Shown here: piece by piece, positions 1 to 64,000 of the stretch | Numbering within the stretch: position 1 is the stretch's first letter | How the letters are laid out: each line of letters begins with the position of its first letter | DNA from: Planctomycetota bacterium | Lineage (GTDB): Bacteria > Planctomycetota > Planctomycetia > Pirellulales > Pirellulaceae | Length of the DNA: 64,000 nt | NCBI GenBank assembly: GCA_016872725.1 | Contig: VGZC01000008.1 | Coordinates: 1-64,000 of the forward strand | Reading direction: 5' to 3' | Translations under genes and position numbers: made by a program | The notes under the pieces: model-generated | The model's input: only the letters and a program-made list of their open reading frames with translations | Told to the model about the DNA's origin: nothing | The model's database searches: none

Positions 1-342
1 GAATTGGATCCGGCACGAGTTCCTTCCTCCTGCGCGTCGGGGAGCCTGCGGTCCGCTGACGGCGGCTCGGCGAAAGCGCCCGGATACAGGATCACCAACC
101 GCGGCCAGAACCCCTCACGAAAAATGGACGGAACGGGAATGGATTGGAGCCACGGAAGGACACGGAAGGAAGACGGAGAATGGCGAACGGGTCGCCCATG
201 GGGAACAACCCCGAAGGGGTCGACTGAAAACTGAAAAACCCCTGTCCTCCGGTCGTTCGCGGCTGCGCCGCGAACGACCTCGGCTTCGGGTTTCACAAGA
301 GTGCCGCGCGACGGGCTCGTCGCGCGCCGCGCGGCCGTTCCC
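1..342. other. Intergenic left edge, no supported gene
   Basis: I see no convincing gene here. Short open frames exist but lack a ribosome site and recognisable content. The stretch holds a short direct repeat (cacggaagga, twice, near 152-171) and the GC-rich hairpin listed separately at 251-279. It lies downstream of the minus-strand protease gene that ends at 343, so it is probably that gene's 3' flank. Confidence 0.5.
251..279 (-). terminator. Hairpin, possible terminator of the subtilisin gene
   Basis: A perfect 12-bp inverted repeat (251-262 with 268-279) has a 5-nt loop. It lies about 65 nt beyond the stop codon of the minus-strand protease gene. On the minus strand a T-rich run follows about 12 nt after the stem, so this is not a canonical terminator, but position and stem strength fit transcription termination. 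Confidence 0.4.
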
Positions 343-4548
<4,206 letters not shown>

Positions 4549-5014
4549 GTCGTTACCCACGTCGAAGAGCTGAGAAGGAGCCGTGAATGCGGATGTGCTC
4601 GAGATTTCGCCGGAATCCAAGACGCTCGGCGATTCCCTGGGAACCGCGCGCACGCCGACCGCCCGAAACGGCCTCAAATGTATCCAGAACGAGGTCCTCT
4701 CACCAGCGCCGACCATCCGCCGACCAGCGCCGGCCGCCCTGGGTCGCCCCCAAGCGCGCCGCCACCGGTAGCCGATGCCCGCGGTGATTTACCTCCGTTT
4801 AGTCTAATCGCCCTTTTCGAAAAATCTATAATTTCGCCAAATTTCCAGGCCTGCCTATCTTCGGATTGTCAAAGTTCGCTGGACAAACGGCAAGAGATCG
4901 GATCGCCATCTCCTTGGACTTCGACGACGACGTGGGACCGGGGGTTCCCAAAAAAGACGGCGAAAGGTCCGCCGGGTATCTGGGATTGGGGCGCGGCCGG
5001 CGATCCGGCGCTAC
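4549..5014. other. Intergenic region upstream of the protease gene
   Basis: No gene is supported here. The part around 4797-4870 is unusually AT-rich for this genome and probably holds the minus-strand promoter of the protease, although I could not fix a convincing -35/-10 pair. A minus-strand GGAGGT at about 4783-4788 has no ordinary start codon at normal spacing. If the ATG at 4716 is the true protease start, the gene extends into this stretch. Confidence 0.4.
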
Positions 5015-5053
5015 GAAAAAAGGCCTCGACTCCGAGTTGGGAGTCGAGGCCTT
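5015..5053 (-). terminator. Rho-independent terminator after the BBP7 gene
   Basis: A perfect 14-bp stem (5020-5033 with 5040-5053) has a 6-nt loop. Read on the minus strand it is followed at once by a run of T (the forward A run at 5016-5020). It sits 51 nt beyond the stop codon of the minus-strand gene at 5105, a textbook intrinsic terminator. Confidence 0.88.
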
Positions 5054-5104
5054 GGTATGGACCAGGAACCGGGGGATGGGGGCCTGGAGTTGAGTATTTC
5101 GGGT

Positions 5105-6628
5105 CTACCACATCCATTCGAAGCCGGCATTGAACCCGTGATAGAAGACATCGCCGTTGCTGTTGATACCGACCACGCGGCCCGCGACGAACGGCGGGGC
5201 CGCATTGAAATTCTCGGCGGCCAGCGCGACTCCGTCGACGTACAGGAAATTGTAACCGCCTCGCAGCGTAATATGCTGATTGACTCGCCAGTTACCCATG
5301 AGGCCGGCTTCGGCGATGAACGCGGCCGAGTCCCGATCCGCGGTTTCCGAGAGGGGGCCGGCGAGCGTCGCGGCCTCGATGAGCGTGACCTGATCGGCAT
5401 GATTGCCGAAGATGCCCGCCTTGAGTTCCGATCCGACTTGGATGCCCGGGAACAACGTGGCCCAGAGATCGCCGCCCATTTGGAAACCGGTGACGCTGTT
5501 GGCCGTGCCGACGTTGTAGTTCATGTAGCCCGTGATAGGCGGTGCGCCGCCACCGTTGGGATCGGGATAGTTGACTCGTGTGTTGTGCCGGAATTGTTCC
5601 TCGAGCCGGAAATACCGGACGCCGGCGAGCCAAGACCCTTGGAGGCGGCAATTAGGGGCCATCCAGCGGCGGCGGAAGTCCAATTCGAGCGAATCGAAAT
5701 TCGACGAGTATTCGATCGAACCATACTCGGCCGAATCCGTGTCGGTGAAACCGCCGCGAACGATAGGCGGGCCGACCTGGGGCGGCGGGTTGTTGCCGTA
5801 GTCGCTCATCACGGAATACAGATCATCGGTCGGACTGGTCACGGCGGCGGCCGAGGCCCAGTTGAACAGACCAAAGTATCCGAATTCGAGCGCGCTCGAT
5901 GCGCCGACCTGGAGGGCCGCCGAGAACCGGAAACCGGCACCCTGATCGAAGTCGAGATTGTCCGTGCTCAGAACAATGAATGGCGCTCCCATGCCGGCGG
6001 GCCCGTCGGACATGAAGTTGACGGTCCGGCCCGTATCCTCGCGCGTCAGGTACATGAAGTCCACGGCGACGTCGAACCAGCGCGGCGAGCACCATCCACC
6101 ACCGGGATAGGGACCCAGATTGCGAATCAGGTCGAGACCGCGTTCGGTTCGCGACCCGATATTGCCTTCGTCGATATACTCGCCCATCGGTGCCGCGCCG
6201 TAGGCGGCGTCGGGGGCGCCACCCATCATATAGCCGGACGCGTCATAACCGGCCGGAACGACGCCCGGCATCATGCCCGGCGGAACCATGCCTGGCGGAA
6301 AGGGCTGCGCCGCGAACGCCGTCGCGGGAAGCATGTCGCCCATGCCGCCCGGAGCGTAACCGGCGGGAGCCACGAATCCGGCATACGCGGGACCGCTGAC
6401 CGTTCCCGAAGGAGTCGGCGCGCCGAGTGTCGAAGGGATACCGAGCGGGACTTGTCGCGCGGGAACAGGCGCCGCGGCGGATGGCACGGCGACCGACGGG
6501 TCCGTCGACGATCCGCCGGGAGCGGGCTGCGCGGGAGGCACGGTCGGCGCTTGAGCCCGCAACTCCAACCGGGAACCGGCCAGAGTTCCAAGCAGAACGG
6601 GCAGGAGCAACGCCCATCGAGTCTTCAT
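5105..6628 (-). CDS. BBP7 family outer-membrane beta-barrel protein
   Basis: A 507-residue exported protein. The start at 6628 gives a clear signal peptide (MKTRWALLLPVLLG...LRAQA) and has GGAG nine bases upstream. A Pro/Ala/Gly-rich low-complexity segment follows (about residues 25-150). The remaining 350 residues carry alternating aromatic/hydrophobic strands and end in WMW, as expected for a beta-barrel with a C-terminal aromatic. Segments such as WFDVAVDFMYLTRE, GAGFRFSAALQVG, LQGSWLAGVRYFRLEE and LRGGYNFLYVDGVAL are the pattern of the planctomycete BBP7 family. These proteins are thought to sit in the outer membrane; their transport or structural role is not established. The gene stands alone, with its own terminator downstream. 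Confidence 0.78.
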   Translation of the reverse strand: MKTRWALLLPVLLGTLAGSRLELRAQAPTVPPAQPAPGGSSTDPSVAVPSAAAPVPARQVPLGIPSTLGAPTPSGTVSGPAYAGFVAPAGYAPGGMGDMLPATAFAAQPFPPGMVPPGMMPGVVPAGYDASGYMMGGAPDAAYGAAPMGEYIDEGNIGSRTERGLDLIRNLGPYPGGGWCSPRWFDVAVDFMYLTREDTGRTVNFMSDGPAGMGAPFIVLSTDNLDFDQGAGFRFSAALQVGASSALEFGYFGLFNWASAAAVTSPTDDLYSVMSDYGNNPPPQVGPPIVRGGFTDTDSAEYGSIEYSSNFDSLELDFRRRWMAPNCRLQGSWLAGVRYFRLEEQFRHNTRVNYPDPNGGGAPPITGYMNYNVGTANSVTGFQMGGDLWATLFPGIQVGSELKAGIFGNHADQVTLIEAATLAGPLSETADRDSAAFIAEAGLMGNWRVNQHITLRGGYNFLYVDGVALAAENFNAAPPFVAGRVVGINSNGDVFYHGFNAGFEWMW

Positions 6629-7075
6629 CAGTAAGTCTCCGCGGCGCGAAATCTTAGGGGGAATCGTGTCCGGACGCGGCGTCATGGCGCCTCGCCACGC
6701 GTTGGGTACCCGACCGTTCCCTCACCTGTTTCCTGGGTGGTTGGACCGACAGAATCGTAATGCGCGGCATAAACGCTACGGCTTCACGACAACCGTATCG
6801 GCCTGGCACAATGCGTAGAACCAATACTTTCCGTTTCGCCGGAATACTCACGTTAATCGGCAAGTTCCGCGTCAAAAATCGCGTCTTTCCCATCATTCCC
6901 CGGCTCCATTCCCGAAGATCCGCAGGCGTGCGACGTCGGCATGGGAGTTTGGGAGGGAGAGGCACCTTGATGGCACCTTGATTCCGTTTTGAGGGAAGTT
7001 CTTGCGACTTGCCGCAACGGCTGGCACAATCGGGGAATCGGGGTAGCGGCTCGTCTCGCCGTGGGAATTCCATGT
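6629..7075. other. Divergent intergenic region
   Basis: This lies between the divergent BBP7 gene and the pseudokinase gene, and no coding sequence is supported. Two similar elements reading GGC(C)TGGCACAAT occur near 6800-6812 and 7019-7031. The second follows TTGCGA at 17-bp spacing and could be the -35/-10 pair of the plus-strand gene. The first has no obvious partner. Confidence 0.4.
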
Positions 7076-10006
7076 ATGGCCAAGACAGCGATCGCCAGTT
7101 CGGCCGAGTTGATCGAGTTGTTGGAAAAGAGCCGTCTGCTCGAAGACCAGGCCTTCGACCAAGCGCGCCGCGTGGCGGAAGCCGAGCCCGACGCGGGCGC
7201 AGCCGCGCGGAAACTCGTGGATCTCGGTGTCCTCAGTCCGTGGCAAGCCGACCAATTGCTCGCCGGCCAATTCTCCCTCCGGCTTGGCGACTCCAAATTC
7301 CTGCTGTATGACGAGGTGGGCGAGTGGGAATTCGGCCGATCGTTTCTCGCGGCCGACGGCACGACGGGTGAGCAGGTCGGGTTGAAGCTCTTGTCGAGTC
7401 GCATTGCGGCCGACAAGGCCGTACAAAAGTCGCTGCTCTCGGATCTCGGCAAGGTGTCGAAGATCAGGAACCGAGGGTTCGTCAACCTGCGCGAAGTGGG
7501 CCGAGCGGGTCCGCGGTTCTTTCTCGTCTTGGACTCCCATCCCGCGCGAACGGTCGCCGGCGCGAAGGCAGCCCTCGGCGGACTCGGCAATGCCGCCGCG
7601 ATCCGGTTGCTCGAACGGGCGGCCGGCGCGCTTGGGGAGTTGCATCGGCGCGGATTGGAGCACGCCTGTTTGACGCCCGCGCGGATCGGGTATTCGAGCG
7701 AAGGCGCCGTCTTGATTTCGGATGCCGGATTGCGATGCCTGATTCCGGCGTTGCGCCGTGATCCCGCCGCGCGCGACGCGATCGCGGAATGGGCTCCGCC
7801 TGAAACGTCTCCCCCAGGGTCCGACCCCGCGCGTCGCGACTGGTATTCGCTCGCGCGCATCGTGGGATCCGCGCGAGCGGCCGATTCGATCGGAAACTCG
7901 ACGTCATTGGCGGAGGACGAGGGCGGGGCGGCCGCCGACGCGTGGCGCGAGTCGATCGATTCACCCGAAGCCGATCAGCGGCTCGACGCGATCCTCGCGC
8001 GCATGATGGACGACGCATCGTCCCAATCCGGCGCGTTCGGAGAATCCCGCGGCGGCATCGACGCGGACTTGGGTGAATTGGCGAGTGCCGAGTCGGTCGT
8101 CGCCGCATGCCGCGTTTGGCGTGAGCGGTATTTGGGAGATAGCGAACCACTCGTCGCGGCGGCGGACGACTCGATCGTCGCGTCGATCGCGGACAGCGCG
8201 GCCTTCCCGGCCGTTCGCGCCGACACGCCGTCGAAAACGGACCGTGATGCGGCGACCGTCCGGGAACGGGCCGTTCGTTCGGCTGCGCCGGCGAGCGGCG
8301 GCGACTCGGAAACGCGCGGCGTGGTTATTGAAACCAGGAGAAAGAAGGAGAAGAAGGAAACCGCGGCGCCGACGAAGGAAAAGAAGAAGGGGAAGGCCGA
8401 CCGGGCGACGCGGGAACCAAGCGAGGCTCAGGCATGGCTCGCGGCGCGCCGCCGGAAACGGGCTCGTACCCTTTTCGTCAGCGCGGCGACGATGCTGATT
8501 CTGATTCCGCTCTTGATCACCGCCTACGTGATGCGCGACGCGTGGCGTCCGAATCGTGAGACCGATGCGGAACGTGCGGTGGCGAAACTAACGGCCGCGC
8601 GTCGGTTCGCGGACCAGGCCGACAAGGCGGACGCGCCGTTGCCCGATGTCGGCGCGCCGCTGCCGGAACCGCCTCCCGATTCCGCGCCGAAAGACGCGGC
8701 GCCCGCGGTCAGTCCGCTGGAAAACGCGCGGAGCGCTGTCGCGGGTTCGCCGGGCGCCGAGCTTTCCGGGACCCAGCCCAAGGGCGGCCAGTCCACGGCG
8801 TCGGACCTCGGTCCCGCGCCCGAACCGCAATCGCCCGCGAACGGCTCGCCGGTTTCGGCGCCCGCGCCCGACTCCGTGGCCGCCAAGACGCCGGACCCGG
8901 CGCCCGGGCCCGCGACTTCGAACGATTCCGCGACGGCGGCTCCCACCGTGAATACGCCGCCGAGTGTCCCGCCCGCCGGTTCGGCGTTCCTCAGCCAACT
9001 TCCCGAATCCCTGACACTCCCCAAACGGAAACCCGAGACGGACGCGACCGGGCCCGATGCGCTCGGAGCGATCCCCGTCGACGATCAGGCGGCCTGCATG
9101 ATCGAATTGGTCGGCGGTGATCGTGTTTCGTCGAAAGCCAACGCGTCGATCGTGCTCGAAAACGCCGAAGGCGGAACGGCGCCTCGGAAATGGGACGTTT
9201 TTTCGGTCGCCGGGCCGGGCAGCCGCAAGCCGGTTGGTCGTTTTGCATTGCTGGGCGGCCAATTCACGTTTGAATGGCTCGACGCCGCGCGCGACGACGA
9301 ACTGGCCGGCATGCTCGAGAACTGTTTCCTCCGGTTGCGCGTCGGTGCCGAATCGCGACAAGTCGGCCTGCGCCGGACGATTCGCGTACCCGCGCTCGTT
9401 CTGAATCTCGATCGCGGCGCAACCGCCGGGAAATGGGAGATTCCGAACGGACCCGATCCCGCCGCGTGCCGATTCGAAGTCCTTTCACTCGAAGGCCCCT
9501 TCCCTCCCCATGTCCTCGACCCGTCCGGTTCGATCGAGGCGGATGGCGGCAAGCAATGGGTCTATCTGGGCGCGAATGCGCCGGAACGCGTCATCGTTCT
9601 TCGAGTCGAAAGCGGTTTGCGCCGGACGTTGGCGGTCAACGTGACCTGCCTCATGTCGGAGGGCCAGGAGGCGAACGAGGAATGGATGAAGGACCGCAAT
9701 CGACGTCCGACGAAAGCCAATCGCACGCAACTGATCAAACGCGTGGACGCGATCCTGGCTCAGGCCAAAGCGAAGCGGGACAGTTTTGCCGTGGTCAACG
9801 AGGCCTCCCTCTCGCGCGCCGACAAGGAGCAGTTCCTGCAACAACGCAATCTCGCGCAGCTCGACTTCGACAACGCGCAGACCGCGCGGAAGCGGTTGGA
9901 TCAGGTCGAGAAGTTGAGCCAATCGCTCAATGACCGGGGGAAGGTCCATTTTCGCGTGGTCTTCGAGGCGGAAGGACGATCGATCGAGCTCCTTCGTTCC
10001 GAATAG
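7076..10006 (+). CDS. Membrane-anchored pseudokinase-like protein
   Basis: A 976-residue protein. The N-terminal 75 residues ([14 protein letters not shown]...[13 protein letters not shown]) match the short helical module that precedes the kinase domain in many planctomycete Ser/Thr kinases. The following region aligns in layout with a kinase fold ([20 protein letters not shown], then [18 protein letters not shown], then [11 protein letters not shown], then WAPPE). The catalytic residues are missing, though. The HRD-K-N loop reads HACLTPARI, the metal-binding DFG reads DAG, and the glycine loop is poor. A Lys/Glu-rich linker leads to one transmembrane helix ([20 protein letters not shown], about residue 465-485). 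A Pro/Ala-rich region and a C-terminal domain of beta strands plus a coiled coil follow. It is probably a non-catalytic sensor or scaffold. The start at 7076 is chosen because [12 protein letters not shown] begins the conserved module. Confidence 0.75.
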
Positions 10007-10041
10007 ACGCGGCGCCCGTCACGGGCCGTTCGAGTGGCGAG

Positions 10042-10870
10042 CGCCTCATGGCTCGTTGAGTCGGCCCGGCTCGCGGGTCCCCGTTCCGATTCGTTTCCGG
10101 AGCGCGTCGCCAAGTTCGTCGCGGGCTCGTTCGCCGTCAAGAGGCCTCCGATGTCGACTCCATCGATCGCTTGTTTCGGAGATCGGGCTCCGGCGATGCG
10201 GCTCAACGTCGGCAGAAGGTCGATCGTGGCGGCCATCTTGTCGCACACGGCGCCCGCCGGGACGCGTCCCGTCCAACGCATGACGCATGGAACGCGGACG
10301 CCGCCTTCCCACGTCGTGCCCTTGCCTTCCCGAAGCGGTCCGGCGCTCCCCGCGTGATTGCCGTACGAAAGCCACGGCCCGTCGTCGGTCGTGAAGATCA
10401 CGAGCGTCGCGATCGTCGCGTTGTTCTCGATGAGCGGCAACGGCGGATACGCGCGGGGCGTGTCGGGATGGAGGGGCCACATGTCGTTCGAATAGGGGAG
10501 CCCGAAATAGGTCTCGAATCCGTGTTGCAGCGGAAGGAACGGCTCGCGATGGCCCAGATGCCATTTGCCGAACATGGCCGTCGCATAGCCCTGTTCGCGG
10601 AGCAGTTCGGGCAACAAGTCCTCACCGGCGTGGACGCCGTGTCTCGCCGTGTGATTGGGCGCGCCGAGCATGCCGATGCGGTTGGCATAGCGTCCGGTCA
10701 ACAGGGCCGCGCGCGACGCGCCGCAGACCGCCGGCGCCACGTGGAAACTCGTGAACCGCATCCCCTCGCTCGCCATGCGGTCGAGGTGGGGCGTAGCGAA
10801 CGACGTGGCCCCAAGAACAACCGACGTCCGAGTACCCCTGGTCATCGGTGAACAATGGAAGACGGAGGGC
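10042..10870 (-). pseudogene. Decayed arylsulfatase (frameshift, internal deletion, lost C-terminus)
   Basis: Sulfatase blocks occur in the right order but not in one frame. [11 protein letters not shown] (10821-10853) is in one frame. [13 protein letters not shown] through the formylglycine site [21 protein letters not shown] and [10 protein letters not shown] are in another. Removing one base near 10812-10820 would restore a typical [14 protein letters not shown]. At about 10405-10430 the sequence jumps from PLIEN straight to [16 protein letters not shown], so roughly 70-100 residues normally between these motifs are absent. The tail degrades after TSHEA (10042) and runs into the convergent gene. 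The start is also eroded, with no RPNI block. It once belonged to the planctomycete CxAxR sulfatase group and is almost certainly non-functional. Confidence 0.85.
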
Positions 10871-11020
10871 GTTCGCTCGGTCTTTCGACGCGCGGGCGAT
10901 TGGCCTACGATAGGGACCCGACGGGGATCCGACCCAAAGCGAATCGCGGACGCGGCTCCTTCGACCTCCGAATGGGGAGCGCGCCGTCCGAACGCGCTGC
11001 GTTCCTGGGAGAATATGTCG

Positions 11021-12100
11021 ATGCGAGCCTGTTTTCCGCGTTCCGGATGGCCGTTCGCGGGCATCGTTGTCCTTGCGATGTTCGGTCGCGCGGGCATGCC
11101 GCGATCGGCGGTCGCGGACGAGCCGGCCTATCGCTGGGAATGCGTCACGCCACGTGCCGCATTCGCGCCGCGCGACGGCGCGGGCGCCTTGACCTATCGA
11201 GGCCGCATGTGGTTGCTCGGCGGCTGGAACCCGAACCCCGCGCACCGAGACGTCTTCCCGCTGATTTGCAACAACGAAGTGTGGTCGTCCGAGGACGGTC
11301 GGAGCTGGGACCTGGTTCGCGCGAATTCGTTTCGCGACCGCGCGTTCGATTCCGCGCGGGACTGGGAAGGCCGCCACACGGCCGGATACGCCGTGTTCCG
11401 GGACCGCATGTGGATCGTCGGCGGCGACGTCATCCAAGGGCACTACCAGAATGACCTGTGGAACTCCGAGGATGGCCGCGATTGGACCCGCGTCAACGCC
11501 GACCGGCCGGTTCCCTGGGCGCCGCGCGCGCTCCATGTCACCATCGTGCACGACGACCGCCTTTGGGTCCTGGGCGGTCAGACGCTCCCGTCCTTTGCGC
11601 CGTCCGAGGAACGGTTCCATCGCGACATCTGGACGACGCGCGATGGCCGGGAATGGACGAAAGTTGAACCTAGCGAACCGTATTGGTCGGCGCGCGGCAT
11701 GATCGGAGGTTCCGCCGTGCTCGGTGGGCGCATCTGGATCCTTGGTGGAGGAACCTATGAAACGCCTTCGACGCGTCAGCGGCGGTTCTTCAACGACGTC
11801 TGGAGTTCGTCGGATGGAGTACACTGGGAACGCCACGTCGAAACCGCGCCCTGGCATCCCCGCGAATACCACGACGTGGCGGTCTGGGACGGGAGGCTTT
11901 GGGTCATGGAAGGCTATCATGCTCAGGGCGGCAATCGGAACGACGTCTGGCATTCGCGGGACGGCGTTCATTGGATCGAACTTCCCGGCACGCCGTGGAA
12001 ACCGCGCCACGCGGCAAGCCTGTTCGTTCACGGAGACGCTCTGTGGATGGTGGCCGGCAACAACATGGAATCGGACGTCTGGAAACTGATCCGCGAGTAA
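11021..12100 (+). CDS. Exported kelch-like / beta-propeller repeat protein
   Basis: A 359-residue protein with a signal peptide ([17 protein letters not shown]...SAVA). The ATG at 11021 has GGGAG nine bases upstream; the ATG at 11015 is too close to that site. The mature part contains about five copies of a blade motif of the form [38 protein letters not shown] and [10 protein letters not shown], alternating with RMWLLGG, LWVLGGQ and RIWILGGG. That is the layout of kelch/galactose-oxidase-type propellers. There are no obvious copper ligands, so no enzyme activity is claimed. It starts divergently from the decayed sulfatase and is followed 59 bp later by the cytochrome gene, so the two may be co-transcribed. 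Confidence 0.72.
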
Positions 12101-12159
12101 TTCAAGGCCCCGTGTCGCCGGTTAGCGACATCGGGGGCGAATCGGAGTGCTTGACCATC

Positions 12160-15100
12160 ATGCGGAACATTCGATGGAACCGTCTTTCCGACCGATCGAT
12201 CGGGATCGCCTCGCGAAGGACCGCGTTGGCCGCGGGGTTCGTCTGGCTGTTCGGCGCGGCGGCGGCCGCCCAAACGCTCGAGAATCGATTGGCGAGCGAG
12301 GACCCGGGCGCGCTGGCGCGGGAAGCGCGCGAACAGGGTGACGCGCGGCGCGGCGCCGTGGTCTTCCACCAGCCGTCGCTCGGGTGCGTCCAGTGCCATG
12401 CGCCCGCCGACGGTAGGACGCGCCTCGGTCCACCGCTCACCGAACCGACGCCCGACTCCGACGACGCGCGGATCGTCGAGTCGATTCTGCATCCTTCGAA
12501 GGTCATTCGCGAGGGTTATGAACCGATCATCGTGCAACGCGCCGACGGGCGCTCGATCGCCGCCATTCGGGTTTCGGAAGACGCCGAGTCGATCGTGCTG
12601 CGCGACATCGCGAACGACGGCGCCGTCGAGACGATCGCGCGGAGCGACATCGAGCGGATCGAGCGGGGCACCGTCTCGATCATGCCCGCCGGGCAGGTCA
12701 ACCAACTCGCCGGCCGCCAACCGTTCCTCGACCTCGTGAAGTACTTGATCGAAATCCGCGAGGGGGGAGTCGCACGCGCGAATGAACTCGCGCCGTCGAG
12801 CCTTGTGCTCGGCCCGCGCGAACTCCCCGCCTACGAGCGGAATCTCGACCACGCGGCGCTGATCCGCGACTGGGACCGTGCGGCCTTCCGGCGGGGCAAG
12901 GCGATCTACGACCGGCTTTGTGTCAATTGCCACGGCACACACGATCAGCCCGGTTCGCTTCCCACGTCACCGCGCTTCGCGACGGCCCGCCTGAAGAACG
13001 GATCGGATCCTCTGTCGATGTATCGGACGTTGACGTTGGGGTTCGGCATGATGGCGCCCCAGTCCTGGATGGTGCCTAGGCAGAAATACGACGTGATCCA
13101 CTACATCCGCGAAGCCTATTTGCGGGCAAACCGCGAGCAGCCCTTCACGCCGATCTCCGACGACTATCTCGCGGGCCTTCCGAGCGGAAATGAACGGGGG
13201 CCCGCGCCGAGCGATGTGCTCGAATGGGAACGCATGGACTACGGCAACCAGCTCATCGGGACCTACGAGTCGGGCGATGACGGATCCAATCTGGTCCACA
13301 AAGGCAACGCAATTCGGCTCGACGGCGCCGCGGGAGGCGTGTCGCGGGGCCGCGCCTGGATCCTGTACGACTACGACACGCTGCGCGCGGCGGTCGGATG
13401 GACGGGCGACCAATTCATCGACTGGAACGGGATCCTCTTCACGGGACAACATGCCGTGCATCCGCGCATCACCGGACGCGTCGCCTTCGAGACGCCGATG
13501 GGGCCGGGCTGGGCGCGGCCGGGGACCGATTCGTTCGAGGACACCGCGCGGGTCGTCGGCCGGGACGGGCGCGTTTATGGTCCGCTGCCTCGTGATTGGG
13601 CTCATTACCGAGGCATGTACCAGCATGGCTCCGACGTCGTGATCCACTACACGGTCGGTGCGACCGAGGTTTGGGAACTGCCGCGACTCCACGCGCCCGC
13701 CGCATCGGGATCGGTGGTTCCTCGAGCGACGGTCGCCGCGCCGGAAGCGGCGCCCGCTCCGGTTTTCGAACGCGTATTTCGGATCGGCCCGCGCTCGCTT
13801 TCCATGCGCATGCGGGTCGCCCATCTGCCCCACCGCGGCGCCGTGCGGTTGGAATCGACCGAGTCCGGCGTCGCGGCGTTCCTTGTCGGCGCGTCCGACG
13901 GCGCGAGCCGCTCGATTTCAAACAACGCGGGTCCGGATCCGGCACCGCATGCGGGCGACGCCGTGCTCGCCGTCGCCGTGCTTCCGCCGATCCCCGGCGC
14001 GACGTTCGACGTGCGGGGCAGTGAATTGCATCTGGAGTTGCCCGCCGGTTCCGAGCCGATCGGTTTTCAATTGCGGTTGGCCGCGGCGCCGGATCGATTG
14101 ACCGCCGCGAAGCTCGCGTCGACGTGGTCGCGTGCGACAGCGCCCGAGGATCCCCTCGCCTTCACGCGGGGTGGCCCGGTCCGCTGGCCCGAACGGCTCA
14201 CGACGCGCGTCGCCACGCTCGATTCAGCCGAAGGACCGTTCGTCGTTGAGCGGCTTGTCCATCCGCTCGATAATCCGTGGTTTTGCCGGATGCGGTTCAC
14301 CGGACTCGATTTTCTTCCGGACGGAGACCGGTTGGCCGTCTCCGATTGGGAAGGAAACGTCTGGATCGTCTCGGGGTTGGCGTCGCTCGCGGCGCGCGCG
14401 GCGAACGATCGGAGCGGTGTCGAGCTGACCTGGAAGCGGATCGCGTCGGGCCTCTTCCAACCGCTCGGCCTGCTCCATCGCGACGGCCATTTCGTGGTGA
14501 CATGCCGCGATCAGATCTGCCGTCTTCACGATCTGAACGGCGATGAGGAGATCGACTACTACGAGAACGTCAACAACGACCACCAGGTCACCGAGCATTT
14601 CCACGAGTTCGCGATGGGCCTCCAAGCCGATCCGGAAGGCAATTTCTACTACGCGAAGTCGGCCCGCCACGCGCTCACCGCCGTTGTTCCCCATCACGGA
14701 ACGTTGCTCAAGGTCAGCGCGGACGGCGCGAAAACGGAGATTCTCGCCACAGGATTCCGGGCGGCCAACGGCGTTTGCCTCAATCCGGACGGGACGTTTT
14801 TCGTGACCGACCAGGAAGGGCACTGGACGCCCAAGAACCGGATCAACTGGGTCAAGCCGGGCGGGTTTTACGGAAACATGTTCGGTTACCACGCGGTCGT
14901 CGATCCATCGGACTCCGCCATGGAACGTCCCCTGTGCTGGATCACCAACGCGTTTGATCGTTCACCCGGCGAGCTCCTTTGGGTCACGAGCGATCGATGG
15001 GGACCGCTCCAAGGTTCGCTCCTCAATCTGTCGTACGGTTACGGCAAGGTCTACTCGGTGCCGCACGAACGGATCGGCGATCGGATGCAGGGCGCCATGT

Positions 15101-15591
15101 GCGAATTGCCGATCGGACCGTTTCCGACAGGCGTGATGCGGGGACGGTTCTCTCCGCACGACGGCCAACTCTACACATGCGGGATGGTCGTCTGGGCGAG
15201 CAGTCAACCGGAGTCGGGCGGTTTGTATCGGGTCCGCTATGCGGGCGGTACCGTCCATGCGCCGATCGCGTTCCACGCGCGCAAGGAAGCGATCGACCTC
15301 ACGTTCAGCGACCCGATGGATCGCGGATCGGCCGAGGACGCGTCGCGTTACGCGATCACCGTCTGGTCGCTGCGCCGGTCCGCGAACTACGGGTCGGAAC
15401 ACCATGACGTGCGGACCTGGAAGGTGCGCGACGCGAGATGGCTCGACGATGGCCGCACCGTCGCGCTCGGCGTGCCCGAACTCGAGCCGACCGATTGCAT
15501 CGAGATTCGCTGCGCGCTGCGCGGCGAGGGAGGGCGCGAGGTCGTCCGGTTGCTGCACGGGACGATCCATGAACTCGACGCTAGTCGATGA
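12160..15591 (+). CDS. Large c-type cytochrome with DUF6797-like and sorbosone-dehydrogenase-like regions
   Basis: A 1143-residue exported protein with a signal peptide ending near AAAAAQ (about residue 38). Two heme c sites are visible: CVQCH at about 76-80 (planctomycete heme-binding type, preceded by [11 protein letters not shown]) and CVNCH at about 254. The latter lies in a cytochrome c domain with [10 protein letters not shown], which may supply the axial Met. A middle region (about 340-700) resembles the DUF6797 region of planctomycete and verrucomicrobial enzymes. From about 700 a beta-propeller-like segment follows ([51 protein letters not shown]). This pattern fits a periplasmic pyrroloquinoline-quinone- or calcium-type sugar or alcohol dehydrogenase passing electrons to the hemes; the substrate is unknown. 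The stop overlaps the convergent hisG by 11 bp. Confidence 0.8.
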
Positions 15592-16462
15592 TCTTGTTGA
15601 TCGGGTATTCGACGATCCCCCGGGCTCCGGCGGCCTTGAGCCGCGGGACAATCGTCCGAACGATCCGCTCGTCGACGATCGTATTCACGTCGACCCACGC
15701 ATCGTCGGACAACGCGGAGACGGTCGGTTTCTGCAGGGCGGGAAGCAGCGCGAGGATCTTCGGCAGATCGGCGCGCGGCACGTTGAGCATCAGGCCGACT
15801 TTGCCTTCGGCGGCCAGGCAGGCTTGGAGCATCAATGCGAGATTGTCGAGCTTTTGCCGTTTCCACGGATCGGCGTACGCCTCGCGGCTCGCGATGAACC
15901 GCGTCGTGCTTTGCAGAATCTCGTCGACGATCCGCAGGTTGTTGGCGCGGAGTGAGCTTCCCGTTTCGGTGACCTCGACGATCGCGTCCGCAAGGCGCGG
16001 CGGCTTCACTTCGGTCGCCCCCCAGGAGAACTCGACCGTCGCCTCCACGCCGTGCCGCGCGAGGTAGGCCCGGGTGAGGCCGACGGCCTCGGTCGCGATG
16101 CGGAGTCCCTTCAAATCGGCCACCGATCGCACGGGCGATTCGTTGGGCACGCAGAGCACCCAGCGGACGGGCCGCCGGCTGACTTTCGAAAACGCCAGCT
16201 CGCAGATCTCCACGACGACGGCGTTCGTTTCGAGGATCCAATCGTGGCCCGTGATTCCCGCGTCGAGCACGCCTTGCTGGACGTACCGCGCCATTTCTTG
16301 AGCACGGATCAGCATGCACTCGATCTCGTCGTCGTCGATCGACGGATAGTACGACCGGGACGCGAACGTGACCGTGTAGCCCGCCTTGCGGAAGAGCGCG
16401 CCGGTCGCCTCCTGCAGGCTGCCGGCGGGGATTCCAAGCTTCAGCAATCGCATCGTGTTCAT
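15581..16462 (-). CDS. hisG: ATP phosphoribosyltransferase, long form
   Basis: Catalyses the first step of histidine biosynthesis, condensing ATP with PRPP. The 293-residue length and a C-terminal ACT-like regulatory domain mark the long, hexameric, histidine-inhibited form. Visible family blocks are [24 protein letters not shown] at the start, DAGITGHDW, the PRPP-binding [18 protein letters not shown], and a C-terminal [20 protein letters not shown]. The gene follows hisI by 51 bp on the same strand, so the two are probably one transcript. Confidence 0.95.
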
Positions 16463-16513
16463 ACCCGGGAACCCGTTCCTCGAACGACGGCCCTTCGTCC
16501 TCGCGACAGGGGC

Positions 16514-16942
16514 TTACCGTGAGGCGGGCTTGTTCGCGTTCGGACTCTTGTTCGCGTAGACATCCGCCGGGTCAAAGAGACGATCGCCGACGACATCGAC
16601 GCGTCCGGTCGCCGGATCGACGCGCCGGAAGAAACACGAGCGGAATCCCTCGTGGCACGCGGCGCCTCCGACCTGTTCGACTTTCACCAGCAGCGTATCG
16701 CGGTCGCAATCGAGGAAGACCTCGCGGAGCTCCTGGATGTTGCCGCTTTCCTCGCCTTTCCGCCAGAGCCGGTTGCGGCTTCGGCTGAAGTAGCAGACGC
16801 GCCCCGTGCGCAGCGTCTCGTCGTACGCCTCGCCGTTCATGTACGCCAGCATCAGCACGTCGCCGGTCCGCGCGTCCTGCGCGACGACGGGAATCAACGC
16901 GTTCTTTTCAAAGTCCGGCCCGTCCACAAATGGTCCTTTCAA
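16514..16942 (-). CDS. hisI: Phosphoribosyl-AMP cyclohydrolase
   Basis: Opens the adenine ring of phosphoribosyl-AMP in the third step of histidine synthesis. The 142-residue protein has the signature blocks: [20 protein letters not shown], a substrate loop [22 protein letters not shown], the metal-binding DCDRD, and [12 protein letters not shown] with zinc cysteines. There is no HisE (PRA-PH) domain, so this is the single-function form. Its start codon overlaps the stop of the upstream His-rich lipoprotein by 4 bp (ATGA), which implies coupled translation. hisG follows 51 bp downstream. Confidence 0.95.
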
Positions 16943-17520
16943 TGCGCGTGCGCGTGGTCATGCGATTCGAATTTCGCTTCAAACGCCTTGCCTTCCAGCG
17001 TCGCGCGCAGAAGGGGCTCGCTTCCCTCGACGATGATCGCGAGCGCCGTCACGAGCGCGGGATCCTCGATCGAATAGGCGGCCCGCGCGGGCGCTTCCCG
17101 GATGGTCGCGGTAAGCGGCAATGTGTATTTCCTTGGCTCCTTGCCCGTCCGGATTTCGATCTCGATCGTTGGCGGAGGATCGGATACCGGCTCGTTGTTG
17201 GACGCGTCCGACAGGTAGACGGCGATGAGCCCCGTCTTGTCGTCATGCGTCCATTCCGCGTGCACGAGGCGATCGCCGGACATCAGGTCGAGCCAATGAC
17301 CGCCGTGGGGGCCCTCGTGCCCGTGCGCGTGATCGTGGTGCGCATGACCGTCATGGTCGTGGCCGTGCGGGTCGGACGCGGCCTTCGACGGAGACGGGCC
17401 ACTATCCGGCGGTGACTTGGATGTGCAACCCGCAAGGCAATACAGGGCGGCGACGCCGAGGACCACCGTCGTTCGTTTGGCGGCGGAGGCAAGGCACGCG
17501 GGCCGAGGCCGAATCGTCAT
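16939..17520 (-). CDS. His-rich lipoprotein, probably metal-binding
   Basis: A 193-residue exported lipoprotein. Starting at 17520 (AAGGAG nine bases upstream) gives a basic N-terminus, a hydrophobic stretch and the lipobox LAGC. Directly after comes a disordered His/Asp/Gly segment ([24 protein letters not shown]), and the protein ends in a second short cluster, HDHAHAH. The middle is a small beta domain ([22 protein letters not shown]...). His clusters of this kind bind zinc, nickel or copper in other proteins; the function here is inferred. The stop overlaps hisI by 4 bp, so the protein is translated together with a metal-dependent histidine-synthesis enzyme. I do not recognise a named family. 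Confidence 0.72.
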
Positions 17521-17617
17521 CGAAGGAAACTCCTTGAAGTGGGAATCAAATGAGACGGGAGAAACGAATCGCCGTGCCGCATCCACCACGAGGATCGCGA
17601 ACCACTCGACGCGCCGC

Positions 17618-19441
17618 TCAACCACCCGCCGCGCCGGTCCTCGCCGATTCCTGGGCGAACTGGGTCGCCCAGCGGTTCAGCGAGTCTTTTCCCATGCGGT
17701 CGCAGAAATCGCCGAATGACTCGCCATCCGTTCTCGCATGCTTGAAATAGGTCAGGATGGGCGTCAACGTCGGCAGGATCTGGTCGGCGGGCACGAGGTC
17801 CTGGTAGAGGAAGGCCATGCGGTCCCCGAGCAATCGCCCGCCGAGATAGATCGAGTACTTGTCGACCGCGCGCCCGGAGAGCCCCACGTCGGCGTTGTAG
17901 GGCCGAGCGCATCCATTGGGGCACCCGGTCATCCGTAGGGTGAACCGTTCACCGGCGAGACCGAGTCGGGCGAGCACGGGCTCCAGATCATCGATCATGC
18001 CCGGAAGGGACCGCTCGCTCTCGGTGATCGTCAGCGGGCAGGTCGGAAGTCCCACGCAGGCCATCGACCATCGTCGAGCTTGCGAGATCTCGTGCAAGCC
18101 CTTGACGCCGTTCCGCCGCAGGATGACCTCGAAATCGATGCGGTCGGCCGGATCGATATCGGTGAACAGAATGCTCTGAAGGGGCGTGAGGCGAATGCCC
18201 GGCCGATAGGCGCGAGCGATTTCACGCAGGGCCGTCTTGAGCCGCAGGCCGTCGCAGTCGAGGATGCGGCCGTTTTCGACATTCAGGCCGTAATAGAGTC
18301 GGCCGTCCCCCTGCTCTCCCCAGCCGAGATGGTCTTCGAACCCGCGCACGTCGGTCGGATGAGGATCGGCGAGCGGTCGTCCATAATACTCCTCGACCTT
18401 CGCCTTGAATCGGGGCAGGCCCCAATCGGCGATCAGATATTTCATGCGGGCCAGGCTCCGGTCACTCCGGTTTCCGAAGTCGCGCTGGACCTTGATGACG
18501 GCTTCCACCACCGCGATCACTTCGCCGGCCGGCACGTACGCCATCCGTTTCGCAAGCGCCGGAAACGTCTTCTTGTTGCTCGGCGTCATCCCGAAGCTGC
18601 CGCCGACCAGGAAGTTGTATCCGACCACCGTGTCGTTCTCGGGAACGGCGAGCAGTCCGAGGTCGGGTGTATAGACGTCGACGCAGTTGTCGTGCGGCAA
18701 CGCGATGGCGATCTTGAATTTCCGAGGCAGATAGGTCCTGCCGTAGAGCGGTTCGATCGCGTCGGCTCCATCGGAGTCGACGTCCTCGGGAACCCGTTCG
18801 CGCGGCGCGGCCGTTGCGGCGTCCCAGGCCTGACGCTCGCCCGATTCGAGGTCGGTGAGCCAGATATCGCGGTACGCCGGACTGCGCGGAAGCAGGTGGT
18901 TTGACAGCCGCAGCGCCAATTCCTGGATCTCTTGCCGGGGTTTGTCCTGGACCGGGCATGGGCAGCACATGACGTTGCGTTGGACGTCGCCGCAAGCGCC
19001 GAGCGTGGTGAGCTTGACCTCGTTGATCCGGCGGATCGCCGTTTGGACATCGCGCTTTAGGACGCTATGGAGCTGCAAATCCTGGCGATTCGTGATGCGA
19101 AGGGTCCCGTTTCCCAGTTCCTCGCAAAGATCCAGTTCGGCGAGCAGTTGGTCGCTGGTCAGCATGCCCGCGGGGATCTTGGTCCGGATCATCAAGGAGT
19201 AGGCCTTGCCGAGTTTCCGGCCGTCGGCATCGCGGGCTCCGCGCGAGTCCCGATCATCCTGTTGGTACATCCCGTGGTGCTTGAGGACCAAAGAGGACAA
19301 CGGCGCGAAGTGGTCCTCGCCATTCAGCAATTCCTCGGCAAGGTCGCCTCGCAAATAGCGGCTCGCCAGTTTCGCCTCCTCGACCGCCGACGGTTTGGGT
19401 TGGGGGTCGGCGGCAGGGTCGGGCTTGGTCGGTTCCGACAT
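17618..19441 (-). CDS. Assimilatory ferredoxin-type sulfite reductase (or nitrite reductase)
   Basis: A siroheme/4Fe-4S reductase of 607 residues, the usual length for this family, with two repeated ferrite-reductase halves. The N-terminal half has RTKIPAGMLTSDQL, LRITNRQDLQLH and TTLGACGDVQRNVMCCPCP. The cluster ligands are CVGLPTC and CPNGC in the C-terminal third, the C-x5-C...C-x3-C pattern that binds 4Fe-4S and siroheme. TGCPNGCARPYNADVGL is the form seen in sulfite rather than nitrite reductases, so I favour reduction of sulfite to sulfide. The electron donor would be ferredoxin, since no flavoprotein partner is nearby. GAGGAG precedes the start and a candidate promoter lies just upstream. 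The lipoprotein-hisI-hisG genes follow on the same strand after 97 bp. Confidence 0.88.
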   Translation of the reverse strand: MSEPTKPDPAADPQPKPSAVEEAKLASRYLRGDLAEELLNGEDHFAPLSSLVLKHHGMYQQDDRDSRGARDADGRKLGKAYSLMIRTKIPAGMLTSDQLLAELDLCEELGNGTLRITNRQDLQLHSVLKRDVQTAIRRINEVKLTTLGACGDVQRNVMCCPCPVQDKPRQEIQELALRLSNHLLPRSPAYRDIWLTDLESGERQAWDAATAAPRERVPEDVDSDGADAIEPLYGRTYLPRKFKIAIALPHDNCVDVYTPDLGLLAVPENDTVVGYNFLVGGSFGMTPSNKKTFPALAKRMAYVPAGEVIAVVEAVIKVQRDFGNRSDRSLARMKYLIADWGLPRFKAKVEEYYGRPLADPHPTDVRGFEDHLGWGEQGDGRLYYGLNVENGRILDCDGLRLKTALREIARAYRPGIRLTPLQSILFTDIDPADRIDFEVILRRNGVKGLHEISQARRWSMACVGLPTCPLTITESERSLPGMIDDLEPVLARLGLAGERFTLRMTGCPNGCARPYNADVGLSGRAVDKYSIYLGGRLLGDRMAFLYQDLVPADQILPTLTPILTYFKHARTDGESFGDFCDRMGKDSLNRWATQFAQESARTGAAGG

Positions 19442-19489
19442 GGTATTCCTCTCCTCGCGCGGCCCGTCCGGTCCGGCCCGCTCGGCTCA

Positions 19490-19519
19490 AGGATACCCAA
19501 TGACCGCCAAAAGCCACAA
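19490..19519 (-). promoter_or_regulatory. Candidate promoter of the sulfite reductase gene
   Basis: On the minus strand TTGTGG (19519-19514) and TATCCT (19495-19490) are separated by 18 bp, about 50 bp before the start codon. The match to the sigma-70 consensus is moderate. Confidence 0.42.
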
Positions 19520-19551
19520 GATCGGATCGGAATCGCGAATCGAGGGCGGAA

Positions 19552-19581
19552 TTGTCCGAAGCCAAATTGGCCGGTTACAAT
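19552..19581 (+). promoter_or_regulatory. Candidate promoter of the Uma2 gene
   Basis: TTGTCC (19552-19557) and TACAAT (19576-19581) are separated by 18 bp and end 36 bp before the ATG. This is a reasonable sigma-70-type match, back to back with the promoter of the divergent sulfite reductase gene. Confidence 0.5.
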
Positions 19582-19617
19582 GAAATCCGTTGCTCGACGG
19601 CCTAAGGAATCCGAATC

Positions 19618-20166
19618 ATGTCCGCGACCCAACCACGCCAGGCGACCCTCTGGGACTACGAAGCGTACGCCGCGATCCCCTTTGACGGCAAGAGGCACGA
19701 GATCATCGAAGGAGAACATTTCGTGAACCCGGCGCCCAGTCTGTACCATCAAGAGGTTTCACGGCATGTTCAGTTCCAGCTATACACCCAGATCGAACTG
19801 GAGGGTCTCGGCAAGGTCATCGATGCGCCGGTCGACTTGCAGCTTTCGGATCATGATATCGTGCAGCCCGATCTGGTGATCGTTACGCGGGAGCGAAAGC
19901 ACATCTTGACACCGACCAAGATCAAGGGGGTGCCGGATCTGGTCGTTGAAATCCTCTCGCCGTCGAACTCGGACCACGACTTGAAAACCAAACGCAATCT
20001 GTATGCAAGGGCCGGCATTCCCGAGTACTGGATCGTGTTTCCCGACGAGCATCAGGTACTCCAACTGACGCTTGTGGACGAAGCGTATGTGGGGGAAACG
20101 CGGACCGATTCGATTCGCATGAAGGTTCCGCCTCAGGCGACGGTCAATCTCGCGCTGGTCTGGTAG
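19618..20166 (+). CDS. Uma2 family (DUF820) restriction-endonuclease-fold protein
   Basis: A 182-residue protein of the Uma2/DUF820 family, a PD-(D/E)xK nuclease fold that is greatly expanded in planctomycetes and cyanobacteria. Family blocks visible are YAAIPFDGKRHEIIEGE near the N-terminus, a central VQPDLVIVTRE, PDLVVEILSPSNSDHDLKTKR holding the acidic/Lys catalytic set, and ARAGIPEYWIVFPDEHQVLQL. The cellular role of these proteins is not settled. There is no partner gene of a toxin-antitoxin pair beside it. The gene has its own candidate promoter and sits between convergent and divergent neighbours. Confidence 0.88.
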   Translation: MSATQPRQATLWDYEAYAAIPFDGKRHEIIEGEHFVNPAPSLYHQEVSRHVQFQLYTQIELEGLGKVIDAPVDLQLSDHDIVQPDLVIVTRERKHILTPTKIKGVPDLVVEILSPSNSDHDLKTKRNLYARAGIPEYWIVFPDEHQVLQLTLVDEAYVGETRTDSIRMKVPPQATVNLALVW

Positions 20167-20261
20167 GAGCGGTCGCTTGTGGGAATGGTGGTCCGCGACG
20201 CATCCGCTTCCGCCCCGATCATGATCGGCGTAAGGGCCATGACGGGCACGCACCCGATCGG

Positions 20262-23200
20262 TCATTCGAGGACCAGTTCGGCGAGATAGATGGCGGTGAT
20301 CGGCCGTCCCTCCGCATCGTGCTCGTGGCTCGAATAGTACGACACCAGGGCTCGGTCCGGCGCCGACTCGACGAACCCCGGATACGAATTGTCCCCGCCG
20401 CTCGGGAGTTCGGCGAATTCAACCAGTCGATCGCCGATGAGCCAGCAGAGCGACGTCTTGGGGCCCCGCTCGGCGACCGAATGACGCCCTCCGACGACCC
20501 ACCGGTCAGCCCATCGCGCGAGCAGCGGGCCTCCGATGGAGCGGTCGAGCTCGCGTCGGTCCCAGTCGGTGAAAGGCGGTTGCGACCGCAACAACTGGGC
20601 ATGCGCGTCGCGCGCGCGCCGCGCGACGCCCAACACGCGGCCGTCGGATTCGAACACGAAGGCCGTTTCGTCTCCGGCGGTTTCCTGGAAGAACGCGTTC
20701 TTCCTCCAGATCAGGCCGTCATCGCTTTCGAGCATGATCGACTGGACGTCGTCGGGCTCACCACGCGCCGTCACTTCGAACCCGTCCTTTCGTCGGCCGC
20801 ACAGGTAGGCCTTGTTTCCCCACGCCGCGGCGCGCCAGACGTAATGGCCAAACGTGCCTTCGAGCATCGACGGGCCATTCCACCGCGCGCCGTCGTCGGT
20901 CCAAACGGCGTATCCGAGGTGCTTGTTCAGATCGTACTCGTCGCGCGGCAGGGTCGTTTTTCCGCTGTACCATGTTCCCGTGTAGACAAACAGCCGATCG
21001 CGAAAGACCAGGAAATGCGGATCCCGCGTATCGCGGTCGGCGACCTGGAACCGATGCGCCTGTTCCCAGGTCGCGCCGTCGTCTTGGCTGCGAAGGACGA
21101 GGATCGACGCGGTCGGATGCACCATGTGCCCATCCGGACAGCTTCGAAAGACGAGATACAACTGGTTCCGGAACCGGCACAGATCGGTGAACGCGTTGTG
21201 CTCCCCGTTGTGGAACGCTCGGCGCACCGACGCGACGCGCACCTTCGGGAAACGTGTTCCGATTCCGCCGTCCGGCCGTTTCGTCTTGAGCCCGATCTGT
21301 TCGAACGGAATGGCCTTGAAGCCTGTCGCCCAAACGGGCGAGTCGTCGCGGAGCCGGAACACGGGTGGGTCCCGCGACACGAGTCCCGGTTCCGGGTCCA
21401 CCGAATTCCGCTCGACCTTCAAGACACCTTCGCTTGCGTGCCAACCGGCTTCGAGCCATTTGCCGAAGCAGACGTTGGCTTGGATGACGTTGTTTTCGGG
21501 AGGGACGCCGGCGCGTTCCGCGTAATAGCGGTCGACGTCCGCGATCGCCGGATAGCGGGTCCGATAGAGTTCGGCGGGGACCGCGTCGAGTTGTTTCTTC
21601 ATGAAGTCGCGCACCATGTTGGACCAGACGGGCGACTTGTCGAGCCCCCTTCCATCGACGCGCACGGCCGGATCGCAGTCGACGAACACGTTGTTCTCGA
21701 CGCGATGGTCGCGTCCGCCGCCGATAAACATGGCCCAATGGACGCGATGAAAAACATTGCCGAACACTTCGGTGCCGCTCACGCAATCATCCATGTAGAC
21801 TCCCATCGACCCCATGCCGACTCCGCCCGTGTCGTGGATGAAGTTGTGCCGGATGCGGTTGCCGCGAATCGTCCAGTCCCGGCCCGCGTAAATGGCCCCG
21901 ACATCGCCCGTCTCGAGCGCGATGTGGTGGATCTCGTTGAATTCAAGCAAATGGTCATTGCCCCCGAACAGGATCGCGCAGTGCGGATGATCATGAATCA
22001 GGTTGTGCGAGACGTGGTGTCCGACCCCCTGCATGAGCACGGCGGGCACATAGCACTTGGACCAGCGGCCTTGGCGGACGAAGTGGCAGTCATCGACGAC
22101 GTGCCCGGCCGGAGCGAGCGTTTGGCGATCGCCGCCGGATAGGGAAACGCCCCCGTCGCCCGTATCCCAAATATCGCATCGCGCGACCGTGTGCGAGGAA
22201 CCCCCATCGACGCGAACCCCCCAGTTTCCGATGTTGCGGATCGCGCATCCCTCGATCCGGATCGACGAGCCGCCCCGGATGACGACCGCGTCGGCGCGGG
22301 TCGCTTCGAGCCCAAGATCCTGGACCGCGATATGGGAAGCGTCCTGGAAACGGAGGAGCGGCCGGTCGAGAACCGAAAGCACCGCTTCGAACGGCTTTTC
22401 GGGCTCGGGTGGCCAAAAGTAGAGTACGCCGCGTTGCCGGTCGAGATACCATTCGCCGGGATGGTCCAATTCCTCGAGCACATTGAGAAAGCAGAACCGC
22501 TGCCCCTTGCGGAATCCGTAGAGGCCGTGGGGCGGCGCGGTGACGACGCGGCGCGTCTCCCGTTCCAGCCGCTCGACGCGCTCGTACGAATTCGCCCAGT
22601 CCCAAGCCCAATAACCGTGGACCCAGATGTCGTCGGACGGAGCCCACGCGAACGGGCGGTCGTCGGCGATTTCAAAACCGTCCTCGATCCGTCCGATCCG
22701 GCCTCCGTGATCGTCGGGCTTCGCGTTCGCTTCCGGGAATCCGGCGATCGCGAGCCATTCGCCCTCGTTGGGCCGACGGGCGAGGGGCATCGGCGTACCG
22801 TTGCAAAACAGCTCGCAATGCGCTACCGAGGTCGGTCGTCCGAAGCCGCGCGACGTGAGTCTCCCCGGATCGGTGATCCCCGAGGCCCGGACATCGACTT
22901 CGAGCACCCGATCGCTCGCGTCGCCCGCCAATCGCGCTCGAACGTCGGCGTCGCTGATCGGCCGGAACGCCGGCAGCACGCGACCTCCGAGCAGGCGCAC
23001 GGTTTCGCCGGGAAAGGCCCGCCACGTAACGGGCGCATCGGCCGTTCCCGAATCCTCGGCCGAAAACTCCAACTCTCCGTCGCGGCGATAATCACCGCCG
23101 CGCAGCCAGACGGTGATGGACGACCGGGACGTTCCCCGCGCCGCGCGAACGGCGTCGCGGGCCCGTTCGAGCGTCGCGAAGGGCTGCTCCTTCGTTCCCG

Positions 23201-23450
23201 CATGCCGATCATCGCCGTCCGGCGCGACAAACAGATCGCTCGCGGCCAATCGACCTTCACACGCGATCGGAATCCCGATCACCATGCCGATCACCATGCC
23301 GACCACCATGCCGATCGGACCGCGCCATCCCACCCGTTGCCGCACGCGATCGCCGCATCGGCGCCTCGATCGCACACGTCCGGCGAGCGCGGCGAGCGGG
23401 ATTCCGGCGTTGTCTTCGCGGCCCGAATCCTCGTGGTTCATGAAATCCAT
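20262..23450 (-). CDS. Exported right-handed beta-helix protein fused to a sialidase-like propeller
   Basis: A 1062-residue exported protein. The start at 23450 has GGGGAG nine bases upstream. The mature part opens with LFVAPDGDDRHAGTKEQPFATLERARDAVR, the usual entry to right-handed beta-helix enzymes and polysaccharide lyases. Helix coils follow to about residue 620 (IRIEGCAIRNIGNWGVRVDGG, GGVSLSGGDRQ, HHVSHNLIHDHPHCAILFGGNDHLLEFNEIHHI). From about 720 the C-terminal third has BNR/Asp-box-like blades (SILVLRSQDDGATWEQAHRF, YAVWTDDGARWNGP, IMLESDDGLIWRKN), as in exo-sialidases. Such fusions act on complex glycans; the exact substrate is unknown. It lies 148 bp after the GH127-like gene on the same strand, in the same catabolic block. 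Confidence 0.78.
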   Translation of the reverse strand: MDFMNHEDSGREDNAGIPLAALAGRVRSRRRCGDRVRQRVGWRGPIGMVVGMVIGMVIGIPIACEGRLAASDLFVAPDGDDRHAGTKEQPFATLERARDAVRAARGTSRSSITVWLRGGDYRRDGELEFSAEDSGTADAPVTWRAFPGETVRLLGGRVLPAFRPISDADVRARLAGDASDRVLEVDVRASGITDPGRLTSRGFGRPTSVAHCELFCNGTPMPLARRPNEGEWLAIAGFPEANAKPDDHGGRIGRIEDGFEIADDRPFAWAPSDDIWVHGYWAWDWANSYERVERLERETRRVVTAPPHGLYGFRKGQRFCFLNVLEELDHPGEWYLDRQRGVLYFWPPEPEKPFEAVLSVLDRPLLRFQDASHIAVQDLGLEATRADAVVIRGGSSIRIEGCAIRNIGNWGVRVDGGSSHTVARCDIWDTGDGGVSLSGGDRQTLAPAGHVVDDCHFVRQGRWSKCYVPAVLMQGVGHHVSHNLIHDHPHCAILFGGNDHLLEFNEIHHIALETGDVGAIYAGRDWTIRGNRIRHNFIHDTGGVGMGSMGVYMDDCVSGTEVFGNVFHRVHWAMFIGGGRDHRVENNVFVDCDPAVRVDGRGLDKSPVWSNMVRDFMKKQLDAVPAELYRTRYPAIADVDRYYAERAGVPPENNVIQANVCFGKWLEAGWHASEGVLKVERNSVDPEPGLVSRDPPVFRLRDDSPVWATGFKAIPFEQIGLKTKRPDGGIGTRFPKVRVASVRRAFHNGEHNAFTDLCRFRNQLYLVFRSCPDGHMVHPTASILVLRSQDDGATWEQAHRFQVADRDTRDPHFLVFRDRLFVYTGTWYSGKTTLPRDEYDLNKHLGYAVWTDDGARWNGPSMLEGTFGHYVWRAAAWGNKAYLCGRRKDGFEVTARGEPDDVQSIMLESDDGLIWRKNAFFQETAGDETAFVFESDGRVLGVARRARDAHAQLLRSQPPFTDWDRRELDRSIGGPLLARWADRWVVGGRHSVAERGPKTSLCWLIGDRLVEFAELPSGGDNSYPGFVESAPDRALVSYYSSHEHDAEGRPITAIYLAELVLE
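23278..23313 (-). repeat. 12-bp tandem repeat encoding the signal-peptide core
   Basis: Three head-to-tail copies of atcaccatgccg (the third with one change) lie inside the beta-helix gene. On the coding strand they give repeated GMV(I/V) units (MVVGMVIGMVIG), which form the hydrophobic core of the signal peptide. Copy-number change would lengthen or shorten this core in steps of four residues without breaking the frame. Confidence 0.75.
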
Positions 23451-23598
23451 GCGATGCGTCTCCCCAAAGAATATGATGTGTTTTCGAGTCGTGCGTTTCG
23501 TTTCGGTCGACGGATCGGGCGCGCGGGATCGTCCCCATTCGAGCCTACGGTCGGTCGCCTCGTTTTGGATGTCCGATGTCGGCCCGTTTCCTCGCGGA

Positions 23599-26397
23599 TC
23601 AAGGCGGGAACGGCCGATCGCCGGCAAGCCGAGCGATGGCTTCCTCGTCGTACGCTTCACGCGCCAGAAGGACTCGGGCGATTTCTCCATCAAACACCTC
23701 GGGCCCCGTGTGATTCGGATTGCATCCGATGCCGATGTTCACGGGCCCCGGAACGAAACTCGGCGCCGCGCGCGACGTGCCCTTCTCATGCCCGTCGACA
23801 TAGAGCGTCAACTCGGTGAATCGTTTCACCAACGCGACATGGACCCATGTTCCATCGGCCACCCGGCCGGCCGAAATACCGCATCCGCCCCCCGGCTGCT
23901 CGATGCCGACCACCAGTTCGCCGTCCCGCACGGCGACGCGGAGCGGGTCGTTGGAAGGGGCGGACCATGCCGAGACGATCTGATGCCACTTTCCGCCGTC
24001 GGGCTTGGGATCGCGCGGGCGGATCCAAGCCGAAAACGTGAACGTTCGGAGGGGGAATCGCGGCGCCGCGTAGGTCAAATGCGAGGTTGCACCGTTGAAC
24101 GTGAGCGTCCGGGTCGAGTCGGCGCCGGCGGGCGCGATATCGCGATGCGCCAGGAGCCGCCCCTCGTCGGGCTCGGCCGTCCCCTCGAGCGCCGCGCGAA
24201 CGACGATGCCCTTCGTGTTCGACTCGATCGACGGGTCCACCGTGAACGCGCGCGGACCGTCGATCGCCGCCGATCGGTTCATGCCGCGGCGCGCTTCGAC
24301 GTTCCAGGAATAGGTCGCCCGTGTACCGGCGGGAGGTTGCCATGCGAGCGCGTTTCCACGCACGTCGGTCCAATGGGCCACAACATGTTCGAATCCCGCG
24401 TCGGTCGCGATCCGCACGTCGTACGTCGAGTCCGGTTCGGCCGATCCCCATGTCAGCAGGGTCTCTTCGAGCGGCAGATTGGCGTCCGGCTCGGGTTGTT
24501 CGAGAGTGAACGGAACGGGCGGCCCGTTCTTGACCGGTAGCCACGACCGATACTCGGTTCCGTGGGCGCCCGCCGTCGCGAAGTCGCAGAGCACGATGTC
24601 GAGCCCGTCGACGGCCCGCGCGGTTACAGCGACGATCGGCTTGAACGCGTCCGGGGATGCGTCGCCCGGTGCTTCCGGCAGCCGGTCGAGCCGAAGGGTC
24701 GCGAAATCAAGTTCGGGCATCGCTTGCGGATCGATCGTGTTGAGCTTCTGATCGCAGGCGAGCAGGAGCGGTCCGCGATACAGGGACGTCCGAAACTGAA
24801 CGTGGCCGTCGCCTCGCAGCGCGCGGGGCCGCATGTCCAATTCGATCGAAACGCGGTCGCCCGGTTGCCACGTTCGCTCGATCCGCGCGTATGTGCCCGG
24901 CCGAACGGGCTTGATGTCCTCGCCGTTCACCGCGACGCGCGACGCGGTCGACCATTCGGGCACGCGGACGAACAGCGGGAATCTTCGGGAGGCCGCCGGC
25001 CGCACTTCAAGTTCGATCGCGCCCTCGCGCGGGTAGTCGGTCGTCTGGATGAGCGAGCAGATCGAGCCGTCGCCGAGCCTCACGTCGGTTCGGCCCGGCC
25101 CGTAGTAGTTGACATACAGTCCGTGTTCGTCGCCGAGCACGGCCCATTCGCTGAGCAGGCCGAGCCCGTTGGGGCCGTTGACGCTGCAGCAGTTGAGTTC
25201 GGGCGTGCCCGGACGCGATTGGAAGACGATGCTGTGCGCCGAGGCGAGTCGCTTGCCGTCCATCGGCGTATCGTACGTGCACCACCGGCCGCTCGGGTGT
25301 TGGTATCCGAGCACCGCGTTCCAAGTCGCCGACTCGAGCGCGTCGGCGATCCGGCTGTCCTCGGTCAATCGAAGCGTTTCGACACTGAGCAGCATCCATG
25401 CGACCGTGCAGCACGTCTCGATGGCGCCGGGTCGGAACGGGTTGCCGACCGCCTGTTCGTTCGTCGAGAAACTCCCCGAATTGTGGATGTCCGTTCGGCG
25501 GATGCTCCACCACCAATGCGCGAGCGCGTCGCGGTACGAATCGTCCCCGGTGATGCGATGGAGCTCGGCGAGCGCGGCCATCGGATGGAGGCTCTCCCAT
25601 CGGGGTTTCGGCGTCCGGAAGAACTCGACACGGCTCGCCGCGAGACGGTGGTAGTCTCCGGCGGGCGGTTGTCGCCAATCCGTTTCGATCTCGCGAAGCA
25701 GTCGAAGGTAGGTCTCCTTGCGCGTTTCCCGGTAGAGCATGCCGAGCACGTGCATCACGGCCATGTTCATCTCGTGCGAGCCCGCCTCGTGCACGCGGCG
25801 TCCCGTGTCCAGGAACGTCGCGCACATCAAATCGGCGGCGCGCGTGGCCGCTTCGAGCGCTTGGGGACTGCCCGTGTCGCGATGCCAAAGGACGAGCGCG
25901 AGCATGCAGTGATAGTGCCCCCACAGGTCCCACCGATCGAGGAGTCGCTTGTCCGGGAACGGGCCGAGATACCCGTCGTCGGATTGCGTCGCGATCAATG
26001 CGGCGATCGTCCGTTCGGTGACCGCCTGGAGTCCGGGGTCATCGGTCAAGCGGCGCGCGAGCACGCACGAGGTCAGGTACTTTCCGACGAATTCGCCCGC
26101 CCACGGAACCGGATCCTCGTACGGCGGTTTGCGGTCGCGCAGCCGCATCATCTCGAGCATGCCGGGATTGGCTCGCGGAGCGGGGATCAACCAGTTCTCC
26201 ACGATCGCGTCCAAACGCGCGGCGATCGGACCTTCGAGCCGCATACGGACGGTCGGCGCATCCAGGGCCCTGTTCGATTCCCGCGCGAGGCCCGTCGGCA
26301 TCCCGAACGCCGCCAGGACGGCGAATGCCGCACACGCCGCCGCCGCCGCGCGCAAAACGGCCGAACACGGCGCGAAAACGGGCCGACGCGGATTCAT
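23599..26397 (-). CDS. GH127-like glycoside hydrolase with C-terminal LamG domain
   Basis: A 932-residue exported enzyme resembling beta-L-arabinofuranosidases of family GH127. There is a signal peptide (AAAAACAAFAVLAAFGM...GLA). An (alpha/alpha)6 barrel follows, with GEFVGKYL, TQSDDGYLGPF, WDLWGHYHCMLAL and GSHEMNMAV. The metal site expected for GH127 (one Glu, three Cys) is represented by ETCCTVAW and NCCSVNG. Beta domains and, from about residue 760, a LamG/concanavalin-like module close the protein (FNGATSHLTYAAPRF, VHVALVKRFTELTLYVDGH, IGIGCNPNHTGPEVFDGEIARVLL). The start at 26397 overlaps the stop of the amidohydrolase gene as ATGA, so translation is coupled. It probably acts on arabinose-containing or related plant or algal glycans outside the cytoplasm. 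Confidence 0.85.
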   Translation of the reverse strand: MNPRRPVFAPCSAVLRAAAAACAAFAVLAAFGMPTGLARESNRALDAPTVRMRLEGPIAARLDAIVENWLIPAPRANPGMLEMMRLRDRKPPYEDPVPWAGEFVGKYLTSCVLARRLTDDPGLQAVTERTIAALIATQSDDGYLGPFPDKRLLDRWDLWGHYHCMLALVLWHRDTGSPQALEAATRAADLMCATFLDTGRRVHEAGSHEMNMAVMHVLGMLYRETRKETYLRLLREIETDWRQPPAGDYHRLAASRVEFFRTPKPRWESLHPMAALAELHRITGDDSYRDALAHWWWSIRRTDIHNSGSFSTNEQAVGNPFRPGAIETCCTVAWMLLSVETLRLTEDSRIADALESATWNAVLGYQHPSGRWCTYDTPMDGKRLASAHSIVFQSRPGTPELNCCSVNGPNGLGLLSEWAVLGDEHGLYVNYYGPGRTDVRLGDGSICSLIQTTDYPREGAIELEVRPAASRRFPLFVRVPEWSTASRVAVNGEDIKPVRPGTYARIERTWQPGDRVSIELDMRPRALRGDGHVQFRTSLYRGPLLLACDQKLNTIDPQAMPELDFATLRLDRLPEAPGDASPDAFKPIVAVTARAVDGLDIVLCDFATAGAHGTEYRSWLPVKNGPPVPFTLEQPEPDANLPLEETLLTWGSAEPDSTYDVRIATDAGFEHVVAHWTDVRGNALAWQPPAGTRATYSWNVEARRGMNRSAAIDGPRAFTVDPSIESNTKGIVVRAALEGTAEPDEGRLLAHRDIAPAGADSTRTLTFNGATSHLTYAAPRFPLRTFTFSAWIRPRDPKPDGGKWHQIVSAWSAPSNDPLRVAVRDGELVVGIEQPGGGCGISAGRVADGTWVHVALVKRFTELTLYVDGHEKGTSRAAPSFVPGPVNIGIGCNPNHTGPEVFDGEIARVLLAREAYDEEAIARLAGDRPFPP

Positions 26398-27392
26398 TTC
26401 GACGGGGGGGCGTCGAGTCGGAAGAATCGGGACGCGTTGGCATGCCATAGGTTCCTCCGGAATTCGAGCGGGCGTTCCGCGACGACGGCGCCGAGCGCCT
26501 CGATCCACGCGCGCAGCGTCGCGCCCAAGAGGCAGACCGGCCAGTCGCCGCCGAAGACGACGCGGTCGGGCCCAAAAGCATCGAGACAGTGGTTCACGAT
26601 CGGCGCCAGGTCGTCGGGCCCCCAACCGGCCTGCGCTCGGGCGACGATTCCGGAGATTTTGCAGATGATGTTGTTCCTGGACGCGAGCCGGTCGATCGAT
26701 CGCCGCCATGCGTCGGCGTCGTGTGACGGCTTTCGGTCACTCGGGAGCGTCTTCAGGAACGCCGCGACGTCCGCGTTGCCGCAATGGTCGAGCACGAACC
26801 GCGTGCCGGGGCAGCGCGAGACGAGCTCGCATCCGTCGTCGAGTTCGGCGGGACGCAGGCAAAGATCGAAGGTGAGTCCGGCTTCGCCGAGCCGCCGGAT
26901 GCCGCGGACGAACGGATCGGCGAGGCAATATCCGGCCGGAGTCCCGCCGCCGTGAAGGACCTGCCGGACGCCCCGGACCTCCTTCCGGTCGCGAAGCCTC
27001 GCGAGGTAATCGGCGAATCCGTCGGACGCGGGCCGCCCTCCCACGATCGCCGCGATCGTGGGATGCTCGCCGCTGCGGCTCAGCGCGATCGCCTCGTCGG
27101 CTTCCGCGACATGGTCGCTCGGCGCGACATCCACTTCCATGTAAATCGCGCGGATATCGAGCCCGCGCGTCGCCTCGACGTACTCCGGATTCGTGTACCG
27201 GCGCCTCAGGATATCGGGCGCTCCGGCGAGCCACGGCGGTTCGCGGCGGGCCGGGTCCCAAAGATGCTGGTGCGTGTCGAGGATCGGCATCGCGTCGCCG
27301 ACCGACGCGCCGCGCACGGATCCGTCCGATGCGGCTCCCGCGGCGAGGATCGCGCCGGCCGAACGGAGGAACGCGCGCCGGGAAACGGACAT
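26394..27392 (-). CDS. Tat-exported amidohydrolase (Amidohydro_2 family)
   Basis: A 332-residue TIM-barrel metallohydrolase. The start at 27392 has GGAG eight bases upstream and opens with SVSRRAFLRSAG, a twin-arginine signal. Family features are the N-terminal metal motif DTHQHLW, ICKISGI in the second half, the barrel-end FVLDHCGN, and VVFGGDWPVCLL with the catalytic Asp. These mark the Amidohydro_2 group, which includes lactonases such as L-fuconolactone and L-rhamnono-lactone hydrolases. In a glycan-degradation block a sugar lactonase is a sensible reading, but the substrate is inferred. Its stop overlaps the GH127-like start. Confidence 0.88.
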   Translation of the reverse strand: MSVSRRAFLRSAGAILAAGAASDGSVRGASVGDAMPILDTHQHLWDPARREPPWLAGAPDILRRRYTNPEYVEATRGLDIRAIYMEVDVAPSDHVAEADEAIALSRSGEHPTIAAIVGGRPASDGFADYLARLRDRKEVRGVRQVLHGGGTPAGYCLADPFVRGIRRLGEAGLTFDLCLRPAELDDGCELVSRCPGTRFVLDHCGNADVAAFLKTLPSDRKPSHDADAWRRSIDRLASRNNIICKISGIVARAQAGWGPDDLAPIVNHCLDAFGPDRVVFGGDWPVCLLGATLRAWIEALGAVVAERPLEFRRNLWHANASRFFRLDAPPSK

Positions 27393-27563
27393 GGTCGGAA
27401 CTCCGCGGAAAGGTGACGATCGGGGCGCGTCGCGCGGGCGACGCCCGTCGGCCCGGCGCGCGATTCGGTCGGGCAACGCGCGGCACGGCCGAGCGCGACC
27501 GATTGTAGCGGGTCGGGACGCGCCGAGCGATATGCCCCGTTGGGCCGTCGCGGCGCGACGTTC

Positions 27564-29018
27564 TCAGGCCAGCAGTTCGGTGAGCACACGGCACGGTTCG
27601 ACGCCCGTCACCCGCGCGTCGAGCCCCTGGTATTTCACCGACATGCGCTGGTTGTCGATCCCGAGGCAATGCAGGATCGTCGTGTTGACATCGGAGATGC
27701 CGACGGGGTCGGCGACGACGTTGTAGCTGAAGTCGTCGGTGATGCCGATCGATCGGCCGCCCTGGATGCCGCCCCCCGCCATCCACATCGTGAAACACCG
27801 GGGATGGTGGTCGCGACCGTAATTGTCGCGTTTCAATTCGCCTTGGCAGTAGACGGTGCGCCCGAACTCGCCTCCCCAGACGATCAACGTCTCTTTCAGC
27901 ATGTCGCGCTGCTTCAGGTCCTCGATCAGACCCCGCGCCGCGTGGTCGATGTCGCGGCATTGGTTGCGGATGTCGTTCGGGAGGTTGTTGTGCTGGTCCC
28001 ATCCCCGATGGAAGAGCTGGATACACTGCACGCCGCGTTCGGCGAGCCGCCGCGCCAGAAGACAGCTTGCCGCGAAGGTCCCCGGTTTGGTGGCGTCGGG
28101 ACCGTACAGATCGAGCACATGTTGCGGCTCGTCGGCGATCGACGCGAGTTCGGGGACCGACGTCTGCATGCGAAACGCCATCTCGTACTGCGCGATCCGC
28201 GATTGGATCTCCGCGTCGCCCACCGCCTCGAATTGCATCTGATTGAGCCGGCTCAATCCATCGAGCATCGCGCGGCGCGTCGACGCGTCGACGCCGGGAG
28301 GGTTCGTGACGAAGAGGACCGGATCGCCCTGCGCTCGGAGCGCGACGCCTTGCAGGCGGGACGGAAGGAACCCGCTCCCCCAAAGCCGCGAATAGAGCGC
28401 CTGCGCGCTCTTCCTGCCGGTCCAGGTCGGTGTCATGACGACGTAATTCGGAAGGTTTTCGGTCGCGGTCCCCAGTCCATACGAGAGCCACGCGCCCAGG
28501 CTTGGCCATCCCGGCAGTTCGCGTCCCGTCTGGATGAAGGTGATCGCCGGGTCATGGTTGATCGCGTTCGTATGCACGCTGTACGCGAAGGCGAGGTCGT
28601 CAACGACCTTCGCCGTCTCGGGGAGCAACTCGCTCACCCAACGCCCCGATTGGCCGTGTTGATCGAATCGGAACATCGACGGCGCGAGGGGAAACCGTTT
28701 CTGTCCGGACGTCATCGTCGTGAAGCGTTGACCTTGGCGCACCGACTCGGGAAGGTCCTTGTCGAATAGGGCCGTCAGTTCGGGCTTGTGATCGTACATG
28801 TCGATCTGCGAGGGCGCGCCGCTCATGAACAAGTGGATGATCCGTTTCGCCGTGGGCCGGTGGTGCGGAACGTCGGGCAGCGCTCCCGAACGCGCGTCGT
28901 CGGCCTTCGACCGATTCCCGAGCAGGGTCGCGAGCGCGGCGGCGCCCGCCGCGTGCGCGCCGCCTCCGAACAACTGCCGGCGCGTGAGGCAAAGAAGGCG
29001 GTCGAGTTCGGGCGTCAT
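27564..29018 (-). CDS. DUF1501 domain-containing protein
   Basis: A 484-residue exported protein of the DUF1501 family, related to sulfatases and alkaline phosphatases and almost always paired with a PSD1 cytochrome in planctomycetes. The N-terminus [22 protein letters not shown] is a Tat-like signal. Family blocks are [56 protein letters not shown] and [43 protein letters not shown] precedes the start. The gene follows the DUF1549/DUF1553 gene by 42 bp, so the two are one transcript. The biochemical role is not established. Confidence 0.93.
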
Positions 29019-29060
29019 GTGCGGTGTCTCCCTTGCGAGCGGACCATGAAAACACGCCGT

Positions 29061-32000
29061 CTATTTCGTGATCGACTCGTCGAGGTTCAGGATCAGGTTG
29101 CCGAGCATCGTCCATGCCGCGAGTTGCGCGGGGTCGAGCGTCGCGTCGGGTGCCGATTCGCCGACTTGAATCAACTTGCGAGCCGACTCGACGTCGGCCG
29201 CATAGCGGTCCGCATGTGCGGAGAGCGTTTCGTGCAGAACGGCCCGTTCGGCATCGGTCGGGACGCGCGCGGTCGCCAACCGGAACGCGTACGCGACCCG
29301 CTCGGCGTCCGTCGAGCCGCCTTCCTTCAGGGCTCGGGTCGCGAGGTGCCGAGCCGCTTCCACGAACTGCTCGTCGTTCATCAGCGCGAGCGCGGCGAGC
29401 GGCGTGTTCGTGCGCGTGCGCCGCACCGTGCACGTCTCGCGGGACGGCGCGTCGAGTATCACCAGGGTCGGCGGCGGCGCGGTCCGTTTCCAAAACGTGT
29501 AGAGACCGCGCCGATAAAGGGCCGGCCCGGAATCCCGCGTGAACTTCGCCGTGTTGCTGTCGGTGTAGGCGACCGCTTCCCAGATCCCCGACGGCTGATA
29601 CGGCTTGACGCTCGGACCGCCGATATCCCGTACCAAAAGACCGCTCGCCGCCAACGCCGAATCCCGGACCGACTCGGCGTCCAACCGATACCGGGGCCCG
29701 CGCGATACCAACCGATTTCGCGGGTCCTTTTTCGCTCGGTCCGGCGTGACGCGCGCATCCTGTCGATAGGCCGCGGACGTCACGATGAGTTTTTGGAGCC
29801 GCTTGACGTCCCAACCGCTTTCGCGGAATTCGACCGCCAGCCAATCCAAGAGCTCCGGATGCGAGGGCGGCGTTCCCTGCGATCCAAAATCCTCGGCCGT
29901 TTCGACCAGGCCGATCCCAAAATACTGCTGCCAGAATCGATTGACGACGACCCGCGCCGTGAGCGGATGTTCGGGGGAAACGAGCCATCGGGCCAGATCG
30001 ATCCGGGTCGGCGTATGGCCCGGGCCGATGTCCGCGAGCGGAGGCAGCGCGGCGGGCGTGTTGGGCGAAACGGCCGGACCCGGCTTGTCGTATTGACCGC
30101 GCAGCAGGATGAACGCCGGTTTGGGTTCGCCCGCATCGCGCCAGACCAGCGTCGTCGGCAGGCCCGCGTCGAATGCGTCGCGCGCCTTGCGAAGCGAGGC
30201 GAGCTCGTTGATCGCCGCCTTCAGCGCCCCATCGGTCGACACCGAATCGCGATAGTACGTTCGGATCTTGCCCCGCTGTTCCTCGGTCACGCTCGCCGGA
30301 TCGCCGCGGATCCAATCGACGAGCTCGCGAGGTACCGTGCCGACACCCACCTCGGGGATCGCCGCCGCCGCTGTGACGGCCAGCCGAACTCGGCCGAACT
30401 GATGCTGAGCATAGATGGATTCATGACGCAGACGCACGCGAAGCCGAGCGCCTTCGGGTCCGCCGAACGGGTTCGACGCGACGAAGATCGCCCTGCGGTC
30501 CTCCTTCTTTTGATGTCCACCGATCGCCCAGCCGGATTCCGGCTTTCCGTCGATCGCGTTGGCGATCTTGAAGTCGCCGTCCGATTGCGCGTGGTCGGAC
30601 CATGCGAGCGCGAAGGAAACAGACTGCCACGCTCCCGAACCGTCCGAGGCGGCCGTTTCGGCCTCGAACTCGGTAAGCACCACGTTGCCGTTGGGACTGC
30701 GGCCCGCGCCTCCGCCGCTCAGCGATTCGTGCGTGAGTCCTTCGAGTCGAATGGCCGTGAATGGGCCTTCTTGGAGGCGGAACTCGAATTCGTAGACCTC
30801 CTTCTCGGGATTGACGCCGCTCGCCAGGATCGAATGATCTTCGAGTGCCGCGAGCGTCGCGCCGCCTCGCGACAGGGACGATTCGGGGCGCATCGCCATC
30901 CACCGCGGTTCGGACGCGGCCGCGGTACGGATTCGGGATTCCCATTCTCCTTGCGCCGCATCGACGGCCGGTTGCGGCGCCGCGATCCGGGCGACGAGGT
31001 CGGCGACGCGCGCGTCCATTTGTTCGAGCTCGCGCCGCTGATCGTCCGTCATCACCTGGATCGTCGGAGGCGTGTCCTGCCGATTGCCGTCCATCGCGGG
31101 CCCGTCGAGACGGTTGAAGAACGCGGCGAGTTGATAATGGTCTTTCATGTCGAACGGGTCGAACTTGTGGTCATGGCAGACCACGCAGCCCATGGTGATT
31201 CCCATCCAAACCGTCGAAACGGTCGCCACCCGGTCGGCCGTGTAGTGCGCCTCGTATTCGGCGTCGATCGCGCCTCCTTCGCTCGTCGTCACATTGCACC
31301 GCAAGAAGCCGGTCGCGATCCGCTGTTGCAGGGTCGCGTCGGGGAGGAGGTCGCCGGCGAGTTGTTCGAGCGTGAACCGATCGAACGGCATGTTGTCCCG
31401 GAACGCGCGGATCACCCAGTCGCGGTAGGGCCACATGAGCCGCACATTGTCGAGGTGCAGGCCGTGCGTGTCGCCGTACCGCGCGGCGTCCAACCAATAC
31501 CGGGCCATCTGTTCGCCATAGTGGGGCGATGCCAGGAGCCGATCGACGGCCTTTTCATACGCGTCCGCCGACGGGTCCGTGAGGAACGCGTCGAGTTCCG
31601 CGATCGTCGGGGGAAGACCCGTGAGATCGAGGGCCGCGCGGCGCAGCAATCGCGCCTTGTCCGCCTCGGAGGACGGTTCCAATTCCTCCGCCCGAAGGCG
31701 CTGGAGAATGAACGCATCGATCGCGTTGCGCGGCCACGCGCTGCCCCGCGCGTCGGGCACCGACGGTCGAGACGGCGCGGTCAGCGACCAGTGCGGCTCC
31801 CATCGGGCGCCATCCGCGATCCACTGCCGGATCCGTTCGATTTCCTCGGCATCCAATGGCTTGGCGTCGTCGGGCGGCATCCGCAGTTCGGGATCGTCCG
31901 TGGTCAATCGTCGGTAGAGCGCGCTGCGATCCGGATCGCCCGGCACGATCGGAATGTCCCCGGAATCGAGCTGAACGAAGAGACCTTCCTTCGTATCGAG

Positions 32001-32225
32001 CCGCATGTCGGTTTCGCGTTTCTCGGCATCCAGACCGTGGCACGGAAAACATCGCTCGGCAAGCACCGGACGGATCCGGCGGCCGAAGTCGATCGCCGGT
32101 TCCTCGCACGATCCGCGCCCCGACGCCGTGCCGAACCAAGCGAGCACGCCGACAAGAACCATGTCGCACGCTCGGACCGAACAGGCCGCGCGACCGGGGC
32201 CAACGATCGAGTCGGAGCTCGTCAT
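29061..32225 (-). CDS. PSCyt1/DUF1549/DUF1553 (PSD1) planctomycete cytochrome
   Basis: A 1054-residue exported protein. The start at 32225 has GAGGAG seven bases upstream. It carries a planctomycete cytochrome c domain with CFPCHG (about residue 58) and the partner Met motif ELRMPPDDAKPL. DUF1549 follows (NAIDAFILQRLR, ARYWLDAARYGDTHGLHLDN, YRDWVIRAFRDNMPFDRFTLEQLAGDLLPDAT, TVWMGITMGCVVCHDHKFDP, which contains a further CVVCH). A beta insert comes next. DUF1553 closes the protein (DLARWLVSPEHPLTARVVVNRFWQQYFGIGLV, AYRQDARVTP, RTRTNTPLAALALMND). Transcription runs into the DUF1501 gene. The pair is thought to act in extracytoplasmic redox chemistry on glycans, but this is not proven. An initiation site further upstream would overlap the tRNA and is rejected. 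Confidence 0.92.
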   Translation of the reverse strand: MTSSDSIVGPGRAACSVRACDMVLVGVLAWFGTASGRGSCEEPAIDFGRRIRPVLAERCFPCHGLDAEKRETDMRLDTKEGLFVQLDSGDIPIVPGDPDRSALYRRLTTDDPELRMPPDDAKPLDAEEIERIRQWIADGARWEPHWSLTAPSRPSVPDARGSAWPRNAIDAFILQRLRAEELEPSSEADKARLLRRAALDLTGLPPTIAELDAFLTDPSADAYEKAVDRLLASPHYGEQMARYWLDAARYGDTHGLHLDNVRLMWPYRDWVIRAFRDNMPFDRFTLEQLAGDLLPDATLQQRIATGFLRCNVTTSEGGAIDAEYEAHYTADRVATVSTVWMGITMGCVVCHDHKFDPFDMKDHYQLAAFFNRLDGPAMDGNRQDTPPTIQVMTDDQRRELEQMDARVADLVARIAAPQPAVDAAQGEWESRIRTAAASEPRWMAMRPESSLSRGGATLAALEDHSILASGVNPEKEVYEFEFRLQEGPFTAIRLEGLTHESLSGGGAGRSPNGNVVLTEFEAETAASDGSGAWQSVSFALAWSDHAQSDGDFKIANAIDGKPESGWAIGGHQKKEDRRAIFVASNPFGGPEGARLRVRLRHESIYAQHQFGRVRLAVTAAAAIPEVGVGTVPRELVDWIRGDPASVTEEQRGKIRTYYRDSVSTDGALKAAINELASLRKARDAFDAGLPTTLVWRDAGEPKPAFILLRGQYDKPGPAVSPNTPAALPPLADIGPGHTPTRIDLARWLVSPEHPLTARVVVNRFWQQYFGIGLVETAEDFGSQGTPPSHPELLDWLAVEFRESGWDVKRLQKLIVTSAAYRQDARVTPDRAKKDPRNRLVSRGPRYRLDAESVRDSALAASGLLVRDIGGPSVKPYQPSGIWEAVAYTDSNTAKFTRDSGPALYRRGLYTFWKRTAPPPTLVILDAPSRETCTVRRTRTNTPLAALALMNDEQFVEAARHLATRALKEGGSTDAERVAYAFRLATARVPTDAERAVLHETLSAHADRYAADVESARKLIQVGESAPDATLDPAQLAAWTMLGNLILNLDESITK

Positions 32226-32302
32226 GCAAAAACTCCTCGCGCCAAGCGAACGGGCGCCGCGCGCGGCTCGGACACGTCGCCGCCGGTTGTATTCGGACAA
32301 AG

Positions 32303-32311
32303 TTATCCACA
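32303..32311. other. Perfect DnaA-box 9-mer
   Basis: TTATCCACA, the exact DnaA consensus, lies between tRNA-Cys and the PSD1 gene in a locally AT-rich patch. I see only one copy, so this is not an origin by itself; it could be a DnaA titration or regulatory site, or chance. Confidence 0.35.
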
Positions 32312-32418
32312 ATATCCGCTCGGGCGCGCGGCGTGTCAAGCGGAATCGACCGCGGAGATCCGGCGGAGGGAGAGGCCGCCCATCGATGGGTGGGGAGTGG
32401 TCCCGAGAGAGAGACGAG

Positions 32419-32490
32419 AGGCGCCGCCCGGATTCGAACCGGGGATGGCGGATTTGCAATCCGCTGCCTTAGCCGCTTGGCTACGGCGCC
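32419..32490 (-). tRNA. tRNA-Cys (anticodon GCA)
   Basis: The minus strand folds into a full cloverleaf of 72 nt. A 7-bp acceptor stem (GGCGCCG with CGGCGCC) is followed by the D arm GCC...GGC, an anticodon arm GCGGA-TTGCAAA-TCCGC with anticodon GCA, and a 5-bp T arm CCCGG-TTCGAAT-CCGGG. The discriminator base is U, as expected for cysteine. The CCA end is not encoded. Confidence 0.96.
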
Positions 32491-32525
32491 CTGCCTGTCC
32501 ATCGAATCGGAAAAGGCGAATCGGA

Positions 32526-32554
32526 AGATTAGGAAATTCGTGGGGGTAGGTCAA
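32526..32554 (-). promoter_or_regulatory. Promoter of tRNA-Cys
   Basis: On the minus strand TTGACC (32554-32549) and TAATCT (32531-32526) are separated by exactly 17 bp and lie about 36 bp before the tRNA 5' end. The match to the sigma-70 consensus is good. Confidence 0.68.
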
Positions 32555-32833
32555 GGGGAACGGCCCGGCCGCTGGTGGCCTGGTGGCCTGGGCGTTTCGG
32601 ACGGGGTTCGTGCTCCAAATTGCCCACCTGCGCCAAGCCGTTCTCGCGAGTCCGGGATGAAGATTCCCATGCGACGATTTCGATTCACTCTGTGGAGGAA
32701 GCGTCGCGTGGCGAGCGGTCCGGCCCCAGCGGGCGGATCGATCGTCTGACGAAACGACACGCGGTTCCATCGCGGGTTCGCGCCGGATCGCCGGCGCGGG
32801 CGTCGCGCGGTCCCGGACAAAAGGAAGGTCGCC

Positions 32834-33154
32834 ATGTCGCTCTGGTCGTTGTTTTCCCGGTTTTGGAGAGATCGTTCTTGGCACAGCCTGGTGGAACGGA
32901 TCGCCATTTCCTGCGCCGCGCACTTGCACACAACGATCGATTCCTCGATCCACACGATGTCCGCGGCCGAACGCTACGGCTATTTGCGGGCCAAGTCGAC
33001 CGCGCTGGTCGTTCGCGAGTCGCGACTGCACGGCGCGAACTTCAGCCGCGAGCGTTCGGAGCGTCTTGTGCACGACGTCCGCGAACGGGTCGTCGCGCTC
33101 CTGATCGACCAGCTCCGCCGGCCCTACGCCGCCGCGGCGCGCCGAGCGGCGTAG
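32834..33154 (+). CDS. Hypothetical protein
   Basis: A 106-residue protein I do not recognise. The start at 32834 has AAGGAAGG six bases upstream. It opens with an amphipathic aromatic/basic stretch (SLWSLFSRFWRDRSWHSLVE). A compact, probably helical body follows, containing MSAAERYGYLRAKSTALVVRES and an Arg-rich end with LVHDVRERVVALLIDQLRR. There is no signal peptide or clear membrane helix. The 5' gap of about 340 bp holds the divergent tRNA promoter and no other gene I can support. The gnd operon begins 82 bp downstream. Confidence 0.55.
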   Translation: MSLWSLFSRFWRDRSWHSLVERIAISCAAHLHTTIDSSIHTMSAAERYGYLRAKSTALVVRESRLHGANFSRERSERLVHDVRERVVALLIDQLRRPYAAAARRAA

Positions 33155-33183
33155 TGGAACGTCGGAACGCCGCGCATTAGAAT
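33155..33183 (+). promoter_or_regulatory. Candidate promoter of the gnd operon
   Basis: TGGAAC (33155-33160) and TAGAAT (33178-33183) are separated by 17 bp and lie about 54 bp before the gnd start. The -10 box is good and the -35 box weak. Confidence 0.35.
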
Positions 33184-33236
33184 TCGCTCCTGGCTCGAAC
33201 TCGCCGCGCGAATTCTCCCCGACGGAACCGACGCCC

Positions 33237-34697
33237 ATGAGCGGTGCAAGCGATTTTGGACTCATCGGCCTCGCCGTGATGGGGGAAAACCTCGCGCTCA
33301 ACGTCGAGAGCCGCGGGTACCGGGTCGCCGTTTACAATCGCACGGTCGACAAGGTCGACCAGTTCATCGCGGGGCGCGGTGCCGGAAGACAGTTCGTCGG
33401 GTGCCGCTCCATCGAGGAACTGGTCCGGGCGCTCGCGCCGCCGCGGAAGGTCATGATGCTCGTGAAGGCGGGCCCGGCCGTCGACGAACTCATCGAACAG
33501 CTCGTCCCCCTGCTCTCCCCCGGCGATCTGATCATCGACGGCGGCAACACGCACTTTCAGGACACGGAGCGGCGCACGCGGTCGGTCGAGAGTCGAGGCC
33601 TCTTGTATGTGGGGACCGGTGTATCGGGAGGCGAGGAGGGCGCGCTCAGGGGACCAAGCCTCATGCCCGGCGGGAGTCCCGACGCGTGGCCCGTGGTTCG
33701 TCCGATATTCCAGGCGATCGCGGCGAAGGTCGGTCCGAATCGCGACATTCCGTGCTGCGAATGGGTCGGACCGCGCGGCGCCGGGCACTATGTGAAGATG
33801 GTCCATAACGGAATCGAATACGGCGACATGCAATTGATCTGCGAGGCCTACCTCGTACTCAAGGAAGTGCTCGGACTGACGAACGACGCGCTATACGACG
33901 TCTTCGATCATTGGAATCGAGGCGAGCTCGAAAGCTACCTGATCGAGATCACGCGCGACATCTTCAGCGTCAAGGACCCGCTCGGCGACGGGTATCTTGT
34001 CGATTCCGTGCGGGACACGGCCGGGGCGAAGGGTACGGGGAAATGGATGAGTCAGCTTGCCCTTGACCTGGGCGTTCCCAGCACGCTCGTGACGACGGCC
34101 GTGTACGCGAGGTGCCTTTCGGCCATGAAGGAGGCGAGGCGCCGCGCGTCGGGGATCCTGCGGGGACCGAGCGGCGCGGAGCGGCTATCGGTGGCCGAGG
34201 GGGATCGCGCCACGTGGATCGAAGCGGTCCGCGAAGCGCTCTACGCATCCAAGATCTGCAGCTACGCGCAGGGATTTGTGCAACTGCGCGAAGCGGCCCG
34301 TGAATACGACTGGACGCTCGACTTCGGCCAGATCGCCTTGCTCTGGCGGGGCGGCTGCATCATCCGCGCCCAGTTCCTCGACCGGATTCGCGACGCGTTC
34401 GCCGCGGACGGCGAGCTCGAAAACCTCCTGCTGGCCCCCTATTTCCGCGCCGCCCTGCATCGCGGACAGGCCGCATGGCGGCTCGTGGTGGTCGCCGCGA
34501 CCGAGCGGGGCCTGCCGGTGCCCGCGTTCGGGTCGGCGCTCGCCTACTTCGACGGTTATCGCCGCGAATTCCTGCCCGCGAACCTGCTGCAGGCGCAGCG
34601 CGATTATTTTGGGGCGCACACATACGAGCGGCTCGACCGGCCGGGTACCTTCCATACCGATTGGCTCGCGGCGCGGCGTCCTCCGCGCGGAGCGTAG
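33237..34697 (+). CDS. gnd: 6-phosphogluconate dehydrogenase, decarboxylating
   Basis: Converts 6-phosphogluconate to ribulose 5-phosphate with NADP+ in the oxidative pentose phosphate pathway. At 486 residues it is the normal dimeric form. Visible motifs are the N-terminal Rossmann GLIGLAVMGENLALN, IIDGGNTHFQDTERR, substrate-binding GTGVSGGEEGALRGPSLMPGG, the catalytic-Lys segment GAGHYVKMVHNGIEYGDMQ, and KGTGKWMSQLALDLGVP. It is the first gene of a four-gene operon and ends 12 bp before zwf, the enzyme two steps earlier in the same pathway. Confidence 0.97.
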   Translation: MSGASDFGLIGLAVMGENLALNVESRGYRVAVYNRTVDKVDQFIAGRGAGRQFVGCRSIEELVRALAPPRKVMMLVKAGPAVDELIEQLVPLLSPGDLIIDGGNTHFQDTERRTRSVESRGLLYVGTGVSGGEEGALRGPSLMPGGSPDAWPVVRPIFQAIAAKVGPNRDIPCCEWVGPRGAGHYVKMVHNGIEYGDMQLICEAYLVLKEVLGLTNDALYDVFDHWNRGELESYLIEITRDIFSVKDPLGDGYLVDSVRDTAGAKGTGKWMSQLALDLGVPSTLVTTAVYARCLSAMKEARRRASGILRGPSGAERLSVAEGDRATWIEAVREALYASKICSYAQGFVQLREAAREYDWTLDFGQIALLWRGGCIIRAQFLDRIRDAFAADGELENLLLAPYFRAALHRGQAAWRLVVVAATERGLPVPAFGSALAYFDGYRREFLPANLLQAQRDYFGAHTYERLDRPGTFHTDWLAARRPPRGA

Positions 34698-34709
34698 GCT
34701 GCGGACGCG

Positions 34710-36164
34710 ATGGCGCATACGATCGTGATTCTGGGCGCGTCGGGAGACCTGACGAGCCGCAAGTTGATTCCGGCCCTGTTTTCGCTTTTCCGGAAGAACC
34801 GCCTTCCGCCCCAGACTCGGATCGTCGGCTTTTCGCGGAGCGAACTGACCGACGAGGCCTGGCGCGCGGCGCTCGCCGCGTCGACTCGGGCGCATGGGGA
34901 CCACGGATGGGACGAAGCGGCCTTCGCGGCGTTCGCGTCGAGCGTCCATTACCAGCGCGGCGATATCCAAGACGCCGATGCGTTCGCGTCGCTGGGCCGA
35001 CGGCTCGATGCGCTCGAAGGGGCCGACCCGGCGACCCGCGTCTACTACCTCGCAACCCTCCCCGCGCTCTACCCGACGGCCGTCCGCCAATTGGGTTCCG
35101 CGGGACTCGCAAACCGAGATCGAGGCGATCGGAGGACCGTCGTCGAGAAGCCGTTCGGAAGCGATCTCGCGTCCGCCCGCGCCCTCAACGCCGAACTCCA
35201 CCAGGTCTTTCCCGAACGCGACATCTACCGCATCGATCATTATCTCGGCAAGGAGACGGTGCAGAATCTGCTCGTGCTGCGGTTCGCGAACAGCATCTTC
35301 GAGCCGATCTGGAACCGCAACTACGTCGACCATGTGCAGATCACGGTGGCGGAAGAGGTGGATGTGGGTCGTCGAGGCGCGTTCTATGACGGTTCGGGCG
35401 TTCTGCGCGACATGTTCCAAAACCACCTTCTCCAGTTACTCATGGTGACGGCCATGGAGGCGCCCGTCCGGTTCGACGCCGACCTGGTGCGCGATGAGAA
35501 GGTGAAGGTGCTGCGGTCGATCCGCGGGATGCGCGGCGCGGACTTCGCCACCGATACGATCCGCGCCCAGTACGACGGCTTTGCGCGGACTTCCGGCGTC
35601 GCGGACGGAAGTCGGACCGCGACGTTCGCCGCCGTCAAACTGCGGATCGACAACTGGCGGTGGAAGGACGTTCCGTTCTACCTGCGGTCCGGGAAGGCCA
35701 TGTCCTGCCGCACGACGCAGATCGTCATCCAGTTCCGCGAGCCGCCCCACATGATGTTCCGCGTACCCGCGTCGGGCCATTGGGAATCGAACCGTCTGGT
35801 CATTCAGGTCCAGCCCGCCGAGGGACTCCAGTTGCATTTCCAGTCCAAGACGCCCGACGCGAACATGAACCTGCGCAACGCGACGTTGGACTTCCGGTTC
35901 CGAAGCGGCGCGGAGTCGGAAATGCCGGACGCCTACCAGCGATTGCTTGTGGATCTTCTCGCGGGAGACGCGAGTTTGTTCGCGCGGAGCGATGAAGTGG
36001 AACGCGCTTGGGAGATCATCGATCCGATCCTGGCGGCGTGGCAGAGCCCGGCGGCTCCGCCGCTCGAATCGTATCCGGTCGGCGCGTGGGGGCCCGCGAG
36101 TTCCGAACAATGGATGGCGGACCAGGGGCGACATTGGTTCGATGTTTGTCCCGTCCTCCACTGA
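34710..36164 (+). CDS. zwf: Glucose-6-phosphate 1-dehydrogenase
   Basis: Oxidises glucose 6-phosphate to 6-phosphogluconolactone, making NADPH. The 484-residue protein has the nucleotide motif GASGDLTSRKL, EKPFGSDLASAR, the active-site RIDHYLGKETVQNLL with its catalytic His, and FYLRSGKAM in the C-terminal domain. It sits between gnd and dus with gaps of 12 and 14 bp. The lactonase (pgl) is not in the operon. Confidence 0.97.
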   Translation: MAHTIVILGASGDLTSRKLIPALFSLFRKNRLPPQTRIVGFSRSELTDEAWRAALAASTRAHGDHGWDEAAFAAFASSVHYQRGDIQDADAFASLGRRLDALEGADPATRVYYLATLPALYPTAVRQLGSAGLANRDRGDRRTVVEKPFGSDLASARALNAELHQVFPERDIYRIDHYLGKETVQNLLVLRFANSIFEPIWNRNYVDHVQITVAEEVDVGRRGAFYDGSGVLRDMFQNHLLQLLMVTAMEAPVRFDADLVRDEKVKVLRSIRGMRGADFATDTIRAQYDGFARTSGVADGSRTATFAAVKLRIDNWRWKDVPFYLRSGKAMSCRTTQIVIQFREPPHMMFRVPASGHWESNRLVIQVQPAEGLQLHFQSKTPDANMNLRNATLDFRFRSGAESEMPDAYQRLLVDLLAGDASLFARSDEVERAWEIIDPILAAWQSPAAPPLESYPVGAWGPASSEQWMADQGRHWFDVCPVLH

Positions 36165-36178
36165 ACGGCGCTCGGGCC

Positions 36179-37270
36179 ATGGCATTCGACGCGGAACGCG
36201 CCGCACATCCCATTCCGACCCGCCTCCGGTTCGACGGGCTCACGATCGGATTCCCCGTCGTGCAGGCGGCCTTGTCGGGATACAGCGATTGGCCGATGCG
36301 CGCCGTGGCTCGGGCGCACGGCGCCGACTACGCGGTCTGTGAAGTCATGCTCGACCAGTTCCTGATCGCCCTTCGGAACCGAAGGAAGACACGCCATTTC
36401 CTCCACATCGGTCCGGACGAACATCCGGTCGGCGGGCAGTTGATGGGCTCAGAACCCGATCAGTTCGCGCACGGCGCGCGGAGGCTGGTCGACGCGGGGT
36501 TCGACGTGATCGACATCAACTTCGGTTGCCCGGTCCGCAAGGTGCTCGGAAGGTGTCGCGGCGGATTTCATTTGAGCCAACCCGTCACGGCGCTCGAAAT
36601 CATCCGTCGCACGCGCGACGCGGTACCCGCCGCGATCCCCGTGACGCTCAAGATGCGCCGAGGGATCGATGATTCGCAGTCGAGCCGCGACCGTTTCTTT
36701 ACGATCCTCGATGGTGCGTTCGCCGAGGGTGTCGCGGCCGTGACCGTGCACCCGCGGACCGTCGAGCAGGGATATGCCGGGCCGAGTCGCTGGGATTTCC
36801 TCCGCGACGTGAAACGGCACGTCGGCGCGCGCGTGATCCTCGGCAGCGGCGATCTTTTCTCGGCCCGCGATTGCATCGACATGATGACGCGGACCGGCGT
36901 GGACGGCGTAACGGCGGCGCGCGGCGCGATCGGTAACCCGTGGATATTCCGTCAGGCGCGCGAACTCGCCGCCGACCGCCCGCTTCCGCCTCCTCCCACC
37001 GTGCGCGAACAACGCGACGTCCTTCGCGCGCATGTCGAGCTCGCCGTGATGCTCCACGGGCCCGATCGGGCCATCGTCTCGATGCGCAAGTCGCTCGCGC
37101 GCTACGCCGCCTCCCATCCGGAATACCTCGACGTCCGATCGGAGCTCGTGCGGGTCGGAACGCTCGACGATTTGGAATCGGTCATCGACCGCTGGTACGC
37201 CCGGGATCGAGCGGGACGATATCCCGAACCGGTCGAGCGGCGCGGGGAACGCGAGGCGCGCGATGGATGA
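36179..37270 (+). CDS. tRNA-dihydrouridine synthase
   Basis: A flavoenzyme that reduces uridines in the tRNA D-loop. The 363-residue protein starts at 36179, 14 bp after zwf. Dus motifs are VVQAALSGYSDWPMR, the catalytic-Cys block DINFGCPVRKVLGRCRGG, VTLKMRRGID, AVTVHPRTVEQGYAG, VILGSGDLFSARD, and GVTAARGAIGNPWIFRQ. It is a paralogue of the Dus at 42199-43326. It overlaps queG by 8 bp, another tRNA-modifying enzyme, so translation is probably coupled. Its NADPH could come from the two genes before it, an attractive but unproven link. Confidence 0.93.
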   Translation: MAFDAERAAHPIPTRLRFDGLTIGFPVVQAALSGYSDWPMRAVARAHGADYAVCEVMLDQFLIALRNRRKTRHFLHIGPDEHPVGGQLMGSEPDQFAHGARRLVDAGFDVIDINFGCPVRKVLGRCRGGFHLSQPVTALEIIRRTRDAVPAAIPVTLKMRRGIDDSQSSRDRFFTILDGAFAEGVAAVTVHPRTVEQGYAGPSRWDFLRDVKRHVGARVILGSGDLFSARDCIDMMTRTGVDGVTAARGAIGNPWIFRQARELAADRPLPPPPTVREQRDVLRAHVELAVMLHGPDRAIVSMRKSLARYAASHPEYLDVRSELVRVGTLDDLESVIDRWYARDRAGRYPEPVERRGEREARDG

Positions 37271-38522
37271 CACGCGCGGCGCGGCAGGCGGACCCGACGC
37301 GTTCGGACCGGACATCGAACGGTTGACCGCGTGGATCAAGGGCGAGGCGATTCGGATCGGCTTCTCCGAAGCGGGTTGCTGCGCGGCGCGCGCTTCGGAA
37401 TGGTGGGAGCCGTTTGTCGACTGGCTTCGCGCGGGGTACGCGGGCGACATGCGATATCTCGACGATCGGCGCGATGCGTACCGCCATCCTCGGTCGGTGC
37501 TGGATGGAGTCCGGTCGATCGTGGTCGTGACGATGGACTATCGGACCGACGACCCCGCCTCGACGCCGATCGGCGCGGGGCGCGTGTCCCGATACGCGTG
37601 GGGTTCCGCCGACTATCACGATGTCATGCGCGACCGACTGAAGCGGCTCGCGTCCGCCATCAAAGGCGTTCGGCCCCGCGCGCGCGTCCGCGCGGTCGTC
37701 GATTCGGCGCCGATCTTCGAACGCGAGCTCGCGCGGAACGCCGGATTGGGTTGGATCGGAAAGAATACGCTGCTCATCCGTCCTCGGCGAGGCAGTTGGT
37801 GCTTCCTCGGCACGCTCCTGCTCGATTTGGAACTCGCGCCCGACCGACCATTCACCGCCGACCATTGCGGAACGTGCCGCGCGTGCCTTGACGCGTGCCC
37901 GACCCGGGCATTCGTCGCGCCGCATCGGCTCGACGCCACCCGATGCATCAGCTACCTGACAATCGAACAACGCGGGGATATCCCGCGTCCCTTGCGCGCG
38001 CAACTCGGCGACTGGGTCTTTGGATGCGATGTGTGCCAGGAGGTCTGTCCGTGGAATCGCCGGTCGCCCCGCGCGTCCGAGGCCTCGATGGAGCCCCAGA
38101 CCGATCGCAACCCGATCGACCTGCCGACCCTGTTCCAGGAATCGACCGACCGGCTCAGAACCCGGTTCCGCAAGACGGCCCTGTGGCGGGCGGGGCGCTC
38201 AGGCCTCCTTCGGAACGCCGCGATTGCGCTGGGGAATCAGCTCCGAAGCGCCGGAGCCGTGGCCGCGTCGAACGCCGTTCCAAGTCGCCCGGCCGAACCG
38301 TGCGATCGGCTCCCCGCGGCGACGGGGACCACGACCTCGGATCCCGATCCCCGCCGTCTCGATCAGTGCGTCGACGCGCTCGCGCGCGGACTCGTCGATG
38401 AGGAACGGCTCGTGCGGACGGCATGCGCCTGGGCGCTCGGCCGGGATTCCGACGTCGAGTCGCGTGAATCGAACGAGACGGACCGAGGTCAGGTCGAGGG
38501 ACCCGCGGCCGGCGCCGAGTAG
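37263..38522 (+). CDS. queG: Epoxyqueuosine reductase
   Basis: Carries out the last step of queuosine synthesis in tRNA, using cobalamin and two 4Fe-4S clusters. The 419-residue protein has RYLDDRRDAYRHPRSVLDGVRSIVV, a central DSAPIFERELARNAGLGWIGKNTLLI, and eight ferredoxin-type cysteines in CGTCRACLDACPT and CDVCQEVCPWN. The C-terminal part (LWRAGRSGLLRNAAIALGN, LVRTACAWALG) is the HEAT-like tRNA-binding region. It overlaps dus by 8 bp at its start and a convergent small gene by 34 bp at its end. The insert between the two HEAT segments is Pro/Ala/Thr-rich. Confidence 0.95.
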   Translation: MDDTRGAAGGPDAFGPDIERLTAWIKGEAIRIGFSEAGCCAARASEWWEPFVDWLRAGYAGDMRYLDDRRDAYRHPRSVLDGVRSIVVVTMDYRTDDPASTPIGAGRVSRYAWGSADYHDVMRDRLKRLASAIKGVRPRARVRAVVDSAPIFERELARNAGLGWIGKNTLLIRPRRGSWCFLGTLLLDLELAPDRPFTADHCGTCRACLDACPTRAFVAPHRLDATRCISYLTIEQRGDIPRPLRAQLGDWVFGCDVCQEVCPWNRRSPRASEASMEPQTDRNPIDLPTLFQESTDRLRTRFRKTALWRAGRSGLLRNAAIALGNQLRSAGAVAASNAVPSRPAEPCDRLPAATGTTTSDPDPRRLDQCVDALARGLVDEERLVRTACAWALGRDSDVESRESNETDRGQVEGPAAGAE

Positions 38523-38842
38523 TAGGGGTTGACGATCAACCGCGGCGCGGGGGGAGCGGTCGTCCGCGGCGCGCTTCGACGGACCTGGGGCCGCTTGGAT
38601 GCGTAGGCGTCGGGGCTGTCTCCGTAAGGACGCCGTACGACGCCGCTGTAATACACAGGCGGATGCACGGCGAAATAGGGAGGCGTCGGCACATTGCCGA
38701 CGCGCAGCGGAAGTCGGCTCGCATGCGATGAAGCGAGGTAGGGGCCGATGCGGCACGCATCGCACGCGGCGCTCGCCGACGATGCGATCCCCAGACCCGC
38801 CAACGCGAACAGCGCGGCGCTCAAAACAATACGGCGTGACAT
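38489..38842 (-). CDS. Small exported protein of planctomycete type
   Basis: A 117-residue protein with a signal peptide (RRIVLSAALFALAGLGIASSASA) and a short mature chain rich in Tyr, Pro and Arg (PPYFAVHPPVYYSGVVRRPYGDSPDAYASK). The Tyr-Tyr-Ser/Arg-Pro-Tyr-Gly pattern recalls small exported planctomycete proteins of unknown function. Two cysteines (CDAC) follow the cleavage site. Its 3' end overlaps the convergent queG by 34 bp. The 53-bp repeats lie 150 bp upstream of its start. Confidence 0.65.
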   Translation of the reverse strand: MSRRIVLSAALFALAGLGIASSASAACDACRIGPYLASSHASRLPLRVGNVPTPPYFAVHPPVYYSGVVRRPYGDSPDAYASKRPQVRRSAPRTTAPPAPRLIVNPYYSAPAAGPST

Positions 38843-38993
38843 GGCGGCGAAGCCTTTCGTGACGTGACGGTCCTCGCGCGGGAACTCGATGCGAGGCGTG
38901 CGAGGACACGAGATTCCCCCCGACGTTCCACGGTAATTCGCCGTCCGCGAACACGCAAGTTCGCACCTTATCGCACCGGACGACGGGGACCGT

Positions 38994-39149
38994 CCCACGT
39001 AGGGCGATTGTCCCCAATCGCCCTCTTCCGGCTCCCAAACGAGATTCCCACGTAGGGTGATTGTCCCCAATCGCCCTCTTCCGGCTCCCAAACGAGATTC
39101 CCACGTAGGGCGATTGTCCCCAATCGCCCTCTTCCGGCGCCCAACGAAG
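38994..39149. repeat. Tandem array of 53-bp units, each with a perfect palindrome
   Basis: There are 2.9 head-to-tail copies (38994-39046, 39047-39099, 39100-39149), nearly identical. Each contains AGGGCGATTG-TCCC-CAATCGCCCT, a perfect 10-bp stem with a 4-nt loop (the second unit has one change in the left arm). The array fills most of the 362-bp gap between the SecA-like gene, which ends at 39205 on the minus strand, and the small exported gene. It could terminate the SecA-like transcript or bind a protein. There are no spacers, so it is not CRISPR. Nothing else is seen in the gap. Confidence 0.9.
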
Positions 39150-39204
39150 AGGTCTTGCACCCGCCCGGCCGCGGCCGGACGTGTCGCTTTGGCGCGATTA
39201 CCGA

Positions 39205-41151
39205 TCACGCCGGAGCGTCGAGATAGGGATCGAGCCCCATTTGCTCGTGCGCCCGCGCGCGTTCCTGTTCGTGCTCCATCAGCCAGAGACGCTCGGTCGC
39301 GTGACGCCGTTCGATGCGGGATTGAGCTCGACGGAACCAGCGGATGGCCCGCTCGGCCGATTGCCGGCCGAGCGACTTTCGGATTCGCGCGGCGCGGCGC
39401 GCTCCGAAAGCCGTTTCGAGGATCTCGTCGTCGCTCGCCGCGAATTGTCGGTAGGAACCCGGCTCCCCTTGCCTTCCGCAGCGTCCGATGAGCTGGTGAT
39501 CGATGCGGCGCGATTCGTGGAACTCGGTCGCGATGACGTGAAGACCGCCCCTTCGCAGAACGGCGTCGTCGACGAGGATATCGGTGCCTCGCCCCGCCAT
39601 GTTCGTGGCGACCGTAACCTGATCGGCTTGCCCCGCGCGGGCGACGATCGCGGCTTCCTCGGCGGGACGCCGCGCGTTGAGCACGCGGTGTGGGACACCC
39701 GCCTCGCGCAGCCGCTCGGAAAGCCGCTCGGATTGGCCGACCGATCGCGTGCCGATCAACACGGAACGACCCGATTCGAGCATCGCGCGCGTTTCGGCGA
39801 CGACCGCCGTCCACTTCGTTTCTTCATTGGCGACACAGACGGGCACGAGCCGCGCGCGGCGCGTGCCGCGATGCGTCGGAATCACGGCGACCCGCAGCCG
39901 GTAGACACGTCGCAGCTCCCTCCGCGCACCGCCTGTCGTGCCGGTCATCCCGGCGAGCCGCGCGTAGCGGCGGAAATAGTCCTGGATCGTGATCCGCGCG
40001 GCGTCCCGATGCGTCGGAGTGATCGGCAGGCCCTCCTTCGCCTCGATCGCCTGATGAAGTCCGTCTCTCCATTTTCGCCCTTCCGAGACCCGCCCGGTCG
40101 CCTCGTCGACCAGCACCGCCTCGTCGCCCCGAACCAGGTAGTGCCGGTTCCTCGAATAATCCTCACGAGCGCTTAGGGCGCGTTCCACCGCGCCGATCAA
40201 TTCGATGGCGTCGAACCGCGCCAGGCCTTCCGGACGCGGCGCCGCGCGGAGCCGTTGGCGGCCGGACGTGGTGAGCACCTGGCGGCCGCTCGATCCTCCG
40301 CCGCTCGACGACGCCGTCCAGTCGATGTCGGGCGTGAGCCGCGACGCGACGTCGGCCGCCCACGTGAAGAGCGCCGCGTCGTGGTTGCCTTCGCCGCGAG
40401 CCGAGCTGACGACAAGCGGCGTGCGGGCTTCGTCCAGCAAGATATGATCGGCCTCGTCGACCAGCGCGAAATGGTGGCCGCGCTGGAGTGATTCGCGCGA
40501 TTCCGCCATCCGATGACCGATCATGCGGGCGAGCATCGACGGACGCGCGCAGGACGCGTCGCGCATCGCCATGCGGTCGCGGAGGAAGTCGAAACCGAAC
40601 TCCTTGGCCGTTCCGTACGTGACGTCGCAACCGTACGCGCGTCGCCGCTGGTCTCGAGGAGTCGATTGCTCGACGACGCCGACCGTCATCCCGAGGAACT
40701 CGAAGACGGGCCGCATCCATTCCGCGTCGCGCGCGGCGAGGTAATCGTTGGCGGTCGCCATGTGGACCCCGTCACCGGTCAACGCCATGAGATATGCGAC
40801 CAAGGTCGCGGTGAGCGTCTTGCCTTCACCAGTCCGCATCTCCGCGACGCATCCCCGCTGCATGGCGATCGCGCCGAGAACCTGCACGTCGTAGTGGAAC
40901 AGGCCGAGCGTGCGGCGGGCGCTTTCGCGCACGAGCGCGTACGATTCCGGCAGAAGGCTCGACGCGCGCTCGCCGCTCCGCGCGCGGTACCGCAGCGCAC
41001 TTGCCGCTTGACTCAGACCCGCATCGTCGCGCTTCCGAAAATGGTCACCCCATCGGTGCACGCGGGCGAGTTGGCGGTGGTCCGACGAAGCGAACGACCA
41101 GACGATTCGGGCGAGGTTCGCGGATCGTCGGAATCGATCGGAGAAAAGCAC
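39205..41151 (-). CDS. Short SecA-like translocase ATPase
   Basis: A 648-residue SecA homologue; the canonical length is 800-950. The motor is intact in outline: Walker A MRTGEGKTLTA, ANDYLAARDAEWM, VTYGTAKEFGFDFLRD, and Walker B DEADHILLDEARTPL, where the usual DEVDSILIDEARTPL has Ala and His. A preprotein cross-linking domain follows, then MTGTTGGARRELRRVY, VTVATNMAGRGTDI, and GGLHVIATEFHESRRIDHQLIGRCGRQGEPG. After this the chain ends within about 75 Arg/Glu-rich residues, so the helical wing and scaffold domains and the C-terminal zinc-finger tail are missing or reduced. The start is a GTG at 41151. It is probably an accessory SecA rather than the housekeeping one. Confidence 0.85.
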   Translation of the reverse strand: MLFSDRFRRSANLARIVWSFASSDHRQLARVHRWGDHFRKRDDAGLSQAASALRYRARSGERASSLLPESYALVRESARRTLGLFHYDVQVLGAIAMQRGCVAEMRTGEGKTLTATLVAYLMALTGDGVHMATANDYLAARDAEWMRPVFEFLGMTVGVVEQSTPRDQRRRAYGCDVTYGTAKEFGFDFLRDRMAMRDASCARPSMLARMIGHRMAESRESLQRGHHFALVDEADHILLDEARTPLVVSSARGEGNHDAALFTWAADVASRLTPDIDWTASSSGGGSSGRQVLTTSGRQRLRAAPRPEGLARFDAIELIGAVERALSAREDYSRNRHYLVRGDEAVLVDEATGRVSEGRKWRDGLHQAIEAKEGLPITPTHRDAARITIQDYFRRYARLAGMTGTTGGARRELRRVYRLRVAVIPTHRGTRRARLVPVCVANEETKWTAVVAETRAMLESGRSVLIGTRSVGQSERLSERLREAGVPHRVLNARRPAEEAAIVARAGQADQVTVATNMAGRGTDILVDDAVLRRGGLHVIATEFHESRRIDHQLIGRCGRQGEPGSYRQFAASDDEILETAFGARRAARIRKSLGRQSAERAIRWFRRAQSRIERRHATERLWLMEHEQERARAHEQMGLDPYLDAPA

Positions 41152-41189
41152 GTGCGGAAAACCCGGCCGAGTGGGGACACTGCGGAGTG

Positions 41190-41756
41190 TCAGCGCGATT
41201 TCCAGCCTTCGTGGTCGCCCGATTCGCGTCGGATCGACGGGCCTCGGCGATGCGTGGGAGACACGGGCTCCAAGGGGCCAGAATATCCGTCGTACGACGC
41301 GGGAACGACGGCCGATGGGGGCACACCCGCATCGGCATCGCGGACGGCCGGAGTCGGCGCCAGAATCGAGTACCCATTGGACACGTTGGGCCGTGAGGGA
41401 CCCTGCGACGGTAAGGGCTGCGGCGCCGACCAGACGAGGTCCGATTCCGGCTCGCCACCGTTATGTTCCGCACTTCCGGCGAATCGGTCGGCATCCGACG
41501 CTCCAAGACCTACACCGCTCCGCGCGCCGCGCGGCGGAGCACCCGTCGCCGGCGCGCCCATTGGAGCCGCTCCGGCCGCCGGCTCGCCGCTCGCCGGCGG
41601 CTGATAGTACGGATCGGGTGTCCCAAAACTACCGGTTCCCGGCGGAGGAATCCGAGTGGGACCATACGGGATCAGCGGCTTGAACGCCGGCATCGGAGCG
41701 TGGCATCCCGCGATGGTTCCCAGCAAAACGAACACCATGAAGATTCGCCGCGTCAT
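41190..41756 (-). CDS. Small Pro/Gly-rich lipoprotein
   Basis: A 188-residue exported lipoprotein. The start at 41756 gives TRRIFMVFVLLGTIAGC, a short signal with lipobox IAGC. The rest is low complexity: Pro-, Gly- and Ala-rich (PLIPYGPTRIPPPGTGSFG, PASGEPAAGAAPMGAP) with no fold I can name. It is of the kind common in planctomycetes, often beside surface-protein or translocation genes. It ends 38 bp before the SecA-like gene on the same strand and may be co-transcribed with it. Confidence 0.6.
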   Translation of the reverse strand: MTRRIFMVFVLLGTIAGCHAPMPAFKPLIPYGPTRIPPPGTGSFGTPDPYYQPPASGEPAAGAAPMGAPATGAPPRGARSGVGLGASDADRFAGSAEHNGGEPESDLVWSAPQPLPSQGPSRPNVSNGYSILAPTPAVRDADAGVPPSAVVPASYDGYSGPLEPVSPTHRRGPSIRRESGDHEGWKSR

Positions 41757-42037
41757 TTCCGATTCCCGACGGCAAGGAGGCCTGCCGATCGCCCTCGCGA
41801 TTTCGGCGCTATCCGGTTCGCTCGGCCTTGCGGACAACGGCGCGTACAGTACTCGCAATCCGCCGACCATCCAAGGCCGAATTTCGCAATCCGCAGGTCG
41901 TCCCGGAGCGGTAGGGTGGATTGGCCTGAATCGGTGTTGTCGACCACGAATCGCTCGAATTGCACGAATCGGACGAGGAACATGCGGACCTCGCATGGCC
42001 GCAAATGGCCTGGCCAGAATCTGGTTTGCCCATACCG

Positions 42038-42167
42038 GCCATTCCGCGCAGTTACCGCATTCCGCGTCCGCGAGTGACCTGGCCAAAATTGAATTCTTGC
42101 CAAGTTAGCCATTCCGCGCAGTCGCCGCATTCCGCGTCCGCGAGTGACCTGGCCAAGATTGAATTTT
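42038..42167. repeat. Tandem repeat of about 70 bp in an intergenic gap
   Basis: Two close copies (42038-42107 and 42108-42167) share gccattccgcgcagt, ccgcattccgcgtccgcg and agtgacctggccaa(a/g)attgaatt. A degenerate third trace (cctggccagaatctggtttgccc) lies just before, at about 42009. The array occupies the middle of a 442-bp gap (41757-42198) upstream of the lipoprotein gene and downstream of the Dus gene, both on the minus strand. No gene is supported in the gap. Confidence 0.8.
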
Positions 42168-42198
42168 CCGTTGGCGGCACGATGCGATCGGACCGAAG

Positions 42199-43326
42199 TC
42201 AGGTCGTGTGGAGGTCTGGTCGTACGGATGGGGCGCTGCCGTCGCGCGGGAAATACGCATCGACCACGGCGACGAAACCGTCGGGCGTGGTCACCTGTGC
42301 GGCGTGGGTTCGAAAGAGACGAGCTCCTCGGATTCCCTGCGCGTAACTGCAGGCGTACTTGCGCATCAAGAAAGTCGCCCTCGTCGGACCGAATCGGTCG
42401 ATGGCGTGGCGGTGGTGTTCCAGCAGGAGGGCTCGTTGATCTTCGAGCGATGGATCGGGAGGCACGGGATCGCCTCGAAGGCCGGCCGCCACCTGACGAA
42501 AGATCCAAGGCCGCCCCAAGGCCGCTCGGCCGATCATGATCCCGTCCACGGCGCATTGGCGATACGCCCCCACCGCCGACTCGGCGGAATCAAGGTCTCC
42601 GTTACCGATCAGGGGGATTTTTTGCAGATGATCCTTGATGCGAGCGATCTGATGCCAATCGGCCTTGCCCCGAAAAAAGTCCTCCGCCGTCCTACCGTGA
42701 ACGGTCAGCGCGGCGGCGCCGGACTGTTCGATCACTCGGGCGACTTCGCACGCATTGATGGTATCGCGTGTGCAGCCGAGCCGGATCTTGGCGGTCACGG
42801 GGACCGGATCGCACGCGTGAACCACGCGTTCGACGATCCGTCCGATGCGATCGGGAAACCGCAACAGGTATGAGCCGCTCCGCGCCTTTTCGGTGACCTT
42901 CCTAACAGGGCACCCAAAGTTGATGTCGACGACGCTGATCTGGTACTCGTCGACCAACCGTCGAGCGACCCGAGCCATGATGTCGGCGTCGTTGTCCCAG
43001 ATTTGGACGGCGAGCGGACGGGGTTCGTCGCGAACACCCCAGAGCCGATCGGGATGTTCGGCGGCCCGCGCGTCGCGCCACGCGAATCGTCGCGCGTTCA
43101 CCATCTCCGTCGCCTGAAGACCGACTCCGCCGAATTGCCGGACGATCCGCCGAAACGCGTAGTTCGTGAACCCCGCCATCGGCGCCTGCAGGATGGGAGG
43201 ATCCACGGTCACGGAGCCAATACGAAAAGCGGCCGCCTCCCGCACGGGGCGCCCGGCGTCGAGCTGCGTATCGAGAAGGGCGGTTCGACCCGCATCCCGA
43301 ACGGGGTCCGTGGCGTCACTTGGCAT
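42199..43326 (-). CDS. tRNA-dihydrouridine synthase (second paralogue, DusB-like)
   Basis: A 375-residue FMN enzyme of the Dus family. Motifs are PILQAPMAGFTNYAFRRI, LAVQIWDNDADIMA, VVDINFGCPVRKVTEKARSGSYLL, VTAKIRLGCTRD, ALTVHGRTAEDFF, IPLIGNGDLDSAESA and GIMIGRAALGRPWIFRQ. The DINFGCPVRKV block is identical to that of the first Dus, but the downstream loop (TEKARSGS) and the longer N-terminus differ, so they probably modify different D-loop positions. The ATG at 43326 overlaps the stop of the symporter gene by 11 bp and is preferred over the one at 43371. Confidence 0.92.
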   Translation of the reverse strand: MPSDATDPVRDAGRTALLDTQLDAGRPVREAAAFRIGSVTVDPPILQAPMAGFTNYAFRRIVRQFGGVGLQATEMVNARRFAWRDARAAEHPDRLWGVRDEPRPLAVQIWDNDADIMARVARRLVDEYQISVVDINFGCPVRKVTEKARSGSYLLRFPDRIGRIVERVVHACDPVPVTAKIRLGCTRDTINACEVARVIEQSGAAALTVHGRTAEDFFRGKADWHQIARIKDHLQKIPLIGNGDLDSAESAVGAYRQCAVDGIMIGRAALGRPWIFRQVAAGLRGDPVPPDPSLEDQRALLLEHHRHAIDRFGPTRATFLMRKYACSYAQGIRGARLFRTHAAQVTTPDGFVAVVDAYFPRDGSAPSVRPDLHTT

Positions 43327-45049
43327 TTCGTTGTTCCGCGCGCAGGCGGTCCGCCTCGAATTCACCGGCACGCAATCGACGGCAATAATCGTCGAGCGCG
43401 CCGCGAACCTTGCCGCTCAACAGGACCACGCCGAATACGTTCGGGAACGACATGCCCAGAATGAGCAGATCGCTGAAATCCAAGATGTTGGTGGCGTGCA
43501 CGATCGAGCCGAGCGTGCAGAAGATCAGGAAGAGGACCTTGTACGACAGCGACGAACGCGGCCCGAAGAGCGCCGTCCAGCAACGTTCGCCGTAATACGA
43601 CCACGAAATCAGCGTGGAATAGGCGAACAGGACGACCGAGCCGTAGAGGATCCACCGGAACCAATCGTAACCGCCTTCCCGGAAAGCGACCGTCATCAAC
43701 GCCGCGCCCTGATTATCATCGATGAGCGGCTTGAGGTCGGGCCGTTCGTACACGCCCGTGATGACAATCACCAGCGCCGACATCGTGCAGACGACCACCG
43801 TGTCGATGAACGGTTCGAGCAGCGCGACAATCCCCTCGCGAATGGGCCATTCGGTTTTCGCCGCCGAGTGCGCGATGGCGGCCGAACCGACCCCGGCCTC
43901 ATTCGAAAACACGGCCCGTTTGACGCCGATCACCATCACTCCGAGAAAACCCCCGAACGCCGATTCCAACCGGAACGCCTCGGAGAAAATCCTCTGGAAG
44001 GCAGGCACGATTTGGGCCGGATGGGACAGCACGATGTAAAGCGCGGCGAGGACATAGGCGCCGCACATGAACGGAACGACCTTCTCGGCGACGCGCCCGA
44101 TCGACTTGATCCCGCCGATGATCACGATGCCGACCGCGATCGACATCACAATCCCGTAGAGCCACGGATACGTGTCCAAGATCCCGATTTCACCTCGTAT
44201 GGCGCTCAACGACTGCGCCACCTGGAACGAGTTGCCGCCTCCGAACGAACCGCCGATGCACATGATCGTGAAGGCGAACGCCAGCACGACCCCGAGCCGC
44301 TTGAGGCCCATTTCGGCGAGTCCGTCGCGGAGGTAGTGCATCGCGCCGCCGGACACCGAACCGTCGGGAGCGACCTTGCGGTACATCTGGCCCAGCGTGC
44401 ACTCGGCGAACTTGCTGCTCATCCCCAGGAAACCGGCGGCGATCAACCAGAACGTCGCGCCCGGACCGCCCGTTCCCACGGCGATCGCGACGCCCGCGAT
44501 GTTGCCGAGTCCGACGGTCGCGGAAAGCGCCGAGGCCAACGCCTGGAAATGCGACACCTCGCCCGTCTCATCCGGATTGTCGAAATCGCCGCGCGTCAAT
44601 TGAATCGCGTGCCGAAATCCGCGGATATTGATGAACTTCATCGTGATCGTGAAGAACGTCGCTCCGCTCAAGAGCCATACCACGACGAACGGGACACTCG
44701 TTCCAAGCCAACTCTTGGTGCCGAAGTCAAAGAAAACGACGGCGGCCATCGGCGTCACGATCCATTTGCCAAAGAACGCGTCGACGCGCTGCATCCAATC
44801 TTGAGGCGGTTCGGATTCCGTGCTCGTCGGCGCGCTCGTCGCCGAGTTGTCCGCGGTGTCCTGGTTCGCCGTCGCCCGTTCGATCGGCGCGGCACCCCAT
44901 GCCTTGGGACCGGCGATTTCACTCAATACGATTCCGGCCACAAGGGCCCCCACCACGCCCATGGCCCGCCTCCAGCCCAAGAACGCCTTCGACAGCCCCG
45001 GTGGATTCCGTCGGGTGGTCATGGGGGCGCGGTTTTCCAATGCAATCAT
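43316..45049 (-). CDS. AGCS-family sodium:alanine/glycine symporter
   Basis: A membrane transporter of the alanine/glycine:cation symporter family. Family signatures are SALSATVGLGNIAGVAIAVGTGGPGATFW, GFLGMSSKFAECTLG, GGAMHYL, and FSNEAGVGSAAIAHSAAKTEWPIREGI, with about ten hydrophobic helices. An extra N-terminal hydrophobic segment (RRAMGVVGALVAGIVLSEIAG) and a Thr/Ser/Glu-rich linker precede the core. The start is ambiguous. ATGs at 45121, 45049 and 45022 are in frame, and the first two sit in copies of a 28-bp duplication. I give 45049; a candidate promoter upstream would cover all three. The dus gene overlaps the end by 11 bp. Confidence 0.9.
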   Translation of the reverse strand: MIALENRAPMTTRRNPPGLSKAFLGWRRAMGVVGALVAGIVLSEIAGPKAWGAAPIERATANQDTADNSATSAPTSTESEPPQDWMQRVDAFFGKWIVTPMAAVVFFDFGTKSWLGTSVPFVVVWLLSGATFFTITMKFINIRGFRHAIQLTRGDFDNPDETGEVSHFQALASALSATVGLGNIAGVAIAVGTGGPGATFWLIAAGFLGMSSKFAECTLGQMYRKVAPDGSVSGGAMHYLRDGLAEMGLKRLGVVLAFAFTIMCIGGSFGGGNSFQVAQSLSAIRGEIGILDTYPWLYGIVMSIAVGIVIIGGIKSIGRVAEKVVPFMCGAYVLAALYIVLSHPAQIVPAFQRIFSEAFRLESAFGGFLGVMVIGVKRAVFSNEAGVGSAAIAHSAAKTEWPIREGIVALLEPFIDTVVVCTMSALVIVITGVYERPDLKPLIDDNQGAALMTVAFREGGYDWFRWILYGSVVLFAYSTLISWSYYGERCWTALFGPRSSLSYKVLFLIFCTLGSIVHATNILDFSDLLILGMSFPNVFGVVLLSGKVRGALDDYCRRLRAGEFEADRLRAEQRNAK

Positions 45050-45125
45050 GGCCCTTCCATTCGACTCGGCTCGCCGGTCGGGGCGCGGACCTGCGACGGC
45101 GCGGTTTTCCAATGCAATCATGGCC
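45026..45125 (-). repeat. Direct repeat duplicating a start-codon region
   Basis: An exact 28-bp sequence occurs at 45026-45053 and again at 45098-45125, 72 bp apart. On the minus strand each copy reads ggccATGATTGCATTGGAA onward, with a purine-rich ribosome-site-like run just before it. Both ATGs are in the symporter frame (24 codons apart), so either could initiate translation. Confidence 0.85.
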
Positions 45126-45165
45126 GTTCCCTTCCCTCGTTCCCTAATCTTCCAATTTCGAGTCC

Positions 45166-45194
45166 CTTCTAGTGCATAAGTGCCCATTTGTCAA
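45166..45194 (-). promoter_or_regulatory. Candidate promoter of the symporter-dus transcript
   Basis: On the minus strand a perfect TTGACA (45194-45189) and TAGAAG (45171-45166) are separated by 17 bp. The -35 box falls inside the sequence ATTTGTCAA (45186-45194), which recurs in the palindrome of the divergent sufR promoter at 45254-45262. Confidence 0.55.
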
Positions 45195-45251
45195 TCGTTT
45201 ATGCGAAGTCCCTCACGTCCGACACGCGTCACGAAGCGATCTCCCCCTCCA

Positions 45252-45266
45252 ATATTTGTCAAATAT
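45252..45266. promoter_or_regulatory. Palindromic operator candidate upstream of sufR
   Basis: ATATTTG-T-CAAATAT is a perfect 7+7 palindrome in an otherwise GC-rich genome. It sits immediately before the -35 box of the sufR promoter. A half-related ATTTGTCAA copy lies 68 bp away over the divergent promoter. It is a likely binding site for SufR or another regulator. Confidence 0.6.
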
Positions 45267-45270
45267 ATGC

Positions 45271-45299
45271 TTGTATTAATTGCGGCAATCGCCTATAAA
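45271..45299 (+). promoter_or_regulatory. Promoter of the suf operon
   Basis: TTGTAT (45271-45276) and TATAAA (45294-45299) are separated by exactly 17 bp, one of the best sigma-70-type matches in the window. Transcription should start near 45306, leaving a leader of about 135 nt before sufR. Confidence 0.72.
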
Positions 45300-45360
45300 G
45301 GCAGGTCGATCAACGGTGGCCATCCGCGATCGGAACGCGGGCGAGTCCGGCACGAGGGTC

Positions 45361-45392
45361 TTGGCAACGCGTGCCATCGAACGCATTGCCAA
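45361..45392 (+). promoter_or_regulatory. Hairpin in the sufR leader
   Basis: TTGGCAACGCG (45361-45371) pairs with CGCATTGCCAA (45382-45392) as an 11-bp stem with one mismatch and a 10-nt loop. It lies in the predicted 5' leader, 48 bp before the sufR ATG. It could be a second operator half-site pair or an RNA structure. Confidence 0.4.
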
Positions 45393-45440
45393 CCCATATC
45401 GGAGGCGGACGCGACGTGAGGGGAAGGAGAGCAGGACGAG

Positions 45441-46115
45441 ATGAACCAAGAGCTGCTTTCGGGTGATCGTGAAGTCCTCGACGCGATTCGGAAACGCCGT
45501 GCGATGACCGTTGCCGATCTGGCCAAACAGCTCGGCGTCACCGGGACGGCCGTTCGCCAGCGGCTCAATCGGTTGCTCGCCCAGGACTGTATTCGGCGCG
45601 AGTCATGCCGCAGCGGGCGAGGGCGTCCGACGCACCGCTATCTGCTGACGGCCAAAGGGCGCCGGTCCGCCGGAGCGAATTTTTCGGATCTGGCCATGGC
45701 CTTGTGGCAAGAGTTCCGATCGATTCGCGATCCGGGTGTGCGTTCCGGACTGATTGGACGCGTGTCCCGACGATTGGCGTCGATTTATTCGGGCAAGGTG
45801 CCCGCAGGTTCGCTGAACGAGAAGATGGACTCGTTGGTCGAACTCATGGCCGAGCGGCAGATCCCATTCGAGGTGGATCGAGGGGCCGAGCTTCCCGTAT
45901 TGCACGCGATGGCCTGCCCCTATCCCGAACTCGCCGAATTGGACCGCGGTGTTTGCGCGATGGAACGGGAGTTCGTTTCGGAAGTGCTCGGCGAGGAAGT
46001 TCGATTGGGCCAGTGCCGTTTGGACGGCGATCAGTGTTGTTCGTTCGAGCTCGGGCCCCGCCGCGCGCGGGGTGGCGGCCCGTCGATGGCGGCTCCGAGT
46101 AACGAGGGCGCGTGA
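45441..46115 (+). CDS. sufR: SufR-like iron-sulfur-sensing transcriptional repressor
   Basis: A 224-residue regulator. The N-terminal winged helix-turn-helix (EVLDAIRKRRAMTVADLAKQLGVTGTAVRQRLNRLLAQ) and RPTHRYLLTAKG are of the DeoR/SufR kind. The C-terminal half has cysteines at about 159, 172, 192, 199 and 200 (ACPYPELAELDRGVC, GQCRLDGDQCC), matching the arrangement that holds a 4Fe-4S cluster in SufR. In bacteria where it was studied, the holo form represses the suf operon and cluster loss derepresses it. Position as first gene of the suf operon, behind a palindrome-bearing promoter, supports autoregulation. Purine-rich AGGAG and AGGAC sites precede the start. Confidence 0.85.
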   Translation: MNQELLSGDREVLDAIRKRRAMTVADLAKQLGVTGTAVRQRLNRLLAQDCIRRESCRSGRGRPTHRYLLTAKGRRSAGANFSDLAMALWQEFRSIRDPGVRSGLIGRVSRRLASIYSGKVPAGSLNEKMDSLVELMAERQIPFEVDRGAELPVLHAMACPYPELAELDRGVCAMEREFVSEVLGEEVRLGQCRLDGDQCCSFELGPRRARGGGPSMAAPSNEGA

Positions 46116-46364
46116 AGGTGAGGCCATGACGGGAAGCCGACGGCGCAATGCGAGCACCGGAGCATGGCGGTCGACGGGACGACCCGTGCTCGAAAGCGGG
46201 GGCAGCCTGTCGGTCTCGGGGAAGGCTGATATACTCGTGACTCGGTTTTTGGGGGATCTTCGAGCCTGAATTCGGAAAGGCGAGACGGTTCCGGCGGTCG
46301 GGCGGCAAGGCGAACACAGCGGAATCCAGACACGTTTCCGGGGAAAACGAGTGGCGAGCGGGAC

Positions 46365-47000
46365 ATGAACACGACGATGCCGTGGATTGAAGGTCGGATT
46401 GAAGAGAACGTGGTGACGACGACGGTCGAGCAGGCGATCAATTGGGCTCGCCAATCGAGTGTCTGGCCGATGACGTTCGGGTTGGCGTGCTGCGCCATCG
46501 AGATGATGGCGGCGGGGGCGAGTCGATACGACATCGACCGATTCGGAGCGGGCGCTTTCCGCGCGACGCCTCGGCAGGCCGATCTGATGATCGTCGCGGG
46601 AACCGTGACGTACAAGATGGCGAGCCGTGTCCGGCGGCTTTACAACATGATGCCCGAACCGAAATTCGTCATCGCGATGGGCGCGTGCACAGTGGGCGGT
46701 GGGCCCTATTTCAAGTGGGGTTACCATGTCGTGAAAGGGGTCGACTTGGTCGTTCCCGTCGACGTGTACGTCCCCGGTTGTCCGCCTCGCCCCGAGGCGC
46801 TCCTCGAAGGCCTCATGCGCATCCAGGACAAGATCCGCGGTCATCGGATCGCGAAGCAAAAGTCGGCCGACGGAACCGGGTTCCTGCGCCGCGGTGTGAA
46901 AGTCGACGACGAGCTGCCGGTTCCTCACCACACGGGCTATGTGTCCGCGTTTCGGGACAACGAGGAACCCGTGACCGACCACCAGAAAATCACCGGTTGA
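46365..47000 (+). CDS. nuoB: NADH-quinone oxidoreductase subunit B (orphan nuoB in suf operon)
   Basis: A 211-residue homologue of the complex I subunit that binds the N2 cluster. All four expected ligands are present: the tandem pair in [10 protein letters not shown] (42-43), GACTVGGGP (108) and [12 protein letters not shown] (139). [35 protein letters not shown] is also typical. A C-terminal tail of about 45 residues ([21 protein letters not shown]...) extends beyond the core. No other nuo gene is nearby; it lies between sufR (249 bp upstream) and sufC (about 50 bp downstream). It could supply a complex I assembled from genes elsewhere, with its own 4Fe-4S demand tied to Suf control. Confidence 0.93.
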
Positions 47001-47050
47001 GCCAAACCGACGCGCGACGGACTCGATCCGTTCGCGCGGAGGAGGATGGC

Positions 47051-47917
47051 GTGTGGAGCGCGGAATTGAAAGCCATGGAACGAGTGGAAACGCGAATGGC
47101 CGAGACCCTGAGCATCTCCGAGTTGCACGTGTCGGTCGGCGGAAAGCCGATCCTGCGGGGTGTGAATCTGCGGATCCGCCGCGGTGAAACCCACGCGCTC
47201 ATGGGTCCGAACGGCTCGGGCAAGAGCACGCTCGGACTCGCCGTCATGGGGCATCCCAATTACGAGGTCACGCGCGGCGAGATCCGCATCGACGGCGTGA
47301 TCCTGAACGACAAGCCGCCCGATGAGCGGGCGAGGCTTGGGCTCTTCATGGCTTTTCAGCGACCGGTCGCCATTCCGGGAGTCCGGATGGCCGATTTCCT
47401 CCGGCACGCGGCGACCAACACGCGCAATCCCGATCGCAAGGAAGGCGAGGAGTTGATGCCGATGCGCGAGTTCCGCGTCGAGTTGCGATCCAAGATGGAA
47501 CAGCTCCGCATGGATCCCGAGTTCGCTCGGCGCTATGTGAACGACGGCTTCTCCGGCGGCGAAATGAAACGGGCCGAGATCCTGCAACTCGCCATGCTCC
47601 AGCCCCGATTCGCGATCCTCGATGAAACCGACAGCGGGCTCGACGCCGACGCGGTCCGCCTCGCCAGTCAGAGCATCGCCGAGATCGGCCGCGAGAAGAT
47701 GGGTTTGCTCATCATCACCCACCACGACAAGCTCCTCGTCCACAATCCGCCCGACTTCACCCATGCGATGCTCGGCGGACGCATCGTCGAAACGGGAGGC
47801 AAGGACCTGGCCGCCGAATTGCACGAGTCGGGCTATGACCGGATCCGGCGGGCATATCCCGAGGACGACGCTGAAAATCAGGCGATGGTGGAACAGGAGA
47901 CGGCCGCCGTTTCCTGA
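47051..47917 (+). CDS. sufC: Fe-S assembly ATPase SufC
   Basis: The ABC-type ATPase of the SufBCD scaffold. Motifs in order are Walker [10 protein letters not shown], the Q-loop [13 protein letters not shown], the signature FSGGEMKR, Walker [13 protein letters not shown] and the switch His in IITHHDKLL. The start is uncertain. The GTG at 47051 has a perfect GGAGG five bases upstream and gives 288 residues. ATGs at 47075 and 47096 have only GGAA-type sites, but the latter begins at the usual SufC N-terminus ([15 protein letters not shown]). sufB follows on the same strand after about 120 bp. Confidence 0.95.
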
Positions 47918-48035
47918 TCGACGGAAATACCGATTGGAATCCGGACGCCACATCGCGCGCCGGATACGGAAGGACACCTTGGACGAGCCCGACCAGCAAA
48001 CGACACCCACCCACCAGCCGGCAAACGGTGAATCG

Positions 48036-49442
48036 ATGGCCACCGAAGCTTCGACGACCGAATTTATCGGAACGATCAACAAGTACGATTTTCGAACCGA
48101 GTCCGAGGGCGTGTTCAAGGCGCGGAAGGGACTGGACGCGGAGATCGTCGAGCAGATATCGCGGATGAAGGGCGAGCCCGAATGGATGCGCCGGTTCCGG
48201 CTCGACGCGTTCCGCATCTTCGAGCAAAAACCGCTTCCGGACTGGGGCGGGGACATCGCGCTCGATTTCCAGGACATCTACTACTACCTCAAGCCGACCG
48301 ATCATCAAAGCCGCAGCTGGGACGACGTTCCCAAGGAAATCAAGGATACGTTCGACCGGCTCGGGATTCCCGAGGCCGAGCGCAAGTTCCTTGCCGGAGT
48401 GAAGGCGCAATTCGAGAGCGAGGTCGTCTACGGTTCGCTCAAGGAGGACCTCGCCCGCAAGGGGGTCGTGTTCACGGACACCGACACGGCCGTGCGCGAA
48501 CATCCCGATCTGGTGCGCGAGTATTTTGGGACGATCATCCCGCCGCACGACAACAAGTTCGCCGCGCTCAACTCGGCCGTCTGGTCGGGCGGTTCATTCA
48601 TCTATGTTCCGCCGGGTGTGAAGATCGACTTCCCGCTCCAGGCCTATTTCCGCATCAACGCGCAGAACATGGGCCAGTTCGAGCGGACCCTGATCATCTG
48701 CGACGAAGGCGCCGAACTGCACTATGTCGAAGGGTGCACCGCCCCGATGTACTCGACCGAGAGCCTGCATTCGGCGGTCGTCGAGATCATCGTCAAACGC
48801 GGCGGCCGGTGCCGGTACACGACGATCCAGAACTGGGCCAACAACATCTACAACCTCGTCACCAAACGGGCCATGGCGTACCGCGACGCGACCATGGAGT
48901 GGATCGACGGAAACCTCGGCAGCCGGCTCACCATGAAATACCCGGCGGTCTACATGATGGAGCCCGGCGCGCGGGGAGAAATCCTCTCGATCGCGTTCGC
49001 CGGGCCGGGCCAGCATCAGGACGCCGGAGCGAAGCTCGTCCACTGCGCTCCGAACACCACCGGACAGATCGTCTCCAAGTCGATCAGCCGCAACGGCGGC
49101 CGAAGCAGCTACCGGGGACTCGTGCGGGTCGAACGCGGAGCCAAGGGCGCCAAGTGCAACGTCGTCTGCGACGCGCTCATCCTCGACCCGGAGAGCCGGA
49201 GCGATACGTATCCGTACATCGAGGTCGCCGAACAGGAGGCTTCGGTCGGCCATGAGGCGAGCGTTTCGAGGATCGGCGAAGAGCAGTTGTTTTATCTGAC
49301 CAGCCGAGGCCTGACCGAGGCCGAGGCGCGTACGACGATCGTCAACGGTTTCATCGAACCGCTCGTGCGCGAACTTCCCATGGAATACGCCGTCGAGATG
49401 AACCGCCTGATCCAGCTTCAAATGGAAGGTTCGGTTGGATGA
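48036..49442 (+). CDS. sufB: Fe-S cluster scaffold protein SufB
   Basis: The 468-residue scaffold on which Fe-S clusters are built. Family blocks are [120 protein letters not shown], and [20 protein letters not shown] near the end. The Cys in VEGCTAP and others in the core are in place. The ATG at 48036 follows GGTGA. A TTG at 47979 with GGAAGG upstream would add 19 residues and cannot be excluded. The stop overlaps the sufD start as ATGA. Confidence 0.97.
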
Positions 49443-50764
49443 CCGGAATGAACAGCCTGTCATCAAGGCCGATCGCGTGGAACGATGCCGGTTTCGCGGA
49501 GATGGCCGATCGGATCCGCGAGCCCGACTGGGCGCTCGACGTCCGACGCGCGGCGTGGCGATCGTTTCAAGAACTGCCTTGGCCGTCGGCCCGCTCCGAG
49601 GGATGGAACCGCACCGATATCCGCGCTTTCCGTCTCGAAAAGTTCCGAGCGACGCTCGACGCCCCCGAACCCGTCGCATGCCCGGAGGGGTTGCTGCGCG
49701 AGGGAGTCGATCTCGCGGGCGACATCGTGTCGATCAACGGACTTCGGAATTCGGGACGATTGGATCCTCGCTGGGAAAAACGAGGTGTCCTCTTCACGAC
49801 CCTGGATCGACTCACGCGCCCGGACGCGGATCGCATGCGGCCGCACGTCGAGACGCATCGCATCGATCCGGCCGTCGACCGTTTCGCCGCGTTGCAGGCG
49901 GCGTTCGGCGGTCCGACCCGCGTGTTGCTGGTTCCGCGCGGATGTTCGGTCGAGCAACCGCTCCTGGCGATGTCGGTTGTGACGCCCGGCGGGGTCGACC
50001 TCGGTCGCACGGTGATCGTGCTCGAAGACGGCGCCGAGGCGACCGTGCTGCTGGAAACGGCGAGTCTCGCCGAGGACGACGAGGGCCTGCACAGCGGGCT
50101 GACCGACGTCGTGCTCGGCGCAGGCGCGAACCTGCGGCTCGTCCATCTGCAGAATTGGGGAGATCGCGTCTGGCATTTCGCCCACCAGAAAGCCGTGGTG
50201 GGACGTGGAGCCCGCCTTCAGTGGACCGTCGGAACGCTCGGCGCCCGGCTGGCCAAGGTCAATCAACATGTCGACCTTGTGGGACCGGGCGCGACGTGCG
50301 AGGTGAACGGCGTGCTGTTCACGGAAGGAACGCAGCATCTGGCCTACCATACGGAGCAGCGGCACGCCGCGCCGTCCTGCCGAAGCGATTTCCTTTACAA
50401 AGCGGCCCTCCAGGACCGTTCGCGCACCGTCTGGCGCGGCATGATCCGAGTCGAGCGGAACGCGCGGAAGTCGGACGGATACCAGCGCATCGACAATCTG
50501 TTGCTCTCGCCCGAGGCCCGCGCCGATTCGATCCCCGGCCTCGAGATCGAAGCGGACGACGTGCGGTGTACCCATGGCTCGACAACCTCGCGCTTCGATG
50601 ACGAACCGATCTTTTACGCGCAGTGCCGCGGATTGACGCGCAATGAGGCGATCCGTACCTATGTCGTCGGTTTCTTCCAACAGGTTCTCGATCGGATCAC
50701 CGTCGACAGCGTGCGCGAGGCGCTCGGAAGGGCCATCGCGCGGCGCGTGCGCGAAACCGAATAG
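49439..50764 (+). CDS. sufD: Fe-S cluster assembly protein SufD
   Basis: A 441-residue partner of SufB and SufC. The beta-helix core is recognisable from [108 protein letters not shown] and IENL-type [35 protein letters not shown], which carries the conserved His. The last stretch, [25 protein letters not shown], is standard. It overlaps sufB by 4 bp, implying balanced synthesis. Confidence 0.95.
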
Positions 50765-50824
50765 GCCGACCCGATCGATGGACCGAACAGACCCGAAGAG
50801 TGCCTTGACGCGGGGATCGAGTCG

Positions 50825-51148
50825 ATGCGAAGTCGTGATGGGCTGGTTCGCGTCGCCGGACTCGGGGAAATCCCGGATCCCGGGCGGAGGACGATCGAAC
50901 TGGGCGACCACATCGCCGTGCTCTTCCACGTGGGAGGCGAGTACTATTGCATCGACGACGTGTGCACGCACGATGGCGGACCGCTCGGACATGGTTCCCG
51001 CGATGGCTTCGCGATCGTCTGCCCGCGCCACGGAGCCAAGTTCGACATTCGGACCGGCAAGGCGCTCACGATGCCCGCGACCGTCGATACGCCGACCCAT
51101 GAAGTCGAGGTGACCGAGGACGGCGTGTTTGTCCGTTGCGAGGCGTAG
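50825..51148 (+). CDS. Rieske 2Fe-2S ferredoxin-like protein
   Basis: A 107-residue stand-alone Rieske protein of the NirD / ferredoxin-subunit type. The cluster ligands are in CTHDGGPL and CPRHGAKFDIRTG, that is C-x-H and C-x2-H, 16-17 residues apart. It lacks a membrane anchor and an oxygenase domain. In many bacteria a protein of this kind sits in suf operons, probably as an electron carrier for cluster assembly. Here it lies between sufD (60 bp) and the DUF59 gene (58 bp). I chose the ATG at 50825, whose ribosome site is weak. Confidence 0.92.
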   Translation: MRSRDGLVRVAGLGEIPDPGRRTIELGDHIAVLFHVGGEYYCIDDVCTHDGGPLGHGSRDGFAIVCPRHGAKFDIRTGKALTMPATVDTPTHEVEVTEDGVFVRCEA

Positions 51149-51206
51149 CGATCGACACTCGTTTCCGTTCCCCGTACGGCGTCCGCGAGACGTAGGCGAG
51201 AGACCC

Positions 51207-51524
51207 ATGGCGATCACCGAGGAAATCATCCGGGAAGAACTCAAGACGGTCGTGGATCCCGAGCTGTTCGTCAATATCGTCGACTTGGGCATGGTCCACG
51301 CGGTGGCGATCGAGCCGGTAGACGGGTCGAAGAGCGCGGTTCGAATCGAGATGACGTTGACCAGTCCGATGTGTCCGGCGGGTCCGCAATTGATTTCGAA
51401 CTGCAAGCGGGTCCTTGGCCGGCGCGAGGACGTGGCATCGGTCGAGGTCAAGATCGTGCTCGATCCGCCGTGGACGCCCGAGCGCATGACCGACGACGCC
51501 CGCGACCAGCTCGGCATCTTTTGA
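51207..51524 (+). CDS. DUF59 / MIP18-family Fe-S maturation factor (SufT-like)
   Basis: A 105-residue protein of the metal-sulfur cluster biosynthesis family. Family features are REELKTVVDPELFVNIVDLGMVHAV, EMTLTSPMCPAGPQLISNCKRVL with the reactive Cys in SPMCP, and the C-terminal VKIVLDPPWTPERMTDDARDQLG. It is short and has no Mrp ATPase part. Related SufT proteins help deliver Fe-S clusters to target enzymes. It is the last gene of the suf operon; the convergent kinase gene ends 67 bp beyond. Confidence 0.93.
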   Translation: MAITEEIIREELKTVVDPELFVNIVDLGMVHAVAIEPVDGSKSAVRIEMTLTSPMCPAGPQLISNCKRVLGRREDVASVEVKIVLDPPWTPERMTDDARDQLGIF

Positions 51525-51591
51525 ACCGCGTTCCCCGTTGGGCAAGCCGGACATTCGCCCCACGGGAAAGCCCGCCCCGCGGGGAAGCGAA

Positions 51592-52203
51592 TCAGCGTGC
51601 GCGTCCGAAAACCCGCTCGCGGCCGGTGCGCAGATTGACGCAGCGCAGTCGCGTGGCGCGCGCGAGGGTATGGGGAAGGAACTCGTCGACGTATCCGCGC
51701 CGCGCGAGGTCGTCGAGCGTTTCATGCGACGCGGCGTCGGCCGACTTGAGCAGGATCAGTTCGTCGGCGCCGATCCGGTCCGCCAGCACGGCCGCGATCG
51801 AATCGCTCGTCACCGACCAGTCCTCGGGAATCGGCGCTCCCGACGGCGTTCGAGGCCGCGTCTGAAGGAACTGCTCGACCGAATACGCGAACAGCTTGGG
51901 CGGAACGGCCCTCAGTCTCCGCTCAAGGTCCTCCTGCCGATCGCAGAATTCCGACTCGGGAAACAGCATGTGGATCAAGCGGGCCGTCGCGTCAAGGAGA
52001 CGGATGCAGAGCCAGTGCACGTCGTTCGGTTCGAGCGCGTGGCGGCGGTCAAGCCGCCGCACGGCGTCGACGAACGGGCCTCCACCCGCGATCAAGACCG
52101 TCGCGCGGAGCGGCTGTGACAGAAACCAGTCACGAAACGCGGGAACGAGCCCGGGGTAGTCGATCAGGCTTCCGCCCAATTTCACGACGCGCGGTCCGCT
52201 CAT
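51592..52203 (-). CDS. Amino-acid-kinase-family protein, MfnE-like (methanofuran pathway)
   Basis: A 203-residue protein of the aspartate/uridylate kinase fold: N-terminal VVKLGGSLID, glycine-rich VLIAGGGPFVDAVRRLD, and a nucleotide-binding DSIAAVLADRIGADELILLKSADA. Its small size and the HALEPNDVHWLCIRLLDATARLI segment fit the archaeal-type kinases related to MfnE, which phosphorylates the furan intermediate of methanofuran, better than aspartate kinase. The identification rests mainly on context. The start codon overlaps the preceding MfnF-like gene by 4 bp (ATGA), and an ATP-grasp ligase of the same pathway type lies before that. Housekeeping UMP kinase or glutamate 5-kinase are alternatives I consider less likely. 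Confidence 0.75.
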   Translation of the reverse strand: MSGPRVVKLGGSLIDYPGLVPAFRDWFLSQPLRATVLIAGGGPFVDAVRRLDRRHALEPNDVHWLCIRLLDATARLIHMLFPESEFCDRQEDLERRLRAVPPKLFAYSVEQFLQTRPRTPSGAPIPEDWSVTSDSIAAVLADRIGADELILLKSADAASHETLDDLARRGYVDEFLPHTLARATRLRCVNLRTGRERVFGRAR

Positions 52204-53276
52204 CCGAGTTCCCCATCGGAAGCGGGCGCGGCGTCCGACGCCGGACGCGGACCGCGAGCCGCTCCACGCTCGACGCTCTCCCGCGCGAGGACGGCGAGCG
52301 CGTAGGCGGGCGCGGCGCGGGACGCGGCGGGGGCGAGTTTCTGGCCGAGCGGAACAATGGCCGCGTCGGAATGGTTGCGTTCGGCGACGCGCCGCGCGAG
52401 GAACTCCCCCTGCCCCGCCACGATGATCGATCGCGGACGCTCCCCCATCGACTCGACCACACGCGCGAGCCCCGACTCGATACGCTTGGTCTGGATCCGA
52501 ACGACGCTCTGCGCGATCAGCACGGCGTCCCGATGATGGAAGGCTCCGTCCGGACTGCCGATCATGCGTCCGATGCGGACGCGGGCGGCGGCCCGAGTCG
52601 CCGGCCGATGATCGGCCGTGTGCCGCGATCCGGAGTCCTCGGGAAGATCGCCGGTCAGCAGGTAGACGTCCTGCGTCGACGCGAAGAACTCGCGCATGAT
52701 CGGACAGGTCTTGCCGCGATAGGGAGCCGTCGCGATCAGCGCGCACACCGGTGTCCGCTCGACGCCCGTGTAGACCAACTCGCCGCGCAGCAGCCGATCC
52801 GTATCCGACCGGCTCTCCGTCGCGATCGCGCCGTCCCGCAACGGGATGATGTCGGTCGTGGTCGAACCGACGTCGATCACCAGCGCGGGGCCGTCGGACG
52901 CGAAACGCGCCGCGAAGGTCGCGAGCGCGTGCCAGTTGGATGCGGCGGCGAGCAGCGGCGCGCGCCGCGCGGCGGCGGGTGCGACCAACCGCCCGTCGAC
53001 CAGATGGACCCGCGTGTGGCGGTGGTCGGCCGCTTGATCGACGGCGTCCAGGATCGCCCGAACACCGTCGGTTCGCGTCGCGAAGCAGTCGGCCAACTCC
53101 CCCGTCATCGTGATCGCGAGATGATCGGACCGCGGACTCTCCGCGAGCATCGTGCGGAGTTCGCCCGCGAGTCGCTCGGGATGCTCCCACAAACGGAACG
53201 AACGCGACGTGACGAAACGATCCCCGTCCGACGCCTTGAGGTTGGCGCCGCCGATATCGAACGCGAGCCATTTCAT
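52200..53276 (-). CDS. Hydantoinase/oxoprolinase-like ASKHA protein of the H4MPT-linked C1 family, MfnF-like
   Basis: A 358-residue protein with an ASKHA-type nucleotide-binding fold. It has MKWLAFDIGGANLKASDGD at the start, MTGELADCFATRTDGVRAI, the second phosphate loop ALVIDVGSTTTDIIPLRDG, and IIVAGQGEFLARRV. This is the pattern of the family annotated as H4MPT-linked C1-transfer pathway protein. Its archaeal member MfnF joins the furan and the glutamyl-tyramine parts of methanofuran. Conserved Cys in ADCF and TCPIM may matter for chemistry. It lies between the ATP-grasp gene (74 bp upstream) and the MfnE-like kinase (4-bp overlap). Confidence 0.82.
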   Translation of the reverse strand: MKWLAFDIGGANLKASDGDRFVTSRSFRLWEHPERLAGELRTMLAESPRSDHLAITMTGELADCFATRTDGVRAILDAVDQAADHRHTRVHLVDGRLVAPAAARRAPLLAAASNWHALATFAARFASDGPALVIDVGSTTTDIIPLRDGAIATESRSDTDRLLRGELVYTGVERTPVCALIATAPYRGKTCPIMREFFASTQDVYLLTGDLPEDSGSRHTADHRPATRAAARVRIGRMIGSPDGAFHHRDAVLIAQSVVRIQTKRIESGLARVVESMGERPRSIIVAGQGEFLARRVAERNHSDAAIVPLGQKLAPAASRAAPAYALAVLARESVERGAARGPRPASDAAPASDGELG

Positions 53277-53350
53277 GGCACGGCGACTCCGATGAGCACG
53301 TCGACACGGATCCCGTTCGAGTTCGATTCCCCCGCCGGTCCCGGCTTGCC

Positions 53351-54394
53351 TCAACCGTCCGCGTCCCGCACCGTGCCGTCCGCGTCGAACTCGATGCGGC
53401 ATTGCCGCCAACGGAGGTCGACATCCAGCCCGTTCGCGGCGGCCACGCACGCCGACGCGAGGTTGTCCCGGCACGCCCGGCGAAGCCCGATGTAGGAGGT
53501 TGTCAGACGCGGGTTGACTTCAATGACGGTATCCAGTGTACCGCGTTCGTCGGTCGAGAGGATCAGGTCGACACCGATGTAGCCCCGGATTTCGGGAAAT
53601 GCGCGGGCGGCGTCGAGGGCCAACGCGCGGGCCCGCGCCGCGTGCCGATCGGTGAGCGGAAGGGAACCGCCGACATAGGTGAGGCCGTCGGGGCCGGCGA
53701 GCCTCTGGGTGCACGGCGGCAGCGCGACGTATCGACGGCGACCGCACAACACGGCGACACTCGCCGCCAACCCCTCGCACCGCTCTTCGATGCGCCACCC
53801 GCCGCGTGTCACCGAATCCCGCGGCAAGGTCCATCCGTGCCACGGGGCGACGCCCGCCGATCCCGCGCCGTCGCGGGGTTTCACGATCGAAGGACCCGAC
53901 CAGGGGATCGCGGGCGTCTCACCGCGCGCCACGGCCACGCCGCTCGGAACGCGGATCCCGCGGGCGGCAAGGTGTTCGGCCGTCGCCTGTTTGTCCTGCG
54001 CGATCCGGACGCACGCGGAACCTGGGCTGAGAAGCCGTTTTCCGGCCGATTCCACAAGCTCGGTCAAGGCGAGCAGGATTCCGTGGATTTCGGGGGCGAT
54101 GAGCCAAACGGCATCGGACGTTCGGCACCCTTCGAGAAACGCCGTTCGGTTCCGAGCATCCGAGCCCTCGTCGCGAACCGACCGCGTCACGAAACCGGCG
54201 CGCGTCAGATCCTCGGCGACGGCGTCGTGCATCGCCGCGCCTTCGGGTCGCAGGGCGGCGACAAGGTCCGCGTCGCGCAGAACGCCCCACGCTCCGCCCG
54301 ATACGGCGTACTCGTAGAGCAGGATCGAGCGGATGTTCGCGTCGTTCGAACGATCGGCCCGATCCGACGCGCGTTCCGTTCGCGCTAGTTCCAC
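53351..54394 (-). CDS. ATP-grasp ligase, MfnD-like
   Basis: An ATP-grasp protein of about 347 residues. ATP-grasp features are QDKQATAEHLAARGIRVPSG, the Lys-bearing SIVKPRDGAGSAGV, RGYIGVDLILSTDERGTLDTVIEVNPRLTTSYIGLR with the metal-binding Glu/Asn, and an N-terminal YEYAVSGG segment. ENPR(L)TTSY(I/V)GL-type ends are characteristic of the group that includes MfnD, the tyramine-glutamate ligase of methanofuran synthesis. No ATG is available. GTG codons at 54394-54400 overlap the end of the DUF1598 gene, so its translation is probably coupled to it. Followed by the MfnF- and MfnE-like genes. Confidence 0.8.
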   Translation of the reverse strand: MELARTERASDRADRSNDANIRSILLYEYAVSGGAWGVLRDADLVAALRPEGAAMHDAVAEDLTRAGFVTRSVRDEGSDARNRTAFLEGCRTSDAVWLIAPEIHGILLALTELVESAGKRLLSPGSACVRIAQDKQATAEHLAARGIRVPSGVAVARGETPAIPWSGPSIVKPRDGAGSAGVAPWHGWTLPRDSVTRGGWRIEERCEGLAASVAVLCGRRRYVALPPCTQRLAGPDGLTYVGGSLPLTDRHAARARALALDAARAFPEIRGYIGVDLILSTDERGTLDTVIEVNPRLTTSYIGLRRACRDNLASACVAAANGLDVDLRWRQCRIEFDADGTVRDADG

Positions 54395-55764
54395 CACCAC
54401 GTCGCGCCGCCGGATCGCTTCATGTGCGATGCGAGTTCGGCGACGGCGGGATCGGGCTTGGCGGCATCGGCGACCTGCCACGACTCGATCTGGACGCCGC
54501 CCGCCGTGGCGACCAGCCAACCGCCGCGCGTGGGAGCGAAGCTGCAAACCGTGTCGACCGAACGGGGCGAGTGCCACGCTTCGGCGGCCAGCGGGCTCGA
54601 CGTGTCGAACAGGATCGGCAGCGGGCATTCGGCCATCTCGCGGAGCCGGTACATGTCGATGATCGCGGCGACCACGGACATGTCCATCACATTGCGGAGT
54701 TCGCCGAAAACCGGCATCTTGAGGCTCAGCGCATCGTATTGCTCGGTCATCGCGTCGGCCCATTTCCGGGCGAGTTGGCTTGTGCGTCCCGATTGGGCCT
54801 CGGAGGAGCCGTCGGCCCGCGTCCGATTCTCCTCGGTCAGCGTCTTGACGCCGGCGCCGCGCACCTTCCAGATCGTGCCTTCCTCATTGCGTGAAACGCC
54901 CTCGTAGTTGCAGGCGAGCCACCAGCGCGGATTCGGCATCGGGCCGGAAGCGCTCGCGAGCATGTCGATGTAGCTCGGCAATCCCGAAACGGGTGACCGC
55001 ACGACGCCCATGGCGAGCCGTTTCATGTGGAAGTCGGCGGCGAGCATGACGCGGGCGAAATGCGTGGACGGCGATACGCCGGTGATCGTCACGGTCTGCG
55101 GCCCCATCGCCTCCTTGAGCGCGGGGCCGAGTCGGTTCGGCGCGACCGACGTGCGCGAACGCCGCTGTTGATCAAGGACCGATTGCGCCTGGCGAACGCC
55201 TTCGGGCGTCGGGTCGATCGAGCACGAAATGCCGACTTCGCGAGCCGCGTTCGCCGCGCGCAGGGCGACGATCAAGTCGTCAAGTCGGAGCACGGGCCGC
55301 CCGCTCGTCGAACCCACGACGTTGCCCGTCTCGTCGATCCGCCAACCTTCGGCGGGGCCCGCCAGAATGATGTCGTGATTCTCGCGGTCGACCAGAACGT
55401 ATTCGATCCGTTGAAGGCCGCCAAGGAATTGCACTTCGTCGGGCAACCGGCCGAACTCATTCGTCTGCGCGTCCTGGATGGCCGCTTCGAGTCCCCGGAG
55501 CGAGACCTTGCGCATCGGCACGGGCGCCGCCAAGGCGGACGGCGCTTCCTTCACCGCCTTGCGCAAATCGTCAAGGAACTGTTTCGTCGTATCGATTTCC
55601 GGTTCGCGGACGATGCCCGATGCGTCGATCGATACACCTCCGACCGAACCACCGCCCCGGAGGACCTGGAACGCGCCTTCGAGGAGTCCGCTCAGCGGCG
55701 CCATCATCAACGCGGCCGCGCCGAGCGCCACGGCGACCCGAGACCAGCGGAAACTCAACTGCAT
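54385..55764 (-). CDS. Exported DUF1598 domain protein
   Basis: A 459-residue protein of a planctomycete family (DUF1598). A signal peptide (VAVALGAAALMMAPLSGLL) follows the ATG at 55764, which has AAGGAG six bases upstream. Family-type blocks are MRKVSLRGLEAAI, EVQFLGGLQRIEYVLVDRENHDIILAGPAEGW, RPVLRLDDLIVALRAA, ISCSIDPTPEGVR, and AADFHMKRLAMG. It ends in WWWN, overlapping the GTG start of the ATP-grasp gene. The function is unknown; being exported, it is unlikely to be an enzyme of the cofactor pathway. It has a leader of about 200 nt with tandem repeats. Confidence 0.82.
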   Translation of the reverse strand: MQLSFRWSRVAVALGAAALMMAPLSGLLEGAFQVLRGGGSVGGVSIDASGIVREPEIDTTKQFLDDLRKAVKEAPSALAAPVPMRKVSLRGLEAAIQDAQTNEFGRLPDEVQFLGGLQRIEYVLVDRENHDIILAGPAEGWRIDETGNVVGSTSGRPVLRLDDLIVALRAANAAREVGISCSIDPTPEGVRQAQSVLDQQRRSRTSVAPNRLGPALKEAMGPQTVTITGVSPSTHFARVMLAADFHMKRLAMGVVRSPVSGLPSYIDMLASASGPMPNPRWWLACNYEGVSRNEEGTIWKVRGAGVKTLTEENRTRADGSSEAQSGRTSQLARKWADAMTEQYDALSLKMPVFGELRNVMDMSVVAAIIDMYRLREMAECPLPILFDTSSPLAAEAWHSPRSVDTVCSFAPTRGGWLVATAGGVQIESWQVADAAKPDPAVAELASHMKRSGGATWWWN

Positions 55765-55808
55765 ACAAAACTCCTTGAACGGCAAGCGTTGTCCGGCGAT
55801 GGGGGCAC

Positions 55809-55876
55809 GAACGGGCCGCCATGAACGGGCCGCCATGAACGGGCCGCCATGAACGGGCCTCCATGAACGGGCCGCC
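55809..55876. repeat. 14-bp tandem repeat in the DUF1598 operon leader
   Basis: There are 4.9 copies of gaacgggccgccat (one copy has cctcc in place of cgcc). On the minus strand each unit contains ATGGCGGCCCG, so there is a start codon every 14 nt, cycling through all three frames. The array lies in the 324-bp gap between divergent genes, inside the predicted leader of the DUF1598-mfn-like transcript. No gene is supported in the gap. Confidence 0.9.
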
Positions 55877-55974
55877 CGACCGGCGGACACATGCCAACGG
55901 GGTCAGGGCCAAACGGGGTCAAGCGACAGGCCGGCGCGATGGTCGCCATCGGCGACCAACGTGCACACCATTCC

Positions 55975-56003
55975 ACAATAACTACGGCATTTCGGCAATG
56001 CAA
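55975..56003 (-). promoter_or_regulatory. Candidate promoter of the DUF1598-mfn-like operon
   Basis: On the minus strand TTGCAT (56003-55998) and TATTGT (55980-55975) are separated by 17 bp, a good sigma-70-type match. Transcription would begin near 55968, about 204 nt before the DUF1598 ATG, so the tandem repeats would be transcribed. Confidence 0.55.
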
Positions 56004-56088
56004 GAAATTCATCGCGCCCCGCCGGGATTGCGCCATCGTATCCGGTTCTTTCCATTCCTGGATTACCATGATAGGGTAAGGAACGTCC

Positions 56089-58083
56089 ATGCTGGCCTAT
56101 CTGGTTATCCGCGAAGGGTCGAAATGGACCGACGTGTTCCGTCTGGTCCCGGGTCGGTCCGTGACCATCGGGAGGGCGGCGACCAACCAGATCGTGATCA
56201 AGGACGATCGGTGCAGCCGGAACCACGCCGAGGTGTTTCAGGTCCAGGGGCGGTGGGTTCTTCGGGATCTGGACAGCCGAAACGGGACGGTCATCGGCGG
56301 GACGCGCGTGCAGGGCGACCATCCGTTGACGGCGGGCGACGTCTTGCGGATCGCCAATTGCCAATTAGCGTTCGTCCATGACATTTCGAAGGCGTTTGTG
56401 GACGGCCCGGGCGCTCCGACGGTTGGTGAGGAGACGGTATCGGAGGCGAATCCGCGCCCGTTCGAGACCGAGCTGATCGAGCCCACGACGATCACCCACC
56501 GGCGGCATCAGACCCGTTTGTTGCGGCCGGGGGACGATGACACGGTGGCCTTGCCGTCACTCGGAAGGGCCGCGGCGCGGCTTTGCCGGGTCGCATACGG
56601 AATGGCGGGGCGTTCCGACGTCGAATCGCTCGCCGACTGTGCGCTCGAAGGCCTGCTCGAATCGGCCAATCTGGATGCCGGAGCGATCCTCGTTCGATCG
56701 CGGGACACGCGTCCGGTCACAACCGCCAAGCAGCTTGAGATTGTCGGCTCGCGATCCAAAGGCGACGTCGCGTATCGCCGGGTCTCGGATTTCCTGGCGG
56801 CGACCGTCCTGCGCGAAGGCGAAGCGGTCCTCGCGCGCAACGTCGCCGACGACAGCGTGCTCGGCGGACGGGACAGCCGAGGCATCATCTGCGCGTCGGG
56901 CGTGATCTGCGCGCCGATCCGTCACGGGAAGGAGATCCTCGGCCTCGTGCACCTGTACAGCACGGCGGCCGAGCGGATGCCCGACCCGGACGATCTCGAA
57001 TTCACGCTGGCCGTCGCCGACAACCTCGGCCTCGCGCTCGATTCGGTCGGGCGAAGGCGCGAACTTTCCGAGGATCTTTCGCACAAGCGCGAGGAGATCG
57101 CCGAGCTTCGGCATTTGCTCGGCGCGGAATGCGAGATGATCGGGAGCAGCGCGGCGCTGCGCGAGGCGCAGCGCGACGTCGCGCGCGCCGCGCCGACCCG
57201 GGCCACCGTGCTCATTCGCGGTGAAAGCGGAGTCGGCAAGGAACTGGTGGCGCGCGCGATCCACTTCGCCGGTCCGCGCAAGAAGGGACCGTTCGTTTGC
57301 TTCAACTGCGCCGCGCTCACCGAAACGCTGCTCGAAAGCGAGCTGTTCGGCCACGAGCGGGGCGCGTTCACCGGCGCGACCGAGCGGAAGATCGGCAAGT
57401 TCGAGGCGGCCGACCGCGGTACGTTGATGCTCGACGAGATCGGCGAGATGAGCCCGTCGATCCAGGCCAAGTTCCTCAGGGTCCTCGAAGGACATCCGTT
57501 CGAACGCGTCGGAGGAAGTGCGCCGATCCAAGCCGACGTGCGGGTCATCGCCGCGACGAACCGCGATCTCGAAGCGGCGGTCGCCGATGGCCAGTTCCGC
57601 CGCGATCTTTACTTTCGGCTCCATGTCGTCGAAATCGCCGTTCCTCCGCTGCGGAGGCGAGGCGATGACATCGTCGAACTGGCCCACCACTTCCTCAAGC
57701 GGTTCAATACGGAAACCGGACGCAAGATCCGCGGTTTCACGGCCGACGCGGTCGACCACATGCGGCGATACCGATGGCCTGGCAATATCCGCGAACTCAA
57801 GAACGCGATCGAACGGGCGGTCGTCTTGTCCGGCGGCGATGAGATCGGCGTCGCCGATCTGCCCTTTTCGCACCTGGCAACGCCGGGCGACACGAACGGC
57901 CCCGAGCGGTCGCCGGACGCCTACCAGCCGTTGTCGCTCGCGGACGTCGAACGCCGGCATATCCATGAAACGCTCGCGGCGACGCACTGGAACAAGAGCC
58001 GAACCGCCGCGATCCTCGGCATCGAGCGGTCAACCCTCGATCGCAAGATCCGCCGCTACAAACTGGCCCCGAAGCGCGCGTAA
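56089..58083 (+). CDS. FHA-GAF-AAA+ sigma-54-dependent transcriptional activator
   Basis: A 664-residue regulator. Residues 1-100 form an FHA phosphothreonine-binding domain ([39 protein letters not shown]). About 150-320 is a GAF-type domain ([34 protein letters not shown]). The AAA+ part follows with Walker [10 protein letters not shown], the sigma-54-contacting GAFTGA, Walker [10 protein letters not shown] and the arginine finger region [14 protein letters not shown]. The last 60 residues are a Fis-type helix-turn-helix ([21 protein letters not shown]). The FHA domain suggests that a Ser/Thr kinase signal is read out by binding, replacing the usual response-regulator domain. AAGGA lies upstream of the ATG. 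Targets are not evident. Confidence 0.95.
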
Positions 58084-58113
58084 GGCCTCGCCGTAGGCCG
58101 AGCGGATTCCAAC

Positions 58114-58833
58114 ATGCGCGTCTCCGTGATCATCCCGGCGCTGAACGAGTCGGACCGGATCGGAGCGGCGATCGACAGCGCGAGGGCGGCTCGCTGCGAC
58201 GAGGTCCTTGTCGCGGACGGCGGAAGCATCGACGGCACGCGGGAGCTCGCCGCGCGGCACGGAGCCCAGGTGATCGAGGCGCCTCGGGGGCGGGCGTTCC
58301 AGCAGAACGCCGCGTCGCGCGTCGCGATCGGCGATGTGCTCCTGTTTCTCCACGCCGACAATCGGCTCGGCGGCGCGTGCGCGAGCCAGATCATCGACGC
58401 GTTCACCGCCGATTCGATCCGCGTGTGCGGCGCGTTCCGGCAACGGATCGACGCGCCCGAACTCGGGTTCCGCATCGTGGAATGGGGGAACGCGTTCCGC
58501 GCGGGACGGCTCGGGCTCCCCTACGGCGATCAGGCGCTCTTCTTCCGCCGCGAGGCGTTCGAGCGGTTCGGCCGGTTTCCCGAGACCCCGTTTCTGGAGG
58601 ACTTCATCCTGATGCGCCGCGTTCGGCGCGCCGCGCGACCCCTGCTCCTACCCGGTCCGATCCACGTCGACGCGCGCCGCTGGAAGCGCCGGGGCATCGT
58701 CGCGCAAGTTGTGAGGAACTGGACGATCCTCGGCGCCTACGCGATCGGCGTTCCACCCGAACGCCTCGCGCGGTGGTATCCCCGCCACGATCGAGACGCG
58801 TCCGCTCGCCGGGCGCCGCGCAGTGAAGCTTGA
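58114..58833 (+). CDS. TIGR04283-type family 2 glycosyltransferase
   Basis: A 239-residue GT2 enzyme. Features are VSVIIPALNESDRIGAAI, DEVLVADGGSIDGT, GRAFQQNAASRVAIGDVLLFLHADNRL (DXD-like), GLPYGDQALFFRREAFERFGRF and FLEDFILMRRVRR. The run RGRAFQQN...LLFLHADN is characteristic of the TIGR04283 group, found in gene sets for arsenosugars and other small glycosides. No partner genes of such a pathway are visible here. It follows the activator gene by 30 bp and may share its transcript. Confidence 0.88.
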   Translation: MRVSVIIPALNESDRIGAAIDSARAARCDEVLVADGGSIDGTRELAARHGAQVIEAPRGRAFQQNAASRVAIGDVLLFLHADNRLGGACASQIIDAFTADSIRVCGAFRQRIDAPELGFRIVEWGNAFRAGRLGLPYGDQALFFRREAFERFGRFPETPFLEDFILMRRVRRAARPLLLPGPIHVDARRWKRRGIVAQVVRNWTILGAYAIGVPPERLARWYPRHDRDASARRAPRSEA

Positions 58834-58943
58834 CGCGGCGCGGTCGGGCGAGCACGGCGCCGGTCGGCGGGACGCGGACCGGCCCCCCAATCCCCAGGAC
58901 GACGCGATCCCGAGGCCGATCGGCGAGCGGGGGGGGCGGGCCG

Positions 58944-59966
58944 TCAAGGTTCCAAGCGAACGCGGCGGCCGTCCCGAAAGCTGACGCGCGCTTGACGCAC
59001 GATCGTGAGCGCGCGATACGCGTCCTCGAGGTCACTCGTCTTGCGGATCAGGCTTGTCACCGCGCGATGGAATTGGGTGAGCAGGCGTTCGCCGACCGGG
59101 CGTTCGCTGTCGAGCGATTCGATATGTTGGCCGGCCTTGTCGAACCAAACGAGCGTCGCCGGCAGATCGATGAAGGCGACTCCCTGATCGCAGCAGACCT
59201 GCAGCGCGGCGGGAGGGCGGAACGCGACCGATTCCGGCCATTCCGCCGAAAGATAACTTCCAAAGCTCACGTGCGCGAGCGCGCCGTGTCCCGGACCGCC
59301 GCCCGCCGAGAAATCGAGGCTGACCATTTGGTAATCGCATTCGTCGGGCAGGTCGCCGATGCAATGGTGCAGACCGACCACCGACGTCGGCTCGTTTCCC
59401 ACGACATAGCGGCACCAGTCGACCAGTTCCATCAGTTCGCGCATGCCGGAGGGATACCGGAACGTGGTGGCCGCCGGGTGCCTGCGGGCCGCCGGGTCGA
59501 ACCGTTTGCGCGCGTGGCAGTAGAGCAGGCGGGGCGGGCCGAGCCGCGTGGCGATCAGTTCCTTGAGACGGAGCGTCGCGGGCATCGTGCGCCTGGGAAA
59601 CTCGGCCATGAATGCGACCCCCGACGTCTCGACGCGTTCCTTCACCTCGCGCGCCTGGTCGGGGTCGATGTCGAGGGCCGCCGCGCAGTAGACGGCCTTG
59701 CCGTATTCGCACGCGGCGAGGATCGGGAGCGCTCCGAACCATTCGGAGGACAGGAGCAGGACGGCGTCGATGTCGTCGCGTCCGGCGAGCGCGCGGAAGC
59801 TGTCGACCGCCGTAGCTTCGAACTCGCGAGCCGCCTGTTCGGCGAGGTGCGATACGGGGTCGAAGACGGCGCGGACCTCGAATCGGTCCGCCATCGCCCT
59901 CAGCGCGGGCCGGTGCCGCGAGTCCCAAGCGTCGCCCAATCCGATCACTCCGACGCGCAGTCTCAT
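58944..59966 (-). CDS. Gfo/Idh/MocA family oxidoreductase
   Basis: A 340-residue NAD(P)-dependent dehydrogenase-like protein. The N-terminal Rossmann motif is VGVIGLGDAWDSRHRPAL, followed by FEVRAVFDP, and CEYGKAVYCAAALDIDPDQA at the usual EKP site, where the catalytic Lys position is occupied by Ala-Ala. The C-terminal beta-sheet domain contains MRELMELVDWCRYVVG and SVVGLHH. Loss of the EKP lysine means ordinary sugar dehydrogenase activity is doubtful. The ATG overlaps the stop of the kinase gene by 4 bp (ATGA), so kinase and oxidoreductase are made together. Confidence 0.8.
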   Translation of the reverse strand: MRLRVGVIGLGDAWDSRHRPALRAMADRFEVRAVFDPVSHLAEQAAREFEATAVDSFRALAGRDDIDAVLLLSSEWFGALPILAACEYGKAVYCAAALDIDPDQAREVKERVETSGVAFMAEFPRRTMPATLRLKELIATRLGPPRLLYCHARKRFDPAARRHPAATTFRYPSGMRELMELVDWCRYVVGNEPTSVVGLHHCIGDLPDECDYQMVSLDFSAGGGPGHGALAHVSFGSYLSAEWPESVAFRPPAALQVCCDQGVAFIDLPATLVWFDKAGQHIESLDSERPVGERLLTQFHRAVTSLIRKTSDLEDAYRALTIVRQARVSFRDGRRVRLEP

Positions 59967-61096
59967 ACGCCGTCCTGATCCGAGTTTTCCAGACCGCGGA
60001 GTTCGTGGAGCCAGAGCCGAATCTCGTTGTCGTATTCGCTCGAAAGGTCGCCCTTGACGAGTTGCCTTTGGAACGCGGCCGCTCCTTCGTCGAGCAGATC
60101 GGCGGCCTCGGCGCTCGGGAATCGCCGAATCGGGTCCGGAGCGATCAGGCCTCGAATGAACTTCATCAGCAGCGTGTTGACGGTCACTTCCGAGGGGAGC
60201 AGTTCGTGCAGCCGGTGCGGCAGCGAGCGTTTGGACTCGAGCAGTTCGCGATACAGGGCCAATCCGGCGAACGGCGATCGGCCCGCGAGCATCTCGATGA
60301 GGACATAGCCGAGCGACGCGAGGTCGCCGCGCGCGGAACAGTCGGTGCCTTCGAGCACCTCGGGCGCGGCGTAGGCGGGCGTGCAGGTGCGCGGAAGGGG
60401 CGGCGCATCGACGGGGAACGCCGAGCCCGTATCGATCAGCTTCGCGTTGCCCGTGCACTTGAGCATGACGTTGGCGGGCTTGATGTCGCCGTGCACGATC
60501 CCCTCGCGGTGCAGCGCGCCGATCGCGCCGAGGCACTCGCGGACGATCGCCATCGCGACTCCCGCCTTCAATCGCGATTGCGACGGGCCCGCCGTCACGA
60601 CCACGCGGTTGATGTACTCCCAGCGCCGCGCGCTCACCCGCTGCTGGATGCGGCTGAGCATCGACGGCTCGAGCAACCGCTTCAGGTCGTACCCGTCGAT
60701 CCACTCCATCACCATCATGCGGATCCGGTCGCGCACGACGAAGTTGTGGATATCGAGCAGATTATCGTGTTGGATCATGGCGACGCGCGACGCGATCGTC
60801 GCGATCCGCGTCATCGCGGCCTCGTAACTCGCCACGTCACTGAAACGCGCGGGCGAAAAGACCTTGAGCGCCACGGGCAGCGTGAAACCGTCCGACCCGC
60901 GCCGGTCGGTCAGGTAGACGACTCCCTGGCCGCCTTCCCCCAACTTGCGGATCAGCCGATGATGGGTTGTCCAACTGAGCCGCATGTCCTTGACGACGAT
61001 GCGCTCGTAGTGGGCGGCCAATTCGTTCTCGTGGTGGACCTCGCGCCCGCCCGGCGTGATCGTGGCGTTTTCGAAAAGATGGGTCGTATTGAGCAT
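59963..61096 (-). CDS. Serine/threonine protein kinase
   Basis: A soluble kinase of 377 residues from the ATG at 61096. The glycine loop is KLGEGGQGVVY, the Lys is in VALKVF, the catalytic loop reads HGDIKPANVM (HGD instead of HRD) and the metal motif is IDTGSAF (DTG instead of DFG). A canonical AYAAPEVL follows. Asp, Lys and Asn of the loop are kept, so activity is plausible. Unlike the large membrane kinases of planctomycetes it has no transmembrane helix. It lies upstream of, and overlaps, the oxidoreductase gene. A 15-bp duplication precedes its start. Confidence 0.88.
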   Translation of the reverse strand: MLNTTHLFENATITPGGREVHHENELAAHYERIVVKDMRLSWTTHHRLIRKLGEGGQGVVYLTDRRGSDGFTLPVALKVFSPARFSDVASYEAAMTRIATIASRVAMIQHDNLLDIHNFVVRDRIRMMVMEWIDGYDLKRLLEPSMLSRIQQRVSARRWEYINRVVVTAGPSQSRLKAGVAMAIVRECLGAIGALHREGIVHGDIKPANVMLKCTGNAKLIDTGSAFPVDAPPLPRTCTPAYAAPEVLEGTDCSARGDLASLGYVLIEMLAGRSPFAGLALYRELLESKRSLPHRLHELLPSEVTVNTLLMKFIRGLIAPDPIRRFPSAEAADLLDEGAAAFQRQLVKGDLSSEYDNEIRLWLHELRGLENSDQDGV

Positions 61097-61100
61097 GTCA

Positions 61101-61130
61101 CCGCGTCGTCCCGTGCCGCGTCGTCCCGTG
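61101..61130 (-). repeat. 15-bp direct repeat just upstream of the kinase start
   Basis: Two perfect copies (61101-61115 and 61116-61130) of ccgcgtcgtcccgtg are followed by a partial third. They lie 5-35 bp before the ATG, where a ribosome site would be expected, so copy number might affect translation. If an upstream ATG (61156) were used, they would encode RRGTG repeats. Confidence 0.7.
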
Positions 61131-61249
61131 CCGCGACGGACCCCGCGCTCCTCCACCGCGCCGAGCGCGGTGCGGTCCGTCCGCGCACCATGATAGTCGA
61201 CGGTCGGTCCCCGAGGAAGGCGGATTGAAACGACCCGTTTTCGAAGGCC

Positions 61250-62227
61250 CTATCGTGGCCCGCCCTCGCGGCCAGGGACGGGAAAGCCGAGCCGTTTGTC
61301 GACCAGGTTGCGGAGCGGCTCGCCGCGCAGGTAGCGGCCCAGGTTGTCCGCGATGAGGTCGGTCGTCCGGTCGATGCGTCGAGCGGACTGCGCGCCGACG
61401 TGCGGCGTGATGAGGACGTCGGGAAGGTCCCAGAGCCGGCTTGTCGGCGGCAGCGGCTCGATCTCGGTGACATCGAGTCCGGCGCCGCCCAAATGGCCCG
61501 ATTCGAGGCTCGCGACCAGATCGTCCTCCACAACGATCGGACCGCGCGCCACGTTGATCAGGATCGCGCCGCGCCGCATCCGCGCGAGCCGGGGGCCGTC
61601 GATAAGGCCGCGCGTCGCGTCGTTCAGCGGCAGGCAGAGGATCACGATGTCGCATGCGGCGAGCAGATCGTCGAGTCGATCGGCGGGCCACACCGCGCGC
61701 ACGTGATCGGGCGCGTCGTGGGGCAACATGTCCGTCGCGAGGATCGTCGCGCGGAACGGCGCGAGAACCTCGGCGATCCGCCGGCCGTTGCCTCCAAACC
61801 CCACGATCCCGACGACCGATTCGTGGAGATCGCGAGTCGGCCGCCGGATGAACTCGCGCCGTTGCCGCGCCCGGAAGAACGTCGGCAACCCGCGCAGCAG
61901 GCCGCACAGCAGGGCCATCGTCTGTTCGGCGACGGGATCCGCGAAGACGCCCGACGCGCTCGTCACCACGATCTCCGACGCGATCACCTCGGGCGTCAGA
62001 CAATGGTCCAGCCCGGCGGCCGACGATTGGATCCACTTCAAACGGCCTCGACGAACGACGTCCATCCACGGCACGGGGACCTTCGCATGCCCGAAATAGA
62101 GGTCGGCGTTCAGGAGCTCGGCCGCGATCCGATCCTGTCCCGCATCGACGATCTCCGCGCGGGGCGCGATCGACGCGAGCCGCGCGATATGGGCCGGTTC
62201 CGCCGGGTAACACAAGACGATGCGCAT
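61250..62227 (-). CDS. D-2-hydroxyacid dehydrogenase (NAD-dependent)
   Basis: A 325-residue enzyme of the D-isomer 2-hydroxyacid dehydrogenase family. The start at 62227 has GGAAGGAA five bases upstream. Motifs are LKWIQSSAAGLDHCL, the NAD-binding VGIVGFGGNGRRIAEVL (GxGxxG), CDIVILCLPLNDATRGLID, RMRRGAILINVARGPIVVEDDL with the catalytic Arg, GGAGLDVTEIEPLPP, and the His-bearing ITPHVGAQS. The substrate is unknown. It is transcribed away from the DoxX gene. Confidence 0.92.
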   Translation of the reverse strand: MRIVLCYPAEPAHIARLASIAPRAEIVDAGQDRIAAELLNADLYFGHAKVPVPWMDVVRRGRLKWIQSSAAGLDHCLTPEVIASEIVVTSASGVFADPVAEQTMALLCGLLRGLPTFFRARQRREFIRRPTRDLHESVVGIVGFGGNGRRIAEVLAPFRATILATDMLPHDAPDHVRAVWPADRLDDLLAACDIVILCLPLNDATRGLIDGPRLARMRRGAILINVARGPIVVEDDLVASLESGHLGGAGLDVTEIEPLPPTSRLWDLPDVLITPHVGAQSARRIDRTTDLIADNLGRYLRGEPLRNLVDKRLGFPVPGREGGPR

Positions 62228-62418
62228 ACCGTTCCTTCCGCGGAATCCAAGGCCGCGGGGCGGACCGCGCGCGACACGGGCCTCCGCTTGGCGAAGCCTT
62301 GGTCTTGGACCATAATGCTCGGGTCGAATGTACGACATGCCGGGCGAGTTCGCCACGCCGCGCGGGGTCCGGCCGCGGGGCTCATTCGCCGGACAGCGCG
62401 CACCGAGGAGACACTCCA

Positions 62419-63360
62419 CTGACTCGATCCACGCGCCAACTCGGCCTTTCCGCCGGTATCACGTTGATCGGACTCCGACTCGTCATCGGATTCCATTTCC
62501 TGAACGAGGGTCTCGAAAAACTCGTCCATCCCAAACCGTTCTCCGCCGTGTTTCTCGAGAACGCCAAGGGCCCGTTCGCGGGGTGGATGGGTGGCCAGGT
62601 CTGGGACGCCGACGGCCTCGCGAGGCTCGGTTACACCCCCGGCGCCGACGGCAGCCCGTTTCCGACGATCGAGACGGCGGAAACGCGCGACCATTGGGAG
62701 TCGTTCCGCCAGCGGATCGTCGCGCACTACGCGCTCGATGGGACCAAGGAGGCGGAATCCAAGAGGGTGCTGCGAGCCTACGAGGAACTGCTCGACGCCT
62801 TCGTCGCCGATACCGAGCCGGACGTGATCGAGTATTTCTCGGGAATCGAGCGGCGCGAGCGGTATCGCGGCGAGGCGTGGAGGCACGAGGTCGCGACGCT
62901 TCGAGGGCAACTCGCCGATGTCGAATCCAAATTGAAGACGAAGCGGGGTCCCTTGCTGGCGCAGGTCGACGCGATGTGGAGCGGACTCGAACGCGATCTC
63001 AATGCGATCGGCGCGACCGAGGGCGGCCGACGCGCACTGCGGATCGGGCGGCTGCGCCCCGGCGCGCTCGACTCGGTCGTGATCGACGCGGTCATTCCCT
63101 GGTTCGATCTGGTCGTCGGCGCCAGTCTGCTGACCGGATTGGCCGTACGGGTTTCGGGAACATTCGCCGCCCTGTTCCTCGCGATGGTCGTCGCGTCCCA
63201 ATTCCCCGGATCGCCCGGTTCGGCACCGACCTGGTATCAAGCGATCGAAATGGTCGCCTTGTTCCACCTCGCGGCGATCGGCGGCGGACGTTGGGGTGGG
63301 CTCGACGCGATCCTGGCCCAGTGGTGCTGCCGGAAATGTCGTTCCAAACGAGGTACTTGA
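62419..63360 (+). CDS. DoxX-family membrane protein with large periplasmic insert, probable CTG start
   Basis: A protein of about 313 residues. The first helix has the DoxX pattern (ITLIGLRLVIGFHFLNEGLEKL). A hydrophilic insert of about 170 residues follows (KPFSAVFLENAKGPFAGWMG through a Glu/Arg-rich coiled-coil ELDAFVADTEPD...VATLRGQLADVESKLK). Three further helices close the protein (DLVVGASLLTGLAVRVSGTFAALFLAMVVASQF, AIEMVALFHLAAIGGGRWGGLDA), and the C-terminus is basic and Cys-rich. No ATG, GTG or TTG lies at the right place. A CTG at 62419 follows GAGGAG by eight bases; an ATG at 62299 would add 40 residues of implausible sequence. It ends 3 bp before the next gene, so the two are an operon. 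Confidence 0.8.
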   Translation: MTRSTRQLGLSAGITLIGLRLVIGFHFLNEGLEKLVHPKPFSAVFLENAKGPFAGWMGGQVWDADGLARLGYTPGADGSPFPTIETAETRDHWESFRQRIVAHYALDGTKEAESKRVLRAYEELLDAFVADTEPDVIEYFSGIERRERYRGEAWRHEVATLRGQLADVESKLKTKRGPLLAQVDAMWSGLERDLNAIGATEGGRRALRIGRLRPGALDSVVIDAVIPWFDLVVGASLLTGLAVRVSGTFAALFLAMVVASQFPGSPGSAPTWYQAIEMVALFHLAAIGGGRWGGLDAILAQWCCRKCRSKRGT

Positions 63361-63363
63361 TTC

Positions 63364-64000
63364 ATGAATGTCTCTCCGGAAGCCAAGGCGGTTGGACGGG
63401 ATAACTACTATGAAGCCGTCGGTGTGAACCGCCGCGAGTTCCTCCAAGGCATCCTCGCCGGAGGCGCGGTGGCCGGCGGCGCCGGGCTCGGCGCGGCCTA
63501 TTTCGGTTACGGCAAGGTCGGCGACCCGCTGCGCGTCGGCGTGATCGGAACGGGCGACGAGGGCAACGTCCTGCTCGGCGCCATGTCGCCTGAATATCTG
63601 CGGGTCGTCGCGATCTCGGATATTCGTCCGTCGAGCATCCACCGCGCGTTCTTCGGGGATTGGGCGAGCCCCGTCGCGATCGCCGCGCGGCCGGGACTTC
63701 TGTCGGTCTACGGTTGGACCGAACAACAGGCTCGCGAGAATGTTCGAGTCTACGACGCGTCCAACGGCGGCTATCAGGCTCTGCTCGCCGATCCGAACGT
63801 CGAGGCGGTCGTGATCGCCCTTCCGTTGCACTTGCACGCCAAGGCGGCGATCGACGCGATGAAGGCGGGCAAGCACGTCCTGACCGAAAAGCTCATGGCG
63901 CACAATGTCGCCCAATGCAAGATCATGACCCGGTTCGCTCGTGAGAAGAATCTGATGCTCGCCGTGGGCCATCAACGCCATTACAGCATCCTGTACGACA
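63364..64000 (+). CDS. Gfo/Idh/MocA family oxidoreductase, Tat-exported (cut by window edge)
   Basis: The first 212 residues of a dehydrogenase-like protein; the 3' end is outside the window. NRREFLQGILAGGAVAGGAGLGAA is a twin-arginine-like signal. The Rossmann fold follows: LRVGVIGTGDEGNVLLGAMSP, VVAISDIRPSS, VEAVVIALPLHLHAKAAIDAMKAGKHVLTEKLMAHNVAQC (with EK at the catalytic lysine site) and VGHQRHYS. The start at 63364 lies 3 bp after the DoxX stop. The pair of a DoxX membrane protein and an exported oxidoreductase suggests a shared extracytoplasmic redox role. Membrane attachment through the DoxX protein is an inference. Confidence 0.9.
   Translation, partial: MNVSPEAKAVGRDNYYEAVGVNRREFLQGILAGGAVAGGAGLGAAYFGYGKVGDPLRVGVIGTGDEGNVLLGAMSPEYLRVVAISDIRPSSIHRAFFGDWASPVAIAARPGLLSVYGWTEQQARENVRVYDASNGGYQALLADPNVEAVVIALPLHLHAKAAIDAMKAGKHVLTEKLMAHNVAQCKIMTRFAREKNLMLAVGHQRHYSILYD

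Follow-up and report, generated by a model that had tools for sequence, protein, structure and literature searches.

A gene trio of methanofuran-biosynthesis families in a planctomycete genome with H4MPT-linked C1 genes

The trio and its neighbors

Three adjacent genes, in the order mfnD-like, mfnF-like and mfnE-like, occupy positions 51592-54394 of the minus strand of the window, the 64,000-nucleotide stretch of a planctomycete contig that was analyzed here, as an earlier note on this DNA had described. The first (53351-54394, GTG start) encodes an ATP-grasp ligase with EVNPRLTTSYIGL near its C-terminus. Three GTG codons, at 54400, 54397 and 54394, are candidates for its start, and the protein is about 20 residues longer at the N-terminus than its homologues, whose starts are those called in this analysis; the extension has low pLDDT in the predicted model. 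A gap of 74 bp separates this gene from the mfnF-like gene (52200-53276, ATG start), a TIGR03123 family member, which overlaps the mfnE-like gene (51592-52203), assigned to the amino-acid-kinase fold by NF040622 and a fold match. The 4-bp overlap that had been claimed for the last two genes is the ATGA at 52200-52203.

On the plus strand, at 47051-51524, lie sufC, sufB, sufD and genes for a Rieske-type ferredoxin and a SufT-like protein, the first three above their NCBIfam cut-offs and the other two recognized by Rieske and FeS_assembly_P matches. Synteny analysis places the trio after suf genes in about half of related loci. Contiguous D-F-E genes occur in 18 of 30 loci of relatives. Of the named loci, 71 extend far enough on either side of the trio to judge, and 38 of these show the contiguous order; it is lacking in the other 12 and 33, respectively. 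In one relative, L054, MfnD and MfnF share a single reading frame of 692 aa.

The mfnD-like gene had also been described as coupled to an upstream DUF1598 gene (54385-55731, minus strand; PF07643, 2.4e-24). The overlap is real, with the DUF1598 stop codon (54387-54385) inside the start of the mfnD-like gene, but comparison speaks against an ancestral linkage. Among 76 named loci with a called MfnF, a DUF1598 gene was seen in 22; in 19 of these it lay past MfnF and was transcribed in the other direction, and in 3 it lay upstream. It stood directly upstream of mfnD in just 1 of the 76, besides the window. The overlap probably derives from a local inversion rather than from the ancestral arrangement, and on this distribution we rejected DUF1598 as a pathway gene, regarding it as a probable neighbor by inversion. 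Farther along, at 56089-58083, is a regulator gene with matches to sigma-54 activator families, for which we assume the label 'FHA'.

Kinship of the three proteins

Domain, profile and fold matches support the earlier assignment of all three proteins to the MfnD, MfnF and MfnE families. The MfnF-like protein passes TIGR03123, the check that had been proposed for it (267.6 bits, cut-off 244.1, E 1.5e-79), and matches Pfam Hydantoinase_A at 2.3e-19; its profile matches the archaeal protein 3c0b/3cet with an E of 5.8e-78, and it is 39.4% identical to the MfnF of an Azospirillum island. In a domain search, the MfnD-like protein scored 58.2 bits (8.8e-16) against the MfnD model NF040722, with the next best at 5.3e-06, and it has Pfam ATP-grasp_3 (1.5e-21) and preATP-grasp_3 domains. 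The best PDB match of its profile is 3df7 (E 9.6e-30), which we take to be an MfnD relative, and its predicted model (pLDDT 91.1) also fits 3df7 best (VIA, fold Z 33.0; next row, 27.3). It is 33.7% identical to the ATP-grasp protein adjoining mfnF in the Azospirillum H4MPT island.

The MfnE-like protein scored 35.7 bits (7e-09) against the MfnE model NF040622, with the next best at 0.0013, and 4.4e-10 against Pfam AA_kinase. Its profile leads to 7qrh (E 2.8e-18; next structure, 1.8e-05), and its predicted model (pLDDT 95.1) aligns to Methanococcus vannielii MfnE over 185 residues (VIA, Z 22.0, rmsd 2.4), the second-best fold row having a Z of 19.6. Judged by profile and predicted model, the nearest solved relative is M. 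vannielii MfnE, rather than a UMP, acetylglutamate or aspartate kinase. These profile and fold scores argue against a housekeeping role for the kinase or the ligase, which had been raised earlier as the finding that would overturn the assignment; the best matches throughout are methanofuran-biosynthesis families or archaeal orthologues.

All three proteins fall far short of the methanogen equivalog cut-offs, with 58.2 of 400 bits for MfnD (NF040722), 175.4 of 520 for MfnF (NF040623) and 35.7 of 300 for MfnE (NF040622), and we therefore call them MfnD-, MfnF- and MfnE-like rather than equivalog members. For MfnD and MfnF, the two proteins that the control covers, these low scores count little, because the Azospirillum island proteins fail likewise (67.8 and 107.7 bits). 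The trio belongs to the same three families as archaeal MfnD, MfnE and MfnF; it differs in its low scores against the methanogen equivalogs and in the lack of an MfnA above cut-off; the genes are contiguous in the planctomycete, and the archaeal comparison is one of families and scores.

The proteobacterial H4MPT islands contain the same families (orf1/mfnD, orf9/mfnF, orf21/mfnE, orf22/mfnB, orfY/myfA and orf5/myfB) and in part the same gene order, with mfnD and mfnF adjacent in the annotated Azospirillum island and D-F-E on a Caballeronia plasmid with an mfnB-like gene next door. The labels Orf1, Orf5, Orf7 and OrfY in Azospirillum are our assumption, and mfnB and Orf17 in Caballeronia are our own reading, that of mfnB from sequence. 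Unlike these islands, the planctomycete has the rest of its pathway spread across six other contigs (C23, C29, C33, C37, C40 and C41).

Companion genes and a putative selenocysteine-type FwdB

That planctomycetes have H4MPT-linked C1 genes, as the earlier note had stated, has been in print since 2004, according to a passage in PMC5020050. In profile searches of this genome, fhcD, mch, fae, FwdA and FwdC scored above their own cut-offs, and FhcA was also found. A FwdD-like gene (71 bits, cut-off 175) heads the fwd genes, which run in the order D-B-A-C; mfnB (PF04476) lies at C23:51364-52017 (185.6 bits, cut-off 22.4); and fae is flanked by genes for a methylene-H4MPT dehydrogenase (Mtd-like) and a MyfA-like protein. 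The genome holds fhcD, fwdD, fwdB, fwdA, fwdC, mch, fae, methylene-H4MPT dehydrogenase and mfnB, the kind of gene set whose absence had been named as an objection. The expectation of mfnA and mfnB was borne out for mfnB; MfnA (TIGR03812) exceeded its cut-off in none of 60 genomes, the best score in this genome being 63.3 of 299.4 bits, although a different decarboxylase could take its place.

The MyfA-like protein is 30.0% identical to the Azospirillum ATP-grasp protein encoded between mtd and mch, and a MyfB-like protein encoded on C33 is 37.4% identical to the product of an Azospirillum island gene, both values being best matches among nine island proteins under gene names that we assume. 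By our own count, a MyfB/MptN-like gene lies less than 1 kb from mch in 46 of 54 mch-bearing genomes, the window's genome not being one of the 46. Another gene that is conserved next to myfB, cluster C2, resembles by eye an AMP-binding ligase.

MfnF is carried by 56 of 60 genomes (this one included), and all 56 have FhcD; the three genomes without FhcD are among the four without MfnF, so that the co-absence statistics (Fisher p 1.2e-4 for FhcD and p 3.1e-5 for FhcA) rest on 3 to 4 genomes.

In the single FwdB match of the genome, the catalytic residue (HGP site) is encoded by an in-frame TGA; the match rises above its cut-off once the TGA is read through, and also has N-terminal cysteines. Of the selenocysteine machinery, a tRNA-Sec scored 67.2 bits against a gathering threshold of 47, and SelB scored 316 bits against a cut-off of 242.25. 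Where FhcB has Gly-Leu in Azospirillum and Ser-Leu in Caballeronia, the planctomycete protein would have Sec-His; with TGA at the HGP site, this match is not an FhcB-type protein devoid of catalytic Cys or Sec, and it reads as a putative selenocysteine dehydrogenase rather than a hydrolase.

For 10 of 11 Sec genes, the minimum-energy fold contains a SECIS-like hairpin; that of the gene in this genome, which has a stem mismatch, does not. Hairpins of at least 6 bp were placed at nt 22-23 in 10 of the 11 Sec genes, and 4 of 18 Cys genes had them at nt 10, 20, 32 and 32. The mean z was -0.94 for the Sec genes versus 0.35 for the Cys genes, and 0.29 for this genome's own gene, all from simple mononucleotide shuffles; L101, which matched no motif, is in neither set.

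As described in a section of PMC4807772, the planctomycete strain P2 has a Sec-FmdB operon, fmdD-fmdB-fmdA-fmdC, that shares both the D-B-A-C order and the active-site TGA with the genes here; strain P2 has Sec and Cys forms, whereas here the one FwdB match is the TGA form. That section leaves synthesis of the cofactor aside. A planctomycete fwdB with a catalytic TGA is not new, one having been reported in 2016.

The probable coenzyme and its possible partner

Gene content, sequence and fold kinship, co-occurrence and gene order together make it very probable that the trio synthesizes a methanofuran or methylofuran core, the coenzyme serving as formyl carrier of FhcD and FwdDBAC in the H4MPT-linked C1 pathway. 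By homology, the MfnD-like ligase would join glutamate to tyramine or tyrosine; MfnB and a transaminase would supply aminomethyl-furanmethanol phosphate, which the MfnE-like kinase would convert to the diphosphate; and the MfnF-like protein would attach the furan from this diphosphate to glutamyl-tyramine or glutamyl-tyrosine, at the phenolic oxygen. The MyfA- and MyfB-like ligases would probably then append glutamates to give a methylofuran-type product, which would carry the formyl group for FhcD and FwdDBAC in a pathway of Fae, Mtd, Mch, FhcD and Fwd. These families are proposed for methylofuran in part of PMC8141765, which lists m/z 213.09 and 230.12 for MFR/MYFR core fragments. The earlier view of the block as maker of a methanofuran analogue thus holds as to the coenzyme, on family, fold and companion genes, and is corrected as to the product, which, with MyfA-like and MyfB-like ligases encoded in the genome, is more probably of the methylofuran type.

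A variant with some claim to attention, though we would not favor it, is that the MfnD-like protein uses tyrosine instead of tyramine, giving a tyrosine-core coenzyme as in Methylorubrum extorquens. The absence of MfnA above cut-off from all 60 genomes, 56 of them carrying MfnF, fits this variant; however, sub-cut-off decarboxylase homologues exist among the genomes searched, and in the portion of PMC8141765 concerned, three producers of MYFR-tyramine also have no MfnA homologue and most tyrosine-type producers have no MfnD. Unlikely, in turn, is a plain archaeal-type methanofuran, with a tyramine core, a short gamma-glutamate chain and an archaeal-type formylmethanofuran dehydrogenase. Such a product would agree with the MfnD-like protein, the FwdD-like gene and a FwdB having N-terminal cysteines and a Sec site, but it accounts poorly for the MyfA-like and MyfB-like ligases, for the MyfB/MptN-like genes near mch in other genomes, and for the lack of MfnA above cut-off. 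That the trio serves another pathway, such as a peptide-like natural product, and shares a mere likeness of fold is highly improbable, since against the weak methanogen equivalog scores stand nearest structures that are MfnE or archaeal proteins and that clearly outscore the generic members of each family, FhcD in every MfnF genome, and the same genes in proteobacterial H4MPT islands.

The find is well supported and mostly ordinary, since methanogenic archaea and methanol-using bacteria were already known to have this gene set; what it adds is an almost complete pathway of the methylofuran type in an order of planctomycetes. The unusual element is the partner enzyme, the putative Sec-type FwdB elsewhere in the genome, which raises the question of whether a bacterial methylofuran is paired with a selenium-dependent Fwd instead of Fhc. 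We put forward tentatively a hybrid C1 system in which the trio and MyfA/MyfB would make a polyglutamylated methylofuran whose partner would be the Sec/Fe-S FwdDBAC and not Fhc. Formyl groups on the coenzyme would then be interconverted with CO2 in one direction or the other through redox chemistry, and Fe-S dependence could lie behind the conserved suf-mfnDFE order. The suf-mfnDFE block is also carried on the chromosome record of Lacipirellula limnantheis I41, a relative presumably in culture that would allow the cofactor to be measured directly.

Identity and family relationships of the gene trio

Three adjacent minus-strand genes at 51592-54394 encode, in order, an ATP-grasp protein, a TIGR03123 protein and an amino-acid kinase, and the earlier note's reading of them as a methanofuran-type cofactor block was right. 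The claimed order and the 4-bp overlap between the TIGR03123 and kinase genes are borne out, and 74 bp separate the ATP-grasp and TIGR03123 genes. The trio is a further case of an already known methanofuran/methylofuran gene set; for planctomycetes, H4MPT/methanofuran-linked genes are cited from 2004 in PMC5020050.

Top matches are to methanofuran-biosynthesis families and archaeal structures. The second protein scores 267.6 bits against TIGR03123, above the curated cut-off of 244.1, followed by NF040623 MfnF (175.4 bits). NF040722 MfnD leads for the ATP-grasp protein (8.8e-16; runner-up, 5.3e-06) and NF040622 MfnE for the kinase (7e-09; runner-up, 0.0013). Searched against the PDB, a planctomycete MfnF profile finds a single distinct sequence at E ≤0.1, the archaeal 3c0b/3cet (5.8e-78), and the MfnE profile has 7qrh as its top match (2.8e-18). 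The same entry, titled MfnE of Methanococcus vannielii, gives the best fold alignment to the kinase model (pLDDT 95.1; Z 22.0, rmsd 2.4, 185 residues), ahead of an aspartate kinase (Z 19.6). For the ATP-grasp model (pLDDT 91.1) the top structure is 3df7, from Archaeoglobus fulgidus, at Z 33.0 (278 residues, rmsd 2.5), with the next row at Z 27.3. None of the three proteins reaches the methanogen equivalog cut-offs (NF040722, NF040623, NF040622), nor do MfnF (107.7 bits) and MfnD (67.8 bits) of the Azospirillum plasmid island, and we therefore name the window proteins MfnD-, MfnF- and MfnE-like.

Gene order and neighbors

The MfnD, MfnF and MfnE genes lie side by side on the same strand at 18/30 loci from relatives and at 38 of the 71 named loci whose flanks leave enough room on either side (within the best 80 of 577 found), the two sets having some contigs in common. 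A single 692-aa frame in one relative, G048 (L054:7334-9412), comprises MfnD and MfnF, and may be a true fusion or reflect a stop codon lost in a draft genome. In Proteobacteria, an mfnD-like gene adjoins an mfnF-like gene in the annotated Azospirillum island, together with fhc, mtd, mch and fae, and a Caballeronia plasmid carries mfnD-mfnF-mfnE and then an mfnB-like gene. Locus L223 (CAMDFJ010000016.1), from a record titled Candidatus Kuenenia stuttgartiensis, has mfnDFE-DUF1598-regulator in Pirellulales-type order; that title may be wrong.

Among loci L036-L051, L054, L059-L071 and L156-L235, 13 of 30 from relatives and 34 of 64 named ones (from the best 80 of 577 found) have a homologue of SufT or SufD no more than 4 kb from mfnD/F, frequently in the order sufC-sufB-sufD-Rieske-SufT-mfnD-mfnF-mfnE. 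The window has suf genes, a SufR-like regulator (51.7 bits versus 178.8) and a NuoB-like gene at 45441-51524. The proposed coupling of the ATP-grasp gene to the upstream DUF1598 gene holds as a physical overlap, its three possible GTG start codons all overlapping the DUF1598 3' end; homologues, with starts as called here, begin ~20 residues further in, and the extra N-terminal residues are modeled with low confidence. The arrangement is probably not ancestral. A DUF1598 gene is seen at 22 of 76 named loci with a called MfnF (from the best 80 of 577 found), in 19 of the 22 beyond MfnF on the opposite strand, and the trio in the window is inverted between SufT and DUF1598, so the overlap is probably a by-product of inversion. 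A single contig of one relative, covered by loci L044 and L159, has the same inversion, with three further genes intervening. At 58114-58833 lies a glycosyltransferase above the cut-off of TIGR04283, a family named for arsenosugar biosynthesis.

The wider pathway

Several of the genes that the earlier note suggested checking for elsewhere in the genome are present in this assembly (5.24 Mb, 100 contigs, 95.8% complete): FhcD on contig C41, MfnB on C23, Mch on C29, FhcA with FwdD-like, FwdB and FwdC proteins on C37, and Fae on C40, with an Mpt_N-type methylene-H4MPT dehydrogenase encoded on one side of fae and a MyfA-like ATP-grasp protein on the other. A MyfB/MptN-like ligase is on C33. Of nine Azospirillum island proteins, the MyfA-like protein best matches the ATP-grasp protein encoded between mtd and mch (30.0% identity), the MyfB-like protein the ligase after mch (37.4%), and the window ATP-grasp protein the one beside mfnF (33.7%). 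MfnA exceeds its cut-off in 0/60 genomes (own best, 63.3 bits versus 299.4).

Across these 60 genomes, own included, TIGR03123 occurs in 56, FhcD in 57, MfnB in 52, Fae in 56, FhcA above cut-off in 54 and Mch in 54; three genomes (G030, G052 and G053) are without all six. Joint absence with MfnF gives Fisher p values of 1.2e-4 for FhcD, 3.1e-5 for FhcA, 4.6e-4 for Fae, 2.2e-3 for Mch and 6.1e-3 for MfnB, although few losses underlie these tests and assembly quality is uneven. Genome G029 (L055-L058) has Fae and Mch (304.6 bits) together with FhcD and MfnB matches that are weak (242 and 76.1 bits, respectively), with no MfnF and no FhcA above cut-off; its pathway is possibly decayed or altered. 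In many relatives there is a second FhcD (~277-329 bits), as well as a second homologue of Fae that is weaker (~112-142 bits).

A candidate selenocysteine partner enzyme

The own fwdD-fwdB-fwdA-fwdC cluster (L052:6333-10860, on C37) has an in-frame TGA at 7347-7349, read through at the FwdB catalytic position (SHTSL-U-HGPTE), and from its sequence reads as a selenocysteine formylmethanofuran dehydrogenase. Such an enzyme, Sec-FmdB in an fmdD-fmdB-fmdA-fmdC operon, is already described for planctomycete P2 in PMC4807772. That operon's fmdD and our FwdD-like gene (71 bits versus a cut-off of 175) run contrary to the statement in PMC5020050 that fwdD is absent from Planctomycetes.

Among the matches listed, a high-scoring FwdB match that contains a single TGA occurs in 11 genomes, own included, one further TGA falls in a 42.5-bit FwdB-family match of G024, and there is no internal TAA or TAG. 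The catalytic motif in 30 fetched loci has TGA in 11 and Cys in 18, and is unmatched in one (L101). Each of the 11 TGA-FwdB genomes combines a tRNA-Sec match (≥62 bits) with SelB above cut-off, as do 21 of the remaining 49. In 10 of the 11 Sec genes the minimum-energy fold contains a 6- to 7-bp hairpin that begins 22-23 nt from the TGA; hairpins of at least 6 bp in 4 of 18 Cys genes lie elsewhere (nt 10, 20, 32 and 32). The stem in the own fwdB has a mismatch and its minimum-energy fold is a different structure, a point against the selenocysteine reading. The coenzyme may serve a Sec-dependent Fwd, and its core may be tyrosine or tyramine; both points are testable, as is its glutamate chain. 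At the site of Sec-His in the own FwdB, Azospirillum FhcB has Gly-Leu and Caballeronia FhcB has Ser-Leu.
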